64,000 nt of DNA, taken from assembly GCA_021325635.1 (NCBI GenBank), contig JAJPGV010000034.1, positions 186,745-250,744 of the forward strand, in the 5' to 3' direction. This DNA is from Chloroflexota bacterium. Its GTDB lineage: Bacteria; Chloroflexota; JAJPGV01. Below, one piece after another: positions 1-64,000 of this stretch (its first letter is position 1; the number at the start of each line of letters is the position of its first letter). The position numbers were made by a program, and so were the translations under genes. The notes under the pieces are model-generated. The model was not told the origin of the DNA, ran no database searches, and was given only the letters and a program-made list of their open reading frames with translations.

Positions 1-554
1 GGGCGATAAGTGGCAATGAATCCAACTGCCTTTGCACCTTCAATAACTCGATAAACATCAACCTCTGTCTCAAGAAACGTCATATCGGTTACTAGTGCTG
101 GCGGCTGTAGAGTCAAGCGGTATGACCACTCAAAGTCCGGGCTCTCTTGGGCAGCATCGTATAAACGACGTAGATCTGCGTTCTTGCGGAAACCTTCAAC
201 CATAGGTGCCGCTATAACCGGATAGAGCCTCGCCAATTTCTTGAGTACGGCAAACTTCTTTGCAAAGAATGCAAGATTGCGTTCAATGGGAATCCGGTCC
301 AAGCAACGCAAGATAACGCCGAAGACATGGATACCTAAGAGATTGTCAGCAGCAAGCTCATCAGACTGCGGGTCGAGGGCTCCCCACATCCAAAAGGCGA
401 GCAGATTAGCAGCTCGAATCAGTCCATCCTCGGCAAAAAACCAGGCGGGATAGGCCTGGCCCAGCGACTCCCTCTCCTGTGGTGAACCAATTTGGGGATA
501 CGACCGAAAGGGATCGAGCGGCCCGTAGGAAAGGGAGGGTACGTTGTTGCTCAC
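1..554 (-). CDS. Hypothetical protein, 3' end cut by window edge
   Basis: An open frame of about 184 codons reads leftward from a GTG at 554 and runs off the left edge without a stop. A TAG lies three codons upstream of the GTG and a weak AGGTAGGG-like ribosome site sits between them, which fixes the start. The protein looks genuine: mixed composition and a helical middle part with hydrophobic patches (for example 'LLGIHVFGVILRCL' and 'FFAKKFAVLKKL'). I see no signal peptide and no known motif. A good promoter lies about 40 bases upstream (601-629). I do not recognise the family. Confidence 0.6.
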   Translation of the reverse strand, partial: MSNNVPSLSYGPLDPFRSYPQIGSPQERESLGQAYPAWFFAEDGLIRAANLLAFWMWGALDPQSDELAADNLLGIHVFGVILRCLDRIPIERNLAFFAKKFAVLKKLARLYPVIAAPMVEGFRKNADLRRLYDAAQESPDFEWSYRLTLQPPALVTDMTFLETEVDVYRVIEGAKAVGFIATYR

Positions 555-600
555 CGCACCCTACCTGGGTGCAGGACGGCAGACGGATGCGATGAAGCCG

Positions 601-629
601 AGTATAGAACTCCCCGGGTCTTATGTCGA
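601..629 (-). promoter_or_regulatory. Sigma70-type promoter for the leftward partial gene
   Basis: On the minus strand TCGACA is followed after 17 bases by TATACT. The expected transcript start is near 594, giving a leader of about 40 bases before the GTG at 554. Confidence 0.5.
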
Positions 630-1330
630 TTCTCGAGGCGATTCACCTCGTTTGCCGGACGGCGGTACATTGTCTGCTCCTGCAAAAGACAGTCGCAACA
701 TGACCGCGGATCGGTCGAGTCGGCGTCGGGGACCCGTTTGGTGGCCTGAGATGTGCACTGGATCGCTCCAGCTTTACCCTTGGGCGTTTGAGTACTGCTC
801 AAACTTTCCGGGTGCCGATCAGTTGGAGTCTGTTTTGCCAGTTGGCTTGCCCCGCGGCTTATCCCCGTTGGCGGGTCGGCAATGTCGACCTCTTTCCCCC
901 AACCGTCTGCGGCTGTATTTTGACTATTTAAAGTACTTACTCAGTGATCGGCAGGATTATATGATATTTCAAGCGGGCGGTGTTGAAGTTTGGATCTCGA
1001 TAACCAAAATTGGCTAGCTCGGCCAATCGAGCTGAGTTGCGTTTGTGTTGTTCACATAGGCTCATAATCCACAACCTAAGCATTCGACGGAACGAACAAC
1101 AGGCGTCGTCGCCGCCAGGGTATCGCGGGTAGACCTTGACAATCTGACCTGCGCTGCGCCGAAAATTCACGTCAACCGCATTTCTCGTACCAGTTCCGTA
1201 GCGCTCATGTTGGCGTAGCTGGGGTCGATGATGGCTATTAGCCCGCGCTAGCGCTCCAGTTTGGTGGCTACTTGACAACCGACCAGCAAATCTGATTCGA
1301 TAACTGTGCAGCGGCATTGAGCCCTGCACG
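630..1330. other. No gene seen
   Basis: About 700 bases without a convincing coding frame. Open frames exist on both strands, but they overlap one another, are rich in Arg, Ser, Pro and Gly, and lack ribosome sites. The region separates the divergent genes at 554 and 1331 and may hold control sequence. Confidence 0.4.
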
Positions 1331-1864
1331 ATGATCCCGGAACACCCTCGACCAGACGGATCGCGCCCAGAACCCGGTGCGCCTCTTCCGCCAGAACTGG
1401 CGAGCTTTCTGGTAGCCCAAGAGTTCACGTGTTTGCTTGAGCGCACTAACCTCGGTGCGAGCTACATCATCAAAGCGCCCACGCACGAGATAGAACGTGC
1501 CCGTGGGCGCCTGCTCATTCATTTCATGCACGAGCTGCACCGACAACCAACGGCTCCCGTGATCAGAACGGTTTTAAGCCTCATCGATAGGCCAGATTCG
1601 TCTCTTCGGCTGGAAACCTTTAGCAATCTCGATGACCCGGATCAACGGGCGAATTTGGAGGCTCTGCGGGCCCAGAACGAGGTGTTTCTACTCTTTTACG
1701 ACGAGGGTCTAGCCCATCGTCTGACAAAGCGGGTACCGCGGCGATACCCGCAGCTTCTCACTCGCTTGCTCACTCAGGCCACCGTCCACCGAGCAACCAT
1801 CCCTGATGCGGTCTTCGACTTTGATAGGGCCAAGGCGGAGGTAATCAATGCCACCAGCCTATGA
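1331..1864 (+). CDS. Hypothetical protein, coupled to the SSB-like gene
   Basis: A 177-residue protein with a Pro-rich start and a helical, charged body ('NLEALRAQNEVFLLFYDEG', 'RRYPQLLTRLLTQATVHR'). No signal peptide or membrane segment. The TGA stop overlaps the ATG of the next gene (ATGA at 1861-1864), so the two are probably translated together. The partner has an OB-fold, so a role in handling DNA is possible, but that is inference. Family not recognised. Confidence 0.65.
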   Translation: MIPEHPRPDGSRPEPGAPLPPELASFLVAQEFTCLLERTNLGASYIIKAPTHEIERARGRLLIHFMHELHRQPTAPVIRTVLSLIDRPDSSLRLETFSNLDDPDQRANLEALRAQNEVFLLFYDEGLAHRLTKRVPRRYPQLLTRLLTQATVHRATIPDAVFDFDRAKAEVINATSL

Positions 1865-2652
1865 AGGAAGGCGAACCTCAGCCTCTGCCTGAGCCTATTC
1901 CAATTGATAAGGCGCGTAAACGTCGAGGTCCAAAGCGCGGCAAGGAGCGCTGGGACATTGATCTTTTGGCTTTCCACCTCAAGACCCAGCCTGTCCCAGT
2001 CCAAGATCCTGAGCTTGGCGCGGGCAGCCGGCTCGTGATGGGTCTGGGTAATCCTCCGGTAACTGCCCTCGAGCTGTTTCCTGAGAAGTCAGCCGCCAGA
2101 GTCTTTTGCCAAGGGCTTCGCATTGAGGTCAGCCAGATAGCGCCAGTGCTCCCGGATGCCGAGGTGCCCTCAGATGAGGAAAGCATCTCGCTTATCAATC
2201 GCACCAACGGTAATGACCTGCGCCTTGGCTTCAGCGCGCAAGGCGACGTGAGCCTATTCATAGCGCCGCATCAGGCGCTTGAGGCGGAACCGTCGACGAG
2301 AGCGCTTCCGTCTTCAGGCGATGAAGAAACTGCGGAGCAGTCTCGCGAAAAGGAGGGCCAGACTCGGGTTGCCATCCAAGGTCGGCTCGGCGCCGACCCG
2401 ACTTTTCGCACGTCCGCAAAGGGGACGCTCATCGCTCGCTTTCCTCTAGCGGAACGCCAAGAGGAAGCGACGCTCTGGCACCAAGTCCTTGCGTTCGGCA
2501 CGCTTGCCGAACAGCACCGCGAAGCGCTCAAAAAGGGCCAGAGCATTGAGGTCATCGGATACCTGCACGAGCGACCGGCCAAGAATAAGCCCGACAGAAT
2601 GGTTCAGGAGATCTACGCTGCGCTCATCAGAACGCAGCGCTCCGACCGATAG
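1861..2652 (+). CDS. Protein with C-terminal OB-fold/SSB-like domain
   Basis: A 263-residue protein. Residues about 168-257 look like a single-stranded-DNA-binding (SSB, PriB-like) OB-fold: a 'VAIQGRLGADPTFRTSAKGT' strand pair, then 'LWHQVLAFGTLAEQ' and 'GQSIEVIGYLHER', which follow the SSB pattern of an 'N/Q-G-R-L..DP..R' start and a 'G..I.V.G.L' core. The first 20 residues are Pro-rich, a basic stretch (about 18-30) follows, and residues 31-140 form an unrecognised domain. No acidic SSB tail is present. Unlike housekeeping SSB (about 150-180 residues, OB-fold first), this is a larger fusion, as found on mobile elements. The start overlaps the upstream stop. Confidence 0.75.
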   Translation: MKEGEPQPLPEPIPIDKARKRRGPKRGKERWDIDLLAFHLKTQPVPVQDPELGAGSRLVMGLGNPPVTALELFPEKSAARVFCQGLRIEVSQIAPVLPDAEVPSDEESISLINRTNGNDLRLGFSAQGDVSLFIAPHQALEAEPSTRALPSSGDEETAEQSREKEGQTRVAIQGRLGADPTFRTSAKGTLIARFPLAERQEEATLWHQVLAFGTLAEQHREALKKGQSIEVIGYLHERPAKNKPDRMVQEIYAALIRTQRSDR

Positions 2653-2691
2653 GTCATCCGCACGAAGTGCGCTCCCTATGCCGCAAGGGAA

Positions 2692-2911
2692 GGAGGGTTC
2701 AAGGGGGGAATTCCCGCCGCGGCCGGCCCCCGCTTGCGGGGGATGCCCCTCTCGCCGACTGATCACATTTCTTCCACTACAAATTTGAAGGCGAGAGGGG
2801 CAGGGGGAGTCAGCGGCAAAACGCAGTTTAGGGAACGCAGAGACCGGTGGCGCTGACTCCCCCTGCCTTGGCATCCTCTGAGCGAAGGCGAGGTTCTTCC
2901 CCCCTTGCTCC
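2692..2911. repeat. Nested multi-arm inverted-repeat element
   Basis: Several perfect inverted repeats nest inside each other. An outer pair of 11 bp joins 2700-2710 (CAAGGGGGGAA) with 2897-2907. A middle pair GGATGCC/GGCATCC joins 2741-2747 with 2870-2876. Two long inner hairpins follow: 12 bp at 2745-2756 with 2790-2801, and 17 bp at 2799-2815 with 2851-2867. A CCCCCGC/GCGGGGG hairpin sits at 2727-2742. The loop of the second arm holds ACGCAG twice (2821, 2835). It lies between the convergent genes ending at 2652 and 3026. The size is beyond a simple bidirectional terminator. Confidence 0.7.
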
Positions 2912-3025
2912 AATCGTCCGGTTACGGACCAGTCCACTGCTCGAGGAGTTTCTATCCTCATTGAGGCTGTGGCTGACAGTAGAGCTTCCACTAGAGCCTC
3001 GATTTCTAGCCGAGACTCTAGTCCC

Positions 3026-3670
3026 CTAGCCGGGCACGATTTGTGTTCGAGTAGGGCCGTTGTCCAGTTCAGACCGAGATATGGAGTCTCGTCCACTGGG
3101 CGATGGGTCGGCTGCCGGTGTAGGCTGTTCAACAGCCACATTGGTTTGCGGGGAGTTTCTCAGGCCCGTTGGCACCGAGGCCACGCTAACGATGAGCGAT
3201 AGAGCGGCGATAAAAAGGATGACTTTCTGAATGTTTCGATTCTGACGGTCCATCTTGCGGAGCCGATCGTGCTCAAGGTGCCATCCGGGCGAAAGGTGCT
3301 GAAGCCAGGGTGTCCAACTCTTGCAGCGGCGATTCTTCCTTATGACCTTGGCTGCCGCGTCGCATTGCTTCGAGTTTCCCCACGTTTGATCGCCGGAATG
3401 GTCGCTCGCGGCAACCTCTTCGTCGATTGGGTAGGCACTGATGTAACAGGTTGGCCAAGCATTGTATTTGTTGTAGTCGAGCTTGAAAAGATTGCCCTGC
3501 TGTCTATTAAAGAGAGTTGCGCGCTCGATATCCCAGAAACGCTCCGGATGGTCGAAATCCATTCCCATCTTGCCCAGAAAGCCGCAGTTGATGCACCGTC
3601 CGGTGCCCTCTTTAGCCATAAACCGGGAGTAGCTCGAGTCAGGAAATAGCCCACCCAAATCAGGAAGCAT
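3026..3670 (-). CDS. Hypothetical zinc-site membrane-anchored protein
   Basis: A 214-residue protein. A 'CINCGFLG' knuckle at residues about 27-34 and a later Cys suggest metal binding. One hydrophobic helix ('VILFIAALSLIVSVASV', about 149-165) follows a basic stretch, and a Pro/Ser-rich tail ends the protein, so it is probably a single-pass membrane protein with the zinc-like domain inside the cell. I chose the minus strand over shorter frames on the other strand because its composition is natural and it has the knuckle. It may share the leftward direction of the ATPase cluster. Function unknown. Confidence 0.6.
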   Translation of the reverse strand: MLPDLGGLFPDSSYSRFMAKEGTGRCINCGFLGKMGMDFDHPERFWDIERATLFNRQQGNLFKLDYNKYNAWPTCYISAYPIDEEVAASDHSGDQTWGNSKQCDAAAKVIRKNRRCKSWTPWLQHLSPGWHLEHDRLRKMDRQNRNIQKVILFIAALSLIVSVASVPTGLRNSPQTNVAVEQPTPAADPSPSGRDSISRSELDNGPTRTQIVPG

Positions 3671-3813
3671 GCTGCGCAGATCCTACGCCACGCTGTTACT
3701 GGCTGTTTTCAACGATTCCCACTAGGCGGCCTGTCTTCCTTTGCGGCTGCGCCGGATTGAAAGACCAGGAACCATCCTCGCCGCCCTCACTTCCTCGATC
3801 TATTGCTACTTGG

Positions 3814-3837
3814 CGCCAGCGTGCCGCTGGCGTTTTT
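3814..3837 (+). terminator. Strong intrinsic terminator with no clear upstream gene
   Basis: CGCCAGCG-TGC-CGCTGGCG is followed directly by TTTTT. It reads rightward, but no rightward gene precedes it within a kilobase, so it may end a small RNA starting in 3671-3800. On the other strand it lies just past the end of the gene that stops at 3838. Confidence 0.75.
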
Positions 3838-4086
3838 CTATAGGTCAGCGGTAGCTGACTGTTTGCGCCGAAGTAACTCAGGTACCCAGCCCTTCATGGC
3901 CTCTCCCCTATCTGGCATGAGCCAGAGCGTTGCAATGAGTCTCAGTCGTTTCAGACGTTTCGCGACAGCCTTATGCGCGCGGTTACCCGCGACAAGTTTT
4001 TCTTCGGAAACCTCAATCGAGGGAAAACTTGGGTAGGCTGCGACCCACCTGAAGGCAGAGAACCATATCAGGGGAGCTCGAGTCAA
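3838..4086 (-). CDS. Small basic hypothetical protein
   Basis: An 82-residue frame starting at TTG 4086. The C-terminal two-thirds is a natural-looking basic helical sequence ('HKAVAKRLKRLRLIATLW', then 'GWVPELLRRKQSATADL'). The start is uncertain because no good ribosome site is visible. A TATAAA box lies only a few bases upstream of the TTG, next to the octamer array. The last codons overlap a GTCAGC/GCTGAC hairpin (3844-3859). Family unknown. Confidence 0.4.
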   Translation of the reverse strand: MTRAPLIWFSAFRWVAAYPSFPSIEVSEEKLVAGNRAHKAVAKRLKRLRLIATLWLMPDRGEAMKGWVPELLRRKQSATADL

Positions 4087-4112
4087 CCTATTTATAGGGA
4101 GGGAGGCTTCGA

Positions 4113-4177
4113 GGCCTACTTCCCTCTTTGCCTCTTAGGGAGGCCTATCTCCCCTATTTCCCTACTTCCCTACTTGA
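4113..4177. repeat. Octamer array copy A (intergenic)
   Basis: Read on the minus strand this is a run of 8-base units of the type RTAGGGAA/AGAGGGAA with a central inverted AGGCCTCCCT block. It begins inside the stop codon of the 61-residue gene. It matches positions 4659-4718 closely (the same GGCCTACTTCCCTCTTT start and TTTCCCTACTTCCCT end). The units resemble iterons or partition sites more than a CRISPR array: there are no unique spacers. Confidence 0.7.
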
Positions 4178-4355
4178 GCTGATTGATGAACGGCCGCAGG
4201 TCACCGGCATACTCGGGCAGGGACAGCCCTGACTCAGCTAGCAGTTCGGCAAGGTCGAGATAGTGGTGGGCGCAGAGCGGTATCGGCACGGCACCTGCAA
4301 CGAGCGCGTAGGAGCTGGGACAGCCAGGAACGCGGCAGCGCTCGCTTAGTTCCAA
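4170..4355 (-). CDS. Small zinc-finger-like protein
   Basis: A 61-residue protein with Cys and His spaced as C-x4-C (residues 7-12, 'CRVPGC') and 'LCAHH' (about 28-32), a likely single zinc site, followed by an acidic helix and 'YAGDLRPFINQLK'. No membrane segment. It is the third leftward gene after the ATPase and its coupled partner, 70 bases beyond that partner, so it is probably in the same transcript. Its stop codon forms the first bases of octamer array A. Function unknown; a DNA- or protein-binding adaptor is possible. Confidence 0.6.
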   Translation of the reverse strand: MELSERCRVPGCPSSYALVAGAVPIPLCAHHYLDLAELLAESGLSLPEYAGDLRPFINQLK

Positions 4356-4425
4356 CAGAATTCCCCTTCGTAATTAGCGGCCGGGGGCGATTGTAAGGTA
4401 AAAGCAAGCGGTTGTCAGGGGTGAG

Positions 4426-4929
4426 CTATTGATTGACCTTTTTCTGCCTCACTCGCGTCACAAGCTCGCTTTTGTCGCCGCGGTGGTTGTAATCGTCCAA
4501 CAGAAATCCCAAGCCGCAGCGAGCCAGATCGTTTTTGGTCGCCTTTAGGCCGTGAACTCGACGAAGATCCAGCTTCAAATCATCCATCGCTTCAAACTCC
4601 TCGTCCGTAAACAGGAAGCTGTCTTTGCGGGCGGGCTTATCACTTAGATTGAAAAGTTGGCCTACTTCCCTCTTTCCCTCTAGGGAGGCCTCTTTCCCTA
4701 TTTCCCTACTTCCCTCTTTCCCTATTTGTAGGGAATCCTGATTCGCTGGTTTCTGAGCTTGGCCGGCTGAGCTCTCTTTGACCGGCGTTGCAGCATCAAG
4801 CTTGGGCGCGGGTTCCGGCTTAGCGGCAACTGAAGTAGGGGAGCTGAAGAGCTGCTGATCGAGTGGGCGAGTGGGACTGTCCACTTGGTCGCTGAGCTTA
4901 AGGCCGCTGAACGGACTGTTGTCAGCCAT
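4426..4929 (-). CDS. ATPase partner with array-encoded linker; possible DNA-binding C-terminus
   Basis: A 167-residue protein. Residues 1-100 are a disordered Pro/Ala/Ser/Lys-rich stretch, and about 72-92 are encoded directly by octamer array B, giving repeated 'IGKE..REIGKE' blocks. Residues about 100-160 ('FLFTDEEFEAMDDLKLDLRR', then 'KATKNDLARCGLGFLLDDY') look like a compact helical domain of the kind seen in small partition or ribbon-helix-helix proteins. The start ATG overlaps the TAA of the ATPase (TAATG), so translation is coupled. By position it is the natural partner of the ATPase; DNA binding is inferred only. Confidence 0.65.
   Translation of the reverse strand: MADNSPFSGLKLSDQVDSPTRPLDQQLFSSPTSVAAKPEPAPKLDAATPVKESSAGQAQKPANQDSLQIGKEGSREIGKEASLEGKREVGQLFNLSDKPARKDSFLFTDEEFEAMDDLKLDLRRVHGLKATKNDLARCGLGFLLDDYNHRGDKSELVTRVRQKKVNQ
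4659..4735. repeat. Octamer array copy B, inside a coding sequence
   Basis: On the minus strand it holds about seven 8-base units (ATAGGGAA, AGAGGGAA, GTAGGGAA and so on) with one inverted GGCCTCCCT block. It matches array A (4113-4177) but lies wholly within the coding frame 4426-4929, which stays open through it. Confidence 0.75.
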
Positions 4930-5774
4930 TAGGCAGCCTCCTTGCGGCTAAGGTTGGCCCTGCGGTCTGAAACGGCCTGATTTACATACTCGCCGCTGAT
5001 TTTGGGGCTGTTGGCGTAATAGGCGAGAAGAAGCGAATTATCGGCCAGAATATTGGCCTCACGGGGCATTCCAGCCGACTGCTCGAAGATGACTGCGACT
5101 GCGTCGTCTGTGAATGGATGTTGGCGTCCGCCGGAGGCAACTTCCCAACGGAAGCGAATCATCGCTCGCAACTCCTCAAGCGAGAGGTGCTCAAGGGTTG
5201 AGGCCATGACCACTCGGGAGCGGAAGTTATCTTGGCGCGGCCGCGCCAAAGTGTTTCGAAGCTCGTCCTGGGCAAACAGCACCAGCTGCAAAAGCTTGGT
5301 GTCGTTTGTTTCGTAGTTGATGAGCTGGCGAAGCAGCTCAAGAAGAGGGGGCCGAAGCGTCTGAGCCTCATCAATGATCAGGACCACGGTCTTGCCCTGC
5401 TGGAGGGCCTGCTCAATAAGAAAGCCTTTGAAGATGTCGAGCATGCCCTTGAAGCTCTTGTCTGTTCGAGTCGTGCCAAACTCCTGCGCGATCGTGCGAA
5501 GCAGGCTGTTTGGCGTGGGGTAGCTTGGGTTGGTCAGCAGAACCGAGACAATGCCCTGGTCCAGGAATTTTTGGTGGAGGAGTCGAGCCAAAGACGACTT
5601 GCCTGTGCCGGTATCGCCGAAGACAACCGAAAGGCCCTTCTTGGCGCCGACGACATAGGCCGTCTTTTCAAGCGCTGTCGAATGAACTGAGGTCAGAAAA
5701 AAGTAGCGCGGAGAGGGGACCGTCGAAAACGGTTCTTCTTTGAGGCCAAAGAACTTTAGGTACGGCAAGTCCAT
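4929..5774 (-). CDS. ExeA/TniB-like AAA+ ATPase
   Basis: A 281-residue AAA+ ATPase. Starting from ATG 5774, the N-terminus 'MDLPYLKFFGLKEEPF' matches the 'F-G-L-x-E-x-P-F' opening of the ExeA/GspA/TniB family. Walker A 'GDTGTGKSS' is at about 53-61 and Walker B 'VVLIIDEAQ' at about 129-137, followed by a sensor region and an Arg-rich lid ('RFRWEVASGG', 'GMPREANILAD'). A TTG at 5789 is also in frame but lies inside an inverted repeat of the leader, so I prefer 5774. In this family ATPases serve secretion or transposition (TniB, TnsC-like). No transposase or secretin is nearby, so a DNA partition or recruitment role with the coupled gene is the alternative. Confidence 0.85.
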   Translation of the reverse strand: MDLPYLKFFGLKEEPFSTVPSPRYFFLTSVHSTALEKTAYVVGAKKGLSVVFGDTGTGKSSLARLLHQKFLDQGIVSVLLTNPSYPTPNSLLRTIAQEFGTTRTDKSFKGMLDIFKGFLIEQALQQGKTVVLIIDEAQTLRPPLLELLRQLINYETNDTKLLQLVLFAQDELRNTLARPRQDNFRSRVVMASTLEHLSLEELRAMIRFRWEVASGGRQHPFTDDAVAVIFEQSAGMPREANILADNSLLLAYYANSPKISGEYVNQAVSDRRANLSRKEAA

Positions 5775-5786
5775 GGTGGCGGCTCT

Positions 5787-5867
5787 CAACTTGCTCCAAC
5801 TTGACGCTCCCCAGGAGCAAGTTGCGCCTAACTTCGATTATATGCCGCCCGATTGCTATTATGTCAA
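5787..5867 (-). promoter_or_regulatory. Promoter and repeated operator of the ATPase cluster
   Basis: On the minus strand TTGACA (5862-5867) and TATAAT (5837-5842) are 19 bases apart. Downstream, CAACTTGCTCC at 5814-5824 on the minus strand is repeated in inverted form at 5787-5797, with a third imperfect copy between. Three half-sites between the transcript start and the start codon suggest a repressor operator. Confidence 0.7.
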
Positions 5868-5968
5868 GAGGGGAAATCCGTCGGCTTACAGATCCAGTAC
5901 GAGGTCTATTGATCCCTTGTGATCCGGATCGAGCGGAATAGAGGCGTTTAGCGGCAGCTAAGCGCAGT

Positions 5969-6256
5969 TCACCGAGCTGGTGAATTGGCCTGCAAGTGCT
6001 CGAGAATCCACATCCTAGCTAGCGTCGTCGGTCCCATACCTTTTCGATGGGCCTGTGTGCGAAGCTGGGTGAGCGTCTCGGGATCGAGACGAATCGTGAT
6101 TCCTTGAGATAGGTTCTTGGCAAACCGGACTTTCACGGTTTTGAACTCGTCCTGATAATCAGCGAGATCATGGGTATCCCACCAGTCTGCCTCCTCTTGC
6201 CTTGACGAGAACTGCGGAATCCGGCTGGGAGTCTTCGCTTCTTTCTCTTTAGTCAT
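5969..6256 (-). CDS. brnA: BrnA-type antitoxin (CopG/RHH family)
   Basis: A 95-residue antitoxin. The family core is visible: 'WWDTHDLADYQDEF' then 'VRFAKNLSQGITIRLD' and 'RKGMGPTTLARMWILEHL', the ribbon-helix-helix DNA-binding part. It neutralises the BrnT toxin encoded just upstream and represses the operon. I chose ATG 6256 because an AAAGGAGGTGATT ribosome site stands about 9 bases before it; an in-frame TTG at 6262 is too close to that site. The toxin-first gene order is standard for brnTA. Confidence 0.88.
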   Translation of the reverse strand: MTKEKEAKTPSRIPQFSSRQEEADWWDTHDLADYQDEFKTVKVRFAKNLSQGITIRLDPETLTQLRTQAHRKGMGPTTLARMWILEHLQANSPAR

Positions 6257-6262
6257 CTCCAA

Positions 6263-6538
6263 TCACCTCCTTTCACTCTCATATAGCGCCCGGTCCTTCT
6301 TACTGGCCGTATGCGCAGTAACAACGTAGTAAACACCGCGCTCTTGCTCCGGATCCAGAACTACTTCTAGCATGCGGCCGGCGCTGGTTGGGCCGATCAC
6401 AACGATTCTGCCCGAATGGCCCTGCTGAACCAGCACGTCGCCATGACAAACCTGCTCGACCTCATCCAGGGAGACTTCGTGCCCCGCGATGTGCGCGATG
6501 TTGAACTCATCCCAAATCAGTCGACGAACGTAAATCAT
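6263..6538 (-). CDS. brnT: BrnT-type ribonuclease toxin
   Basis: A 91-residue toxin of the BrnT family (RelE-like fold, ribosome-independent RNase in characterised members). Family marks: 'IWDEFNIAHIAGHEVSLDEVE', 'GRIVVIGPTSAGRMLEVVLD' and 'YYVVTAHTASKKDRALYE', of which the last holds the conserved 'R/K..R..Y' end. First gene of the leftward pair, with its palindromic operator at 6561-6579 over the promoter. Such pairs stabilise mobile islands. The frame looks intact. Confidence 0.88.
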   Translation of the reverse strand: MIYVRRLIWDEFNIAHIAGHEVSLDEVEQVCHGDVLVQQGHSGRIVVIGPTSAGRMLEVVLDPEQERGVYYVVTAHTASKKDRALYESERR

Positions 6539-6560
6539 GGCTCAAGACATAGGTCTATAC

Positions 6561-6598
6561 TGCGTTACATTGTAACGCATCTCATCTATAGCAGTCAA
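6561..6598 (-). promoter_or_regulatory. brnTA promoter with palindromic operator
   Basis: On the minus strand TTGACT (6593-6598) and TACAAT (6569-6574) are 18 bases apart. The -10 sits inside a perfect 19-bp palindrome TGCGTTACA-T-TGTAACGCA (6561-6579). A BrnA dimer bound here would block the promoter, which fits autoregulation. Confidence 0.8.
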
Positions 6599-6621
6599 GC
6601 GGCCAAAAGGCTGTTTCTTAC

Positions 6622-6651
6622 TTGACCGCTGGTGGCAGAATCTGGTATAAG
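6622..6651 (+). promoter_or_regulatory. Promoter of the gene at 6662
   Basis: TTGACC and TATAAG are 18 bases apart. The -10 ends 10 bases before ATG 6662, so the transcript is nearly leaderless. Confidence 0.55.
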
Positions 6652-6661
6652 CAAGCGACCT

Positions 6662-7294
6662 ATGAGCGCCCGTCAGCCAAACCGGCCACCAATGTCACTG
6701 AAGCTTTACTGGCTGATTAAGAGCTCTCCGATACTTCGCAAAGCGCTTCTTCCGGAAGATGCAAACAAAGCTCCATATGAAGTCCTTGACTACAACACAA
6801 CCCTGCTCTTGCGTGATCCTTATGGGATTCGCGCGACAGAGATCCGGCGCGAAAGGGTGCGCTTTCTTCAAAACGGCATCTCAGCCATGCTTGATCATTT
6901 CTGGGGAGACGGCGCAGTTGCCCACTCCTATGAGCACACCGCCGGTCCGATAAGAGATTCGTTCAAGGTGGACGAGGTTCGCCATGTACTGGTTGGTCTA
7001 AAAAAGCTGCCGGCAAAGGGCGAGCAGCTGAGTTTTGGCATTGCCCGAAGCATCGTCGGCGGTTTTACCAAGAAAGAGGAGTGGGTCGAGACGGTCGCGG
7101 ACCATCCTGTCGGACGCCTGACCCGCAATGTCGTATTCCCGACTGAGCGCCCGTGCAAAAAGGCAGTCCTTCGATATGGAGAGGATGAGTTCGAGTTGCC
7201 GGTCGTCGAGCTCTCAAACGGCCGCACTCTCGTCTCGTTTGAGGCGCCCACACCTGAGATTGATGCCAAGCTAACTGTGTATTGGGAGTGGTAG
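6662..7294 (+). CDS. Hypothetical protein
   Basis: A 210-residue soluble protein with alternating strands and helices ('LDYNTTLLLRDPYGIRATEI', 'VRHVLVGLKKLPAKGEQLSF', 'KLTVYWEW' end). No signal peptide, membrane segment or known motif. A GTG at 6632 is in frame but lies within the promoter spacer, so the start is ATG 6662 or the in-frame ATG at 6692. It is divergent from brnTA and stands alone. Family not recognised. Confidence 0.6.
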   Translation: MSARQPNRPPMSLKLYWLIKSSPILRKALLPEDANKAPYEVLDYNTTLLLRDPYGIRATEIRRERVRFLQNGISAMLDHFWGDGAVAHSYEHTAGPIRDSFKVDEVRHVLVGLKKLPAKGEQLSFGIARSIVGGFTKKEEWVETVADHPVGRLTRNVVFPTERPCKKAVLRYGEDEFELPVVELSNGRTLVSFEAPTPEIDAKLTVYWEW

Positions 7295-7472
7295 CAAAAA
7301 AGCGACGGACTGGCCATGCCCGCCGCTTCCCGCTGACCAAAAGAGGTCCTTAGGTTCCGCTACCGCCGCCGTCCATCGCGGAAGCCTCCTAGCTCAAGTC
7401 TCTGGTGCGAAGAGCGCCAGGGTACGGGTGCCGAGGACTCGGTAGGACTAGTATATCCGAAGTCGGAACAAG

Positions 7473-7679
7473 TTATGGCCGTTTTCTCTTGAGGGGATCT
7501 CGACTTCTCTTTTGAGCGTCCCCTAGGTAGTCAGCGACTGCCCGCCATGTTGTGGCCCAGTAAGAACCAACCCTGGTGCATTCGATCGTCCCTTTGCTGC
7601 AGAGAGTTCGTAAGAATCTGTCACTGAGTCCACTGCGGGCGGCCGCTTCCTTGAGCGATATCAGTCGCTCCTCTTCCAA
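7473..7679 (-). CDS. Excisionase-type helix-turn-helix protein
   Basis: A 68-residue protein made almost entirely of a MerR/excisionase-type winged helix: 'LISLKEAAARSGLSDRFLRTL' (helix-turn-helix), then 'KGTIECTRVGSYWATTW' (wing) and 'VADYLG'. Such proteins direct excision of integrated elements or act as small repressors. Starts at TTG 7679 with an AGGAGG site four bases before it. A dyad and a TATACT box lie just upstream (7689-7716), suggesting self-control. It stands far from either recombinase, so its role is not certain. Confidence 0.75.
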   Translation of the reverse strand: MEEERLISLKEAAARSGLSDRFLRTLCSKGTIECTRVGSYWATTWRAVADYLGDAQKRSRDPLKRKRP

Positions 7680-7688
7680 CGGCCTCCT

Positions 7689-7716
7689 GGTTCGTTAAGG
7701 AACCTGGCTCAGTATA
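7689..7716 (-). promoter_or_regulatory. Putative promoter box and operator dyad
   Basis: An imperfect palindrome GGTTCGTTAAGGAACC (7689-7704) lies between a TATACT box (minus strand, 7711-7716) and the start of the helix-turn-helix gene. No clear -35 is seen. Confidence 0.4.
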
Positions 7717-8055
7717 TGACGGGCGCTTCAGGAGGGGCTTGGCTGGACACGGTGTGAGCGCAGCGAGCACGGTGTGGAGGATCTGGCGACATGATGGCGA
7801 GGCCATGATGGAGGCAGCTTCAAAAAGCGCCCGTTCAGCCTCAGCGACTCAGTCTCAGCTTAGCCACTCGCTAAATGGTCAACAGGCCTGACTAGAGGTT
7901 GCAGGCGCCGAGAAGGTTGCCGCGTTTCTTGAGCGTCTTGGGATCAACAGCGATTGCTTGCGGAACAACGCAGAGTAGGTGACGAGGCCGCGTCGTGACT
8001 GTCGGGGCATTCCCCGGCGAGCATCAGGCTGCACGTGAGCACGCGTGGCTTTAGC
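7717..8055. other. No gene seen; short direct repeats
   Basis: About 340 bases without a supported gene. CACGGTGTG occurs twice about 20 bases apart near 7748-7775, and CATGATGG with GAGG occurs twice near 7790-7815. These could be binding sites. Confidence 0.35.
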
Positions 8056-8454
8056 TCAGCGAAATAGTATCTCCATTGTTAATGCCGCCACGCCGGTAGC
8101 CTGATCCATTCTTGCCGTCCTCTCGGCGTGCTCCTTAACGAAGAAGGCCCAATCGTCCCCATGGAAGAGCTGGTTTCTGTAGTCAGCAAAATCGCGAATC
8201 TGCTGGTATTCAATTGGCGAGACCACCCCTCGCTCGAGCAGGAATCGCAGCCGCTTTCCGAACGTACCGAACTTGGGCGTCCTCACAAGCGACTGAAACG
8301 CCCCGTCCGAGTGAAACAGCGCATTTTCCCTCGCCAGAAGCTGGTTAAGGTTGAACTCGACCTGCGACCAGGCGAGGAGCATGAGGTCAGCAAATTGCTC
8401 CTCTCTCCGAAAGCGCTCAAGGGTGCTTTCACCTGGCGGAGGCTGCACTTTCAA
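8056..8454 (-). CDS. HEPN-like protein
   Basis: A 132-residue all-helical protein. 'DYRNQLFHGDDW' gives the R-x4-H motif (R93, N94, H98) in the middle of a helix, the mark of HEPN-fold RNases and toxins, and an acidic/aromatic helix pair comes before it ('LMLLAWSQVEFNLNQLL'). Starts at TTG 8454 with a weak ribosome site. It follows the membrane-protein gene by 26 bases on the same strand, so the two are one transcript. HEPN proteins often act in toxin-antitoxin or abortive-infection systems. The assignment rests on the motif and helix pattern only. Confidence 0.55.
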   Translation of the reverse strand: MKVQPPPGESTLERFRREEQFADLMLLAWSQVEFNLNQLLARENALFHSDGAFQSLVRTPKFGTFGKRLRFLLERGVVSPIEYQQIRDFADYRNQLFHGDDWAFFVKEHAERTARMDQATGVAALTMEILFR

Positions 8455-8480
8455 GCTTCTCGATGGTCCGGCGATACTAA

Positions 8481-9212
8481 CTAAGCTGTCTTGACGCCAG
8501 CCACGTCCGACAAGAGAACAGTCTCGGTCGCTGGGCCGTTAGGGTCCTTATATGTCAGCCCAGTTATTGGCTGATAATCGCCACCCTTGACCTTGATTTG
8601 CAGGTTGCCATCGGCAATCAGATCCTGTAACAGTGCATCAGATGCTTGGCTCAGTATTGGCATTTGCTTGAGCTGCTCTTTTACGGAGTCGGCCAGAGCA
8701 TTCGACACTTTGTCCGCTAGTCCTGAGGCAACCGAGTCGACCACCTTCAGGTCCTTGCTCAGGCTCAGGAATGTCACAGCAACCTGCGCCCGTGCCTGGT
8801 AAAGTGCGACGGTCCCGGTCGCCCGACCACGCACATCACTGCTCACCATAATGGCGATGGCAATTGCCATGGCCGCAAGCAGCGTGGCTGCACCTCCTAC
8901 CATGGCAATCCGAACATTGTCCGACTGTCCGCCCCAGATACCTTGCACAGCCGCTGTAAAGCTAGCCGCCGTGATTACAGTACCGAGCCCGGCAGCCCAC
9001 CATTTGGCCAGCGCTGTCGCCCCTGCTTCGATAATGGCCACGCTTTGGGGCGGCCCAGTGAAGGGTGGAAGGGAACCATTCGGCTTGTCCGCATCGTCGC
9101 TCTTTGGCAGAAGACTAAGTTGCTGTAGCAGTGTCTGAACCGGGCCAGAAAGATCGGCTCCGTCAGCTTTCTCAGGATAGGCCGGAAACTGCACCGTTGA
9201 CACGTCAGACAT
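8481..9212 (-). CDS. Membrane protein, partner of the HEPN-like gene
   Basis: A 243-residue protein. Residues 1-55 are soluble and Pro-rich; two hydrophobic helices follow at about 60-95 ('AKWWAAGLGTVITAASFTAA') and about 102-124 ('AMVGGAATLLAAMAIAIAIM'). A soluble C-terminal domain has a long helical part ('VDSVASGLADKVSNALADSV') and ends in strands. No signal peptide. GGAGGAATTA stands just before ATG 9212. First gene of a two-gene leftward unit with the HEPN-like protein. Family unknown. Confidence 0.65.
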   Translation of the reverse strand: MSDVSTVQFPAYPEKADGADLSGPVQTLLQQLSLLPKSDDADKPNGSLPPFTGPPQSVAIIEAGATALAKWWAAGLGTVITAASFTAAVQGIWGGQSDNVRIAMVGGAATLLAAMAIAIAIMVSSDVRGRATGTVALYQARAQVAVTFLSLSKDLKVVDSVASGLADKVSNALADSVKEQLKQMPILSQASDALLQDLIADGNLQIKVKGGDYQPITGLTYKDPNGPATETVLLSDVAGVKTA

Positions 9213-9482
9213 TAATTCCTCCGTCCACGAAACAATCGATCATTGGGTGAAGCGCAGCTAGGTCGCTTCAAGTAGCACATCATACACGCCGCCAGGTCGG
9301 TGTCAAGTGATTTCGCGTTCGGCTAGCAACAAGGCGGCTAATGCTTACGAAGCAGCACACTTCGCCCTTGCTTTTTGGCTAGTCCCGCCGTAAGCTAGCG
9401 AGCGCTCGTCGAGTTTGGGGATAAGACGGGACAACGAGTTCGCAGCCCGAGAACACTTGGGTTGGGCGGAGGGTTGTTCTGC

Positions 9483-9761
9483 ATGCTTGTCTCCGACGAC
9501 AGTGGATTGCCAACAGCTCAAGGAAACACCCAAAGAGTCGGTCCCAACGGAGCTCGCGGGCGATCGAGTGATCTCTCTGCCACTCAGCACAAGGTCCTTC
9601 AACTGGTCGCGGATGGAGCCTCGGATCTGGAGATCGCGCACCAGTTACGGATGACGCACCGGGGCGTGCGCTATCACATCGCCAAACTGTTCCGATTATC
9701 GGGCGTTCAGAGTCGCGTCAGGCTTATAAATCGAGCCCGACTCCTTGGCTGGATTCCGTGA
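9483..9761 (+). CDS. Small LuxR-type DNA-binding protein
   Basis: A 92-residue protein whose last 60 residues are a GerE/LuxR helix-turn-helix: 'LSATQHKVLQLVADGASDLE', then 'IAHQLRMTHRGVRYHIAKLF' as the recognition part, and a tail ending 'LLGWIP'. No receiver or ligand-binding domain is attached, so it may be a stand-alone regulator. ATG 9483 follows a GGCGGAGGG site; an upstream TTG at 9462 is in frame but less likely. A GTGTCA/TGACAC dyad follows the gene. Confidence 0.75.
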   Translation: MLVSDDSGLPTAQGNTQRVGPNGARGRSSDLSATQHKVLQLVADGASDLEIAHQLRMTHRGVRYHIAKLFRLSGVQSRVRLINRARLLGWIP

Positions 9762-9771
9762 GGGAAAAAGT

Positions 9772-9787
9772 GTGTCATTTTTGACAC
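9772..9787. promoter_or_regulatory. Dyad GTGTCA-TTTT-TGACAC
   Basis: A perfect 6-bp inverted repeat with a TTTT loop begins 10 bases after the stop of the LuxR-type gene. It could be an operator for that protein in front of the 10013 gene set or a weak terminator. Confidence 0.4.
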
Positions 9788-10012
9788 TTCCCAAACGGCG
9801 ACTGCTTGCCCTAGCATGAGGCTCGACTTAGCCTAGCCTTCTTCTCTGACGCTGTCGCTCTTTCAAGAAAGGCACGGACGGGCAGTCGATATCTGACGCG
9901 CACGCGTTCCAGAGGTGATGTGAACTGCCGGGCTCCTGCGTCCGAGCGGATCCCTCAGCACCGCCCGGCTCGCGCCGCCGAAGCAGGCTTGGGAATTTGA
10001 AAGTAGGAAGAT

Positions 10013-10243
10013 ATGACGGCGAAGACAGACACCCTTGAACACCAGTCCAGCAACGGGACTGAGCCACCAGCGCCACCGGTACAGCTTCCTCCGCTCAACA
10101 TCACGGGAATGGTGGTGGCCAAGGCTGACCTGATAGCTTCGCTTCGCATCTGGGTACCCCAGCTCACCGATATTGCCCCATTAGGGGATGACCGGTTCAT
10201 TCTGACGGTTGGCCCCATGCAACAAATGGAAGGAGAACACTGA
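10013..10243 (+). CDS. Small hypothetical protein upstream of tail-fibre-like gene
   Basis: A 76-residue protein: a Pro/Thr/Glu-rich first third, then a compact part ('LNITGMVVAKADLIASLRIW', 'GDDRFILTVGPMQQMEGEH'). AGGAAG stands before its ATG. Its TGA overlaps the next ATG (TGATG), so it is coupled to the tail-fibre-like gene. Family unknown. Confidence 0.6.
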   Translation: MTAKTDTLEHQSSNGTEPPAPPVQLPPLNITGMVVAKADLIASLRIWVPQLTDIAPLGDDRFILTVGPMQQMEGEH

Positions 10244-11313
10244 TGTCTGATTGCAGCTGCAATAACTTTCCAGCAAGCCTCGGCAACGTCACCTTTGGAG
10301 CTAGCGTCGGTATTGGAACAACCAGCCCGGCCGCAATCCTTGACGTACAAACCACCTGGCCTTCATCTTCAGCCAGTAACTTAATGAGCTCATTTACTGC
10401 ATACGGAGATGCAGCACGTTTTGTTATCCGTAGAGCTGATGGAACCGCCTCTGCTCCAACGGCTGTTCAAAGCGGAGATACCTTAGGAAACGTTAATTTC
10501 AGGGGCTATAACGGCAGTGGATTCACTGTCGGTCTAGTCAACATTAATGCTGTTGCTGAGGAAAGCTACACTACCACGGCCAACGGGACTGCCTTAACCA
10601 TTGGTACTACTCCGATTGGCAGTACCGGAGTTGCAGAGCGAGTGCGAATAAACAATGCCGGCAATGTCGGGATTGGGACAACGAATCCGTTGGAGGCTTT
10701 ACATGTTACAAAAGGTGACGCGAACGGTGTAAACGCCTTCTTTCAGAAGGATACTTCCTCGTCTGGCGTTGCTATTGGCACTGTCAATGGGAGAGGGTTG
10801 ATCACCGGTGCAAATAGCAATTTGACATCTACAGCTGATTTAATCCTTAATGCTTACGGTAGTAATGTTGGCATAGGCACGACTTCTCCCCAGTGCGCCC
10901 TCGATGTGCATGGGAACATCAATGCCAGTGGCACTAGTGCCCCAAACAACTTCGCGGGCCCTATCTATTCGGGCCCCGCCGAATCTCATTTTTGGGGCGG
11001 TGGCACCACCTTCACGGATCCGGCCTCCGGCGTAAGCATGGCGCTGAAGGTTGGTGGAGGTGGTATCGGTGTTTTAGGCCAGTCATATTTTGGCAGTGGC
11101 GGCACATGGGTTGATCCCAACTTCGGCGTGACCATGGGCATAAAGATTGGCTCCGGAGGGATTGGCGTGACTGGAGATAGCATCTTTAGCCACAACGTCA
11201 GCATCAACGGGGGCATCCTGCTTGGTGGCAACCTGAATCTGAACGGCACCATCTACAACTCGCCGGGCTCGGTCAAGCTGATGGATGACGGTGGAGCCTA
11301 CTACGCCAGCTGA
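10243..11313 (+). CDS. Tail-fibre-like repeat protein
   Basis: A 356-residue Gly/Ser/Thr/Asn-rich protein. The motif 'VGIGTT(S/N)P..ALDV' occurs at about 22-34, 145-157 and 203-216; this unit is typical of trimeric phage tail fibres and related adhesins. The rest carries Gly-rich strand repeats ('GGGGIGV', 'GSGGIGV'). No signal peptide. No capsid, tail or lysis gene is near, so it is not evidence for a prophage; it may be a captured receptor-binding protein. It reads on to a glycosidase-like gene in the same direction. Base composition is more AT-rich than the core genes. Confidence 0.7.
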   Translation: MSDCSCNNFPASLGNVTFGASVGIGTTSPAAILDVQTTWPSSSASNLMSSFTAYGDAARFVIRRADGTASAPTAVQSGDTLGNVNFRGYNGSGFTVGLVNINAVAEESYTTTANGTALTIGTTPIGSTGVAERVRINNAGNVGIGTTNPLEALHVTKGDANGVNAFFQKDTSSSGVAIGTVNGRGLITGANSNLTSTADLILNAYGSNVGIGTTSPQCALDVHGNINASGTSAPNNFAGPIYSGPAESHFWGGGTTFTDPASGVSMALKVGGGGIGVLGQSYFGSGGTWVDPNFGVTMGIKIGSGGIGVTGDSIFSHNVSINGGILLGGNLNLNGTIYNSPGSVKLMDDGGAYYAS

Positions 11314-11425
11314 GGGCGGCGCTTAGCAGCAGAATACAGCAATCTGTCATGTCGGGGCGCGTCCGATCTGTTGCGCAGATCCTTTAATTGACTCCCCGGC
11401 TTAGAAAGCATGGAGTAATGAGTCA

Positions 11426-12793
11426 ATGAGCGCTTGGACGAACGATCCCGCCACAACTAGCACCCACATACGCGCACTGCACATCAACGAGCTCAGGCGC
11501 GCTGTCAACTTCTATCGTCAACTCTACAACTTGCCTGCGTTCAATTGGACGGACGGGCCTTGGGTGCAAACAACAACCCATATTCGCGGTATCCACTTCA
11601 CAGAGCTGCGCGCCGCAATTCAAGATTTATGGTATGCACACGTTCCGCCTCTGGGAATTGTCCCCTTCTGGACAGTCAACACCACTCCCTCTAACCTCCG
11701 CCAGGTTAGTGCACGGGACATTAATGACCTCAGGAACTGGGTGAATCAGGTAGACCCGCCACTTAGCATTTGGACCGGTTTCCATTGGTGCAGCCCCGTC
11801 GTTGCCAGCGCCAACCCCACAGCTCAGACACTACTACAGCAGTCTGGACGTTTGGGGACGGTTCTCATAGCTGATCCGGGACGTTCACTCAGCGATTTTC
11901 AGGATGCGTGCAGTAAAGCGATGAGCGCCATCGCCCAAAGTGGGGGCGGAGCAACCCTCCAACAGAGCATACTTCGCTTAGTGTTCAACGCGCCCGGACA
12001 TCCCGATTTCAATGACATCGGAGGCGGTGTGGGGACAGTGTCGGGAGCGGAGTTCTGGCTGGAGAGCAACAACTTTTTCGCGTACATTGACACCTTCGTC
12101 CAGAACGGCGGCATCAATATCGTCATATTCAATGAACTCGACAACGCCACGGAAGCACAGTATCAAATCGACCAGCGAATAATGGGTTGTTTGAGCCAGG
12201 GACTTAAGAACCATTATGGCGGCGGTGTGTTTTCGTTGTTCCCTGGTCCATCGGGACTAGAGTCCCAAGGCGCATTTAATAGTTACTGGGACCGCTACGA
12301 TTTGCGCTCCGGAGGAGCAGCTCTAACCTTCGGTCAGTATTTTGGGGGATCAGTGGATCCGGTCATCGCCGACAACACAATGTTGTGGCATGGTGGGGAG
12401 GGAGTTTTCGACCGCGTTGGATTGCATTGCTACGCGGATAACTTAGCGTCGTACAGCAATCCATCCACGGTGAACAATCCGGCATTGCAGTATCTGCAGT
12501 GGATGCACGATACCGTGGACTCAACCGGTTGGGTCTACGTAACTGAGACGAACGGAACTAACCCTTGCACCAACGCGAATTGCGACTGCGGTAACTTCCA
12601 GGACTCGGCAGGCGCTTCGATGGCGGCATTCGAGGCGAATGCGAATGCGCAATTCAGCCTATCTGGCACATTTCTCCAAGCAATCTACGGCTACATTTTG
12701 GAGCAGAGTGACTGCGAAGCGAACAGCAACGGCCGGCACGATATCGGAACAGCCTTCATTCAGGACTACCTCGACCACAAGACATTTCCTTGA
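11426..12793 (+). CDS. Glycosidase-like protein with two HIR/ELR repeats
   Basis: A 455-residue protein. Residues 10-75 hold two copies of a motif 'THIR.(L/I)H..ELR.A(V/I)' ('THIRALHINELRRAV', 'THIRGIHFTELRAAI') with a third weaker copy at about 93-103. The remainder resembles a TIM-barrel glycoside hydrolase: 'NIVIFNELDNA' at about 233-243 and 'WVYVTETNGTN' at about 370-380 carry Glu residues placed like the acid/base and nucleophile of clan A enzymes. No clear signal peptide. Ribosome site GGAG 8 bases before the ATG. The substrate cannot be told; enzyme status is inferred. Confidence 0.6.
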   Translation: MSAWTNDPATTSTHIRALHINELRRAVNFYRQLYNLPAFNWTDGPWVQTTTHIRGIHFTELRAAIQDLWYAHVPPLGIVPFWTVNTTPSNLRQVSARDINDLRNWVNQVDPPLSIWTGFHWCSPVVASANPTAQTLLQQSGRLGTVLIADPGRSLSDFQDACSKAMSAIAQSGGGATLQQSILRLVFNAPGHPDFNDIGGGVGTVSGAEFWLESNNFFAYIDTFVQNGGINIVIFNELDNATEAQYQIDQRIMGCLSQGLKNHYGGGVFSLFPGPSGLESQGAFNSYWDRYDLRSGGAALTFGQYFGGSVDPVIADNTMLWHGGEGVFDRVGLHCYADNLASYSNPSTVNNPALQYLQWMHDTVDSTGWVYVTETNGTNPCTNANCDCGNFQDSAGASMAAFEANANAQFSLSGTFLQAIYGYILEQSDCEANSNGRHDIGTAFIQDYLDHKTFP

Positions 12794-12856
12794 TCCGAAA
12801 GCCGCCGATGATCCGAGTGAGCCGGGCTGCCGGACCGCTCACCACATCTGAGGGAC

Positions 12857-13921
12857 TTAGGTGGGCGAAATCGTGCCCACTACGGTCGTGAGCCGCCCTT
12901 GGTCCACAACAAGCACAAGTAGCGAGTTTGTTCCTGTGACTACGCTGTTCTTCATGCTTAGAGGTTCGCTGAGCGGTGCGTAGGTTGCTTGTTGCTTCCA
13001 ACCTTCGGCAGTCCAGAGCCAGGCGTCACCAGTAGCTGGTTGCTGTTCCAGCCTGCCCGGAGGGACCGTACGCTGCGAATCTCCCCCGTACAGTAAAGTG
13101 CCGTTAGCAGCCGGTACGTACCCAAGCCCCGGATTGACACGGGGAGCCGGAAGCGATGTCTCCTCATGCCAGGTTCCCCCATCCCAGGTCCATGTGTCGA
13201 ACCAATGATCGTCCATGACCTGCTTTTCAGAAACTCTGCAACAGCCGCCGTAAAGCACTAACCCCTGATGCGGCCCTGCGGCAGCCAGTTGTGCGTGAAG
13301 TCGCGGTTGCGGAGACGTGGTGGGAGTAAGTTGGTTCCAATTAGTCCCATCCCAACTCCAAGTGTCGCCCTTCAATCCATAACCGCCGCCGAAAAGAATC
13401 ACCGTGCCCGATATGTCGTCGTAGGCCATCGCTGCGTAGTCTCGGGCTCCTCCCGGCGATGACGCCGGGTGCTGCTGAGTCCACGTATTGCCGTCCCAGG
13501 TCCACGTTTCATCTCGGCCTAGACCGCCATAAAACACAACCTGCTGCCTTGATGCGTCGTATGCCATGCTTCCGCTGCCCTCCTGCGGTGGAGGAGACAT
13601 CGATGTGTGTTGAAGCTGCCAACTAGTGCCGTCCCACACCCAGGTGTCGTTTGAAGGCGGATTCTTGGAGCCTTGCCAAGACCAGCCGCCAAACATGATC
13701 ACTACGTTCCGTGCCGCGTCGTAGACCAGGTTTCCAGCGGGATGCGACGGGCCTGGCACGTCGAGTTGTTTCCAAGTTACAGCCAGTTGCGACATGTCTG
13801 ATTGAGCTGAAGTTGGAGCAGCTTTCACGAGCGCCAGGAACGTAACCAGGAACGTACTTGCGGCCATTGCTAGACCGAACTGCGCTGCCTGCCGCCTAAC
13901 GGACTGAATGCGTATACCCAT
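12857..13921 (-). CDS. Secreted kelch-type beta-propeller protein
   Basis: A 354-residue protein with a signal peptide: basic 'MGIRIQSVRRQ', a hydrophobic core ('FGLAMAASTFLVTFLALV') and an 'APTSAQS' cleavage region. The mature part has about six kelch-like blades, each with 'GG' near a strand end and 'DTW.WDG..W' (for example 'NDTWVWDGTSW', 'DETWTWDGNTW', 'GDTWSWDGTNW'). Such propellers bind carbohydrate or protein outside the cell. I chose ATG 13921 because it starts the signal peptide; ATG 13942 is also possible. Convergent with the glycosidase-like gene. Confidence 0.78.
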   Translation of the reverse strand: MGIRIQSVRRQAAQFGLAMAASTFLVTFLALVKAAPTSAQSDMSQLAVTWKQLDVPGPSHPAGNLVYDAARNVVIMFGGWSWQGSKNPPSNDTWVWDGTSWQLQHTSMSPPPQEGSGSMAYDASRQQVVFYGGLGRDETWTWDGNTWTQQHPASSPGGARDYAAMAYDDISGTVILFGGGYGLKGDTWSWDGTNWNQLTPTTSPQPRLHAQLAAAGPHQGLVLYGGCCRVSEKQVMDDHWFDTWTWDGGTWHEETSLPAPRVNPGLGYVPAANGTLLYGGDSQRTVPPGRLEQQPATGDAWLWTAEGWKQQATYAPLSEPLSMKNSVVTGTNSLLVLVVDQGRLTTVVGTISPT

Positions 13922-14117
13922 CGCAGTCCAATGTTCGCGCATTGGCCGCCAACAATCAAGCATCGCGCTGTGGCAGGCCGCCGGGCAAACGGCTACATCC
14001 GGGATACGGGAGTAAGGTGAACCCCGGAGGATACCGCGCTTGGAGAGGGCTTCAGGCGAAGCAAGCACCCGATAAAGTCACTCACCAGGAGATCATCACG
14101 TCTAAAGACCATCTACT

Positions 14118-14399
14118 TCAAGCTCCTCTTGGTCGGTAACTGCACCATGCGCCGTCGCTATTCTTCTGATGACAACTCCAAAAGACGCCCAAGCGGCCTT
14201 GCACCTTGACCATGGGCAGCCGATGAATCTTGCATTGAGGTGCGTCTTCACTCGACTGCTCCTTTGCGGTATCAACCGAGCCGGCGTCCTTTAACAATTT
14301 GCTGTAAGTGGCTCTGGCCCACGCCAGCGCCGCATTGGTGCCAGCTGGATCTTCAATGCTGACCGTCACTTTGTGAGTACCATCCGTACTCATCTCCAC
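14118..14399 (-). CDS. Small protein with Cys/His metal site, downstream of recombinase 1
   Basis: A 93-residue protein. The first half is acidic with a helix ('NAALAWARATYSKLL'). The second half has 'CKIHRLPMV', 'FWSCHQ' and 'WCSYRPRG', a Cys/His set typical of a small zinc ribbon like those in topoisomerase tails or DUF-type nucleic-acid adaptors. It lies 41 bases after the recombinase stop on the same strand and probably shares its transcript. A helper in recombination is possible, but only by context. Confidence 0.6.
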   Translation of the reverse strand: MEMSTDGTHKVTVSIEDPAGTNAALAWARATYSKLLKDAGSVDTAKEQSSEDAPQCKIHRLPMVKVQGRLGVFWSCHQKNSDGAWCSYRPRGA

Positions 14400-14440
14400 T
14401 TCGTATGTGGTTTTGTTTATCGTCTTCGGTCACCTCCTCT

Positions 14441-15418
14441 CTATAGGCTGGTTTTGTCCATGAGCTTCTTGGCGTTTTGCCGGCCCATGTGGACGTAAAT
14501 CTGAGTCGTGTTCAAGTTGGTATGCCCAAGCCATTGCTGAAGCTGAAAAGGGCTGACGCCTTGCTCGGCTTTGTAGGTGGCGAACGTATGCCGCAGCGAG
14601 TGGCAGCTCACCTTCTTGGTGATACCTGCCTCACGCCGATACTTGACCACAAGCTTGCGCACTCCTCGCTCGCTGATAGCCACGCCGTAGCGGTTGACGA
14701 AGAGGTGATCGTCTGAGCTGGGAGGACGGACCAGCAAATAGCTTTTGATTGCGGCGATCGCCTTCCTCTCGAGTTCGACGTCGCGGGCAGCCATACCCTT
14801 ACCAGAGCGGACTCGAATGCTCTGGTTCTCAAGATCGGCGTCGTCGAGCCGGAGCTGACAAAGCTCGCTGACCCGCACTCCTGTTTGCAGGAACACCTGC
14901 AAGATGCAGTAGTCGCGGGCGCTTGCGCCAGCCAGTGAGAGCATCCTGTTGTACTCATCAGGCTGAAGATAAGTCCGCACCTTTCGCTCCTTCCGCGGGG
15001 TCTCCACGCCAGCGGTCGGCGATTTCGTGATGCCGCCGGCGTCCTCCACAAATCGGAAGTACTCGCGCAATGCCGCCAGTTTGCGAGCCCGGCTCACGCC
15101 GCTCACTCCGCTGCGCGCTAGATGCGTCAAGTACTCGTTTACGTCAGCGCGTTCAACGTCGGACGGAGTCTCGGCCAAGAGGTTGTTGTTGTGGAGCCAT
15201 TTCAAGAACTGCTGTAAGTCTGTGCGGTAGGCACCCATCGTGGTTGGTGCGCGATTCTTACCCTCCAGCTCAGCTAGAAACGAGCAAAGGCTTTCCTCCA
15301 AGGAGCTGGGCTGCGTTGTGGACCCGTGTCTTCGGGGAGGCGCTTCGCCACGTAGGCCGTTGGCGTCATGAGGCGAAGCTTTAGGCTGTGCAGTCGAAAT
15401 ATCGTGTTGTTGGCCCAT
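14441..15418 (-). CDS. Tyrosine recombinase 1 (XerC/D-like)
   Basis: A 325-residue site-specific recombinase. After a variable 35-residue start comes the SAM-like core-binding domain (about 40-130: 'LCSFLAELEGKNRAPTTMGA'), then the catalytic domain with the complete set: R182 ('TGVRVSELCQL'), K207 ('RSGKGM'), H273-x2-R276 ('CHSLRHTF'), H299 ('LGHTN') and nucleophile Y308 ('TTQIYVH'). It cuts and joins short inverted sites through a phosphotyrosine link. Its upstream region (15.48-15.60 kb) holds several inverted repeats that could be its sites. Intact and probably active. Confidence 0.92.
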   Translation of the reverse strand: MGQQHDISTAQPKASPHDANGLRGEAPPRRHGSTTQPSSLEESLCSFLAELEGKNRAPTTMGAYRTDLQQFLKWLHNNNLLAETPSDVERADVNEYLTHLARSGVSGVSRARKLAALREYFRFVEDAGGITKSPTAGVETPRKERKVRTYLQPDEYNRMLSLAGASARDYCILQVFLQTGVRVSELCQLRLDDADLENQSIRVRSGKGMAARDVELERKAIAAIKSYLLVRPPSSDDHLFVNRYGVAISERGVRKLVVKYRREAGITKKVSCHSLRHTFATYKAEQGVSPFQLQQWLGHTNLNTTQIYVHMGRQNAKKLMDKTSL

Positions 15419-15498
15419 ACGGTACCGCGATAACCGCGGCCTTGACCCACCATCTCATGGCAGGACCCTGGGATGCAATCGATCAACCAGGGAAAACA

Positions 15499-15600
15499 TG
15501 GTTCCTATAACCAGGTACTTAGGCCATTATATGGAACCAAGCATTCGGTATTCAAGGGGGAAGATAGCAGGCCTGGTTCCGATAAGCATCGTTATCGGAA
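15499..15600. repeat. Inverted repeats upstream of recombinase 1
   Basis: TGGTTCC occurs at 15499-15505, inverted at 15533-15539 and again direct at 15574-15580. A perfect 9-bp inverted repeat TTCCGATAA/TTATCGGAA with a 6-base centre spans 15577-15600. The spacing (core dyad plus outlying repeats) resembles an attachment site or an operator region for the recombinase gene. Confidence 0.5.
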
Positions 15601-15606
15601 GTTGCC

Positions 15607-15763
15607 ACGATCTGTTTCTGTAGCAGCCGATAAGGTGCATCACACTGTCTTTGTCGTTTGCCAAGATAGCAACGAGTTGGACGTGATTAGCTGGACGCCA
15701 GGAGCGCTCAGCAGCCGAAGCGTCTTAGCCGTGGGCCACTACGAGAGGGCGCCACATCAATGA
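15607..15763 (+). pseudogene. Possible remnant of a YVTN-type propeller gene
   Basis: The frame reads 'SVSVAADKVHHTVFVVCQDS' then 'NELDVIS', which follows one blade of YVTN-type propellers, and then stops. No start signal and no further blades are found. Weak evidence; it could be chance. Confidence 0.2.
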
Positions 15764-15787
15764 CCCACAGATGACTGCGGGATCAGC

Positions 15788-15955
15788 TCAGTTGACGTAC
15801 TGCCAGGTGCAACCCTTTGGGTGGTGTTCCCGCCAGTGATCGCATGGTGCGAATTTCGTACCAGCTCTCACATGATCTCTTGTCCCGCGAAACTGGGTGC
15901 ACTCAACGATTCCGTCGCGGGGGACGGTGTCACCAGGCTTATACGTGTCCGCCAT
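15788..15955 (-). CDS. Very small YjzC-like protein
   Basis: A 55-residue protein starting at ATG 15955 with an AGGAG site eight bases upstream. The pattern 'YKPGDTVPRDGIVECTQF' then 'RAGTKFAPCDHW' and a closing aromatic 'CTWQYVN' follows the layout of YjzC-like proteins ('pG..aP.sG.y', 'G.kFPpc', 'W'). Two Cys (and His) might bind metal. It is downstream of another very small gene in the same direction. Role unknown. The ribosome site and natural composition support it despite its size. Confidence 0.55.
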   Translation of the reverse strand: MADTYKPGDTVPRDGIVECTQFRGTRDHVRAGTKFAPCDHWREHHPKGCTWQYVN

Positions 15956-16021
15956 CGTCGCAACTCCTATATCGGGTTTGTACTGCGCCTGCTTAGCTCG
16001 GGCGATGCCTGGGCGAGGCTC

Positions 16022-16165
16022 CTATTTGGTCTTGCGTGACTTCCCGGCATCGCTCCGTTTCGCTCGCCACGTTCCATCCTTGTTCCGAGCACGCGGTTGC
16101 ACTCCTCCGCCCTTTTCGCTCTTTACGTAGGGACCCTGCTTCGTACCAGCTCGCCGATCGGCCAT
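16022..16165 (-). CDS. Very small basic protein
   Basis: A 47-residue, highly basic protein from ATG 16165: 'RAGTKQGPYVKSEKGGG', then 'ARNKDGTWRAKRSDAGKSRK' and a final 'TK'. It shares 'RAGTK' and the 13 bases GAGCTGGTACGAA with the next small gene, which suggests a common origin or a shared motif. The charge suggests nucleic-acid binding. No strong ribosome site, so confidence is moderate. It sits 14 bases before the end of the gene at 16180. Confidence 0.4.
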   Translation of the reverse strand: MADRRAGTKQGPYVKSEKGGGVQPRARNKDGTWRAKRSDAGKSRKTK

Positions 16166-16179
16166 CTCAATCGCTCTGT

Positions 16180-16671
16180 CTAGTTGGCTGACTTACAGCG
16201 TTGCGGCTTGCAGTTCTTTCGCTCGCAATTCGCGGAGCTGTCCCACGTACCCGCCGGCGGGTTGCCAAAAATCTGCTGATATAGCTCTTTGGTGCGGCGA
16301 GCTGCCGCACTGAACTCAATTAGGTCGGCGTCGCCCCGCATTCCGAAGTACGGAAAGTGGTGAAAGAAGGAACCGAAAATACGTACCGTGTCGCTGGCGT
16401 AAGCCTGAGTATCGAGTACATGCGCGTGCCATACCTCGTCAACCATCTTCGACGGCACGATTGACTCGTCTGGAAATAGAAGGTTGAGAACGAGAAAGCG
16501 TCTGTATTCCTGCTCCGCCAGATCGAGCTGTTCTAGCGACCAGCCTTTTCCTTCGACAGGATCCGACAGTTTCATGCGCAGCATGCTGAGGTTCAAGTCC
16601 TGCAGCTTTGCCTCTGCCTCACGCACCCCCGGCCGACTGATGTAGGTCCTGTCAAGAATCCCGCTGGCCAC
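16180..16671 (-). CDS. Glycine-rich-domain (DUF1399)-like protein
   Basis: A 163-residue helical protein with 'MVDEVWHAHVLDTQAY' (W81, H82, H84), the signature of bacterial and plant proteins with the GRDP/DUF1399 domain, preceded by 'EQEYRRFLVLNLLFPDE' and followed by a 'FHHFPYFGMRG' segment. The last 25 residues are Cys- and Lys-rich ('CERKNCKPQRCKS'), perhaps a metal site. The biochemical role of the family is not established. First gene of a leftward run with the two very small genes. Confidence 0.6.
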   Translation of the reverse strand: MASGILDRTYISRPGVREAEAKLQDLNLSMLRMKLSDPVEGKGWSLEQLDLAEQEYRRFLVLNLLFPDESIVPSKMVDEVWHAHVLDTQAYASDTVRIFGSFFHHFPYFGMRGDADLIEFSAAARRTKELYQQIFGNPPAGTWDSSANCERKNCKPQRCKSAN

Positions 16672-17045
16672 GATTGCCCTCCGAACACTCTCAAATTAAG
16701 CGGCAACTCGCCCAGCAGCGGAGTAAGCGTGGCTGATTGACTCCCGCTTGCTTGCAAGCTATCACTACAAGGTAAGTAAAGTCCGCATAAATGAACAAAA
16801 GTACTAGAGGCGGCGGTCGACCCAGAATCATCTGGAACACGTGGCACCTGTCGGAGAGTCTTTAGCGCTCAGATCCGGTGCGAGCTTGGACCGGGAACGC
16901 CCAGAACTAGCGTGCCTGAGCACGGCGCCCTGCGCAGCTTGTACCAAGCGCTCGAGCGCCCGGCAGCTCACTGAGCGTTTCGTTATGGTAGAAAATACGT
17001 TCTAGAGAGAGCTGCAGTCGAAGTTTAGAGGAGCGATCGGTCAGG
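16672..17045. other. Divergent intergenic region
   Basis: About 370 bases between the divergent starts at 16671 and 17046. GATTGACTCCC at 16734-16744 recurs near 24399 and in similar form near 11389. GCTTGCTTGCAAGC is a short dyad near 16746. No gene is supported. Confidence 0.35.
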
Positions 17046-18002
17046 ATGCCATCCGGAGACATATACCTGTACTTCCGAGACCCGCCCCCAGACAGTGAGT
17101 TAGCGCGCGCCAACAGTCTGGGGCGACTGACACTCAAACGGGCCCACGTCCGTGAGCAACGGTCGGCGATTGTCTTTGAACTGGAGCATCTGCGCGCCTT
17201 TGATCCGAAAGATCAAGACGCGCGCTGGATTAGCTTGGGTGCAACGGTCGAAGACGTCCACAAGGGTGGCCAGTACGTCTTTGGACGAATCGTGCTCGAG
17301 GATCCGAGTCAGAACCCCGCCCGGCCCAATCTATCTCAGCAACTGTCCCATTTGGAATGGGTTTGGCGCATTAGTGATCAAGACCTTGAAGCATTCGACC
17401 GCGCCTGGGCAGAGTCGCAGGCCACCTCGGTTTTTTCGTTGCGGCTCCGAGTGCACGGTGTGGTCCAGATTGGGACGGTGGCTGTAGCGGTGAGCTCGGC
17501 CAACAGCGACCAAATCCAGTTCGCTCGTTCGGAATGGCAGGAATTACTCAACAAGATCGGTTACAACACTCCCGCCTCGGTCCAGGCCCTTGGCGGTATC
17601 TACTCTCAGGCCTCCTGGAAGGACGCCGCCGAGCGATTGGCTCCCGCCTGGCGCGACCTGCGAGGAGGCTCTGCTCGTGACGCCATGGGAAGCTGTCTCA
17701 GCGAATTCGAAGCCCTTGCCTCGCCACCTTACAACGCCGATGGTTGGCGGGCTTTGTTGCCTGCAATGCCGGCGCAGAAACGGGAAGCGGTTGAAGCGCT
17801 GTTTTCGGGCTTATGCACCTACCTAAATAAGGTCGGCCATCATCGCTCCCGGATAGACCGCGATGCTGGAGGGGACTTGATGGAGATGCCCGCCGACCAA
17901 TGGGAAGGCGAGCTGACGATTGCTGCGGCGCAGCCCCTCCTCACGTACGCACTGCGACTCATGGAGCAAAACAAGGCCGAAGCCCCACCGCGCCGCCGGT
18001 GA
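17046..18002 (+). CDS. Hypothetical protein
   Basis: A 318-residue soluble protein. The first half is strand-rich ('GDIYLYFRDPPPDSELARAN', 'FGRIVLEDPS'). The second half is helical and ends in 'LCTYLNKVGHHRSRIDRD', then 'MPADQWEGELTIAAAQPLLT' and a basic tail. The C-terminal His-Arg helix followed by a long amphipathic helix is seen in many unassigned defence-island proteins, but I see no catalytic motif that would prove it. GAGGAG lies upstream of ATG 17046. It stands alone. Confidence 0.65.
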   Translation: MPSGDIYLYFRDPPPDSELARANSLGRLTLKRAHVREQRSAIVFELEHLRAFDPKDQDARWISLGATVEDVHKGGQYVFGRIVLEDPSQNPARPNLSQQLSHLEWVWRISDQDLEAFDRAWAESQATSVFSLRLRVHGVVQIGTVAVAVSSANSDQIQFARSEWQELLNKIGYNTPASVQALGGIYSQASWKDAAERLAPAWRDLRGGSARDAMGSCLSEFEALASPPYNADGWRALLPAMPAQKREAVEALFSGLCTYLNKVGHHRSRIDRDAGGDLMEMPADQWEGELTIAAAQPLLTYALRLMEQNKAEAPPRRR

Positions 18003-18175
18003 TCCATGGCGAGGTCGGGTGGATCTGATAAGGGTCGTTATAGGACCTTGTGGGCTTGAGAACTGGTGCGCTTTTTAGCCGCGACGGAACGTGATCACGC
18101 TGCTTAGTTCACGTCAACATAAGTCCAGGATTCACCCAGGGCCGAGTGAGTCCCTGCTCGAACGTCGCGCAAAGA

Positions 18176-18472
18176 TCAGGCTGCGGTCCCCTTGGCGGTC
18201 CTATAGGCATCTCGGATGCCCCAAACCCAATAAACCAGAACGATAGCGACCCCGACAAGACCGACCAGGAGAGTCAGCATTGGGTTGACGAGAAAGAGAA
18301 GCCCGCCGATCGCTCCGGCGATCAGCCCCGCCACCGTGATGAGCCCCACCCAGCAGATCATCATCGTGATGCCTTTGCCGATTTGCCCGTTGTAGAGCTG
18401 GCCAGCTCCTACCCAAATAGCTGACAGTACCGCTGCCAGCCCGGCGTTCTTGATCCCGCTGCTTTGTTCCAT
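18176..18472 (-). CDS. TM2-like small membrane protein
   Basis: A 98-residue protein with three hydrophobic helices. 'LSAIWVGAGQLYNGQIGKGI' (about 16-35) is the TM2-domain signature (a hydrophobic helix, 'GxGqlYnGqigkG', then another helix). The C-terminus is basic ('WGIRDAYRTAKG'). It is probably in the cytoplasmic membrane; the function of TM2 proteins is unclear. A GGAGG ribosome site stands before ATG 18472. Its promoter carries a 24-bp palindrome and lies just after the helix-turn-helix gene upstream. Confidence 0.75.
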   Translation of the reverse strand: MEQSSGIKNAGLAAVLSAIWVGAGQLYNGQIGKGITMMICWVGLITVAGLIAGAIGGLLFLVNPMLTLLVGLVGVAIVLVYWVWGIRDAYRTAKGTAA

Positions 18473-18583
18473 GGACCTTCCTCCTGCCTGGTTGTGTTAT
18501 TGCCTAAGCCCAAGCAGCTGGTGGCCCATCAGTCAAGGGTTGTGCCGCCAAAGAGAAGGTCCCCCAATACAGCTTGGTTCCTG

Positions 18584-18615
18584 CTAATATGGCGGATATC
18601 CGCCATATTTGTCAA
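18584..18615 (-). promoter_or_regulatory. Promoter with 24-bp perfect palindrome in the spacer
   Basis: On the minus strand TTGACA (18610-18615) touches a perfect palindrome AATATGGCGGAT/ATCCGCCATATT (18586-18609), whose end forms a TATTAG -10 (18584-18589) at a 20-base spacing. A dyad filling a long -35/-10 spacer is the layout of MerR-type activated promoters. Confidence 0.65.
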
Positions 18616-18623
18616 GCTGCCTG

Positions 18624-18824
18624 CTACGACTTCGGGCGGGGCGGTCTTCCTGGCCGCCGCCCCTGACGCAGGTACTCCATCACCGCCGCTGGCTTTACCA
18701 GCCAATCGTGCCCTGGCTTTGTGCCAGGAATGACGCCTTCACGAAGCAGCCGACTAATCTGCCTCTCCGACAGACCTGAACGTCGAGCGGCTTCAGCGAC
18801 GGTGACGTACTCCTCATCGGGCAA
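18624..18824 (-). CDS. Excisionase/MerR-like helix-turn-helix protein
   Basis: A 66-residue DNA-binding protein: 'YVTVAEAARRSGLSERQISR' (helix-turn-helix), 'EGVIPGTKPGHDWLVKP' (wing) and a basic tail 'GRRPGRPPRPKS' that resembles an AT-hook. Starts at TTG 18824 with an AAGGAG site. It lies immediately upstream of the palindromic promoter of the TM2-like gene and is the obvious candidate for binding there. No recombinase adjoins it, so a regulator role is more likely than excision. Confidence 0.75.
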   Translation of the reverse strand: MPDEEYVTVAEAARRSGLSERQISRLLREGVIPGTKPGHDWLVKPAAVMEYLRQGRRPGRPPRPKS

Positions 18825-19208
18825 CTAGGCTCCTTGTGGGAGATACGGCCGCAGCCAGTATATCTATGCGGTTACTCAGCTCACTTGCTGGTTCACCGAT
18901 TAGCTCCGCGGGTCGGCGTGTTACAGCAAATCCGATGATCGGCTTGACGAGCGCAGCACACACCTTGGCTGTGGCTCAGAGCGCTCGGGGGCCTGCTTGA
19001 GGGCGTCCCCCTGATACACCTATCGGCGTGTGGCTCACTCAACTCAGGGAGTCGGGTTGTCATGTCCTCATTCGCCCTGTTCGGACGTTTGAAGGCTCAT
19101 ACGTGGACTGTCCCGCGGCGCATGGCTGCCCAGCCGCACGCAACGCTGGCTGTCTCCTCGAAAAGTCAAACTGACCACTACCGCCCTGCAAGGTGCCGGA
19201 CAGCCTAT
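18825..19208. other. No supported gene
   Basis: A TATACT box on the minus strand near 18857 probably serves the helix-turn-helix gene. A rightward frame from 19062 lacks a ribosome site and overlaps a minus-strand frame. Confidence 0.35.
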
Positions 19209-19454
19209 TTAGTCATCCAGATTCCGCAAGTCCCGATGGACTACGTACGTCGCTCCCTTCACCGGGGTCTCAATGGGTCTCTGGCAGCCGAGGAGTGTAC
19301 TGCAGCGATACACGAAGCAACACGCCTTGCATCGGCGCTGCCCAAATGACACAGGCACGCTGTCACCTACGGTCATAACTTGCCCGCAGCAACAACATTG
19401 GTCAGGTTCTTCCAATCGTGATCGTGGCATAGCCCCAGTCTGCAGGTGGATCAC
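19209..19454 (-). CDS. Doubtful Cys-rich small protein
   Basis: An 81-residue frame with 'QCCCCGQVMTVG' and 'RCKACCFVYRC', six or more Cys in two clusters as in zinc ribbons, then 'RDLRNLDD'. It has no clear promoter or ribosome site and overlaps frames on the other strand. It may be real because the Cys spacing is ordered. Confidence 0.3.
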   Translation of the reverse strand: MIHLQTGAMPRSRLEEPDQCCCCGQVMTVGDSVPVSFGQRRCKACCFVYRCSTLLGCQRPIETPVKGATYVVHRDLRNLDD

Positions 19455-19570
19455 ACCAGACGCACCATAGAGTCGTTCGATTGCCGGACGGATGCCGATG
19501 CATCTAGATGGAGCACGGGAACTCGCGGTAACATACGTGAACTACTTAGCAACCGAGCTACGGAATAGTA

Positions 19571-20389
19571 ATGAAATCCAAAGACGCCTCCGGACGGCCA
19601 GGTCTCGCAATGCGTTGTGGTCGATCGTTCGAAAGACTGCCGTTTCGGTCCAAACTCGGGCTTGTAAGCTTCGGTCTCTTTGCGACCTACCTCCTCACAT
19701 ATAACTTCCTGAGCCTCCCTTCGAATCGTCAACTCGTCGAACTTGGGCGGCAATTCTACTTAACGAATGGGCCCGTCGTCACATTCGCAGCCGCGTTTCT
19801 CGAGGCGATGCTTATAGTGGGAGAATACGTTCCGGGTTCCACGGTCGTCTTGCTCGGTGCCGTGTATGCATCGGAGGGGATCGTCGACATTCGCTTAGTC
19901 GCTATTGGAGCCATTTGTGGCTTTTTGGGGGCCTACTTCATCGATTTCTGGGTGGGCCGAACCGGACTCTACAATCGCCTGGCCAAGTCTCGTCTACAGC
20001 CACGTATAGAGCAGGGCTCCCTGAAATTTGCTGGAGTGGCCCCGCGGCGCCGTAGGTTACTGTCGTTGCTTATGTACTTCGACCCAAACATTGCGGCAGT
20101 GTTCGCGGTCACATCTGGCGTCTTACGAGTTAAGTTCCCGGAGTTCGCGCAGGTCGCCGTCGTAGGCACGATTCTTTGGAATTGTTTCTGGGCCGCCCTG
20201 GTGTTTCATTTTGGTTCGGTCGTCATCACTGTACTCGAGACATGGCTCATCGTGCCCGTGATACTTGTCTTCTTCGCGTGCACTATCGTTGACCTTGGTG
20301 CCATGCGCAAAGCCCTCCGTAGGAGGGCAAGACCCTCAAGTTGCGACGCCGACAGTTCTTCCGAACCATCTCGGATATCGCGCTCTTAA
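19571..20389 (+). CDS. DedA/VTT-like membrane protein
   Basis: A 272-residue protein with about five or six hydrophobic segments. 'FLEAMLIVGEYVPGSTVVLL', then 'AICGFLGAYFIDFWVGRTG' match the DedA/SNARE-associated (VTT) core with its re-entrant 'E...P' loop and 'G...G....GR..G' helix. Members move phospholipids or undecaprenyl phosphate across the membrane. The exact start is uncertain since several Met codons lie in the first 30 residues. The stop overlaps the stop of the convergent gene at 20386. Confidence 0.7.
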   Translation: MKSKDASGRPGLAMRCGRSFERLPFRSKLGLVSFGLFATYLLTYNFLSLPSNRQLVELGRQFYLTNGPVVTFAAAFLEAMLIVGEYVPGSTVVLLGAVYASEGIVDIRLVAIGAICGFLGAYFIDFWVGRTGLYNRLAKSRLQPRIEQGSLKFAGVAPRRRRLLSLLMYFDPNIAAVFAVTSGVLRVKFPEFAQVAVVGTILWNCFWAALVFHFGSVVITVLETWLIVPVILVFFACTIVDLGAMRKALRRRARPSSCDADSSSEPSRISRS

Positions 20390-20865
20390 TCCTGCAGGCC
20401 GTCGATGATTCCTGCAACAGCAGCTACTAAAGCAAAGGCGCCAAAAACATATCGCCAAGCGGTGATGCCGTTGTTAGGGGGAACACAGAAATCCGGGCCC
20501 AGACAACTAAGGCTAGTGTAGTCATTTATCGATGTCGCCGAGACCACGCCTAACACAGGAATCATAAAGAAACATAGAAACGCTACCCCAAGGAGACATG
20601 CGCAGAGCATTCGGACCCAATGTTGTTTTGCGCCAATCGTATACGTTGCTGCAGCTCCCATAGCCGACACGAAGGAGAGCAGAACAAAGATGACGCTGAG
20701 CGCAAAGTTGACGTGGGGCTCGTAGCCACTCGATTCCCAAAATGCCCTGAACGCATCATTTGATCGCGCCCAGGAGAGCGCATATGCTGGCGCGAGCGAG
20801 TTCAACAGAAAACCGCCGAACAGAAACCCAATGCGGCCCAGGAGCGAGCCAACTTTCGCGCTCAA
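20386..20865 (-). CDS. Four-helix membrane protein
   Basis: A 159-residue protein with four hydrophobic helices: about 8-28, 55-78 ('FALSVIFVLLSFVSAMGAAA'), 86-106 ('MLCACLLGVAFLCFFMIPVL') and 136-156. Cys residues in the loop 'SLSCLGPDFCVPP' probably face outside and may pair. It follows the isoprenoid-synthase-like gene by about 70 bases on the same strand. Family unknown. Confidence 0.6.
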   Translation of the reverse strand: MSAKVGSLLGRIGFLFGGFLLNSLAPAYALSWARSNDAFRAFWESSGYEPHVNFALSVIFVLLSFVSAMGAAATYTIGAKQHWVRMLCACLLGVAFLCFFMIPVLGVVSATSINDYTSLSCLGPDFCVPPNNGITAWRYVFGAFALVAAVAGIIDGLQD

Positions 20866-20934
20866 ACGCAGACCAGCGCCATACGCATCATCAATGCGAT
20901 GGAGAAAGCGGCAGGAAGGAAGTGACTCCGCATT

Positions 20935-22215
20935 CTAGGACGAGCCTCCCTGAGCTAGGATTTGTAGCCGTCGGAGTCGCCCACTCCATTTTTCGTGGAA
21001 GTGCCTCCGATCGATGTCGGCAGTCAGCTCATTTAAGACGTCCGTTTGGAGCGTGTCATACCATGTCCACGTTTTCATACGCTTGACATCGCGCCTATGC
21101 TCGTCGATTGCTATTGTGAGATAGCGCTCCAAGACTGAATCGGGTCTCATCCATTTTGCGGTCCGGTTTGCAGCCCGATGCAAAAACGTGTTAGTCGCCG
21201 AAAGAGTTTCTTCGATCGCGCCCGAAGTGACCAATATGGCCGTTTGCATTGCCTTCGTTAAGTCCCTTAATGTAAGGCGACCTTGACTCTGCTGACTAAC
21301 CCAGGTTGAGCTTCGAACCAGCGGATATGTGAAATTGCCGGCTACAAGATCTTCCTCCCAGTCGCAGAGGTCATCCATCAGTTGAATTCCGGTGCAAATC
21401 TCGTCGCAAAGCAAGTCCTGCTCCGCTGGTGGTGGAGGACTTGTGGCAGTTCGCGCCAAAATGTCACCACAGATCTTGACGGCACTGGATTTTCTCCCCA
21501 TCCAGAGCAGTTCATCTTGGCTAACGTCACGGACAGGTGATGCCGCAGTTGTTCGCTCTCGCATAGCGGCCTCGGCTGCCATCTCACAATGCCTCTGAAA
21601 ACCAGACCAAAATGAGGAATCGTCGCCTGCAATTTGCCTGAAGCCATCCATCGAACGCTGGAGAAGCAAATTGCTAAGCAAGACAGCGTGAAGTGGGTTA
21701 ACAGATTCGGTATCGACAGCGTCATCAACCACAAGCTGATGCTCATAAAGAAACATCCATGCAATGGCTGCTTTGGCTGTCTCGGGCGGGGGGTTGCCTA
21801 ACGCATCCCCTAGTAGCCAAGGTACGTACTCTCCCATCATGACTACATTGCGCGCTTTGGCGGAGCGCCCGGCGAAATGGCTGCTTGCCATTTCGGCGAA
21901 GGGAGCAGGCAGGCGTCGGAGTTCGGTTTGGAACTGCTCGCGGACCTCCTCAACCCGAGGTCGGAGTTCTGCAAGCTGACGGTCTCGAATGGCTTGCCTT
22001 GCCAAACCTGCAGCTGCCGGATGGCGAACTTCAATTGCCATGGATGCGCCGATTAAACCAAACTGGCGGTAAAAGTTCAAGTAGCAACCTCCCGATTTCC
22101 GGCCTTTGGAGTCGACAGAGGCCCAATAATGACCCGGTGGTTCACGGATCGAGAAGCCAAGGTCACGCCCCCAGCTGTGGTCTCCGCAGAACCATTCCTC
22201 TAACCTCATATGCAA
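20935..22215 (-). CDS. Class I isoprenoid-synthase-like enzyme
   Basis: A 426-residue mostly helical protein with both Asp-rich metal motifs of class I prenyl transferases and terpene synthases: 'VVDDAVD' (D164-x3-D168) and 'QLMDDLCDWEED' (D281-x3-D285), each on a hydrophobic helix, about 117 residues apart. The second motif is of the polyprenyl-synthase (DDxxD) rather than the terpene-cyclase (NSE) type. Residues 1-60 lie outside the fold, so the true start could be ATG 22041. It probably acts on a prenyl diphosphate; the product cannot be predicted. A DedA-like and a four-helix membrane protein are neighbours. Housekeeping polyprenyl synthases are about 320 residues and differ. Confidence 0.7.
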   Translation of the reverse strand: MHMRLEEWFCGDHSWGRDLGFSIREPPGHYWASVDSKGRKSGGCYLNFYRQFGLIGASMAIEVRHPAAAGLARQAIRDRQLAELRPRVEEVREQFQTELRRLPAPFAEMASSHFAGRSAKARNVVMMGEYVPWLLGDALGNPPPETAKAAIAWMFLYEHQLVVDDAVDTESVNPLHAVLLSNLLLQRSMDGFRQIAGDDSSFWSGFQRHCEMAAEAAMRERTTAASPVRDVSQDELLWMGRKSSAVKICGDILARTATSPPPPAEQDLLCDEICTGIQLMDDLCDWEEDLVAGNFTYPLVRSSTWVSQQSQGRLTLRDLTKAMQTAILVTSGAIEETLSATNTFLHRAANRTAKWMRPDSVLERYLTIAIDEHRRDVKRMKTWTWYDTLQTDVLNELTADIDRRHFHEKWSGRLRRLQILAQGGSS

Positions 22216-22322
22216 GATCCGCCTAAAATGGCCTCATCTGCTGGTCAAGCCCGTGACTTGCCCGGGGGACAACCTCCGGCCGGAACAGTCCGAAAAAGGG
22301 GAAACCAAGCCACCAGCGATTG

Positions 22323-22369
22323 TCTCCTTGCCAAGGAGAAGGTCACGAGTACGAATCTCGTCTGCCGCT
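22323..22369 (+). tRNA. 3' half of a tRNA-Gly(GCC) gene
   Basis: The anticodon arm is perfect: TCTCC-TTGCCAA-GGAGA with anticodon GCC. A 5-base variable loop AGGTC follows, then a T-arm ACGAG-TACGAAT-CTCGT and a 3' acceptor strand CTGCCGC plus a discriminator T. The T-loop has A in place of the invariant second T. No D-arm or 5' acceptor strand (GCGGCAG) lies upstream. This is a tRNA fragment of the sort left at one end of an integrated element, now mutated. Confidence 0.75.
22325..22345 (+). repeat. Direct repeat copy 1 (attachment-like)
   Basis: The anticodon-arm part of the tRNA-Gly fragment, TCCTTGCCAAGGAGAAGGTC plus A, matches 24470-24490 at 19 of 21 bases in the same orientation. Confidence 0.6.
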
Positions 22370-22481
22370 CAAGCTGGAATCCACGCTCAGAATGGCTCAA
22401 ATGAGGCCCACCAAGCGAGCGTTCCCGACTATCTCCCTGGAACAGGCATCGCAGGCTGCTCGTAAGGCGCCCTAGTCGCGA

Positions 22482-22502
22482 GACTCCCTGGCAGGGAAAG
22501 TC
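22482..22502. repeat. Palindromic site GACTCCCTGGCAGGGAAAGT
   Basis: The core TCCCTGGCAGGGA (22485-22497) is a near-perfect dyad of the same design as the tRNA anticodon arm. Together with flanking CGCGA it recurs at 24395-24414. Confidence 0.5.
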
Positions 22503-22633
22503 AAACTCCGGAGCCTCCAGTTTTCCCGGGGCGGTTCAGTTCACTTAGCGCGGCACGATTGCTATCGTCAAAGAGATGGCGCCAATTTGCGTTGGCCACC
22601 GCAAATCCAATGATTCACCCATTGGAGGCTCTA

Positions 22634-22903
22634 TCAAGTTGAGCACCGCACTCGCCGTAGGCCTACAGCAATTACCTCCGCAACCACCAAGCCCACGACT
22701 GCTGTCTCCAGAGCCTCAAGGAACTGTGCGCCCATCATGAAACGTACGCTTGCGAGCGCAGCCCCGACGAGCGGAAGCTTCGCCACAGCAAATGGCGACG
22801 TCGACGCTGCCCACATTAACCACTGGTTGAGGAACCACACATCCTCGCCTGTGGGTTCTTGTGCTGAGGCTCCCGAATGACCCACCGTCGGATCGACCTT
22901 CAC
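22634..22903 (-). CDS. Possible small membrane protein
   Basis: An 89-residue frame with two hydrophobic stretches ('PFAVAKLPLVGAALASVRFM' and 'ALETAVVGLVVAEVIAVGL') and a basic end. It is divergent from the XRE-type gene. No good ribosome site. Plausible but unproven. Confidence 0.35.
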   Translation of the reverse strand: MKVDPTVGHSGASAQEPTGEDVWFLNQWLMWAASTSPFAVAKLPLVGAALASVRFMMGAQFLEALETAVVGLVVAEVIAVGLRRVRCST

Positions 22904-22954
22904 GTGCTGAACAGTACAAGCTGATTACACAGCTAGTCGGAAAGGAGACACGAT

Positions 22955-24313
22955 TTGTCCTCACGAGCGGGCGAGCGCGTTCCGCATTCCGACCTTGCTG
23001 ATGTCCCTCTTAACTTCGGTGAGTGCCTCAAGGACTTGCTTATTCGTCGGCGGCACTCAGCGGCGAAGCTGGCGCGAGGAATCCAGGTAGAGCGATCTTT
23101 GCCACAGAAGTGGGTTCGCGGTGAACGTCTGCCAGGGCCCGAATACCTAGGCCCCATCGGTCACGCGCTCGCGCTCAGTGATTCAGAATCACGTGACCTT
23201 ACGGAAGCCTGGAAGTATTCGGCGCTCAATCGCAGCATTACACGCTACTTGTCGGCTTCCAGCGCCGAAACACGAGTCATGGCCGATCTGCTATGGGCGT
23301 CTAGGACCGCTGATGAAGGATTGCCCGTCGGGCTCAGGTACACGTCCGACTTTAGATCCGACCTGCTGCTGAATGAACTTTTTGAAACGTTGATCGGCGA
23401 GGACGCTTCCGATGGCCGTGGAAGCGTGGACTACTTCCATGGCGTTTATCCGCGATTCTGGCGTCGCGACTTTTACAGCATTCTTGCCGAACTTAGTATC
23501 GGAGAGGCATTCATTTACACCCATAGGTTGCAGGGCGAGCGCCGAGGGAGGCTTTGGCTGGCGGCATTCAGTGCTCTCAAAGCCATCATGTTCACCCATG
23601 CCTTGCCCAGGAAGGTTCTTGACCAGAATCCAAGATTTGGTGTTAATGAGCTCGAAAAGTGCGCACACCTCGACCTACCAAGCTCGTCCGTCTGGGGCTA
23701 TGCCCTCAGTGGCTGGGGATCACTTATTCAGCAGGGTGCAAAAAGGAATGGGCGTTATGACGAAGCCTTGCTGGCCATGAGCCTACAGTGCCAGAAGCGG
23801 GCACTAGATGAAATGGATGCCGACGATCCGCCCGCGATCATAGCGCTCGGTGAAGCGATGTCAGCAACGGCCGACCTCGAAATTGCCTTTCCGGATCCGC
23901 CTACGAACACTGAAGTATCGGGTTACACCTCACTCGACTACTTCGAGCAAGCGATAAGACGGACGCAACAGGTGGGTCCAACAGCAGCGCGATACGGGGT
24001 TGCACTGCGAGGGTACGAGGCCAAATTCGCCCTGAGAAAGGTTAAGAGAGAGATCGATGAAGGCAAGTTGTCGGCAGTTAGCCTTGAACAATTTAGCGAC
24101 TTAGAACAACGAATCGTCGCCACGCAGGACGAGGCACGGCGCTTTGACGGCACAGTTGCGGTAACGGAGACGGAGCTGGCAGTGACTCGAGCCAACTTGT
24201 ACCAAGTCTCGGGGGAGCCCATTCCCCGTCAGGTGCGACGCGAGGTCCTCAAGTTCTTGACTCACACATACGACCCTGAGCAGATCGAGCGATGGGAGTT
24301 GGGGCAACCCTAG
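22955..24313 (+). CDS. XRE-type HTH protein with helical repeat domain
   Basis: A 452-residue protein. Residues about 22-80 look like an XRE/Cro helix-turn-helix ('LKDLLIRRRHSAAKLARGIQ', 'SLPQKWVRGERLPGPEYL'). The long C-terminal part is all helical and TPR-like ('WGYALSGWGSLIQQGAKRNG', 'SLDYFEQAIRRTQQVGPTAA'). The plan fits regulators whose helical repeats sense a peptide or partner. Starts at TTG 22955 after an AAGGAGA site. It is the only large gene between the two direct repeats. Family not recognised. Confidence 0.65.
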   Translation: MSSRAGERVPHSDLADVPLNFGECLKDLLIRRRHSAAKLARGIQVERSLPQKWVRGERLPGPEYLGPIGHALALSDSESRDLTEAWKYSALNRSITRYLSASSAETRVMADLLWASRTADEGLPVGLRYTSDFRSDLLLNELFETLIGEDASDGRGSVDYFHGVYPRFWRRDFYSILAELSIGEAFIYTHRLQGERRGRLWLAAFSALKAIMFTHALPRKVLDQNPRFGVNELEKCAHLDLPSSSVWGYALSGWGSLIQQGAKRNGRYDEALLAMSLQCQKRALDEMDADDPPAIIALGEAMSATADLEIAFPDPPTNTEVSGYTSLDYFEQAIRRTQQVGPTAARYGVALRGYEAKFALRKVKREIDEGKLSAVSLEQFSDLEQRIVATQDEARRFDGTVAVTETELAVTRANLYQVSGEPIPRQVRREVLKFLTHTYDPEQIERWELGQP

Positions 24314-24345
24314 GGATACCCTACAGCTCAGCCCCACCTCTTGCT

Positions 24346-24361
24346 TTTCCTGGCAGGGAAA
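24346..24361. repeat. Palindromic site TTTCCTGGCAGGGAAA
   Basis: A dyad of the same TGGCA-centred design as 22485-22497, starting 33 bases after the XRE-type gene. Confidence 0.5.
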
Positions 24362-24401
24362 TCCGGCTAAAACAGAACATCTGCTCGGGATGTTCGCGAT
24401 T

Positions 24402-24416
24402 GACTCCCTGGCAGCA
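24402..24416. repeat. Half-palindromic site GACTCCCTGGCAGCA
   Basis: Shares TCGCGA plus GACTCCCTGGCAG with the site at 22477-22494, but the right arm is lost. Confidence 0.45.
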
Positions 24417-24469
24417 GCTTTTGGCCTAAATCGGGCGATTCGGGCGGAACATCGCCGTTCGCAACTTTG

Positions 24470-24490
24470 TCCTTGCCAAGGAAACGGTCA
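24470..24490 (+). repeat. Direct repeat copy 2 (attachment-like)
   Basis: Matches 22325-22345 (19 of 21 bases). The T-arm that would follow in a tRNA is not preserved. It lies just past the stop codon of recombinase 2 (24497), a usual place for an attachment site. Confidence 0.6.
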
Positions 24491-24496
24491 GGGATG

Positions 24497-25531
24497 CTAG
24501 CCCGAGTGCCGGTCTCTCGGCTTGGCTGTATGCGTCTTGCGAATCCCGAGCTGATCAATCGGCGAGTAGCCGCGGGCCCGTTTCAGCTTCTCGCTCTGAG
24601 CCGCATGAACGTACCGTTCCGTCACCTTAGATGACGTGTGCCCCATATAGTGCTGCAGCGTGATGGTCGGCATGTCGTTCTCTTGGGCACGAATGCCGTA
24701 GGTATGACGCAGGAGGTGCGGGTGTAGCCGCCGAATACCGGTACGTGTCCGGGCGCGCACGAAGACCATCTCGAGCGCCTTCTTGGATAACGGATAGCCG
24801 TCAGGCGATAAGAAGAACTCGCCGAAGTTGGGATTGGCCGGTTGAGGCCGGAAAAAGGTCACGTATTTCCTGAGCACCCGCTCGGTCGTGTAGCCAAACG
24901 GCACCGAGCGCTCCTTGCGACCTTTGCCCATGACCAGCAGAAAGCCGTTATCCAGGTCCAGGTTGGCGTCCTGCAGGTGAATGACTTCGGATAGGCGCAA
25001 TCCGGTATCCAGCATCAGCAGGCAGATGGCCTTTATACGGCAGTCGGCGGCGTTGTTGTCGTCATAGCTGCCGATGAGCTGGCGCTCTTCATCTTCGGTC
25101 AGTGGCATAAGCTGCTTCTCTTCGATCTTGGGCAGCCGCAGGGTGTAGAGCATGTGCGTGGGCGTGTACTGCTCCCGACCCAGCCAGCCGGCGAAGGTCT
25201 TGAGCGTTCGGACGTACTGCTGCAGGGTGCTACCCGAAATGTGCTTATCGGCTGCTGGAGCGACGAAAGGATGCCCGTCCCATTTCGGACGCTCCATAAC
25301 GTCCGCCAAAAACAGGCGGACGTGAGACACGGTGAAGTGCGCCAGAACCGGAGTCGTCCCGTACGACGCCTCGAGCCACTCATGGAATTTGGCGAGAACA
25401 TAGGCGTAGACCTCAATGGTCTTCGGCGACTTGTTCTCCCCCTTCAAGCTGGCCTCATAGAGGCGCAGATAGCCTCGCAACGGCAAGCTGGCGTGGGACG
25501 GTGCGGCGGGAATGATCTCGACTGGGGACAT
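24497..25531 (-). CDS. Tyrosine recombinase 2 (integrase)
   Basis: A 344-residue recombinase from ATG 25531. Core-binding domain at about 18-125 ('GYLRLYEASLKGENKSPKTI'), catalytic domain with R179 ('TGLRLSEVIHL'), K203 ('MGKGRKE'), H272-x2-R275 ('HLLRHTYG'), H298 ('MGHTSS') and Y307 ('TERYVH'): a complete set. The frame is open back to a TTG at 25636, but an intrinsic terminator overlaps that start, so 25531 is preferred. It lies between a tRNA-Gly 5' half and a direct repeat and is the likely integrase of the island or of a nested element. Confidence 0.92.
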   Translation of the reverse strand: MSPVEIIPAAPSHASLPLRGYLRLYEASLKGENKSPKTIEVYAYVLAKFHEWLEASYGTTPVLAHFTVSHVRLFLADVMERPKWDGHPFVAPAADKHISGSTLQQYVRTLKTFAGWLGREQYTPTHMLYTLRLPKIEEKQLMPLTEDEERQLIGSYDDNNAADCRIKAICLLMLDTGLRLSEVIHLQDANLDLDNGFLLVMGKGRKERSVPFGYTTERVLRKYVTFFRPQPANPNFGEFFLSPDGYPLSKKALEMVFVRARTRTGIRRLHPHLLRHTYGIRAQENDMPTITLQHYMGHTSSKVTERYVHAAQSEKLKRARGYSPIDQLGIRKTHTAKPRDRHSG

Positions 25532-25633
25532 AGCTACAGTAGCCGCTCTCTTTCTTTCCCAGTCAAGCCCTGCGTGTCCGTCGCGTGACGGTTTCGTGAA
25601 GGCACGGTGACGGAAAGCAGGGTAACGGCCTAC

Positions 25634-25661
25634 CAAAAATCCGCCCTCGAAAGGACGGATT
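25634..25661 (-). terminator. Intrinsic terminator after the tRNA-Gly 5' half
   Basis: On the minus strand AATCCGTCCT-TTCG-AGGGCGGATT is followed by TTT. It would stop transcripts coming from the tRNA promoter before the recombinase gene. Confidence 0.75.
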
Positions 25662-25673
25662 CACGCTCAAAAG

Positions 25674-25726
25674 AGAGTGTCTGCTTGAGGAGCCTCAGTG
25701 GTGCTTACTTGGGAAGCAGACACTCT
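25674..25726. repeat. Attachment-like inverted repeat in the broken tRNA
   Basis: AGAGTGTCTGCTT (25674-25686) and its exact inverse (25714-25726) flank 27 bases. The right copy is tRNA sequence. Inside, on the minus strand, TGCTT-CCCAAGT-AAGCA gives 5-bp arms around a 7-base centre covering the anticodon loop, the usual geometry of a tyrosine-recombinase crossover. Confidence 0.6.
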
Positions 25727-25746
25727 GCCAACTGAGTTACACCCGC
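25708..25746 (-). tRNA. 5' half of tRNA-Gly(CCC), split at the anticodon loop
   Basis: Reading leftward: acceptor GCGGGTG, TA, a D-arm ACTC-AGTTGGCA-GAGT and an anticodon 5' strand TCTGC with loop TTCCCAA (anticodon CCC). Then the homology ends: GTAAG replaces the expected GCAGA, and no T-arm or CACCCGC follows. The gene is broken exactly in the anticodon arm at the island/core junction. I did not find the matching 3' half in the window. Confidence 0.7.
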
Positions 25747-26161
25747 CTAAAATGCCTGCTTTCCGCTGAACCGAGAAGTTCCTGCAGGCAGTTCCGGTCT
25801 CGTTCCCTCCCCGTTGATTGAGAGATTAGGTAGAGCTTCGCACAGGTTCTCCTGAAATTCAAGTCACCCGCGCTCGACTTGGCTGGGTCTTCAAACCCGG
25901 CAGCCAGGTGAAACCGGGCCGCCGATTGCGCGGCAAGTCGTGGCACGACAGTGCCGAGCAGGGGAGGCTTAAGGCATGACCTTCCTGCAGGCTGCTCTCC
26001 TGTGCCGTGGCTGGTTCCTTTGTCGGAGACCGGTTCGGGCGCCCTCATCGCCGGCTGAGCGCGAGGACAACGTCAGGTAGGACGGGCCGCTCCTGCGGGC
26101 AGCGTAACCGCGCCATGTGAAGTGGGACGTGAGGCCTTCCATCAGCCAGAAGTCGCTGTCC
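25747..26161. other. Intergenic region between island and core
   Basis: About 415 bases with no convincing gene. It should hold the promoter of the broken tRNA-Gly gene (reading leftward). Short frames on the minus strand (25737-26232) lack support. Confidence 0.4.
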
Positions 26162-26524
26162 CTAAACCAGGCAGCACGGGATGTCGGCATTCTCGTCGAT
26201 CCAGTAGGACGCGCACACGCGATGGTATCCATCGGCGATCACCAACGGGCTGCCGCGCACCAGCAAAACAGGCGATAGCTTCTCGCCCTGCTGCACCTTG
26301 TTGAGGTCGCTGGCGACGTGCTTGTTGTCCCGCGCCAGGAGGTCGAGCCCGCTGGCGCGCAGGATGTCCTTGGCTTTGCGGTAGGTGATCCCCGACTTCT
26401 GCAGTGCTTTCACGAGTTGGCGAGCCTGCGCCGGGCTCATGATCAGGGTCAAGTAGTCCATCGCTGCCGGATAGTCGTGTTCGTCCGGCTTATCCTTCCA
26501 GTGCTCCGTATCGGCACCAGCCAT
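26162..26524 (-). CDS. ParB/sulfiredoxin-like small protein
   Basis: A 120-residue protein from ATG 26524, two bases after the stop of the upstream hydrolase gene. The C-terminal third 'SPVLLVRGSPLVIADGYHRV' then 'CASYWIDENADIPCCLV' has the 'I.DG.HR..A' core of the ParB/Srx fold (nucleotide-binding). The first part is helical ('DYLTLIMSPAQARQLVKALQ'). Function in this setting is unknown. Last gene of the leftward run. Confidence 0.6.
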   Translation of the reverse strand: MAGADTEHWKDKPDEHDYPAAMDYLTLIMSPAQARQLVKALQKSGITYRKAKDILRASGLDLLARDNKHVASDLNKVQQGEKLSPVLLVRGSPLVIADGYHRVCASYWIDENADIPCCLV

Positions 26525-26526
26525 AT

Positions 26527-27285
26527 CTAAGACGCCGTGAGCTGGAAGTCCGAACGAGCAGTACTGCTCCCGACTACGAGGCCGCGCTGACTGTCCTGGC
26601 AGCCCTGCAGGTAGGCAATCGCCTCGGCCAAGGAGATGACGTTGGCCGTCTTCTGGTTCATGTCGAACAGGTTCATGGCGTGCGCGGCTTCGTGCCGGTC
26701 GAACACGCACTCCTCCACGACCGCCATCTTGAAGCCGTAGCTGAAGCCGTCGGTCACCGCGGCGCGGACGCAGCCGCTGGTCGATTCGCCGCCGACGATC
26801 AGCGTGTCGATACCGAGCTGGGTGAGCTCGCCGATGAGCGGCGTGCCCCAGAACACGCTGGGCGCGGCCTTGCGGAAGACCATCTCTCCCTCTCGCGGCG
26901 CTACCTCGGGCATGATCTCGGTGCCCTCCATGCGCTTGCGGGCTTCCTCCGCGCTGGGCGTGCGCTTGCGCCCACCCACGTTGTCCCACGGTCCAACCGT
27001 GCCCCCCATGCCTGTCGAGTAGATCACGGGAATATCCGCCTCTCGGGCGGCGGCCAGCAGACGCTGGATATGCGGGATGGCCTCCCACGCGGCCAGGCCG
27101 CAGCTGCTGGGCCACTCTTCGATGGCTTCGAGGATGGGCTGAGGACGGTAGCCGTAGACGGCCCGATAGAGGTCGATGAGCAGCAGCGCCGGACGGCTGC
27201 CCAGCGGCTTGGAGCGAGCTGGCTTGGAAGCGATATGCGCCCTATCCTGCTCGGTCAGGTACCGTTCCCATACTCGCTCGCTCAT
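26527..27285 (-). CDS. Isochorismatase-family cysteine hydrolase
   Basis: A 252-residue hydrolase. The catalytic triad of the family is visible: Asp in 'ALLLIDLYRAVYG', Lys in 'MVFRKAAPSVFWGT' and Cys in 'VGGESTSGCVRAAV', plus the cis-peptide before the Cys loop. The insert and C-terminal arm ('ECVFDRHEAAHAMNLFDMNQ') resemble N-carbamoylsarcosine amidase-type members, which cleave C-N bonds of small amides. Starts at ATG 27285 with an AAGGAG site. Part of the leftward set with RidA, an oxidoreductase and a transporter; the true substrate is unknown. Confidence 0.85.
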   Translation of the reverse strand: MSERVWERYLTEQDRAHIASKPARSKPLGSRPALLLIDLYRAVYGYRPQPILEAIEEWPSSCGLAAWEAIPHIQRLLAAAREADIPVIYSTGMGGTVGPWDNVGGRKRTPSAEEARKRMEGTEIMPEVAPREGEMVFRKAAPSVFWGTPLIGELTQLGIDTLIVGGESTSGCVRAAVTDGFSYGFKMAVVEECVFDRHEAAHAMNLFDMNQKTANVISLAEAIAYLQGCQDSQRGLVVGSSTARSDFQLTAS

Positions 27286-27356
27286 GAACAACTCCTTTCG
27301 CCTGCTGCCGCCATGGTAGCGGACGCTGACCAAGCCATCACAACGAGGCTGAGGTT

Positions 27357-27800
27357 CTAGCCCAGCGCTTGACGAACCTGCTCGCTGACAAGGCGTCCAT
27401 CCGCCCGGCCCTTCACCTTGGGCGACAGCCAGCCCATCACCTTCCCCATGTCCTTAGCCGTGGTTGCTCCGGTGGCGTCGAGCGCCTCACGGACCAGCTC
27501 GCCTATCTCCGCCTCGGTCAGCTGCTGCGGCAGATACTCGACGATGATCCGCGCCTCCGCTTCCTCCCTCTCGGCAAGCTCAGGGCGCCCGCCTTTGCGG
27601 AATTCTTCAGCCGACTCCCGGCGCTGTTTGGCCTCTCTGCTCAGCACACTTACGACATCGTCATCGGTCAGATCTGCGCGCTTCTGCACCCGGGCGTACT
27701 GCAGCGCCGACCTCACCAGACGCAGGGTGGACAACCGCAGCTCCTCCCGGCTCTTCATCGCGGCCGTCATATCAGCCTGAATTCGGTCCGCTAACGCCAT
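27357..27800 (-). CDS. yqeY: GatB/YqeY-domain protein
   Basis: A 147-residue YqeY protein: 'LADRIQADMTAAMKSREELR' start, 'LRLVRSALQYARVQKRADLT', 'EEAEARIIVEYLPQQLTEAE' and 'DMGKVMGWLSPKVKGRADGR', all typical. The family is related to the tail of GatB in tRNA-dependent amidotransferase; its own role is not settled. ATG 27800 is the usual family start. Between the transporter and the hydrolase on the same strand. Confidence 0.9.
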   Translation of the reverse strand: MALADRIQADMTAAMKSREELRLSTLRLVRSALQYARVQKRADLTDDDVVSVLSREAKQRRESAEEFRKGGRPELAEREEAEARIIVEYLPQQLTEAEIGELVREALDATGATTAKDMGKVMGWLSPKVKGRADGRLVSEQVRQALG

Positions 27801-27900
27801 GTCACGCTCCGGGCTGCGCGCATTCTCGAAGCCTCTCACGTCGAGTCGCAGCTATGTATAAGCGTAGGCAATCCGAGCGCGAACCGAGGAGAGCTGCCGC

Positions 27901-29463
27901 TCAGAGGAGCCGGGCGGGCTGGCCCAGCGGAGCTACGGGCTCGCGCCGGAGCTCGGGCACCGGCCGCCGGGCGCGCTCTTCACGATAGTCGTGCGGCTCG
28001 GTCTCATCGCTGCCCACGGGCACTCGAACGGCTCGGAAGACCAGCGTCAGCGCCACGACCACGATGAGGTTGGCGATGAGCGCCCACAGCGCGGCATAGC
28101 CGGGCACGCCCTGGGCGCCGAGCGGCAGGATAAAGGTCGAGGACTTCAATCCGGACTGCATGGCCATCCACGTTCCGCAGGCGATGCCTACGGCCCAGCC
28201 CGCAAACAGCGCCCCGCGGTGAAACCAGCGCGTGTACAGTCCCAGCACGATGGCCGGCAGCGTCTGGATGATCCATACGCCGCCCAGCAGCTGCAGGTTG
28301 ATGGCGTATGCCGTGGGCAGAAAGACGATGAAGGCCAGCGCGCCCGCCTTGACCACCAGCGAGACCGTCTTGGCCACGTTCGATTCTTCGAGGTTGGTCG
28401 CGCGAGGGCGGAAGTAGGCTGTGTAAATGTTGCGCGTGAACAGGTTCGCCGCCGCTATCGACATGACCGACGCGGGCACCAGCGCACCTATGGCGATGGC
28501 GGCGAAGGCAAAGCCGGCAAACCACGACGGGAACATCGCGCTGAACAGCCCCGGCACTGCCCACTGGGCGCCGTAGGCCGGGCTGGGCTGCACACCCGCG
28601 GCAATGGCCATGTAGCCCAGCAGGGCGATCACGCCCAGCAGGAAGGAGTACGCCGGCAGCAGCGCCATGTTGCGCTTCACCACCTGGCGCCGCTCCGAGG
28701 CCAGCACGCCTGTAATCGAATGCGGATACATGAACAGCGCCAGCGCCGATCCGAAGGCCAGGGTGGCGTAAGCCCAATACTGTGATGGTGCCAGGAGGGT
28801 CTTGCCTGCCGGGATGGCGGCGAAGATGCTGCCGAATCCGCCCAGACGAATGGGGATGACGATCACTGCCACCAGCACGGTGAGGTAGATGATGGTGTCC
28901 TTGACCAGGGCGATCATGGCCGGGGCACGCAGTCCGCTGAAGTAGGTGTAGAGGGCAAGGATGGCAAAGGCGATGATCAGCGGCAGGTCGCCCTGGATGC
29001 CCATGCCGGCCAGGACCACCTGGATTCCCACGAGCTGCAGGGCGATGTAGGGCATGGTCGCGACGATGCCGGTGACGGCCACGGCCAGCGCCAGCCAATG
29101 GCTGCCATAGCGGCCGCGCACGAAGTCAGCCGGTGTGATGTAGCCGTGGGCCCGCGCCACGGACCACAGCCGCGGCATGGTCACCAGGGCAAACGGGTAG
29201 AGGATGATGGTGTAGGGCAGCGCAAAAAAGCCGATGGCCCCACTCCCGAACACCAGGGCGGGCACGGCGATGAAGGTGTAGGCCGTGTAGAGGTCGCCCC
29301 CCAGCAGGAACCAGGTGACGATGGTCCCAAACCGCCGGCCGCCCAGGCCCCATTCGTGCAGCAATCCCAAGTCGCCCTGCCGCCAGTGCGCGGCGACGAA
29401 GCCAAGCACGGTCACCAGCAGGAACAGCGCGCTGAAAACTCCTAGGGCCTGCCAATCGATCAT
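27901..29463 (-). CDS. Sodium:solute symporter (SSS family)
   Basis: A 520-residue membrane protein with about 13 hydrophobic helices and the SSS hallmarks: 'WGLGGRRFGTIVTWFLLGGD' near the first helices, then 'YTAYTFIAVPALVFGSGAIG', 'YFSGLRAPAMIALVKDTIIY' and 'ALFMYPHSITGVLASERRQV'. Such carriers take up small acids, amino acids or related solutes with Na+. The C-terminal 40 residues are polar and Arg/Pro-rich. It is 3 bases after the DUF3311 gene, a pairing known from MctB/MctC-like and acetate or monocarboxylate carriers. Confidence 0.9.
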   Translation of the reverse strand: MIDWQALGVFSALFLLVTVLGFVAAHWRQGDLGLLHEWGLGGRRFGTIVTWFLLGGDLYTAYTFIAVPALVFGSGAIGFFALPYTIILYPFALVTMPRLWSVARAHGYITPADFVRGRYGSHWLALAVAVTGIVATMPYIALQLVGIQVVLAGMGIQGDLPLIIAFAILALYTYFSGLRAPAMIALVKDTIIYLTVLVAVIVIPIRLGGFGSIFAAIPAGKTLLAPSQYWAYATLAFGSALALFMYPHSITGVLASERRQVVKRNMALLPAYSFLLGVIALLGYMAIAAGVQPSPAYGAQWAVPGLFSAMFPSWFAGFAFAAIAIGALVPASVMSIAAANLFTRNIYTAYFRPRATNLEESNVAKTVSLVVKAGALAFIVFLPTAYAINLQLLGGVWIIQTLPAIVLGLYTRWFHRGALFAGWAVGIACGTWMAMQSGLKSSTFILPLGAQGVPGYAALWALIANLIVVVALTLVFRAVRVPVGSDETEPHDYREERARRPVPELRREPVAPLGQPARLL

Positions 29464-29466
29464 GGC

Positions 29467-29676
29467 CTAGTCCGTCAGCCTGAAGACCACCACCATAATC
29501 GCGGCGGTGACAATCACCCAGAGGAACTGGTACCAGTAGAAGAAGGGAATGCCCCCGAGGTCGGGCGCCTGGCGATTGTAGGTGGAAACCGCCAGCAAGG
29601 CGATGAACGGCAGGAGCAGCAGCAGGTACCCCCAGCCGTGACTCCGTCTCCCCCGATCGGCGCTGCTGCGTGCCAC
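29467..29676 (-). CDS. DUF3311 small membrane protein, transporter partner
   Basis: A 69-residue protein with two helices: 'GYLLLLLPFIALLAVSTYNR' and 'FFYWYQFLWVIVTAAIMVVV', joined by 'QAPDLGGIPFFYWYQ', the DUF3311 signature. It is the standard small partner of an SSS transporter gene, which begins 3 bases later. Probably assists the carrier in the membrane. Confidence 0.88.
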   Translation of the reverse strand: MARSSADRGRRSHGWGYLLLLLPFIALLAVSTYNRQAPDLGGIPFFYWYQFLWVIVTAAIMVVVFRLTD

Positions 29677-29732
29677 CTCGTACCTCCGTTGGTGCCACGC
29701 ACAGCAGCATTTTCCAGACCAGCTGGCCTAGG

Positions 29733-30965
29733 TCAGATCTGCAGCTCCCAAGCGGCGTCGTAGTCGGACCGCACGGCGACCTGATGGCTGAGCTGAATCT
29801 CACGCCGTTCGCGCGCGGATTCCACCATGGCCAGGCACACCTCCAGCGTCGCCATGCCCCAGCGACCGTCGTGATAGATCGGCTTGCCCAGAACAACGCC
29901 TTCGTACAGCTCGTCCAGCTCGGCCCGGCGCTGGGCCATGCCCATGCCACGCTCGCCCATGAGGTCGATCTCGTGCAGGCCCTCGTCGTCGTACACGTAC
30001 AGACCATGAGCCGAGTGGCGTATGTCGCCGCGTTCGCAGCTCACGATCACCATTCCCAGATCGGCCGGCACCCACTCGGCCGGGCGGCTCTCACGGAAGA
30101 TCTGGTTCTCCACCCTGCCGCCAATGCGCATGTCCTGCTTATCTTGCGCCTCGTTGCGCACGCCTTCGCGCATCTGCTTGCGGATGCGTCCCCGCTCCTC
30201 CAACGTGTAGCGCTGGCGGCTCGTGCCCCACGGAACCAGCTCGGCGCCGAGGAAGTAGCCGTAGCCGTTGTGCATGATGGTGGCCGGCGTGCCGTCTTCG
30301 AACTCGAGGTAGGCGCAGTAATAGCCGGCTATCGGCCGCTCCGGCATCCACTGGCCGGTCATGGCGCGAACGCTGCGCAGCACACCGCCGCCAAGCAGCC
30401 GCACCGTGTCGATCTGGTGCGGCCCCTGGCGATAGGGCACGCCGCCACCTTGTGACGGATCCAGCTCATCGGCCGTGCGCGGCCGCAGCATCCAGTCGCT
30501 GTAGGCCCAGATGTGGATGGCGCACAGCCTGCCCAACCGGCCGGACTGGATGATCCGCCTCATGGCGCGTATGGGCGTGCTGTAGCTCTGGGTGTGGCCG
30601 GCCAGCAGCTTGACGCCGCTGCGCTCGACCACCTCCAGCATCTCTTCGGCTTCTGCGAGCGAAATGGCCATCGGCTTTTCGACGACCACGTGCTTGCCTC
30701 CGCGCGCAGCCGCCATGGCATGCTGCGCGTGGAAGCGATTGGGCGTGGCAATCCACACCGCGTCCACGTCGGGATCGGCGCTCAGTCCTTCCACGCTGTC
30801 GTACACCCGAGTACCCGGATAGCGCGACTGGAAGCGCTCCAGCACCTCGCGGTTCACGTCCGCGCCGGCCACCAGGTCGATGTCCGGCGAGGCCTCCATA
30901 GCGGGCAGGATCTCGGCGGCTCCCACGCCAATGCCGGCGATGCCCAGACGCAAATGGTCAGCCAC
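29733..30965 (-). CDS. Gfo/Idh/MocA-family oxidoreductase
   Basis: A 410-residue NAD(P)-dependent oxidoreductase. Rossmann start 'LRLGIAGIGVGAAEILPAME', the 'ATPNRFHAQHAMAAARGGKH', 'VVVEKPMA' motif, and in the C-terminal domain 'GPHQIDTVRLLGGG' (His of the active site). The tail 'IVSCERGDIRHSAHGLYVYD' resembles the phthalate 4,5-cis-dihydrodiol dehydrogenase branch more than sugar dehydrogenases. In a run with RidA upstream (15 bases) and the transporter pair downstream, suggesting a catabolic dehydrogenase. Confidence 0.85.
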   Translation of the reverse strand: MADHLRLGIAGIGVGAAEILPAMEASPDIDLVAGADVNREVLERFQSRYPGTRVYDSVEGLSADPDVDAVWIATPNRFHAQHAMAAARGGKHVVVEKPMAISLAEAEEMLEVVERSGVKLLAGHTQSYSTPIRAMRRIIQSGRLGRLCAIHIWAYSDWMLRPRTADELDPSQGGGVPYRQGPHQIDTVRLLGGGVLRSVRAMTGQWMPERPIAGYYCAYLEFEDGTPATIMHNGYGYFLGAELVPWGTSRQRYTLEERGRIRKQMREGVRNEAQDKQDMRIGGRVENQIFRESRPAEWVPADLGMVIVSCERGDIRHSAHGLYVYDDEGLHEIDLMGERGMGMAQRRAELDELYEGVVLGKPIYHDGRWGMATLEVCLAMVESARERREIQLSHQVAVRSDYDAAWELQI

Positions 30966-30980
30966 GCGGCTAGCTCGCTC

Positions 30981-31370
30981 TCAGGCGCCCAGGACGGCCA
31001 CGATCTCCATCTGGATGATGTTGCCACCTCCACCGGTGCCACCTTCACCCGTGTGCCGGCAAGGCCGGTCATTCTCGTCAGGGAAGGCCTTGATCCACGC
31101 CTTGTTGAGCAGCTTGCGCATGCCGCGGTCGGCCAGGCGCACTTCCACCTTGGCGACGTCCGACAGGCTGCCACCTGCCGCTTCCATGACCGCGGTCATC
31201 GCAGCGAAGGCATTGGCGATCTGCTGTTCGGGATCGGATGGCGTCTCACCGGTCTTGGGATCGGACCCGCCCAAACTGCCCGTGAACACCATGTTGCCGA
31301 CCTTCACAGCCAGCGGAATAGGCTGCTCGCCGTGCCCCAAACCAGGTACGTGGATGACTTGCCTGCCCAT
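30981..31370 (-). CDS. RidA-family (YjgF/UK114) protein
   Basis: A 129-residue protein: 'PIPLAVKVGNMVFTGSLGGS' start, 'EQQIANAFAAMTAVMEAAGG', 'DVAKVEVRLADRG' and a 'IIQMEIVAVLG' end. These proteins hydrolyse reactive imines or act on related carbonyl intermediates. The usual substrate Arg of the C-terminal part is not in the standard context ('RPCRHTGEGGTGGGGN' instead), so it may be a specialised catabolic member. First gene of the leftward set. Confidence 0.8.
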   Translation of the reverse strand: MGRQVIHVPGLGHGEQPIPLAVKVGNMVFTGSLGGSDPKTGETPSDPEQQIANAFAAMTAVMEAAGGSLSDVAKVEVRLADRGMRKLLNKAWIKAFPDENDRPCRHTGEGGTGGGGNIIQMEIVAVLGA

Positions 31371-31473
31371 AGTGTGACCTCCTGAAAAATCTCGCGCTTA
31401 CGGCACTAGACGCTAACATAGCCGAGATTGGCCCCTTGCCTGAGGCCGCAGTTCTAGTCCGGAGTTTCACTGC

Positions 31474-32142
31474 ATGAGCGATTCCCCCACACCCTCCGAC
31501 GAGGTCGTCGAGGGCTTCAAGAAGCTGCCCACCGCGGCCATTTCCGATGCGCTCGACAGCCTCGGCATCGCCGGACAGTGCCTGGGCATCGCCCCGCTCG
31601 ACCCCAGCTTTCGCCTGACCGGCCGCGCATTCACCCTCAAGTACCGCGCCATCGGAGCGGTCGAGCGCGGGACGGTTGGGGACTACATCGACGACGTGCC
31701 GCCGGGCGACGTGGTCGTGCTCGACAACGGCGGGCGTCTCGACTGCACCGTCTGGGGTGACATCCTGACCCTGGTCGCCAGCCGCCGAGGTGTAGGCGGC
31801 ACCGTCATCAGCGGCGTCTGTCGAGACGTAGCCCGCGCGCTGGAGCTCAAATATCCCGTCTTCACCCGCGGCCGCTACATGCGCACGGGCAAGGACCGGG
31901 TCGAAGTCGATTCGATGAACACGCCGGTGTCTCTGGGGGACGTCCAGGTGCGGCCCGGCGACATCCTGGTTGGGGACGGCGACGGCGTGGTCGTCATTCC
32001 CCGCAGCCGCGAGCGAGAGGTGCTCGAGCGCGCCCAGGACATCGAGCGGGCCGAAGCCGGCATCGAGGAGGAGGCGCGTAAGGGAACGCGGCTGTCGGAG
32101 GCGCGCAAGAAGTTTCAGTACCACGCGCTCCAGAGCCGGTAG
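31474..32142 (+). CDS. RraA-family aldolase-like protein
   Basis: A 222-residue RraA/HMG-aldolase family protein: 'LPTAAISDALDSLGIAGQCL', 'GDVVVLDNGGRLDCTVWGDI', 'GVGGTVISGVCRDVARALEL' (the G..R-D metal and substrate loop) and 'QVRPGDILVGDGDGVVVIPR'. Catabolic members are 4-hydroxy-4-methyl-2-oxoglutarate aldolases; others only bind RNase E or are demethylmenaquinone-related in name. Divergent from RidA by about 100 bases; the setting favours the catabolic type. Confidence 0.85.
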   Translation: MSDSPTPSDEVVEGFKKLPTAAISDALDSLGIAGQCLGIAPLDPSFRLTGRAFTLKYRAIGAVERGTVGDYIDDVPPGDVVVLDNGGRLDCTVWGDILTLVASRRGVGGTVISGVCRDVARALELKYPVFTRGRYMRTGKDRVEVDSMNTPVSLGDVQVRPGDILVGDGDGVVVIPRSREREVLERAQDIERAEAGIEEEARKGTRLSEARKKFQYHALQSR

Positions 32143-32154
32143 CGATCGGGCCTC

Positions 32155-32418
32155 ATGGATCTGTACGTGCTGCGCACGTCCGCGGCATGGGAGCGGAGCA
32201 ACGGCGCGGCGGCGGTGATCGCCGAATCGCTCGAGCACGTAGAGGTCATGCTGCGCGAGTACGAGAGCGAGGAGCAGCTCCGGGTCTATCCGACCGAAGA
32301 CGAGGCGGCGGTGGACGCGCTAGCGCCCTTCCGCCACGTGTGGGTCGAAGTTGAGCGCTTCCCGGTGGACGAACAGGCCGAGCGGATCGTCGTCGTCAGC
32401 TGGGACGAGGCACCGTAA
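32155..32418 (+). CDS. Small hypothetical protein
   Basis: An 87-residue protein of alternating strands and helices ('LYVLRTSAAWERSNGAAAVI', 'VDEQAERIVVVSWDEAP'). No motif recognised. It starts 12 bases after the RraA stop and is probably cotranscribed. It could be a small ACT- or ferredoxin-like fold, but that is a guess. Confidence 0.55.
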   Translation: MDLYVLRTSAAWERSNGAAAVIAESLEHVEVMLREYESEEQLRVYPTEDEAAVDALAPFRHVWVEVERFPVDEQAERIVVVSWDEAP

Positions 32419-32427
32419 CCGCAGCGG

Positions 32428-32913
32428 CTAGGGCTGGTCGTCGGTCAGCTGTCGTGTACCCGAGCTGGCGGGATCGGCCACGGGCACTCGGGCGCGAGGC
32501 TGAGCGAGCACGTGCTTGATCTGCATCTTGGGGAAGCTGCGCCGCACCTGCGTCGGCAGGTCCACCCGCAGCCAGCGTGACATGCCGGGCGGAAACGTCG
32601 ACAGGATGATGCCGGCATAGCCGGGCCTGCGGCCCAGCTCGTCGCGTATCGCGTCCAGCGGTAGATAGTCGCCCACGCGGGCTTCCTTGACCTGGATTCC
32701 AGCCTGCTCGAGCCGAGCCCGTGACTCTTGGGCATGGCGGTAGGCGATTTCGCGCGTTTCGCCTTCTTCCCAGGTGAGCAGATCGCTCGCGGGCGTGGCG
32801 GGCACCAGCAGCGTGAACTCTGCCTGGCCGTCAGCTGCGCATACCGCGCGGAGCTCCGCGATGAGCTCTTCGCTGGCCGACGTCTGGTGAGCGACTATCA
32901 GGTATCTGGCCAT
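32428..32913 (-). CDS. UspA-like fold hypothetical protein
   Basis: A 161-residue protein: 'MARYLIVAHQTSASEELIAE' start, 'AEFTLLVPATPASDLLTWEE', then 'YAGIILSTFPPGMSRWLRVD', an alternating strand-helix order like universal-stress or nucleotide-binding proteins. The 'G.....G..S' ATP loop of ATP-binding UspA members is not present. An AGGAGG site stands before ATG 32913; the upstream open frame has no such site. Convergent with the small gene at 32155. Confidence 0.65.
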   Translation of the reverse strand: MARYLIVAHQTSASEELIAELRAVCAADGQAEFTLLVPATPASDLLTWEEGETREIAYRHAQESRARLEQAGIQVKEARVGDYLPLDAIRDELGRRPGYAGIILSTFPPGMSRWLRVDLPTQVRRSFPKMQIKHVLAQPRARVPVADPASSGTRQLTDDQP

Positions 32914-33086
32914 GTTGACCTCCTTGTTCAGAAGCGCCTGATCGTGCTTTACAACGTAGCGCGCCCAGCCAGGGGAGGGCGAATCGGGGCGCCGAGTGCC
33001 GAGGAACCGAGCAAAACACCGGCCGGCGCACGCTGGGTGGGGCGTCCCAGAGCTAGGGCCCAAAGCCCGTGGCGCTGGAGAACCGG

Positions 33087-34460
33087 CTAGAGGCCTGGCA
33101 GGCCCGGAAGCCCGGCGGTGCCGCCGCCCTGGCTCATCATGCGGCGGATGTGCTTGGGAATGCGACCACGCGTGAACTGCTTCATCAACGCCTGCATCTG
33201 GCTGAACTGATTGATGACCTGGTTGATGTCGTGCGGGGTCGTACCGCTGCCGCGGGCTATACGCCGCTTGCGACTGCCGTCGAGAATCCTGGGGTTGCGC
33301 CGCTCGCCCGGCGTCATGGAGTAGATGATTGCTTCCACCCGCTTGAGCTGGCTCTCGTCGAACTGGCCCGGACCGAGCTTGCGCGCGAGGCCGCTCATGC
33401 CTGGAATCATCTCCATCACCTGCGTCAGCGGACCCATCTTCTTGATCTGCTGCAGCTGATCCAGGAAGTCGTCCAGGCCGAAGGTCGCCGTGCGCATCTT
33501 CTTCTCGAGCTCGGCCGCCTTCTGCTGATCGAGGTGCTCCTGCGTCTTTTCGATGAGCGACAGCACGTCACCCATGCCCAGGATGCGCGACGCTACCCGG
33601 TCCGGATAGAAGGGCTCCAGCGCGTCGGCTTTTTCGCCGATGCCCACGAACTTCACGGGCACGCCGGTCACGGCCCGGATCGACAGGGCGGCGCCACCCC
33701 GAGCATCGCCATCCATCTTGGTGAGGATGAGTCCGGTCAGCGGAACGTGGCTGTGGAACTCCTGGGCCACGTTGACGGCCTCCTGGCCGGTCATCGCATC
33801 GGCCACGAACAGCGTCTCGGTCACGGGCACGCGCGCCTTGATCTGCTCCAGCTCGGCCATGAGCTCGTGGTTGATCTGCAGCCGGCCGGCCGTGTCGAGG
33901 ATCACGAGGTCATCGGCATCTTCCCGCGCCTTCTTGACGGCGTTGGCGCAGATATCGGGCGGCTTGGCCCCCGCCGGCTCGGAATAGACCGGGACGCTCA
34001 GCTGCTTGCCCAGCTGTGTCAGCTGATCGATGGCGGCGGGACGGTAGACGTCGGCCGCCACCAACAGCGGGCGCCGGCCCTGCTTGCGCATGTGCAGCGC
34101 CAGCTTGGCCGCGGAAGTCGTTTTGCCCGAGCCCTGGAGCCCCACCAGCATAACGACCGTGGGCGGACTGCCGGCCATCTCCAGCCGTCGCTGCCCGCCG
34201 CCAAGAAGCTCGACCAGCTCGTCGTGCACGATCTTGACCACGTGCTGAGCCGGCGTGAGGCTCTCCATGACGTGTTCGCCGATGGTCTTCTCACGGATGC
34301 GGTTCTGGACGTCCTTCACGACCTTGAAATTGACGTCGGCCTCGAGCAGCGCCAGCCGCACCTCGCGCAGCGCAATGTCGACGTCGGCCTCGCTCAGCTT
34401 GCCCTTGCCACGGAGCTTGCTGAAGACCCCTTCGAGCCGGTCGGACAGCGCTTCGAACAT
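33087..34460 (-). CDS. ffh: Signal recognition particle protein Ffh
   Basis: A 457-residue SRP54 GTPase. N domain from 'MFEALSDRLEGVFSKLRGKG', G domain with 'GLQGSGKTTSAAKLALHM', 'VILDTAGR', 'TKMDGDARGGAALS' and 'GVPVKFVGIGEKADALEPF', and a Met-rich M domain ('MIPGMSGLARKLG', 'MTPGERRNP', 'GRIPKHIRRMM') that binds 4.5S RNA and signal peptides. ATG 34460 is the family start; an upstream in-frame ATG at 34517 is not. A TAGACT box ends 8 bases before the start, so the transcript may be leaderless. Confidence 0.97.
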   Translation of the reverse strand: MFEALSDRLEGVFSKLRGKGKLSEADVDIALREVRLALLEADVNFKVVKDVQNRIREKTIGEHVMESLTPAQHVVKIVHDELVELLGGGQRRLEMAGSPPTVVMLVGLQGSGKTTSAAKLALHMRKQGRRPLLVAADVYRPAAIDQLTQLGKQLSVPVYSEPAGAKPPDICANAVKKAREDADDLVILDTAGRLQINHELMAELEQIKARVPVTETLFVADAMTGQEAVNVAQEFHSHVPLTGLILTKMDGDARGGAALSIRAVTGVPVKFVGIGEKADALEPFYPDRVASRILGMGDVLSLIEKTQEHLDQQKAAELEKKMRTATFGLDDFLDQLQQIKKMGPLTQVMEMIPGMSGLARKLGPGQFDESQLKRVEAIIYSMTPGERRNPRILDGSRKRRIARGSGTTPHDINQVINQFSQMQALMKQFTRGRIPKHIRRMMSQGGGTAGLPGLPGL

Positions 34461-34571
34461 CGCAGCTAAGTCTAGCCAGGCGGTTGGGCCCTTTTTAACG
34501 CCGGCTCGCTTTATCATGCCCCTGATATCCGGCTGCTATCATGGGCACTCGATTCTGCCGAGGAGCGGACA

Positions 34572-35084
34572 GTGGACCTGAGCAGCCTCATCCGGGATAT
34601 CCCTGACTTCCCTAAACAGGGCATCGTCTTCAAGGACATCACCACGCTGCTGCGCGTTCCGAGCGCCTTCAAGCAGGCCATCGACCACCTGACGGATAGC
34701 TTTCGCAATGACCGTATCGAGGTCGTCGTGGGCATGGAGTCACGCGGCTTCATCTTTGCCGCGCCGCTGGCCTATAACCTCGGGGCCGGTTTGGTCCCCG
34801 TCCGCAAGCTCGGCAAGCTGCCGCACCATACGCTGTCGATTGAGTACGCCCTGGAGTACGGCACGAACACGCTGGAGATCCACCGCGACGGTATCGAGCC
34901 CGGCCAGCGCGTGCTGATCGTGGACGACCTGTTGGCCACCGGCGGGACCGTGGCCGCCACCGTCGAGCTCGTCGAGCAGCTCAAGGGCCACGTCGTGGCC
35001 GCGGCCTTCCTGATCGAGCTGCCCTTCCTGGAAGGCCGCAAGGCTCTGCCCCATATCAACGTCGTCTCGCTCATCCAGGGCTAG
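34572..35084 (+). CDS. apt: Adenine phosphoribosyltransferase
   Basis: A 170-residue enzyme that joins adenine to PRPP to give AMP. 'LIRDIPDFPKQGIVFKDITT' start, 'VGMESRGFIFAAPLAYNLGA', and the PRPP loop 'RVLIVDDLLATGGT'. GTG start at 34572 with a GAGG site before it. It leads the run apt, mtnA, mtnP: the adenine freed by MtnP can be reused here. Confidence 0.96.
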   Translation: MDLSSLIRDIPDFPKQGIVFKDITTLLRVPSAFKQAIDHLTDSFRNDRIEVVVGMESRGFIFAAPLAYNLGAGLVPVRKLGKLPHHTLSIEYALEYGTNTLEIHRDGIEPGQRVLIVDDLLATGGTVAATVELVEQLKGHVVAAAFLIELPFLEGRKALPHINVVSLIQG

Positions 35085-35138
35085 CGCACTCCGATCCCAA
35101 CGCTGCCCCATTTCCCGCTCCCCATTTAGACTGTCTGG

Positions 35139-36155
35139 ATGAAGACAGCGCACCTCGAGTGGACCGCGGATCGCTCGCTGCGCATGCTCGATCAGACGCG
35201 GCTGCCAACCGAGGAACGCTGGGTAGAGGCGCGCACCTACGAGGACGTGGCCGAGGCAATTCGAAGCATGGTTGTTCGGGGAGCGCCGCTCATCGGCGTG
35301 GTCGCGGCCTTCGGCATGGCCATGGCGGCGGCCAGCGCGCCTGATAGCCTCGACGAGGCCGCCGCCGCGCTCAGGGCGACACGTCCGACAGCCGTCAACC
35401 TGAGCTGGGCCATCGACCGCATGCTCGCCTTCGCGGCTGCCCACTCCAATCCGCACGACGTCATCCAGGAGGCCGAGCGCATCGCAGTCGAGGACGCAGC
35501 CATGTGCCGGGAGATGTCGCGGTTAGGGGCGGAGCTGATGCCCGCCCGCGGCGGAGTGCTCACACACTGCAACGCCGGCGCGCTGGCCATGGTGGAATAC
35601 GGCTCGGCGCTGGGAGTCATCCGCGCCGCGTGCGAAGCCGGGAAGGACCTGCACGTGTTCGTGGACGAGACCCGACCTTTCCTGCAGGGCGCACGGCTGA
35701 CCGCCTGGGAGCTGCAGCGCCTGGGCATCCCCATGACCCTCATCACCGACAACATGGCCGGCTACTTCATGCAGGCCGGACGGATCCAAGCGGTGGTCAC
35801 GGGCGCCGATCGCATAGCGGCCAATGGTGACACGGCCAACAAGATCGGGACCTACTCGGTGGCGGTACTGGCCCACGAGCACAGCATCCCCTTCTACATC
35901 GCCGCGCCGGTGTCGACCATCGACCTGCGGTGCGAGAGCGGGGCGGGCATCCCCATCGAGGAGCGCTCGGAGCAGGAGGTCACTCACTTCGCAGGTGTGC
36001 GTGTGGCGCCGGAAGGAGTCCACGCCGCGCATCCGGCCTTCGACGTGACTCCGGCCCGGTACATCACTGGCATCATCACCAACGCAGGCATCGCGCGGCC
36101 GCCCTTCAGATCGGATCTGGAACGCTTCGTCAAAGGAGTTGAGGCAGTTGCATAA
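35139..36155 (+). CDS. mtnA: Methylthioribose-1-phosphate isomerase
   Basis: A 338-residue aldose-ketose isomerase of methylthioadenosine salvage (related to eIF2B). '[20 protein letters not shown]', catalytic Cys in '[10 protein letters not shown]', and catalytic Asp in '[19 protein letters not shown]'. Converts MTR-1-P to methylthioribulose-1-P. A TAGACT box ends 6 bases before the ATG, so initiation may be leaderless. mtnP follows after 14 bases. Confidence 0.95.
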
Positions 36156-36169
36156 CGTGGTAGCGCAAC

Positions 36170-36973
36170 GTGGCTAGCGACACGGCCGAGATCGGCGTCT
36201 TTGGTGGATCCGGCTTCTACAGCTTTCTGGAGAACACACGGGTGGTCCGAGTGGACACACCCTACGGTCCGCCCAGCGACCGGTTCACCATCGGCGAGAT
36301 TGCCGGCCGCAGCGTCGCTTTCCTGCCGCGCCACGGGCGAGAGCACCAGGTGCCGGCCCACATGGTGAACTACCGCGCCAACATCTACGCCATGCGCGAG
36401 CTGGGCGTGAAGCGCATCCTCGGTCCGTGCGCCGTCGGCAGCCTCCAACCGCATGTGAAGCGCGAGAGCTTCGTGATCTGTGATCAGTTCGTCGATCGCA
36501 CGTCCGGCCGCAAGGACACGTACTACGACGGCCCCATCACGACGCACATCAGCAGCGCCGACCCCTACTGTCCCGAGCTGCGGCGCATCATGTACGACAC
36601 CTGCAAGGCCCGCGGCATCGACGTGAGACCGGAAGGCACCGTGGTCGTGATCCAGGGTCCGCGCTTCAGCACTCGGTCGGAGAGCAGGTGGTTCAGCTCG
36701 CAGGGTTGGGAGGTCATCAACATGACCCAATACCCGGAAGTCGTCCTCGCGCGGGAGCTCGAGATCTGTTATGTCAACATTTCGCTCGTCACCGATTACG
36801 ACGTTGGCATCGAGGGCGAAGCCGGCCTCGCCCCGGTCAGCGCCGACGAGATCATCCGCATTCTCAACGCCAACAACGCCCGTCTGAAAGACGTCATCTT
36901 CGACGCCGTGCCGAAGATCCCCACTGAACGCACCTGTTCGTGCGCCACCGCTCTCTCCGGCGCGCAGCTCTGA
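36170..36973 (+). CDS. mtnP: Methylthioadenosine phosphorylase
   Basis: A 267-residue trimeric purine phosphorylase. 'IGVFGGSGFYSFLENTRVVR', the phosphate loop 'LPRHGREHQVPAHMVNYRAN', and 'GPRFSTRSES' with 'WEVINMTQYPEVVLARELEI' near the nucleoside site. Splits methylthioadenosine into adenine and MTR-1-P, feeding apt and mtnA next to it. Starts at GTG 36170. Confidence 0.94.
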   Translation: MASDTAEIGVFGGSGFYSFLENTRVVRVDTPYGPPSDRFTIGEIAGRSVAFLPRHGREHQVPAHMVNYRANIYAMRELGVKRILGPCAVGSLQPHVKRESFVICDQFVDRTSGRKDTYYDGPITTHISSADPYCPELRRIMYDTCKARGIDVRPEGTVVVIQGPRFSTRSESRWFSSQGWEVINMTQYPEVVLARELEICYVNISLVTDYDVGIEGEAGLAPVSADEIIRILNANNARLKDVIFDAVPKIPTERTCSCATALSGAQL

Positions 36974-37013
36974 GGAAGGCGACCCCAGTGCCGAGCCCCG
37001 GGCCAGGGGTTAC

Positions 37014-37976
37014 ATGCTAGTCCTCATCACCGGCGCCACCGGGTTCGTGGGAAGCCACCTGGTCGAGTACCTCGAGCGCGAGACGGACTGGGAGCTGGCC
37101 GGCATCAGCCGAACGCTGCGGCATGCCGGTAACCTGCAGCGACTGTCATCGAGGTTGCGGCTGAGCACGGCCGATTTGAACGAACCCGCGTCCATCGAGA
37201 GCGCCATCGCCGCGGTCCGCCCGGACGGCATCATCCACCTGGCGGGCCAACCCTTGGAACCCATCTCGTGGCTCGATCCGGCCGCCACCTTTCGGATTAA
37301 CGTCATCGGCCTGCTGAATCTCATCCAGGCGACGCTCAAGTGCGATCTGCGGCCGCGTATCGTGCTGGGCGGCAGCGCGCTGATGTACGGGCTGGTAAAG
37401 GACGAAGAAAACCCGATCAACGAATCGCAGCTTCCGCGTCCCGCCAGTCCGTACGCCGTCAGCAAACTGGCGGCCGACTACACCGGCTACCAGTACTTCC
37501 TGAGCCATCACCTGCCAATCGTGAGGCTGCGGCCGTTCAACCAGCTCGGCCCGCGCCAGAGCCCCGACTTCGCCGTGGCCGCCTTCGCTCAGCAGATCGC
37601 CGAGATCGAAGCCGGCAAGCGGGAGCCTATCCTGCGGGTCGGAAACCTCGCCGCCGCGCGCGATTTCCTCGACGTCCGCGACGCGGCCGCGGCCTACCGG
37701 GCAGCGCTGGAGCGCGGCGAGGCAGGCGAGGCTTACAACGTGGGCTCCGGCGAGGCTCACACGATGGACTTCATCCTGCACAAATTGCTCGAATTAAGCT
37801 CGGCCACGATCGGCGTGGAACGGGATGAGGCGCGCTTCCGGCCGGTGGATCTGCCCCGGATTGTGTGCGATGCGGGCAAGTTCCGCCGCGCCACCGGCTG
37901 GCAGCCATCCATACCGCTGGAGCGCAGCCTGTTCGACACATTACAATACTGGCGGCAACAAACATCACGATCATAA
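37014..37976 (+). CDS. NAD-dependent epimerase/reductase (GDP-4-keto-6-deoxymannose reductase-like)
   Basis: A 320-residue short-chain (extended) enzyme: 'VLITGATGFVGSHLVEYLER' for NAD(P), catalytic Ser-Tyr-Lys as 'GGSALMYG' and 'SPYAVSKLAADY', and 'VRLRPFNQLGPRQS' for the sugar nucleotide. 'VRPDGIIHLAGQ' is typical of RMD-type reductases (GDP-rhamnose formation). It stands before gmd, whose product would be its substrate. The exact reaction is inferred from the pair. Confidence 0.8.
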   Translation: MLVLITGATGFVGSHLVEYLERETDWELAGISRTLRHAGNLQRLSSRLRLSTADLNEPASIESAIAAVRPDGIIHLAGQPLEPISWLDPAATFRINVIGLLNLIQATLKCDLRPRIVLGGSALMYGLVKDEENPINESQLPRPASPYAVSKLAADYTGYQYFLSHHLPIVRLRPFNQLGPRQSPDFAVAAFAQQIAEIEAGKREPILRVGNLAAARDFLDVRDAAAAYRAALERGEAGEAYNVGSGEAHTMDFILHKLLELSSATIGVERDEARFRPVDLPRIVCDAGKFRRATGWQPSIPLERSLFDTLQYWRQQTSRS

Positions 37977-38040
37977 GAGCTATCCCTCGGGCCGCGCGTC
38001 TCTGTCGAGCGGCATCGGCCGGGGAACGAGGAGTGCCTCC

Positions 38041-39060
38041 ATGGCTGCTAGACGAGCGCTGATCACTGGCGTAACCGGACAGGACGGCTCATATCTGTCC
38101 GAGTTCCTGCTGGAAAAGCAGTACGACGTTGCAGGATTCATCCGGTCCAGCAGCACCGGCCACCTCGGCAACGTGGAGCACCTGCGTTCCAGGCTGCACT
38201 TCTACAAGGGCAGTTTGGACGACGAGATGAGCATCGACAGCGCCATGTTCGACTTCGCCCCGGACGAGGTGTACAACCTCGGCGCCGAAGCGGCGCCGGC
38301 CGATTCTTTCCGCCGCCGCGTTTACACCTCGGACATCAATGCGCTGGGCCCGCTGAGGCTGTTCGAATCCGTGCTGCGTTTGCGGAGCTCGGGAAAGGAC
38401 GTACGGGTGTATCAGGCGTCGAGCTCTGAGATGTTCGGTGCGCCGGCCCAGGTGCCGCAGGATGAGACGACCATCCTCAGGCCCAACAATCCGTACGGGG
38501 CGGCCAAGGTCCTGGCGCACCACAACGCGCACATCCTGCGCGACGGCAGCGACGGGCTGTTCATCAGCTGCGGGATCCTGTTCAACCACGAGAGCCCTCG
38601 GCGGGGTATGCAGTACGTGACCCGCAAGGTCTCGGTGGGCGTGGCCTGCATCGCCAACAAGGTCAAGAACCCACCTCTCAACGAGCGCGGCGAACCGATC
38701 GTCACAGCTGACTGGAAGCTGCACATGGGCAACCTGGAAGCCAAGCGGGATTGGGGCTACTCGAAGGAGTATGTCCAGGCTATGTGGCTGATGCTGCAGC
38801 GGGACCAGCCGGACGACTTCGTTGTGGCTACGGGCGAGACACACAGCATCGCCGAGCTGTGCGACGTAGCCTTTGCCCACGCCGGCCTGGACTGGCGAGA
38901 GCACGTCGTGGTGGACCCGCACTTTGTCCGTCCACTGGAGACCGGGCCGCTATGCGGCAATCCGGCCAAGGCCGAGCGTGTGCTCGGCTGGAAGCCTCAG
39001 GTGAAGTTCAAGGAGCTGGTCGGCGTCATGGTCGACGCCGACCTGGAGAAGTTCCGCTAG
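38041..39060 (+). CDS. gmd: GDP-mannose 4,6-dehydratase
   Basis: A 339-residue GMD. 'RALITGVTGQDGSYLSEFLL' (NADP site), 'SLDDEMSIDSAMFDFAPDEV', 'YNLGAEA', the active site 'QASSSEMFG' and 'LRPNNPYGAAKVLAHHNA', and 'SCGILFNHESPRRGMQYVTR' are family marks. Converts GDP-mannose to GDP-4-keto-6-deoxymannose for surface polysaccharides. ATG 38041 follows a GAGGAG site; an upstream open frame overlapping the previous gene is not used. Confidence 0.92.
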   Translation: MAARRALITGVTGQDGSYLSEFLLEKQYDVAGFIRSSSTGHLGNVEHLRSRLHFYKGSLDDEMSIDSAMFDFAPDEVYNLGAEAAPADSFRRRVYTSDINALGPLRLFESVLRLRSSGKDVRVYQASSSEMFGAPAQVPQDETTILRPNNPYGAAKVLAHHNAHILRDGSDGLFISCGILFNHESPRRGMQYVTRKVSVGVACIANKVKNPPLNERGEPIVTADWKLHMGNLEAKRDWGYSKEYVQAMWLMLQRDQPDDFVVATGETHSIAELCDVAFAHAGLDWREHVVVDPHFVRPLETGPLCGNPAKAERVLGWKPQVKFKELVGVMVDADLEKFR

Positions 39061-39072
39061 CGGCGGACCCTA

Positions 39073-39525
39073 TCAGCCGCGGAGGGGCGGGAGTCCCTGC
39101 TCGTCCAGTCCTTCCCGAATGATCCACACCCGACAACGGGCGCTCGCCAGCACCGCCGGAATGGTGGTGCCCAGATAAAACTTGCCGAACTTCTCTCGCC
39201 GCTGCATCCCGAGAATGATCAGTCCCACCTGGCGATCCTCGGCTTCGTCCACCAGCGTCTGGGCCACGTCGCGCGCCTGGATGATCTCGGACTCCAGGCT
39301 GCACTTGGCTTTGGCCGCGGCGTCCTCTACGTGGGTAAGGATGATGTCGGCTTGCTTGGATTCCTCGGACATGCTGGCGTCGATGGCCAGCGTGCGCGGC
39401 ACCTCCAGCACATGCACCACGTACAGCTTGCCTTTGAGCTGGCTGGCCACGTTGCAGGCCAACCGCACCAGGTCAACGTCGAGCGGGGATCCGGAAACGG
39501 CCAGCAGGACGTTCGTACGAGCCAC
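39073..39525 (-). CDS. UspA-family universal stress protein
   Basis: A 150-residue UspA: 'NVLLAVSGSPLDVDLVRLAC', 'KLYVVHVLEVPRTLAID', and the late 'VGLIILGMQRREKFGKFYLG' with 'TTIPAVLASARCRVWIIR'. The ATP loop is close to 'G..R......LG'. Its GTG start overlaps the TAG of moeA (TAGTG), so the two are coupled. Usually a stress sensor; here downstream of a cofactor gene. Confidence 0.88.
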   Translation of the reverse strand: MARTNVLLAVSGSPLDVDLVRLACNVASQLKGKLYVVHVLEVPRTLAIDASMSEESKQADIILTHVEDAAAKAKCSLESEIIQARDVAQTLVDEAEDRQVGLIILGMQRREKFGKFYLGTTIPAVLASARCRVWIIREGLDEQGLPPLRG

Positions 39526-40721
39526 TAGACCAGCGCCGACCAATCGAGCAGTATCGCCCTTAGGGCGTCGCCTGGCGAAACCTCGTCCATCTCGGCGGGT
39601 ATGTCCAGCAGTGCGTTTGCTCGAGCCATGGAGGTGAGAATGCCGGACCCTTGCGGACCGGTCAATCGGGCGCTGTACCCATTCTCGCCGCGCTCCACAA
39701 TGGCCCGCATGAAGCTGCGACGCCCTCCGCGATTGTCCACCCTGTCCAAAACCGTCACCTCCACGGTAGGCGGATCGAGTCGCCCTTGGCCCATCATCTT
39801 GGCGATAGCGGGTCGAACGAACAACTCGAAGCAGACCATGGACGACACGGGATTGCCCGGCAGCGAGATAACCGGCGTACCCTGAAAGACGCCGAATGCC
39901 ACCGGCCTGCCGGGACGGATGGCGATTCGCCACAGGCGGAGCTCGCCCCGCTCCTCGAGCACCTGTTTCATGTAGTCGTAGTCACCGACTGATACGCCGG
40001 CGGACGTCACCAGCAGGTCCGCGCGCAGGCCCTCGTCCACGTGCCGCCGAATGTCGTCCAGGTTGTCCCTGGCCACGCCCAGGTTTCGAGGGATGCCGCC
40101 GGCCTGCCGGATCTGCGCCTCCAGCGTGAAGCTGTTGCTGTTGCGAATCTTGCCCGGGCTAAGCGCCTCGTCGGGGCCCACGAGCTCGTCGCCACTGGCC
40201 AGCAGCGCCACCACGGGCCGCCGGAAGACCCTGACTCGAGGCCGGCCGATCGAGGCCAGCAAGCCGATGGCGGCGGGCGATAGCAGCGAACCCGAGGGCA
40301 GCGCGAGCTGTCCGGCGCGCACGTCTTCGCCGGCCTGGCGAACATTTGCTCCGGCCGCCGCAGACGAATGGATGCGGACGGAGCCGCCGCTCGAGCCGTC
40401 GGTATCTTCCACCGGCACCACAGCGTCGGCTCCCTCAGGCAGCGCGGCGCCGGTCATGATGCGTATCGCGGTACCACGGCTCACTGCCACGTCGGTGACG
40501 TGCCCGGCTGCCTGGTCCGCCACGACCCGCAGCTCGCCCGGCGTATCGACCGCCCGAACCGCGAAGCCATCCATGCCTGAGTTGGGAAAGGGAGGAACGT
40601 TTTCGGTTGAAACGACGTCCTCGGCCAGCGTCTGCCCAACGGCGTTCAGGAGGGGCCGTTCCTCCACGTCCAGCACGGGGATCTGGTCGAGCAGGCGCGG
40701 CAACGCGTCCGCCAGCGGCAT
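39525..40721 (-). CDS. moeA: Molybdopterin molybdotransferase MoeA
   Basis: A 398-residue MoeA (inserts molybdate into adenylated molybdopterin). 'VVSTENVPPFPNSGMDGFAV', 'GTAIRIMTGAALPEGADAVV', 'SPAAIGLLASIGRPRVRVFR', 'LLVTSAGVSVGDYDYMKQVL' and 'PVISLPGNPVSSMVCFELFV' cover the domains in order. I chose ATG 40721 because homologues begin near there; an in-frame ATG at 40784 is possible. No molybdoenzyme is in the window. Confidence 0.93.
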   Translation of the reverse strand: MPLADALPRLLDQIPVLDVEERPLLNAVGQTLAEDVVSTENVPPFPNSGMDGFAVRAVDTPGELRVVADQAAGHVTDVAVSRGTAIRIMTGAALPEGADAVVPVEDTDGSSGGSVRIHSSAAAGANVRQAGEDVRAGQLALPSGSLLSPAAIGLLASIGRPRVRVFRRPVVALLASGDELVGPDEALSPGKIRNSNSFTLEAQIRQAGGIPRNLGVARDNLDDIRRHVDEGLRADLLVTSAGVSVGDYDYMKQVLEERGELRLWRIAIRPGRPVAFGVFQGTPVISLPGNPVSSMVCFELFVRPAIAKMMGQGRLDPPTVEVTVLDRVDNRGGRRSFMRAIVERGENGYSARLTGPQGSGILTSMARANALLDIPAEMDEVSPGDALRAILLDWSALV

Positions 40722-40815
40722 CAGGTCGGGAAAGTGAACACGCCCGCCCTCGCGGTGGCCATGGTGCGCCCGAACCGGGTCCATCGTTCGACGACTGCTC
40801 CGGCTGAAGGCTTCG

Positions 40816-43090
<2,275 letters not shown>

Positions 43091-43153
43091 ACAGTAGTCT
43101 CCGAGACGCTTACCTCACCCGCTAAGTTGCTCGAATCTTAGCAGAATCTCGGC

Positions 43154-43546
43154 TCAGTAACGGGGGCCCGAGGACACGCCGGGTGGGGCGGATGTGCCGC
43201 CCGGCCCGCCGGTCAACGGCACGGCCGGAAGCTGCGCGGCGGTAGGCGGGGAGCTGCTCGCTCCACCGGCTGCGGACGAGCCCTTGACCGGCGCACGGCC
43301 TATGCCGTAAGGCAGTGAATCCTCGAGTGCTGAGGGGGTTGGCCGGTGTGCCACCGAGGTTTGCTTCGCCACGACGACGGCGTCGATCTCGCGCTGAAGG
43401 TCAGCGGAAGGGGTGAACGCCGGCTCCGGCGCCGGCCCGGCCGCGAAGGTCACGGCCGTCAGGATCACGACTCCGAAGCACAGCCCAAGCGCAAGCAGCA
43501 GGTCCTGATAGTGGTGAAAGGATCGCAACCGCTCCAGCAGAGGCAT
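43154..43546 (-). CDS. Membrane-anchored Pro/Ser-rich protein
   Basis: A 130-residue protein: basic start, one hydrophobic helix ('LLLALGLCFGVVILTAVTFA', about 16-35), then a low-complexity Pro/Ser/Gly/Thr tail without domains. Probably a membrane anchor with its tail outside, or a lipid-free secreted remnant. Downstream of the carboxylase gene on the same strand (43 bases). Family unknown. Confidence 0.55.
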   Translation of the reverse strand: MPLLERLRSFHHYQDLLLALGLCFGVVILTAVTFAAGPAPEPAFTPSADLQREIDAVVVAKQTSVAHRPTPSALEDSLPYGIGRAPVKGSSAAGGASSSPPTAAQLPAVPLTGGPGGTSAPPGVSSGPRY

Positions 43547-43589
43547 CGCTTAAGCTTCGGCAGCTGTTGAGGCCCGATTGAGGGCCACG

Positions 43590-45380
43590 CTACACACTGA
43601 CCTCGATCAGCGTGGCACCGGCCGGAGCCAGCGTCCCCGGCTGAAAGTACACGTGGGTCACCTGGCCGGCTATCGGCGCCTGGATGCGATGCTCCATCTT
43701 CATCGCCTCGATGATCATGAGCGTCTGGTGTGCCTCGACCCTATCGCCTTCACGCACCAGCACCTTGACGACCATGCCGTTCATCGGGGCGCTCAGGGCT
43801 TCGGCGCCGTCGTGCGAGCCAGCGGCATCGACTGTGTCCAGGGACGGCTCGGCCTGCCGCCGGATGACCGTTCTCCGGCCTCGATTCCACACTTCGGTCG
43901 ATCCATTGGCCTCTGCGAGGTAATAGCGCCGTCCGTGAAACATCAGGCCACCATCGGGCGCAAGATGCGCGTCTTCGGGCCGGCGCCAGCCATGGCGAAA
44001 TGGGTCGGGAGACGATCTCATCGCTCGCCAGGCCTCCGCGGCCTCGCCCAGATCGCTCAGCTCTTCGGTGGTCAACGGGCGCGTCAGCTCGGGGTGATCC
44101 GGAATGAAGTTCGTGTGGACGGCAGCGGCCTCGAAATCCGCGTGCCACGCCAAGCGCCGCAGGAGCTCCAGGTTGGTGGTTAACCCCAGGACGCAATACC
44201 GATCCAGGGCGTCACGCAGCCGAGCCAGCGCTTCGCCGCGGTCTTGGCCCCAAACAATGAGCTTGGCCAGCAGCGGGTCGAAGCTGACGCCGATCTCATC
44301 CCCCAGCTGGATGCCCGTGTCGTTCCGAATGCCCGGTCCCTGGGGCAGCTCCAATCTCAGAATTCGTCCCATGGCCGGCAAGAATCCGCTCGCCGGATCC
44401 TCGGCGTACACGCGGGCCTCGATAGCGTGTCCCCGCCGGGCGGCGTCGATAGCCTGCTGGACCGGCACGTCCTGTCCCAGGGCTACCTTGATCTGCAGCT
44501 TGGCCAGGTCCAGGCCGGTCACCAGCTCGGTCACCGGATGCTCGACCTGCAGACGAGTGTTCATCTCCAGGAAATAGAAGCGCTCGCCGTCCACCAGGAA
44601 CTCGACTGTGCCCGGCCCTGCATACTTGGCGGCCGCGGCCAGTCGCACCGCCGCCTGGTGGAGATCCCGGCGCATAGCCGCCGAAAGACCTGGTGCGGGG
44701 GACTCCTCCAGGATCTTCTGAAAGCGCCGCTGGACGGAGCAGTCACGCTCACTCATGTGCACGATGTGCCCTTGGTTATCGCCGAAGATCTGCACTTCGA
44801 CATGCCTGCCGTGGGCCACCAGTCGTTCTAGGAACACCCGCCCATCGCCGAAAGCCGCCTCCGCTTCCCGCTTGGCCGATGCGAGCGCCTCAGCCAGCTC
44901 GGCCTCGTCGAGAACGGTCCGCATGCCCTTGCCCCCGCCTCCGGCCGCGGCCTTGATGAGCAGCGGGAAGCCGACGGCCGACGCGTCCTCCGCCGTCGTG
45001 CCGGGCACCAGCGGCACCCCTAGGGACGCCGCCAGATCCTTGGCCCTCACTTTGTCGGCCATGAGGCGCATGGCCTCGGACGAAGGTCCGGCGAAAAGGA
45101 CACCGGCTTCGCGGCAGGCATCCGCCAGGCCGGCGTTCTCCGCCAGGAAGCCGTAGCCGGGGTGGATGAGGACGGCGTGCGCGCGCCTCCCGGCCTCGAC
45201 GATCTCGCCCACGTCGAGATAGCTGCCTACCTCAAAAGCTCGGTCGGCCAGCTGGACATGCCGGGCCAGTCGATCCTGCGGGACGTAAACAGCAGCCGCC
45301 TCGAGTCCCAGCTCGTGGCAGGCCTGCACCAGCCGGCAGGCGATTTCGCCGCGGTTGGCAATGAGCACCGTTTGCGTCAC
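43590..45380 (-). CDS. Biotin carboxylase/BCCP fusion (acyl-CoA carboxylase alpha)
   Basis: A 596-residue subunit. '[20 protein letters not shown]' start, ATP-grasp with '[13 protein letters not shown]', '[20 protein letters not shown]', '[20 protein letters not shown]', '[10 protein letters not shown]', then a linker and a C-terminal biotinyl domain with 'EAMKMEH'. Carboxylates its own biotin, used by the partner carboxyltransferase. GTG 45380 overlaps the partner's stop (ATGTGA), so they are coupled. Substrate probably a branched or short acyl-CoA. Confidence 0.93.
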
Positions 45381-46972
45381 ATTCGGAAGACGCCGAAGGC
45401 GGTTTCGGGCAGCGGGGCGTTGGCCGCCGCCGACAGCCCCATGGCCAGCATTTGGCGCGTCTCTGCCGGATCGATCAGTCCGTCGTCCCACAGTCGGGCT
45501 GTCCCGAAGTACGGCGAGCCCTCATGCTCGTAGCGCTCCAGGATGGGGCGCTTGAACTCCTCCTGCTGTTCCGGCGCTATCTCATCCCCGGCGTCGAGCC
45601 TGATGGTGAGCAGCGTGCTTGCAGCCTGCTGCGCGCCCATGACGGAAACCCGCGCGCTGGGCCAGGTCCAGAGAAAGCGCGGGGAGTAGGCCCGGCCGCA
45701 CATGCCGTAGTTCCCTGCCCCAAAGGAGCCACCAAAGATCACCGTCAGCTTCGGGACAGTGGCATTGGCCACCGCCATCACCATCTTGGCCCCGTCCTTG
45801 GCGATGCCGGCGTTCTCGTACTTGCGGCCAACCATGAATCCGGGAATGTTCTGGAAGAAGACCAGCGGCGTGCCGCGCTGGCAGGCGAGCTCGACGAAAT
45901 GCGCCGCCTTCAGGGCGCTCTCGGAGAACAGCACGCCGTTGTTGGCCAGAATACCCACCGGCACGCCGAAGACGTGGGCCCAACCGCACACCAGCGTCGT
46001 CCCATAGTTGGCCTTGAACTCGTCCAAGCGGCTGCCGTCGAGGATGCGGGCAAGCAGCGCACGAACCTCGGCCGAGCGCGCCAGCGATACCGGAACGATG
46101 CCGTACAGCTCCTGCGGGTCGTAGCGCGGATCTTCGGGCGCCTCGATCTTCCACGGTTGAGGCTTGCGCCGGTTCAGGTTTCTGACAATGGACCGGACAA
46201 TGGCCAGAGCGTGCTCGTCGTCGTGGGCATAGTGATCGGCCACACCTGAGATGCGCGTATGAACCTCGGCGCCACCCAGATCTTCGGCGCTGACCTCCTC
46301 GCCGGTGGCGGCCTTCACCAGCGGCGGGCCGGCCAGGAAGATCGTGCCGTTTCCCCTCACGATGACCGTCTCGTCACTCATGGCGGGAACGTAGGCGCCT
46401 CCGGCCGTGGACGAGCCCATGACGCAGGCAATCTGCGGAATGCGCTTGGCCGACATCTGCGCCTGGTTGTAGAAGATGCGGCCGAAATGATCCCGGTCCG
46501 GGAAGACGTCGGCTTGCAGCGGAAGAAATGCGCCGCCCGAGTCCACCAGGTAGATGCAGGGGAGGCGGTTCTGCTCCGCGATCTCCTGAGCGCGCAGGTG
46601 CTTCTTCACGGTCATGGGCAGGTAGCTGCCGCCCTTGACCGTGGCGTCGTTAGCCACGATCATCGCTTCCTGCCCTTCGACCTGACCGATGCCGGTGATC
46701 AGCCCGGCGCAAGGCGCTTCGCCACCGTACATCTCCCACGCAGCCAGCGGGCTGAGCTCCAGGAAGCTCGAGCCGGGATCGATCAGCCGTGCCACCCGTT
46801 CGCGGGCAAGCATCTTGCCGCGCTGCTTGTGCCGCTCGACCGCACGGGGTCCGCCTCCGGCCTGAAACACGGCCTGACGCTGCCTCAGATCCTCTACCAG
46901 GCGGCGGTTGTGAGCGTCGTTCTCACGGAACTCCTTCGACCGCACGTCTACAAAGCTGTCCAATACCGGCAC
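45377..46972 (-). CDS. Acyl-CoA carboxylase beta (carboxyltransferase)
   Basis: A 531-residue carboxyltransferase nearest to the methylcrotonyl-/geranyl-CoA type: '[20 protein letters not shown]', '[20 protein letters not shown]', '[19 protein letters not shown]', '[20 protein letters not shown]', '[20 protein letters not shown]' and '[20 protein letters not shown]'. Moves the carboxyl from biotin to acyl-CoA. Probably leucine/isoprenoid catabolism, but the acyl substrate is uncertain. Starts at GTG 46972, 6 bases after a TAATAT box. Confidence 0.92.
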
Positions 46973-46992
46973 GGGGATATATTAGGTGTCTC
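46973..46992. promoter_or_regulatory. 20-bp divergent spacer with shared -10 box
   Basis: GATATATTA holds TATATT for the plus strand (46978-46983, 9 bases before ATG 46993) and TAATAT for the minus strand (46979-46984, 6 bases before GTG 46972). Both transcripts would be leaderless and compete for one site. Confidence 0.6.
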
Positions 46993-48105
46993 ATGTCAGT
47001 GAACGAGGAGTCCGCCGGCTTGATCGCCCTGCGCTCGGGCATCGCCTACCTGGATGGGCGGGCGGGCGAGTTGTGGTATCGCGGGCACAACATTCACGAC
47101 ATCGCCGAGCGCCTGTCGTTCGAGGAGATCGTGTTCCTGTTGTGGCGCGGCCGCCTGGCTACCGTGGACGAAGGCCGCGCGTTCGCCGACGAGCTGGCCA
47201 CCTATCGCGGTGTGCCCGAGGCCATCTTCGACCTGCTGCGCATCACGCCTGAGTACGCCCATCCGATGGCGGCGCTGCGTACCGCCGTCTCCATGCTGGC
47301 CTGCGTGGACCCGGACCAGGACGAGCCGGGACGGGACGCGCATGAGCTCAAGGCGAAGAAGATCGTGGCTCAGCTGCCCACGATCGTCGCGGCGCAGCAT
47401 CGCATCGGCCAGGGGTTGGAGCCGCTTGCTCCGGATCCCGACATCTCCCATACCGCCAACTACCTGTACATGCTCACCGGCCGCCTTCCCGACGAGCTTG
47501 CCTGCCAGGCGCTGGGGATCATGCTGAACCTGTACGCCGAGCACGAGCTCACAGCCTCGAGCTTCACCGCGCGCCTGGTCATAAACACCAGGTCGGACTT
47601 CTACTCGGCCATGGTGGCGGCTATTGGCGCACTCAAGGGACCGCTGCATGGTGGAGCCGCCATCGACGACGTCATGAGAACGCTGATGGCGATTGGCTCC
47701 AGCGATCGCGTGCCGGCCTACGTGGACGAGCAGCTGGCCATCAACGGCAGCATCCCGGGCTTCTCCACTTCTCCGTACCCCACGATCGATCCGCGCGTCA
47801 GCCACCTGCGCAACGTGCTCAAGGAGCTAACGGGCAGCCATACGCAGTGGTACGTGCTGGCCGATGCCCTGGCACGCTCGGTCGAGCAAAAGACCGGCGC
47901 CCGGCCGCGACTCGATTTCTATGCCGCGCCGGTGCTGTACCATCTCGGCTTCCCGCTGGAGCTGTTTACCAACGTCATCGCCTCGGCGCGAGCAGCGGGC
48001 TGGGCCGCGCACGTGCTCGAGCAGTACGGGGACAACCGCCGCATCCGCCCGCGCGCCACCTACGTTGGCCCCAGCCTGGAGGGTGCGCGCAGCGGCGAGG
48101 ACTGA
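46993..48105 (+). CDS. Citrate/2-methylcitrate synthase
   Basis: A 370-residue type II-like citrate synthase: 'GLIALRSGIAYLDGRAGELW', 'YRGHNIHDIAERLSFEEIVF', the catalytic His in 'ALKGPLHGGAAIDDV', and 'GARPRLDFYAAPVLYHLGFP' with the catalytic Asp. Condenses oxaloacetate with acetyl-CoA (or propionyl-CoA). ATG 46993 matches the family start; a longer open frame begins inside the divergent gene. Sequence alone does not decide citrate from methylcitrate. Confidence 0.92.
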   Translation: MSVNEESAGLIALRSGIAYLDGRAGELWYRGHNIHDIAERLSFEEIVFLLWRGRLATVDEGRAFADELATYRGVPEAIFDLLRITPEYAHPMAALRTAVSMLACVDPDQDEPGRDAHELKAKKIVAQLPTIVAAQHRIGQGLEPLAPDPDISHTANYLYMLTGRLPDELACQALGIMLNLYAEHELTASSFTARLVINTRSDFYSAMVAAIGALKGPLHGGAAIDDVMRTLMAIGSSDRVPAYVDEQLAINGSIPGFSTSPYPTIDPRVSHLRNVLKELTGSHTQWYVLADALARSVEQKTGARPRLDFYAAPVLYHLGFPLELFTNVIASARAAGWAAHVLEQYGDNRRIRPRATYVGPSLEGARSGED

Positions 48106-48162
48106 TTTCCCCAGCCTGCCGACAATCTGTGCGCCTTCATAACACCAATTAGTCCCTCCTCG

Positions 48163-48191
48163 TTGACACGATATGGTTGGGCCCCAACAAT
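48163..48191 (+). promoter_or_regulatory. Promoter of the M23 peptidase gene
   Basis: TTGACA and AACAAT are 17 bases apart. The -10 ends 9 bases before ATG 48201, so the in-frame TTG at 48177 cannot be the start and the transcript is nearly leaderless. Confidence 0.55.
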
Positions 48192-48200
48192 CGTGCACTA

Positions 48201-49733
48201 ATGCTCCGGATAGGGACGCGCATCCTCGTCGTTGGAGCGGTCCTCGTCGTCGCCACGCTCGGCGGAGGGATGCCCTCACTGGCGCAGCAGGCCGACCCCT
48301 ATACCCAGCTCGACACCATCAACGCCCAAAAGGACCTGTGGCAGCAGCGCCTCGACGATGCGCGCAATCAAATCGCGCGATCGAGCCAGTCGCTCAACAA
48401 CGCCAAGGTCAAGCTCGGCCAAACGCAGTCCTCGCTGGCCGGCGCCAAAGCCCAGTCCTCGCTCCTGCAGGCACGCAACCCGCAGCAGATCGAGCAGCTC
48501 AAAGCGGACCTTAGCAGCGCTCAAGCGGAGCTCGACGGCATCATCAAGGACAACACCGACCGTCAGAACAAGCTCATTTCTGACCTCGGCGCCAACCAGC
48601 AGCTCATCGACCAGACGGACGGGCAGCTGCAAGCGACAGGTCAGCAGATCGACTACACCGCGCGACAGATCGACGGCCTGAACGCGCAGATCGATCAGCT
48701 GCAACAAGATCAGGCGGCTACCGAGCAGCAGCTGGGCATCTTCCTTCGGGCAAGCTACAAGGAGCAGCGCCGCAGCCTGCTCGAATACCTGCTCGAATCA
48801 GCTTCGTTCGGCGACTTCATCGTCCGGATCGGAAGTCTCCAGAGCGTTGCCGCCCAGCAGGATCACCTCCTCACGCTGCTGAAGACCGAGAAGGATGCGC
48901 TATCCGACGCGCAGATCCGCCAGCAGGATCAGATGCAAGAGCTGCTCAAGCTGCAGGATGCCCAGGATCTCCAGAAGCAGACGCTCCAGCTCCAGCGCCA
49001 GAATTTCGACCAACTGCTCGAGCAGGCCCGTGTCGAGGCGCAGGACGCGAACGACCGAATCTCCGAGCGTGAAGATCAGGTCCAGTCGCTGATCAGCCTG
49101 AAGCAGGGCGAGCTGGATCAGAATCAGCGCCTCCTCCAGCAGCTCAGGCAGGCGCAGGACCAGCTTGCCTCGACGATCGACAACCAGGCCAGCCTGCTCA
49201 CCAAGGCCCAGCAGGACGAGCAGGCCGCGCGAACTCAGCTCGACCGGCTGGAGCGCGAGGCCGAAGGTATCAGCGCCATCATCAATCAGGCCGAGGCCGC
49301 CAAGCCGACCAAGACCTTCGCCAGCGGCAAGCTGGCCTGGCCGGAACAGGGCCCGCTGATGCAGGGCTTCGGACCCAGCCCCTACCGCTTCGAGCCTGCC
49401 ATCACCTATCACGGCACGCGCTATGCCCATTTCCACACCGGCATCGACATCGGGGCACCGAGTGGCACACCCATTCGGGCTGCGGCCGACGGACAGGTGA
49501 TCTTCACCGGCTATTCGTCCTGGGGCTATGGCATTCACGCGGTTATCGCTCACAATCCGACCCTGGCTACGCTGTACGCTCACATGTCCAAGCTGGTGGT
49601 CGCTCAAGGCGCGGTCGTGAAGCAGGGCCAGATCATCGGCTATGAAGGCAGCACCGGCAACAGCACCGGCCCGCATCTCCACTTCGAGGTGCGCGTCAAC
49701 GGGGATTTCATCAACCCGCTCACCTACTTGTAG
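48201..49733 (+). CDS. Secreted coiled-coil M23 peptidase (EnvC/NlpD-like)
   Basis: A 510-residue protein. Signal peptide ('ILVVGAVLVVATLGGG', cleavage near 'SLAQQA'), then two long Gln-rich coiled coils (about 30-220 and 240-360) and a C-terminal LytM/M23 domain (about 385-508) with 'HFHTGIDIGAPSGTPIRAAA' and 'GPHLHFEVR', so the H-x3-D and H-x-H zinc ligands are present, unlike the inactive EnvC type. Cuts peptidoglycan peptides outside the membrane, probably in cell division. Confidence 0.92.
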   Translation: MLRIGTRILVVGAVLVVATLGGGMPSLAQQADPYTQLDTINAQKDLWQQRLDDARNQIARSSQSLNNAKVKLGQTQSSLAGAKAQSSLLQARNPQQIEQLKADLSSAQAELDGIIKDNTDRQNKLISDLGANQQLIDQTDGQLQATGQQIDYTARQIDGLNAQIDQLQQDQAATEQQLGIFLRASYKEQRRSLLEYLLESASFGDFIVRIGSLQSVAAQQDHLLTLLKTEKDALSDAQIRQQDQMQELLKLQDAQDLQKQTLQLQRQNFDQLLEQARVEAQDANDRISEREDQVQSLISLKQGELDQNQRLLQQLRQAQDQLASTIDNQASLLTKAQQDEQAARTQLDRLEREAEGISAIINQAEAAKPTKTFASGKLAWPEQGPLMQGFGPSPYRFEPAITYHGTRYAHFHTGIDIGAPSGTPIRAAADGQVIFTGYSSWGYGIHAVIAHNPTLATLYAHMSKLVVAQGAVVKQGQIIGYEGSTGNSTGPHLHFEVRVNGDFINPLTYL

Positions 49734-49811
49734 CGCAGGCGTCAGGGGTCAAGGTGGTACGTTGAGCCAGGTGAGTTTACGCTTGACTTCAGCGCTCCGA
49801 CAGGGCTGACC

Positions 49812-50762
49812 GTGTTCCACGTTCCCGGCGCCGACGACGTGCTGCGCGGCACCCTGCTGCACATGTCGGACAGCAAGGCGCTGGCGCACTGGCTCACCCA
49901 TAATCCGGCCGGAAGACACCTGGCGGCGAGGTTCGTGGCCGGCGAGGATCTCGACGCCGCCATCGCCGCGGTACGCACGCTGAATGACGGCGGGCTGATG
50001 GCGACGCTCGACCATCTGGGTGAGCGGGTAACACGAGCCGAAGAGGCCACGGCCGCGGCGGCCGAGTATGTGACCATTCTCGACAGGCTGCACGACACCG
50101 GGGTGGACTCGAACGTCTCCCTCAAGTTGACCCAGATGGGCCTGGATATTTCTCGGCAGCTGTGCCTCGAAAACCTGCTGCGGGTCCTGAAGCAGGCGCA
50201 GGCGATCGGCCAGTTTGTGCGGCTGGACATGGAAAGCTCCCGCCATACGCAGGACATCCTCGACGTGTTCGCGGAAGTATGGGCGCACGGCTACCGCAAC
50301 TGCGGTATCGTCCTGCAAGCCTATTTGCACCGTACCGAGCGGGACGTCGAGTGGGCCATCGAGCTGGGCTGCCGCGTCCGCCTGTGCAAGGGCGCGTACG
50401 CCGAGCCACCAAGCGTCGCCTTCGCGGAAAAGCACGACACCGACGCCAACTTCGTCAAGCTCGCCCGCAAGCTCCTCGAAGGGCAGCTCTATCCGGGACT
50501 GGCAACACACGACCCGCACATCATCAGCGAGGTCAAGAGCTGGAATTTCGCCACGAGCGCCTTCGAGTTCCAGATGCTGTACGGCGTGAGGCCCGAGCTG
50601 CAGCGACAGCTCGCTGGTGAGGGCTATCGCGTTCGCGCTTATGTACCCTTTGGCTCAGACTGGTACGCCTACTTCATGCGCCGCCTGGCGGAGCGGCCCG
50701 CCAACCTGATCTTCTTCCTCACGCAGCTCAAAGACGCACTTCCGAGCCATCATTCATCCTGA
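49812..50762 (+). CDS. Proline dehydrogenase
   Basis: A 316-residue FAD enzyme of the PutA PRODH barrel: 'SNVSLKLTQMGLDISRQLCL', 'FVRLDMESSRHTQDILDVFA', 'GIVLQAYLHRTERDVEWAIE', 'RVRLCKGAYAEPPSVAFAEK' and the family end 'YRVRAYVPFGSDWYAYFMRR'. Oxidises proline to pyrroline-5-carboxylate. Monofunctional size. GTG 49812 start. The aldehyde dehydrogenase 52 bases downstream may do the next step. Confidence 0.93.
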   Translation: MFHVPGADDVLRGTLLHMSDSKALAHWLTHNPAGRHLAARFVAGEDLDAAIAAVRTLNDGGLMATLDHLGERVTRAEEATAAAAEYVTILDRLHDTGVDSNVSLKLTQMGLDISRQLCLENLLRVLKQAQAIGQFVRLDMESSRHTQDILDVFAEVWAHGYRNCGIVLQAYLHRTERDVEWAIELGCRVRLCKGAYAEPPSVAFAEKHDTDANFVKLARKLLEGQLYPGLATHDPHIISEVKSWNFATSAFEFQMLYGVRPELQRQLAGEGYRVRAYVPFGSDWYAYFMRRLAERPANLIFFLTQLKDALPSHHSS

Positions 50763-50814
50763 CGCGCTATCAAGCTGATGCCCGGCCGGAACTGGCCGGG
50801 AGCCGGAGGCAGAC

Positions 50815-52275
50815 GTGAACAAGAACTACATCGATGGCAAATGGGTCGACGCCCTGAGCGGACAGACGTTCCCATCCATAAACCCGGCGACCGGCAGTGT
50901 GATTGCCGAGCTGCCGAAGTCCGATGCAGCCGACGTGGACCGCGCCGTGGCGGCGGCCGAGAGAGCGTTCGACAGCTGGCGCAAGACGCCCGCGCCCAAA
51001 CGGGGAGAAATCCTGTTCAAGGCCGGTCAGCTCCTGCTCGAACGCAAGGAGCAGCTGGCCCGGAAGATGACGGAAGAGATGGGCAAGGTGCTGGCCGAAA
51101 CGCGCGGCGACGTGCAGGAGGCCATCGACATGACCTACTACATGGCCGGTGAGGGCCGCCGCCTGCTGGGGGAAGTGCGGCCGTCGGAGCTTCAGGACAA
51201 AGCCTGCTTCGCCATGCGCGATCCGGTTGGCGTCGTGGCGGCTATCACGCCCTGGAACTTTCCCATGGCCATTCCCAGCTGGAAGATCATGCCGGCCCTC
51301 ATTGCCGGCAACACGGTCGTATTCAAACCGGCCAGCGATACTCCCCTGCTGGGCTGCGCCATGGTCGAGATCCTCGAAGAGGCGGGCGTTCCTGCCGGCG
51401 TCATCAACCTGGTGCACGGGTCGGGTGACGTGGCCGGCCACGCCCTGGCCAACCATCCGAAGGTCAGCCTGGTCTCGTTCACCGGATCCACCGCTGCCGG
51501 GCGCAATATCGCCGTCGACGCCGCCGGCGCGCTGAAGCGCGTATCGCTCGAGCTCGGTGGGAAGAACGCCATCCTCGTGCTGGAGGACGCCGATCTCGAT
51601 CTCGCCGTGGATGGCATCGTGTGGAGCGCTTTCGGCACCACCGGTCAGCGCTGCACGGCGGCCAGCCGCATCATCGCCCAAAGGCCGGCGGTCGAAGCGC
51701 TGACCGAGAAGCTGCTGGCGCGAACCGAGAAGCTGCGGCTTGGCAATGGGCTCGATCCGTCGACGGACGTCGGGCCGCTGATCAATCAAGCCCGCCGTGA
51801 ATCCGTTCACGAATACGTGCATGTGGGCCGCCAGGAAGGTGCGCAGCTGCTGACCGGGGGAGAGCCCGGAAGCGGCGCCGGTTTCTTCTACGAGCCCACG
51901 ATCTTCGCCAACGTAGGCCCCGAGATGCGCATTGCCCAGGAGGAGATCTTCGGGCCCGTAACCGCCATCATTCCGGTGACCTCGCTGGAGCAAGCCGTCC
52001 AGGTGAATAACCACACGGCGTATGGCTTGTCGACGTCTATCTACACGCACGACGTGCAGAAGGCGTTCAGGGCAATGCGGGACATCAGCACCGGCCTGGT
52101 GTACATCAATGCCGGCACCATCGGCGCGGAGATTCATTTCCCCTTTGGCGGTACGCGAGGGACCGGCAACGGCCACCGCGAGGGGGGCGACGCGGCTCTC
52201 GACGTCTTCACGGAATGGAAGACCTGCTACGTGGACTACAGCGGCCGGCTGCAAAAGGCGCAGATAGACGTTTGA
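50815..52275 (+). CDS. NAD(P)-dependent aldehyde dehydrogenase
   Basis: A 486-residue ALDH: 'AAITPWNFPMAIPSWKIMPA', 'VSFTGSTAAGRNIA', Glu in 'VSLELGGKNA', catalytic Cys in 'GTTGQRCTAASRII', and 'QEEIFGPVTAIIPV'. The 'GQRCT' box and the end 'FPFGGTRGTGNGHREGG' point to the ALDH7-like or glutamate-semialdehyde group rather than plain succinate-semialdehyde enzymes. Next to proline dehydrogenase, P5C or a related semialdehyde is the likely substrate. Confidence 0.88.
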   Translation: MNKNYIDGKWVDALSGQTFPSINPATGSVIAELPKSDAADVDRAVAAAERAFDSWRKTPAPKRGEILFKAGQLLLERKEQLARKMTEEMGKVLAETRGDVQEAIDMTYYMAGEGRRLLGEVRPSELQDKACFAMRDPVGVVAAITPWNFPMAIPSWKIMPALIAGNTVVFKPASDTPLLGCAMVEILEEAGVPAGVINLVHGSGDVAGHALANHPKVSLVSFTGSTAAGRNIAVDAAGALKRVSLELGGKNAILVLEDADLDLAVDGIVWSAFGTTGQRCTAASRIIAQRPAVEALTEKLLARTEKLRLGNGLDPSTDVGPLINQARRESVHEYVHVGRQEGAQLLTGGEPGSGAGFFYEPTIFANVGPEMRIAQEEIFGPVTAIIPVTSLEQAVQVNNHTAYGLSTSIYTHDVQKAFRAMRDISTGLVYINAGTIGAEIHFPFGGTRGTGNGHREGGDAALDVFTEWKTCYVDYSGRLQKAQIDV

Positions 52276-52360
52276 AGGTCGGCACGAAGACTCTCGGTAG
52301 GAAGGGCCGCCGAGCGCCCACCTATAATCGGACCGGAAGGGGCGAGGGGACCACCAGCAT

Positions 52361-52759
52361 ATGAACATCGTGATTTTGGGCTGTGGCCGCGTTGGGTCGA
52401 CGCTGGCCAACATCATGGACGAAGCCGGGCACGTCATCAGCGTGATCGATCGCAACAGCGATGCGTTCCGACGGCTGAGCCAAGGATTCAAGGGCAAGAC
52501 CTTCATCGGCGAAGGGATCGACGAAGACGTCCTGCGCCGCGCCGGCATCGAGCATGCAGACGCTTTCTGCGCGACCACCGAGGGGGACAACCGCAACATC
52601 ATGGCCAGTCAGGTGGTCAAGACGATGTTCAACGTCCCAAAGGTCATCACCCGCATCTACGACCCCATCCGCGAAGAGTCCTACCGCGAGATGGGGCTGG
52701 AAACTGTCTGTCCTACCATCATGGGCGCGAACGCCATCCGCCAGATTCTGGAGAAATAG
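52361..52759 (+). CDS. TrkA N-domain protein (short)
   Basis: A 132-residue RCK/TrkA-N domain: 'NIVILGCGRVGSTLANIMDE', 'VISVIDRNSDAF', 'GIDEDVLRRAGIEHADAFCA' and 'VPKVITRIYDPIREESYREM'. Binds NAD(H) and gates K+ uptake. It has no TrkA-C domain. Followed 1 base later by a second TrkA protein with a C-domain, so the two probably act as a pair on a Trk/Ktr channel not seen here. TATAAT box at about 52323 with a GGAAGGGG site. Confidence 0.88.
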   Translation: MNIVILGCGRVGSTLANIMDEAGHVISVIDRNSDAFRRLSQGFKGKTFIGEGIDEDVLRRAGIEHADAFCATTEGDNRNIMASQVVKTMFNVPKVITRIYDPIREESYREMGLETVCPTIMGANAIRQILEK

Positions 52760-52760
52760 C

Positions 52761-53456
52761 ATGTACGTCATCGTCGTCGGCGGAGGCAAAGTCGGCTACT
52801 ACCTCACCAAGAGCCTTCTCAGCGAAGGCTATGAGGTGGTCCTCACGGAGAAGGAGAAACGCCGGGCGGACGAGCTGACCGACGAGCTGAGTGAAAGCGT
52901 GGTCGTGCGCGGGGACGGCTGTGAAGCCATGTTCCTGGCGCAGATTGGGACGCATCGAGCGGATGTGCTCGTGGCCGTGACCGGCGACGACGAGGACAAC
53001 CTGGTGTCCTGTCAGATGGCCAAGGCCAAGTTCCAGGTGCCGCGGACGATCGCTCGCGTGAACAATCCCAAGAACCAGGTGATCTTCCAGAAGCTGGGCA
53101 TCGACGTGACGGTAAGCGCCACCAACATCATCCTGTCGCTGCTGGAACAGGAGATCCCCCGGCATTCATTCGTCAACCTCATCCAGCTCAAGCAGGCCGG
53201 CATGGAGATCGTTGAGGTCGAGATTCCACAAAAATCGCCCAGCGCCGGTAAGCGATTACGCGAGTTCGGCCTCGAACGAGATATGTACATCTCGGCTATC
53301 CTGCGCGGCGACGGGAGCATCACCCCTTCGGCCGACACCGAGCTGCAAGCCGGTGACAAGATCTACGCGCTGATCCGCGACACGAAAGAGACCGAATTCC
53401 GGGCCCTGCTTCTCGGGGACGCCGTGCCCGTTGTGCCGGTAGGCGGCAGAGCCTAG
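52761..53456 (+). CDS. TrkA protein with N and C domains
   Basis: A 231-residue protein: 'MYVIVVGGGKVGYYLTKSLL' (NAD site), 'VVVRGDGCEAMFLAQIGTHR', 'NNPKNQVIFQKLGIDVTVSA' and a C-terminal TrkA-C part ('SPSAGKRLREFGLERDMYIS', 'LQAGDKIYALI'). Regulates potassium transport. ATG 52761 is one base after the stop of the short TrkA gene. Confidence 0.9.
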   Translation: MYVIVVGGGKVGYYLTKSLLSEGYEVVLTEKEKRRADELTDELSESVVVRGDGCEAMFLAQIGTHRADVLVAVTGDDEDNLVSCQMAKAKFQVPRTIARVNNPKNQVIFQKLGIDVTVSATNIILSLLEQEIPRHSFVNLIQLKQAGMEIVEVEIPQKSPSAGKRLREFGLERDMYISAILRGDGSITPSADTELQAGDKIYALIRDTKETEFRALLLGDAVPVVPVGGRA

Positions 53457-53504
53457 ACCGGGGCGGCGCTGCCTAGCTCACGGCCGGCAGCGCCTTCGTC
53501 TTCC

Positions 53505-53954
53505 CTACTCGAATATCCAGCGATCCGCGTCGCGTGTGTAGTCCAGCAGCTCTTCCGGCCGGAAGAACAGACTGATCTCGCGCTCCGCGCTTTCGGGAGA
53601 GTCGGAGCCGTGCACCATGTTGCGTCCGAGCTCCAGCGCGAGGTCGCCCCGGATCGTACCCGGACCAGCACTCGTCGGGTTGGTTGGCCCCATGGTGCTG
53701 CGGACGGCGGCCACGGCATTGGTTCCCTCCAACACGCCGACAATCACGGGGCTCGAGGTGATAAAGCCCACCAGGCCGTTGAAGAACGGCTTGCCCTGGT
53801 GCTCGCCGTAGTGGCGGTTGGCCAGCGCCTGGTCGATGTGGATCAGCTTGAGACCGACGATCTTGAGACCGCGCCGCTCGAAGCGCGACAGAATCTCTCC
53901 GGCCAGACCGCGCTGCATGGCGTCTGGCTTGACGATGATCAGGGTTCGTTCCAT
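53505..53954 (-). CDS. ndk: Nucleoside diphosphate kinase
   Basis: A 149-residue NDK: '[20 protein letters not shown]', '[20 protein letters not shown]', '[20 protein letters not shown]' and the phospho-His in '[18 protein letters not shown]'. Transfers phosphate among nucleotides. The start overlaps the end of the TPR gene by 16 bases. Confidence 0.97.
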
Positions 53955-55501
53955 GAAGGTTGTGGTGTGCTCCTGGGTTGTGTGCTCCGGCGGAGCGACG
54001 CTCGCACCAGGCCGAGATTCGTGCCTGGCGGCGCTACCGCCATAGTGATGGTATCCGCCTCATGCACGAGCTGAACTGCACCGCGTTCGGACTCCACGCT
54101 CGCTGCCGCCAGAGCCCCCAGAGACAGTCTTCGTCCGGCCTCCTGGCAGCGCACCGTCCAATCAGCCGCGTGCTGTTCGGCCGCGGCAAGCGCGCCTGGC
54201 TTGAGGGTAGAGGCTCCCAGCTGGCCACGGCGATCGACCTCAACCGCCCGCAGCGAGAACGTCGCCGCAAGCAGCGCATCTCCTTCGGCCGGGGACGCGC
54301 CCGTGGAACGCTCTCGCCGCGGGCGGCTCCTCGCCACCCGTTCAACGAGCTTGGGAAGCGCAGCCTCCGAAACCACAGGCTCCGACGGCTCAGGTTCTTC
54401 GGGTTCGGGCAGATCGACGGCCGGGTTGACCGGGTCGACAGGCATAGGCGCCTGTGGCTCCTCCACGTTGGCCGGATCGGCGGCCACGAATTCAAACGGG
54501 GGTGCTTCGAGTTGCGCGCCATCCGCCTCCGAAACGGCCTCGAGATCGACCTCGGCCAGGTTCGCATCGGAAGGCTCTGCACTGGGCGCAGATTCGCTCC
54601 GCGCATCTGCCGGGACCTCTTGCGGAGGCACCGCAACGTCCTGGTCGCCGAGATCGAGCGCCTCTTCGTCCGCGGCGGGCTCGGCCGGCTCGAGGGCATT
54701 CGATTCCTCTAGCGCCGGCGGCTCCGGCGCGGACACGGCGGCCGGGGCAGGCGCTGCCTGCGCATCTGCGCTCGGCTGCTCATCCCCCAGCTCAACTCGG
54801 GGATACTGCCGCCTGAGCGGTGGCACCAGATTCTCGTCGCCCACTCGAAGCCACTCGTACAGATCCTCCGCCACGCGGTTCTCCGGATCCACCTGCTCGC
54901 CCGCGTGCGCCAACCGCGCGGCCTCATCCTGCCGTCCGGCTGCCCAATGAATCTGCGCCAGAATGAGGTTGGCCTTCAAGCAGTCGGGGGCGGCCACCAG
55001 CACTGCCTGGCAGACCTGGGCGGCCTCTTCATCCTCACCAAGGCGCCAGGCGGCTTCAGCCAGCGCAACACCGAGATCGAGCCGATCGGGATGTGCCTGC
55101 CACAGCGGGCTCAGCTGCGCCACGGAATGGCTCAGCAGGTACTGGCGCAGATACAGGTGTCCCAGCGCGGCGGCGGAGATCGACGGCCGCTCTCCGTCCG
55201 CTGCCTTCAACGGGGGGAGATCCGCCAGGACCGACGCCGCCTCTTCCGCTCCGCAGCGAACGAGGCCTTCATGCGCCAGCCGGTTCTCGGGATCCGCTGC
55301 CACCGCCTGACGAAAAAGCGATCGTGCAGCCTCTCGCTGCCCCGACCGAAGCTGCGCTTCGGCCGCCAGCAGCGCCGTTTGGTAGTCACGTGGGTATGCC
55401 GCGCCGATCTCGCGGGTCAGACGTAAAGCGCCTCCGGCATCGGCCGCGGCCAGACAGTCGGCCGCCATCTTACGGGCCGCGTCGAGCGTTACGGAGGGCA
55501 C
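53939..55501 (-). CDS. TPR-containing hypothetical protein
   Basis: A 520-residue protein. Residues 1-235 carry TPR-like helix pairs ('[20 protein letters not shown]', '[20 protein letters not shown]'). Residues 240-400 are a low-complexity acidic Pro/Ala/Glu linker. The last 120 residues form a separate unrecognised domain ending at the overlap with ndk. It starts at GTG 55501, three bases after the M16 stop, so M16, TPR and ndk form one unit. Probably a scaffold. Confidence 0.65.
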
Positions 55502-55504
55502 GTA

Positions 55505-56857
55505 TCAGGCGAAGCGGAGGAGCTTCCGGAAGCGCGCCTCGCTCTTGAACGGGCCCACCACCGCCATGTGAAGCCAATCCGGCGTGAAGATGTCGCGCGT
55601 GAGCTGCAGGAGCTCTTCCGGCGTTATCCGATCGATGATCTGGATGACCTCATCCACTTCCATGATTTTGTCGTTCAGCAGCTCCTGGCCGCCGTGCCAG
55701 CCCGCAACAGCCCGCGTATCCTCCAGGCGCAGCACCATGCGCCCCTTGTAGTACTCGCGGGCATGGTGCAGCTCTTCCGGGCTGACGGGCTCCTGCCGGA
55801 GCTTGTCGATCTCGTTGATGACGGCGGTAATGGTGGCGTCGATCTTGGAAGGATCGACGCCGGCATAGACCACGAGCGCACCCGCATCGGCGAAATGATT
55901 GATGTAGGAATGCACGTCGTAGGCCAGGCTCAACTTCTCCCGTATTTCCATGAACAGCCGGGAAGTCATGCCTTCACCGAAGATGACGTTGAGCAGGGCC
56001 AGCTTGAACCGATCGGGATGGTTGCGCGACAGCGCCGGGCCGGCAATGCAAACATTCGCCTGCTCGGTCGACTTGTGCTCGACGCGCAGCGGCGAAGCGC
56101 CGTTGCTATTCGTCGCCGGCGCATAGTTCGGCAAACCGCGCCGCTCCCACGAGCCAAGCGCTTGCCTCACCTGCTCCAGGACCAGACCGTGCTGCACGTC
56201 TCCGGCCACGCTGATGACCAGGTTCTCCGGCCCGTAATTGCGGGCCATGTAGCCCATCATGCCGCGGCGGGTGATGCCGCTGACGGATTCTTTGGTTCCG
56301 CCGACATCCCAGCCGAGCGGATGATTCGGCCACAGCACCTCGTCAATGAGCACGTGCACCCAATCGTGTGGGCTGTCCATATACATGCCCAGCTCTTCAA
56401 TGATGACCTTGCGCTCTTTCTCGATCTCGGCCGGATCGAATCTCGGGGACAGGAGCATGTCCGCCAACACGTCGAAGGCCTGCGGGAACTGGCTTCCGGC
56501 GACCTTGGCCCAGTAGACCGTCAGCTCCTTGTCGGTGGCCGCGTTGAGCACGCCTCCAATGCCTTCGATAGCACCCGACACATCACGTGAGGTGGGGTAC
56601 TTCTTCGTGCCCTTGAACAGCATGTGCTCGATGAAGTGCGATACCCCGCTCTCCTTCGGCTTTTCGAAGCGCGAGCCGATAGCCAGGAACAAACCGATCG
56701 TGACCGAGCGCATTTCCGGCATCGGCGACGTGATGACGCGCAAGCCATTGTCCAGCACGTCTTTTTGAAAGGTCGTTGAGCGGCGGTCGCGTGCCGATCT
56801 CTCCGCCGGAGGCGCTCCGAGAGCCGCGCGAGCCGCCGTGGTCGGGCGTTTGGGCAT
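55505..56857 (-). CDS. M16-family zinc peptidase
   Basis: A 450-residue M16 peptidase (processing-peptidase/YmxG-like). The inverted zinc motif 'HFIEHMLFKG' with a downstream Glu in 'ATDKELTVYWAKV', 'GEGMTSRLFMEIREKLSLAY' and 'DTRAVAGWHGGQELL' in the second half. The single-chain 450-residue type usually works as a dimer. ATG 56857 matches homologues; a longer frame overlapping polA is rejected. A TATACT box lies 10 bases before the start. Confidence 0.93.
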   Translation of the reverse strand: MPKRPTTAARAALGAPPAERSARDRRSTTFQKDVLDNGLRVITSPMPEMRSVTIGLFLAIGSRFEKPKESGVSHFIEHMLFKGTKKYPTSRDVSGAIEGIGGVLNAATDKELTVYWAKVAGSQFPQAFDVLADMLLSPRFDPAEIEKERKVIIEELGMYMDSPHDWVHVLIDEVLWPNHPLGWDVGGTKESVSGITRRGMMGYMARNYGPENLVISVAGDVQHGLVLEQVRQALGSWERRGLPNYAPATNSNGASPLRVEHKSTEQANVCIAGPALSRNHPDRFKLALLNVIFGEGMTSRLFMEIREKLSLAYDVHSYINHFADAGALVVYAGVDPSKIDATITAVINEIDKLRQEPVSPEELHHAREYYKGRMVLRLEDTRAVAGWHGGQELLNDKIMEVDEVIQIIDRITPEELLQLTRDIFTPDWLHMAVVGPFKSEARFRKLLRFA

Positions 56858-56867
56858 GGGTGCGAAA

Positions 56868-56875
56868 AGTATACT
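56868..56875. promoter_or_regulatory. Palindromic -10 (AGTATACT) shared by M16 and polA
   Basis: AGTATACT reads as TATACT on both strands. On plus it ends 6 bases before the polA GTG (56882); on minus 10 bases before the M16 ATG (56857). The whole spacer is 24 bases. Confidence 0.6.
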
Positions 56876-56881
56876 GGCGAG

Positions 56882-59776
56882 GTGGTGAGCGCCCACGAGG
56901 GTCAGTTGATGCTCATTGACGGGCACGCGCTCATCTATCGCGCGTTTCATGCTCTGCCGCCGCTGAGCACCACCAAAGGGGAGCTCACGAACGCCGTCTT
57001 CGGCTTCACCTCGATGGTGCTGAAAGCCATTCAGGAGCTTCAACCGGAGTACATCGCCTGCACCTTCGACCGGCCCAAGCCCACCTTCAGGCACGAGGAG
57101 TACAAGGAGTACAAAGCCCAGCGGCCGCCGATGCCTTCTGAGCTGTCCGGCCAGATCGCTCGGGTGCGCGAGATCGTCGAGGTCTTACGGCTGCCGACCT
57201 TCGAGCTGGACGGCTATGAGGCCGACGACGTCATCGGGACCCTGGCCCGCCAGGCGGCGCAGGCCGGAGTCCCCACCATGATTGTCACGGGCGACCTCGA
57301 CACCCTGCAGCTCGTTGGTCCCCTGGTGCGGGTGTACGCTCCTCGCGGTCGCATGAGCGACATCGTCATTTACGACGAAGGCAAGGTGCGGGAGCGGTTC
57401 GGCATCTCGCCTGGACAGATGGTCGATTTCAAGGCGCTCAAGGGCGACCCCTCCGACAACATCCCCGGCGTGCCCGGGTTTGGCGAGAAGACAGCCAGCG
57501 ATCTCGTTGCCCGTTACGGATCGATCGAACGCATCTACGAGCACCTGGGGGAGATCAAGGGCAAGCAGCACGACCTGCTTCAGGAACACGAAGAGCAGGC
57601 CCGACAGGGCAAGCGGCTGGCCACGATCGTGGAGGCGCCCGGGATTGCGCTCGACCTCGGGGCCTGCCGGAGACATGAATACGACCGCTCCGAAGCAGTC
57701 GATCTGTTCCGAGATCTGGAATTCAACAGTCTGGTGCCGCGGCTGCCGCGCTCCGGGGCCGGCGTATCAACCGAGGCCGTGTCGGAGCCGAGCGGGCCGC
57801 TCTACGGTTCGGCGCCCGCGGCACGGCAGATGTCACTGTTCGACGGGGCACCCGAGCCGGCGGCCCAACCTCGCCCGCTTTCTATCCCCGCCGGCCAGGC
57901 CATCTCCGATGAACGCTCCGAAGCTTTCGCGACTGCGCCGGCCTCACCTATCGAAGTGCTGGACGGCACACGACTCATCGCCACACCCGCCCAGGCCGAG
58001 CAGCTCGAGGCCGAGCTGCGGCAGGCGGGAACCTTCGCGCTCAAATCAATTACGACCAGACCGCAGGCCATGGAGGCCCGCCTGCTCGGCCTGGCTATCG
58101 CCCACGATGGCAACGTCCCTGCTTATGTCAACCTGTCGGAGAACGACGCCGCCCTGGGGCCCCTGCGGGATCTCCTGGAAGACGAGTCCGTTCGGAAAAT
58201 CGGCCACGACCTCAAGTTCGACGTCCTGCTGCTGCGCCGCCACGAGGTAACGCTGCGCGGCATTGCCTTCGATACCGCCATTGCCTACTTCCTAGCGAGC
58301 ACCAACCGTACGCCGAACCTCAAGGACGTCTCGCTGCAGAAGCTCCACGAGGAGCTGACCAGCCTCTCTGACCTGACCGGTACCGGCGCCAAAGCGGTGC
58401 CCCTGGCCAGCCTGCCCCTCAGCCAGGTGGCCGAGGCGGCCGGTCGGGAGGTCGATGCCGTGCGCAGGGTGACTCCCATTCTCGAGCGCGAGCTCAAGGA
58501 GAAGGCGCTGTACCAGCTCTTCCTCGAGGTGGAGCTGCCCCTCATCCCAGTGCTGGCCGAGATGGAATTCAACGGCGTCACGGTGAACACCACCTTCCTA
58601 AGGGATCTGGCGCAGGAGCTGGATAGCCGCATTCGCGAGCTGGAGCACGACATCTACGACGAGGTGGGACACGAGTTCAACATCGGCTCCACGCAACAGC
58701 TGGGGAACGTGCTGTTCAGCGAGCTGCATCTGCAGGGTGGCAAGCGCACCAAGACCGGCTACTCGACCGACGCATCCGTCCTGGAGGAGCTGGTTGATTC
58801 GCATCCGGTGGTGGGCAAGGTCCTGGAGTGGCGCCAGCTGTGCAAGCTCAAGTCGACGTACGTCGACGCCCTGCCGGGGCTGATTGACCAGCAGACCGGC
58901 CGCGTCCACACCAGCTTCAGCCAGACCACTGCCTCAACCGGCCGGCTGTCCAGCAGCGAGCCCAACCTGCAGAACATCCCAATCCGGACCGATCTCGGTA
59001 CCCGAATCCGCGAGGCCTTCGTGTGCGCGGATGCCTCCTGGGACCTGCTGGCCGCTGACTATTCGCAGATCGAGCTGCGGATCCTGGCCCACGTAACCAA
59101 CGATCCCAACCTGATCGGCGCCTTTCAACGTCTTGAGGACATCCACGCCTCCACAGCTGCGTTCGTGTTCAAAGTCCCTATGAGCCAGGTCACCGCCGAC
59201 ATGCGCCGAGTAGCCAAGATGGTGAACTTCGGCATTGCCTACGGGCTGAGCGACTTCGGGCTAGCGCGCGGCACCGGTATGAGCCGCGCCGAAGCAGGCG
59301 AATTCATCAAGGGCTACTTCGACAGCTACCCCGGCATTCAGCACTACATGCAGTCCACGCGGCGCGACGCCGCCGAGCTGGGCTACGTCTGCACCCTCCT
59401 GAACCGCCGGCGGTACATACCCGACATCCATGCCGCGAACTACCAGCTCAGGTCCGCCGCCGAGCGCATGGCCATCAACATGCCCATCCAGGGAACCGCC
59501 GCGGACATCATCAAGCTGGCCATGATCCGGCTCTACAACGAGATGCGCCGGCGAGGGGTTCGCAGCCGCATGATCCTGCAGGTCCACGACGAGCTCGTGT
59601 TCGAAGTGCCCGAGGACGAGCTGGACATGATGGCTGCGCTGGTGAAGGAAACGATGGAGGGCGCGCTGCAGCTGGTCATACCACTGACCGTAGAGATGAA
59701 GGTGGGACGGAACTGGGGCGCCATGGCGGCGCTCGAGGTACCGGCCGGCACACAGCAGACGGTTGGCGCGGCATAG
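56882..59776 (+). CDS. polA: DNA polymerase I
   Basis: A 964-residue Pol I. 5'-nuclease domain 'LMLIDGHALIYRAFHALPPL' to about 300 ('DDVIGTLARQAAQAG', 'GDPSDNIPGVPGFGEKTA'). A 3'-exonuclease-like domain (about 370-520) in which the first motif's D-x-E is lost ('FALKSITTRPQAM') while 'GHDLKFDVLLL' remains, so proofreading is probably absent. Polymerase domain with motifs A 'DYSQIELRILAH', B 'RRVAKMVNFGIAYGLS' and C 'QVHDELVFEVP'. GTG start 56882, probably leaderless. Confidence 0.97.
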   Translation: MVSAHEGQLMLIDGHALIYRAFHALPPLSTTKGELTNAVFGFTSMVLKAIQELQPEYIACTFDRPKPTFRHEEYKEYKAQRPPMPSELSGQIARVREIVEVLRLPTFELDGYEADDVIGTLARQAAQAGVPTMIVTGDLDTLQLVGPLVRVYAPRGRMSDIVIYDEGKVRERFGISPGQMVDFKALKGDPSDNIPGVPGFGEKTASDLVARYGSIERIYEHLGEIKGKQHDLLQEHEEQARQGKRLATIVEAPGIALDLGACRRHEYDRSEAVDLFRDLEFNSLVPRLPRSGAGVSTEAVSEPSGPLYGSAPAARQMSLFDGAPEPAAQPRPLSIPAGQAISDERSEAFATAPASPIEVLDGTRLIATPAQAEQLEAELRQAGTFALKSITTRPQAMEARLLGLAIAHDGNVPAYVNLSENDAALGPLRDLLEDESVRKIGHDLKFDVLLLRRHEVTLRGIAFDTAIAYFLASTNRTPNLKDVSLQKLHEELTSLSDLTGTGAKAVPLASLPLSQVAEAAGREVDAVRRVTPILERELKEKALYQLFLEVELPLIPVLAEMEFNGVTVNTTFLRDLAQELDSRIRELEHDIYDEVGHEFNIGSTQQLGNVLFSELHLQGGKRTKTGYSTDASVLEELVDSHPVVGKVLEWRQLCKLKSTYVDALPGLIDQQTGRVHTSFSQTTASTGRLSSSEPNLQNIPIRTDLGTRIREAFVCADASWDLLAADYSQIELRILAHVTNDPNLIGAFQRLEDIHASTAAFVFKVPMSQVTADMRRVAKMVNFGIAYGLSDFGLARGTGMSRAEAGEFIKGYFDSYPGIQHYMQSTRRDAAELGYVCTLLNRRRYIPDIHAANYQLRSAAERMAINMPIQGTAADIIKLAMIRLYNEMRRRGVRSRMILQVHDELVFEVPEDELDMMAALVKETMEGALQLVIPLTVEMKVGRNWGAMAALEVPAGTQQTVGAA

Positions 59777-59841
59777 CCGCGAAGCCGCGCCGCACCCATT
59801 GAGCGGCTCCCCGCTCTTGCCGCTCGCGGAACGGAGCGTCG

Positions 59842-60696
59842 ATGCCTGAGCTGCCCGAAGTCGAGACGATCAGCCGAGATCTGCGGCAGCGGATCGTAGG
59901 CCACACCATCGAGCGAGCAGAGGTCTTGTGGGAGCGGCAGATCGCCTATCCGAGCGCGTTCGAATTCCAGGAGCTTATCCCGCAGCGGCGGATTGAGGAT
60001 ACGGGCCGGCGCGCCAAGTACGTGGTCATCCAGCTGTCCGACAACGCCACCATGCTGGTCCATTTGAAGATGACCGGCCAGCTGCTCTATGTTCCCGCCG
60101 GCGAACCGGCCAATCCGTACACACGAGTGCTGTTTCATCTCGATCGCGGCATGCAGCTTCGCTTCGTCGACGTTCGCAAGTTCGGGCGGGTGTATCTGGT
60201 GGAAGCCGACCAGCTGCAGTCGTTCCCCAAGATCGCTCAGTTGGGCCCGGAGCCTCTAGAGTCGACTTTTACCGCCGATGCCCTCCGTGCGCTCATCCAG
60301 CGGCGCACGGGCCGGCTCAAGCCGCTGCTGATGAATCAGGGCTTCCTGGCAGGGATGGGCAACATCTACGTCGATGAAGCGCTGTTCATCTCGGCCTTGC
60401 ATCCGCTGCGGCCAACGACATCGTTGAAGCCACGAGACGTCGTGCGGCTGCACGGCGCCATCCAACAGGTGCTGCAAGAGTCGATAGCGAACCGCGGATC
60501 GAGCATTGACGACTATCGCGATCCCGCCGGACAGAAGGGCTACCACCACGTCTACCTGCGGGTGTACAACCGCGCTGGCGAGCCCTGCATTATCTGCGGC
60601 TCCCCCATATCGAAGATCGTCGTCGGCGGCCGAGGCACGCACTTCTGCCCAACATGCCAGCGCCTGCCCAGGAGGACCCGGGCAGGCGCTGGTTGA
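59842..60696 (+). CDS. mutM: Formamidopyrimidine-DNA glycosylase
   Basis: A 284-residue Fpg. 'MPELPEVETISRDLRQRIVG' with catalytic P2/E3, the conserved Lys in 'GRRAKYVVI', 'NIYVDEALF', and a zinc finger 'CIICGSPISKIVVGGRGTHF' then 'CPTCQ'. Removes 8-oxoguanine and opens the DNA strand. The last 12 residues after the finger are basic and are encoded by a long inverted repeat. 65 bases after polA; a repair pair. Confidence 0.96.
   Translation: MPELPEVETISRDLRQRIVGHTIERAEVLWERQIAYPSAFEFQELIPQRRIEDTGRRAKYVVIQLSDNATMLVHLKMTGQLLYVPAGEPANPYTRVLFHLDRGMQLRFVDVRKFGRVYLVEADQLQSFPKIAQLGPEPLESTFTADALRALIQRRTGRLKPLLMNQGFLAGMGNIYVDEALFISALHPLRPTTSLKPRDVVRLHGAIQQVLQESIANRGSSIDDYRDPAGQKGYHHVYLRVYNRAGEPCIICGSPISKIVVGGRGTHFCPTCQRLPRRTRAGAG
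60657..60692. repeat. 13-bp inverted repeat inside the 3' end of mutM
   Basis: CCAGCGCCTGCCC (60657-60669) and its exact inverse (60680-60692) flank 10 bases. It overlaps the last codons of mutM and has no T-run, so it is either a Rho-type barrier, a repeat-element insertion or a mRNA end structure between convergent genes. Confidence 0.6.
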
Positions 60697-60722
60697 GCTT
60701 AGGAGGGTAAGCGAGGAGCTGG

Positions 60723-61544
60723 TCAGCCTCCGAGTACGCGGAGGATTTGCTGGAGCACGGCCAGCAGCGTGCTGGGCGTACCGCCGCCGGCCGTCGTGCC
60801 ACTGCTAGGCGTTGAGGTTGGCGTAGCCGTCGCGGTCGCGGTAGCGGTAGGCGTCGAAGTTGGCGGGGTGCCTGTGGCGGTTGCCGTAGCCGTCGCCGTC
60901 GCCGTGGCGGTTGAGGTCGATGTCGCTGTCGGCGTCGCGGTTGGTGGCGTGCCCGTCGGTGTAGGAGTATCCGTGGCTAAGGGTGTAGCCGTGGCCGTCA
61001 CCACCGCCGTGGGCGTCGCGGTGGCCGTTGCTACCTCTACCACGGCTTGGCAGTGCTCGGACACATCCTCATCGTCATCACCCCGAGGACCGGTGTGCAC
61101 GTGGTTGTCGTCACCGCAGCCGAAACCAGGCCGAACGTCCTCATCTCGATCGTCGCCGCGACCCTGATCGTCCCCCGCGCCACGGACCTTGATCTGGAAA
61201 CGTGGCCTATCATCCCGATCCCCCGGGGCAAAAATGATGCCGGGTCCCGGCGTATTGGTGGCCACGGGCGTGACAGCCGGGACCGGGGTGTTGGTGGCCG
61301 TTACCACGAGGACCGCGTTCGAGGTTCGGTCCCCGTTTCGAAAGCCGTCCGATTTCGATGCGTCGTCGCGTCCGCGGCTGCTCGAGGCGCTGGCCGCCGA
61401 TCGACCGCGATCACCACCGCCGTGGTCGCTGGAGCCCCGGTCGCCCTGCGCGGCAGCCGAAGGCCCGGCGACCCACATCAGCAAGAGGCCGCTGGTCGCA
61501 ACCGCAACGGCCCCCTTGAGAAGGCGCGTTCTGTCATGTGCCAT
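60723..61544 (-). CDS. Secreted low-complexity Thr/Ala/Pro protein
   Basis: A 273-residue protein: signal peptide ('LLKGAVAVATSGLLLMWVAG', cleavage near 'PSAAAQG'), an Asp/Arg/Gly-rich region with Cys ('GFGCGDDNHVHTGPRGDDD'), then about 90 residues of 'TATATP'/'TPTATP' repeats with two 'GTPPT.TPTATATAT' copies. DNA of 60.80-61.05 kb is a hexamer-type repeat (GCCGTC/GCGGTC). It ends in a hydrophobic 'LLAVLQQILRVLGG'. Likely cell-wall or surface-located. ATG 61544 follows a GGAGAGG site. Confidence 0.6.
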   Translation of the reverse strand: MAHDRTRLLKGAVAVATSGLLLMWVAGPSAAAQGDRGSSDHGGGDRGRSAASASSSRGRDDASKSDGFRNGDRTSNAVLVVTATNTPVPAVTPVATNTPGPGIIFAPGDRDDRPRFQIKVRGAGDDQGRGDDRDEDVRPGFGCGDDNHVHTGPRGDDDEDVSEHCQAVVEVATATATPTAVVTATATPLATDTPTPTGTPPTATPTATSTSTATATATATATATGTPPTSTPTATATATATPTSTPSSGTTAGGGTPSTLLAVLQQILRVLGG

Positions 61545-61687
61545 GGTCAATCCTCTCCGTTACCTTTCGGTAGTTCTTCACCGTCCCCCTGACCGGCTCT
61601 TACCCCATCAAACGCACCGTCGGGGAAGTCATTACAGCCTGACTTTGGCTGCGAACGGCCGGAACGAGTCACGTACAATCAGTGCCG

Positions 61688-61975
61688 ATGGCTGCCCGGG
61701 ATCCGGAAATCCCCGAAGAGCGGGAAAAAGAGGCGATGGTGCTCCTGCACCGCATGGAGGACGCGATCCTCGACGCGCACCCGCACGATGGCGAGCGCTG
61801 CAAAGAATGCAAGTGGTATCTCGGCTTCGGCGACATTGCCTATTGCTGGCATCAGAAGATCCGCATGCTCGTTGGCTACGACTGGTGGTGCCAGTGGTTC
61901 GAGACCGAAGAAGAGTCCGAAGAGCTGGTCAAGCTGCAGGAGACGGCGCAGCCTATTCCTGGCAAGCACGGCTGA
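61688..61975 (+). CDS. Small Cys/Trp-rich protein, HiPIP-like
   Basis: A 95-residue protein with four Cys: 'CKECKWYLGFGDIAYCWHQK', then 'YDWWCQWFETEEE'. The C-x2-C ... C ... C plan with aromatic residues resembles small Fe-S or zinc domains (for example the HiPIP-like subunits of glycyl-radical enzymes). A TACAAT box ends 8 bases before ATG 61688, so the in-frame GTG at 61682 is unlikely. It precedes the GltD-like flavoprotein. Confidence 0.55.
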   Translation: MAARDPEIPEEREKEAMVLLHRMEDAILDAHPHDGERCKECKWYLGFGDIAYCWHQKIRMLVGYDWWCQWFETEEESEELVKLQETAQPIPGKHG

Positions 61976-62066
61976 GAGCTTCACCGGCCCCCTCCTCGGC
62001 GTTTCGCTACAAACCACCTTCTTAATTGTCTCGGAATGAGCCCCCGGCGGCTACACTGAAGGCGTT

Positions 62067-63884
62067 ATGTCTGTCCGAATCGACGAGCCCCCTCACAGAA
62101 TCGCGCAGTTCGACGTACCCGCCGATCCGATTCAGCCCGGTGGTGAGACGTACGTCCTGTCGCCGTCTGACGCGGAGTGGTACAAGCGCAACGTCAAGTG
62201 CCAGTGGGCCTGTCCGGTGCATACCGACGTGCCCGGCTACATCGGGCTGATTGCCGAAGGCAAGTACAACGAAGCCTACGCGCTGAACCGCCGCGACAAC
62301 ATCCTGCCCGGCATTCTCGGCCGGGTGTGCTCGCATCCCTGCCAAACCGCGTGCCGGGCCTGCGACGTCGATGAGTGGATCGCCATCTGCTCGCTGAAAC
62401 GAGCGGCCGCGGATTGGAAAGAAAACTGGAAGCCCATGACCAGCAAGGCCTGGCGCAAGGAGAAGATCGCCATTGTCGGAGCAGGCCCGGCGGGTCTTGG
62501 CTGTGCCAACGACCTGGCCATCTGGGGCTTCCCGGTCACCATTTTCGAAGCCTCGCCTGTTCCTACCGGCGCCTGCTGGCTGGGCATCCCCGAATTCCGG
62601 CTGGCCCGGGACGTGATCGAGTTCGACGTCGACCAGGTGAAGGCGCTGGGCGTCGACATTCGTTACAACACGCCAATCGGCAAGAACATCACCATGGACG
62701 ACCTGCTGGCTGAATTCGATCGCGTGGTGCTGGCCGCGGGCTGTTACGTCGGCCTTCGGGCGCGGATTCCTGGGGAAGACCTCGTCGGCTCCTGGGATGG
62801 CATCACCTTCCTGGAGCGCGTCAATCTCTACAAGCCAACCGAGATCGGCAAGCACGTCGTAACTATCGGTGGCGGATACACCGCGATGGACTGCTCGCGC
62901 TCCGTCCTGCGGCTGGGCGCCGAGACGTCGACCATCCTCTATCGCCGCACCCAGAAGGAGATGCTGGTCGACGACATCGAGCGTGGCGACACCATGGAGG
63001 AGCAGGTGCACTTTGAGTACCTGGTCTCGCCGCTCGAAATCCTCGGCGACGAGAATGGCCCGGTGAAGGGCATCAAGTGCGTCCGCAACCGCCTCGGGGA
63101 GCCGGATGCGTCCGGCCGCCGGGCGCCCGTGCCCATCGAGGGCAGTGAGTTCATCCTCGACTGCGACATGGTCATAGGCGCTCTGGGCCAGGCGCCGTTG
63201 AACGACTTCGTGCCGGATCACCTCGCTATCAACGTCGAGCGCGGCGCGGTCAAGGTGGACGCCAGCTACCGTACCAGCAACCCGCGGATTTATGCCGCCG
63301 GCGACTACGTCACCGGCCCCAAGACCATCATCGAGGCCGTCTCGCACGGCCGCAAAGCTGCCCGCGGCCTGTATGAAGATCTCACCGGCGAAGCCATGCC
63401 GGCCGGCAAAGCGACCATCACCACGCTGCCCATCCCGTTCCAGCGGGAGCTGGGCTACGACACCTTTCCACACGAGCGCGTACCTGCCCTGCCTGTCGAG
63501 GAGCGGGTGACCGACTTCAAGATCGAATGGGAAGAGGGCTACAGCAAACAGCAGGCGTACACACAGGCCGTCCGCTGCTATCAGTGCCAGATGAACATCT
63601 TCATCGATGGCCCCAAGTGCATCCTGTGCGGCGGCTGCGTCGACATCTGTCCGTACAGCTGCATCAGCATGGTTCCACTGGAGAACACCGCGGCCGACGC
63701 CCTCACCGAGCCGGCGCTGGTTGAGGCTCAGGGCTGGGACAAGGGCGCCACGATGTTGATCGACGAGACCTCCTGCATTCGCTGCGGGCTGTGTATCAAC
63801 CGTTGCCCCACCCACTGCATATCCATGGGCCGTTTCGAGCTGGAGTACGCCACCCCCGCGGGCGGCGGCAAAGACCTGTACTAG
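62067..63884 (+). CDS. GltD-like FAD oxidoreductase with ferredoxin domain
   Basis: A 605-residue flavoprotein. N-terminal Fe-S part with 'CQWACPVHTDVPGYIGLIAE' and 'GRVCSHPCQTACRACDVDEW'; FAD site 'IAIVGAGPAGLGCANDLAIW'; NAD(P) site 'VVTIGGGYTAMDCSRSVLRL'; 'ADGD'-type end as 'RIYAAGDYVTGPKTIIEAVS'; and a C-terminal 2[4Fe-4S] ferredoxin with 'CILCGGCVDICPYSC' and 'CIRCGLCINRCPTHC'. Moves electrons between NAD(P)H and an Fe-S partner; related to the small subunit of glutamate synthase and NfnB/DsrL types. The partner is likely beyond the right edge. TACACT 9 bases before ATG. Confidence 0.9.
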   Translation: MSVRIDEPPHRIAQFDVPADPIQPGGETYVLSPSDAEWYKRNVKCQWACPVHTDVPGYIGLIAEGKYNEAYALNRRDNILPGILGRVCSHPCQTACRACDVDEWIAICSLKRAAADWKENWKPMTSKAWRKEKIAIVGAGPAGLGCANDLAIWGFPVTIFEASPVPTGACWLGIPEFRLARDVIEFDVDQVKALGVDIRYNTPIGKNITMDDLLAEFDRVVLAAGCYVGLRARIPGEDLVGSWDGITFLERVNLYKPTEIGKHVVTIGGGYTAMDCSRSVLRLGAETSTILYRRTQKEMLVDDIERGDTMEEQVHFEYLVSPLEILGDENGPVKGIKCVRNRLGEPDASGRRAPVPIEGSEFILDCDMVIGALGQAPLNDFVPDHLAINVERGAVKVDASYRTSNPRIYAAGDYVTGPKTIIEAVSHGRKAARGLYEDLTGEAMPAGKATITTLPIPFQRELGYDTFPHERVPALPVEERVTDFKIEWEEGYSKQQAYTQAVRCYQCQMNIFIDGPKCILCGGCVDICPYSCISMVPLENTAADALTEPALVEAQGWDKGATMLIDETSCIRCGLCINRCPTHCISMGRFELEYATPAGGGKDLY

Positions 63885-64000
63885 GAGCGTGGCCGGCGCA
63901 CTGTAGCCAGCTTGGCCACGGTTAGACGCTGCCTCCGCTGATTGGCGCCGCGGGCAGCCGCCGGGGACGGCTGCCGCTGCTGCTCGGACTCCTCCTGCTG
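63885..64000 (+). other. Possible start of a next secreted/membrane gene
   Basis: The last 70 bases read 'LIGAAGSRRGRLPLLLGLLL' in one frame, like a signal peptide, but I see no ATG, GTG or TTG start in that frame before the edge; the frame has a TAG upstream. Only suggestive. Confidence 0.2.

Follow-up and report, generated by a model that had tools for sequence, protein, structure and literature searches.

A putative DNA-partition cassette with an AAA+ ATPase in the place of ParA on an integrated element of a Chloroflexota bacterium

The NTPases that drive DNA partition are classed as deviant Walker ParA, actin-like and tubulin-like proteins (PMC13245405). Among described systems, those of type Ib, ParF-ParG-parH of TP228 and delta-omega-parS of pSM19035, resemble the module considered here in having an ATPase gene followed by that of a small protein with a flexible N-terminal tail. 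Their centromeres consist of short direct and inverted repeats, which are 7-bp heptads in the case of omega and spaced tetramer boxes in that of ParG (PMC9499535, PMC7308502, PMC5016525). There are differences. The type Ib motor is a deviant Walker ATPase of the ParA family, whereas that of the module is an AAA+ ATPase of the AAA_22 family; the type Ib centromere lies upstream, whereas the arrays of the module lie inside and downstream of the partner gene; and the C-terminal ribbon-helix-helix domain of the type Ib binders is, in the module, a predicted one. In ParABS systems with a helix-turn-helix (HTH) ParB the motor is ParA. The ATPase family of the module precedes genuine ParB genes (TIGR00180) in relatives, but the ATPase of these loci is not a ParA.

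Two other groups of proteins are close to the ATPase. Profile search puts the transposition regulators MuB, TnsC and IstB in the broad AAA+ branch to which the ATPase belongs, but the module has no neighboring transposase and its ATPase falls in a clade separate from that of the transposon helpers. The ExeA/GspA and XrtA-associated ATPases (TIGR03015) are the closest family in sequence, with 36-39% identity, but the ATPase scores below the cut-off of that family and its partner is a candidate protein of the centromere-binding type.

Compared with type I partition as it is defined, the module has the expected gene order, in which the ATPase gene is followed at once by that of the partner (joined by a TAATG overlap here, and present at 18 of 19 related loci), and it has repeat arrays near the operon that make a candidate centromere. 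However, the ATPase has no ParA-family Pfam match, and its Walker A motif, GDTGTGKS, lacks the KGG of ParA. The module is therefore not a type I member as defined, although its layout works like type Ib. A full-text literature search, with most subscription journals outside its scope, found no paper that describes an ExeA/AAA+ protein as a partition motor. Our preferred reading, to which we give somewhat better than even credence, is that the module serves an element of ~39 kb as a cassette of the DNA-partition type, with an AAA+ ATPase from the ExeA/GspA-Cdc6-TnsC-MuB branch in place of ParA and with the arrays as the centromere that the partner binds.

Genes and octamer arrays of the module

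The ATPase, the proposed motor in the ParA position, is encoded on the minus strand at positions 4929-5789 of the window, the 64-kb stretch of DNA that was analyzed as a whole. Its start is likely either TTG at 5789 or ATG at 5774, giving 286 or 281 amino acids. The protein matches Pfam AAA_22 (E 3.9e-24) and has the motifs common to its relatives, Walker A GDTGTGKS, Walker B LIIDEAQ and GxPR. The initial annotation called it ExeA/TniB-like; the first half of that label stands, as the protein is closer to the ExeA/GspA-type AAA+ ATPases, while TniB is imprecise. Searched as a profile against solved structures, it matched Cdc6/Orc1, TnsC and MuB. The predicted structure was of moderate quality (pTM 0.43), and a fold search with it gave only generic AAA+ proteins (ORC, RuvB, TnsC) at low TM-score. 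A perfect 11-bp inverted repeat (CAACTTGCTCC / GGAGCAAGTTG) is found at the start of the ATPase gene (5787-5824) and is a possible operator or leader hairpin.

The partner, the proposed centromere-binding protein, is encoded at 4426-4929, also on the minus strand. Its start overlaps the ATPase stop by one base, as TAATG, in agreement with the translational coupling that had been noticed before. Its assignment is based on this overlap and on the homology of its C-terminal domain to proteins encoded behind ParA. The 167 residues appear to comprise an N-terminal tail, a disordered linker and, from about residue 100 to 167, a C-terminal domain of ribbon-helix-helix-like character; the protein matched none of the Pfam and NCBIfam models. 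In an alignment of the partner family a strand is followed by two helices, as is typical of ribbon-helix-helix proteins, which suggests this fold for the C-terminal domain. The compact C-terminal domain described earlier is ribbon-helix-helix-like by its sequence; the structure prediction that had been proposed for the partner, run on the protein alone, gave a poor model (pLDDT 51), and a fold search with this model gave no significant match. Profile comparison with solved structures found a weak match to 5ytp (E 0.0078). The top match of the domain profile to a solved structure, a polyphenol oxidase over 36 residues, was rejected as chance. Profile comparison of the domain with omega, to which no sequence homology was detectable, and with the CopG-type antitoxin of the window itself was uninformative.

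Two arrays of octamers accompany these genes and are proposed as the two parts of a centromere. One is inside the partner gene at 4659-4735 (repeats at about 4661-4732), in the region coding for the linker, where it encodes residues ~67-90; the other is downstream of the gene at 4113-4177 (about 4115-4175). Both have a period of 8 bp. The unit, given initially as of RTAGGGAA type, is RKAGGGAA and reads on the minus strand in both arrays. In each, a run of direct octamers is followed by one inverted octamer (AGGCCTCCCTA) and then by more direct octamers. When the whole window was scanned for 8-bp periodicity, the two arrays ranked as the top two stretches. Between 2001 and 7000 there are 10 copies of RKAGGGAA; 1000 dinucleotide shuffles gave 0.7 on average and never more than 5. 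The arrays align to each other with a score of 46.5, against a maximum of 23.5 in 2000 shuffles, so the two are duplicates, as their earlier description as related arrays implied. Within the whole 4.64-Mb genome, the tandem octamer pair is found at these arrays only. An ORF of 61 amino acids at 4170-4355, with the Cys/His spacing of a small zinc-binding protein, ends at the edge of the downstream array.

The integrated element

The module is carried by an integrated element of ~39 kb, which has identical 39-bp att direct repeats at its two ends and covers the first 25.7 kb of the window. The right repeat lies at 25708-25746; the left repeat, at C50:173428, overlaps a tRNA-Gly(ccc) gene (L015 6643-6717, minus strand). 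The G+C content is 54-60% inside the element and 62-68% outside it. A tyrosine integrase gene (24497-25636, minus strand; Pfam Phage_integrase, E 8.1e-32) adjoins the right repeat. A second tyrosine recombinase, at 14441-15418, may be a resolvase like XerC or what is left of a second insertion. Other genes of the element encode a single-strand-binding protein (1861-2652, plus strand; Pfam SSB, E 1.3e-11), a Replic_Relax protein (~6 kb upstream of the arrays), a TrwB/TraG-like coupling ATPase and a CopG/BrnT-type toxin-antitoxin pair. Elsewhere in the window, a 30-bp tandem repeat lies in a Val/Ala-rich ORF at 60874-60943.

The statement that no standard ParA is present holds for the 427-kb contig of the window, on which no ParA-family gene (PF13614, E <= 1e-8) was found; there are seven PF13614 matches on other contigs of the same genome (G000). 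An HTH_36 Rep gene (PF13730) was likewise sought on the contig of the window, with no match.

Relatives of the partner and of the ATPase

Relatives of the partner were found by a single-sequence search of genomes of the same phylum and then by a profile search of 400 of these. The 400 genomes contain eight strong members of the partner-domain family, and all of them lie directly behind either ParA or an ATPase of the module's type. ParA precedes the members in G276, G006, G157 and G228; the ATPase precedes that of the window and those on three contigs of G127 (C35, C14 and C13), on which no ParA (PF13614) was found. A weak ninth match (G287:C5) adjoins a ParA, and a homologue on plasmid pSR118 of Salinibacter ruber is located behind ParA and ahead of iterons and a replication gene. 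In five other genomes or plasmids, then, the gene that follows ParA encodes a small protein homologous to the C-terminal domain. S(I/L)xGKGxxLFF is an N-terminal motif common to the ParA-paired partners of the Chloroflexota type; the ATPase-paired partners do not have it. As the N-terminal tail of ParG contacts and stimulates its ParA-type motor (PMC7308502), the missing motif is consistent with a changed motor. Nothing was found by scans of viral contigs with the ATPase and the partner, by a tblastn search of phages with the partner, or by one of plasmids with the partners from G127 and G276.

Arrays were also found near these relatives. G127 has the same layout of an in-gene and a downstream array, but with a different octamer around TGACGTCA (ACGTCATG arrays); such a change is as expected if a binding protein and its site change together. 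In G157 and G228, the homologues paired with ParA likewise have 8-bp arrays, both within the linker-coding region and around the operon. Taken with G127, this makes the linker-embedded array a trait of the binding-protein family under either ATPase, and it suggests that the module combines a partner and a site of the kind seen in ParA systems with a different ATPase. At two ParA-paired loci (L053, 6835-7968 with its flanks, and L049, 7180-8870) the arrays are of AAGCATGC or GCTAGC type, with a unit of 8 bp, and are positioned upstream of parA, within the linker of the binding-protein gene and downstream. Repeats of 7 bp near the ATPase pair of G143 and G371 were considered as centromeres and rejected, since they resemble generic short intergenic repeats.

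For the ATPase, 19 related loci in the phylum were examined, one of them on a Leptolinea plasmid. In 18 of the 19 the next gene downstream encodes a partner of DNA-binding type, the sole locus without one being on contig C556 of G409. This gene encodes a ParB at 11 loci (G052, G287 and nine in G406-G409, which are the remaining genomes sampled from the order of G287), a member of the partner family at four, and short proteins of ribbon-helix-helix-like sequence without a family match at three (G143, G371 and Leptolinea). The eight ParBs that were run against NCBIfam all match TIGR00180 (E 5e-28 to 4e-39), and the remaining three (L074, L080 and L081) are near-copies of these. With partner homologues behind ParA and the ATPase ahead of ParB elsewhere, sequence comparison supports the segregation-system layout suggested at the outset. 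The partition-type ATPases group together in a tree, with 2 label changes where shuffles gave 7.8; GspA proteins of Omnitrophota and Chlamydiae fall among them without being resolved.

At many loci the pair is followed by a Rep-like gene encoding a winged-helix or DnaA_N protein, and a ParA system is present as well at some. In G287 and at five loci of G406-G409, a ParA-ParB pair adjoins the ATPase-ParB pair, and the Leptolinea plasmid has both a ParA system and the ATPase; the ATPase is thus not a simple replacement for ParA everywhere. Three of the loci (L079 3607-9005, L080 3864-9352 and L081 5331-10906) have ParA, ParB, the AAA+ ATPase, a second ParB and HTH_36 genes on one strand, a chromosomal-looking five-gene cluster kept in three genomes of one genus. 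On the Leptolinea plasmid (L019), a Soj/RHH-like pair with ~25/50-bp repeats is found at 2321-3506, and an ATPase/RHH-like pair followed by a DnaA_N protein at 7959-10069.

A proposed partition role and its alternatives

The partition reading is built on the gene order, the arrays, the homologues that the partner has behind ParA and the linkage of the ATPase family to ParB and RHH-type genes. From these we infer a segregation function for the module; the ribbon-helix-helix fold, binding, nucleoid association and motion are predicted parts of it. Dimers of the partner would occupy adjacent 8-bp repeats by means of the ribbon-helix-helix-like C-terminal domain, and their flexible N-terminal tails would contact the ATPase. 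MuB binds DNA non-specifically, forms ATP-dependent filaments and is regulated by a partner (PMC7350765). Like MuB and TnsC, the ATPase in its ATP form might bind DNA non-specifically, here that of the nucleoid, and the complex of partner and array would stimulate ATP hydrolysis and free the ATPase. The outcome could be a ParA-like ratcheting or a tethering, by which copies of the excised element would be spread before division. The carrier element, which is integrated, would need such maintenance once excised.

The main rival, which we regard as unlikely but worth serious attention, is a role in replication initiation or helicase loading, in which the partner would bind origin iterons and the Orc1/Cdc6-TnsC-like ATPase would serve a Rep-like winged-helix protein as initiator or loader. 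It is raised by the Rep-like genes that follow many of the pairs (HTH_36 or DnaA_N at G127 C35, L078-L081 and Leptolinea) and by the ParA-ParB pairs beside several ATPase-ParB pairs, and the place of the ATPase in the Cdc6/Orc1-TnsC branch agrees with it. However, a par-then-rep order is also usual in plain ParA systems such as Salinibacter pSR118, the partner families otherwise pair with ParA, no HTH_36 gene was found on the contig of the window, and the orc1/cdc6 model TIGR02928 gives the ATPase 27.9 bits against a cut-off of 181.3. The coexistence with ParA-ParB in G287 and G406-G409, together with the seven PF13614 matches on other contigs of G000, would also suit an accessory factor, that is, an ATPase that acts on the centromere-binding protein or its operon as a loader, remodeler or regulator, with movement of the DNA left to a ParA encoded at another locus. 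This role ranks after replication loading and seems to us rather improbable: the ATPase occupies the exact place of ParA in the operon, neither the element of the window nor the G127 contigs yielded a ParA, and the N-terminal motif of Chloroflexota ParA-paired partners is absent from the partner of the window.

Two roles known for relatives of the ATPase are much less probable. The nearest relatives by identity include secretion ATPases, and TIGR03015 matches with E 9.8e-56, though at 189.1 bits it stays under the curated cut-off of 324.5. Outside the 19-locus set, relatives adjoin secretion genes (L010-L014 and L082), GspD and GspB among them, or exopolysaccharide/XrtA genes (L083 and L084). 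An ExeA/XrtA-type ATPase of secretion or exopolysaccharide synthesis would make the pairing and the arrays coincidental, which we doubt strongly, given arrays far above chance and a DNA-binding-type partner at 18 of 19 related loci; no secretin, GspB or exosortase gene is adjacent in the window, as such genes are at L010-L014, L082 and L084. Least probable of all is a TniB/IstB/TnsC-like transposition helper with the partner as a targeting protein. TnsC and MuB were among the solved structures matched, and distant relatives are helpers of IS481/DDE transposases (with transposases at L085), but these helpers form a separate clade (support 100/99) and the neighborhood search of the ATPase/partner pair found no transposase beside any of the 18 pairs, contrary to what a constant association with transposition would give. 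Assignment of the ATPase to the transposition helpers, to XrtA or to the Orc1/Cdc6 family thus failed on adjacency and clade or on score cut-offs.

If the partition reading is true, an AAA+ motor in the ParA slot would constitute a new type of partition. We see about an even chance for the wider proposition that AAA+ ATPases of the Cdc6-TnsC-MuB branch are a fourth class of partition motor, which displaced ParA ahead of two unrelated kinds of binder, HTH ParB and RHH-like proteins, with centromere arrays within the linker-coding part of the gene. The diffusion-ratchet ideas put forward for ParA and MuB (PMC2950902, PMC7350765) suggest that a ParA-like ratchet could be made from an unrelated ATPase that binds DNA non-specifically, and the module, if it acts as proposed, would make this testable. 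As related bacteria carry the same exchange of the ATPase for ParA, they may have a way of distributing DNA to daughter cells that has not been described.
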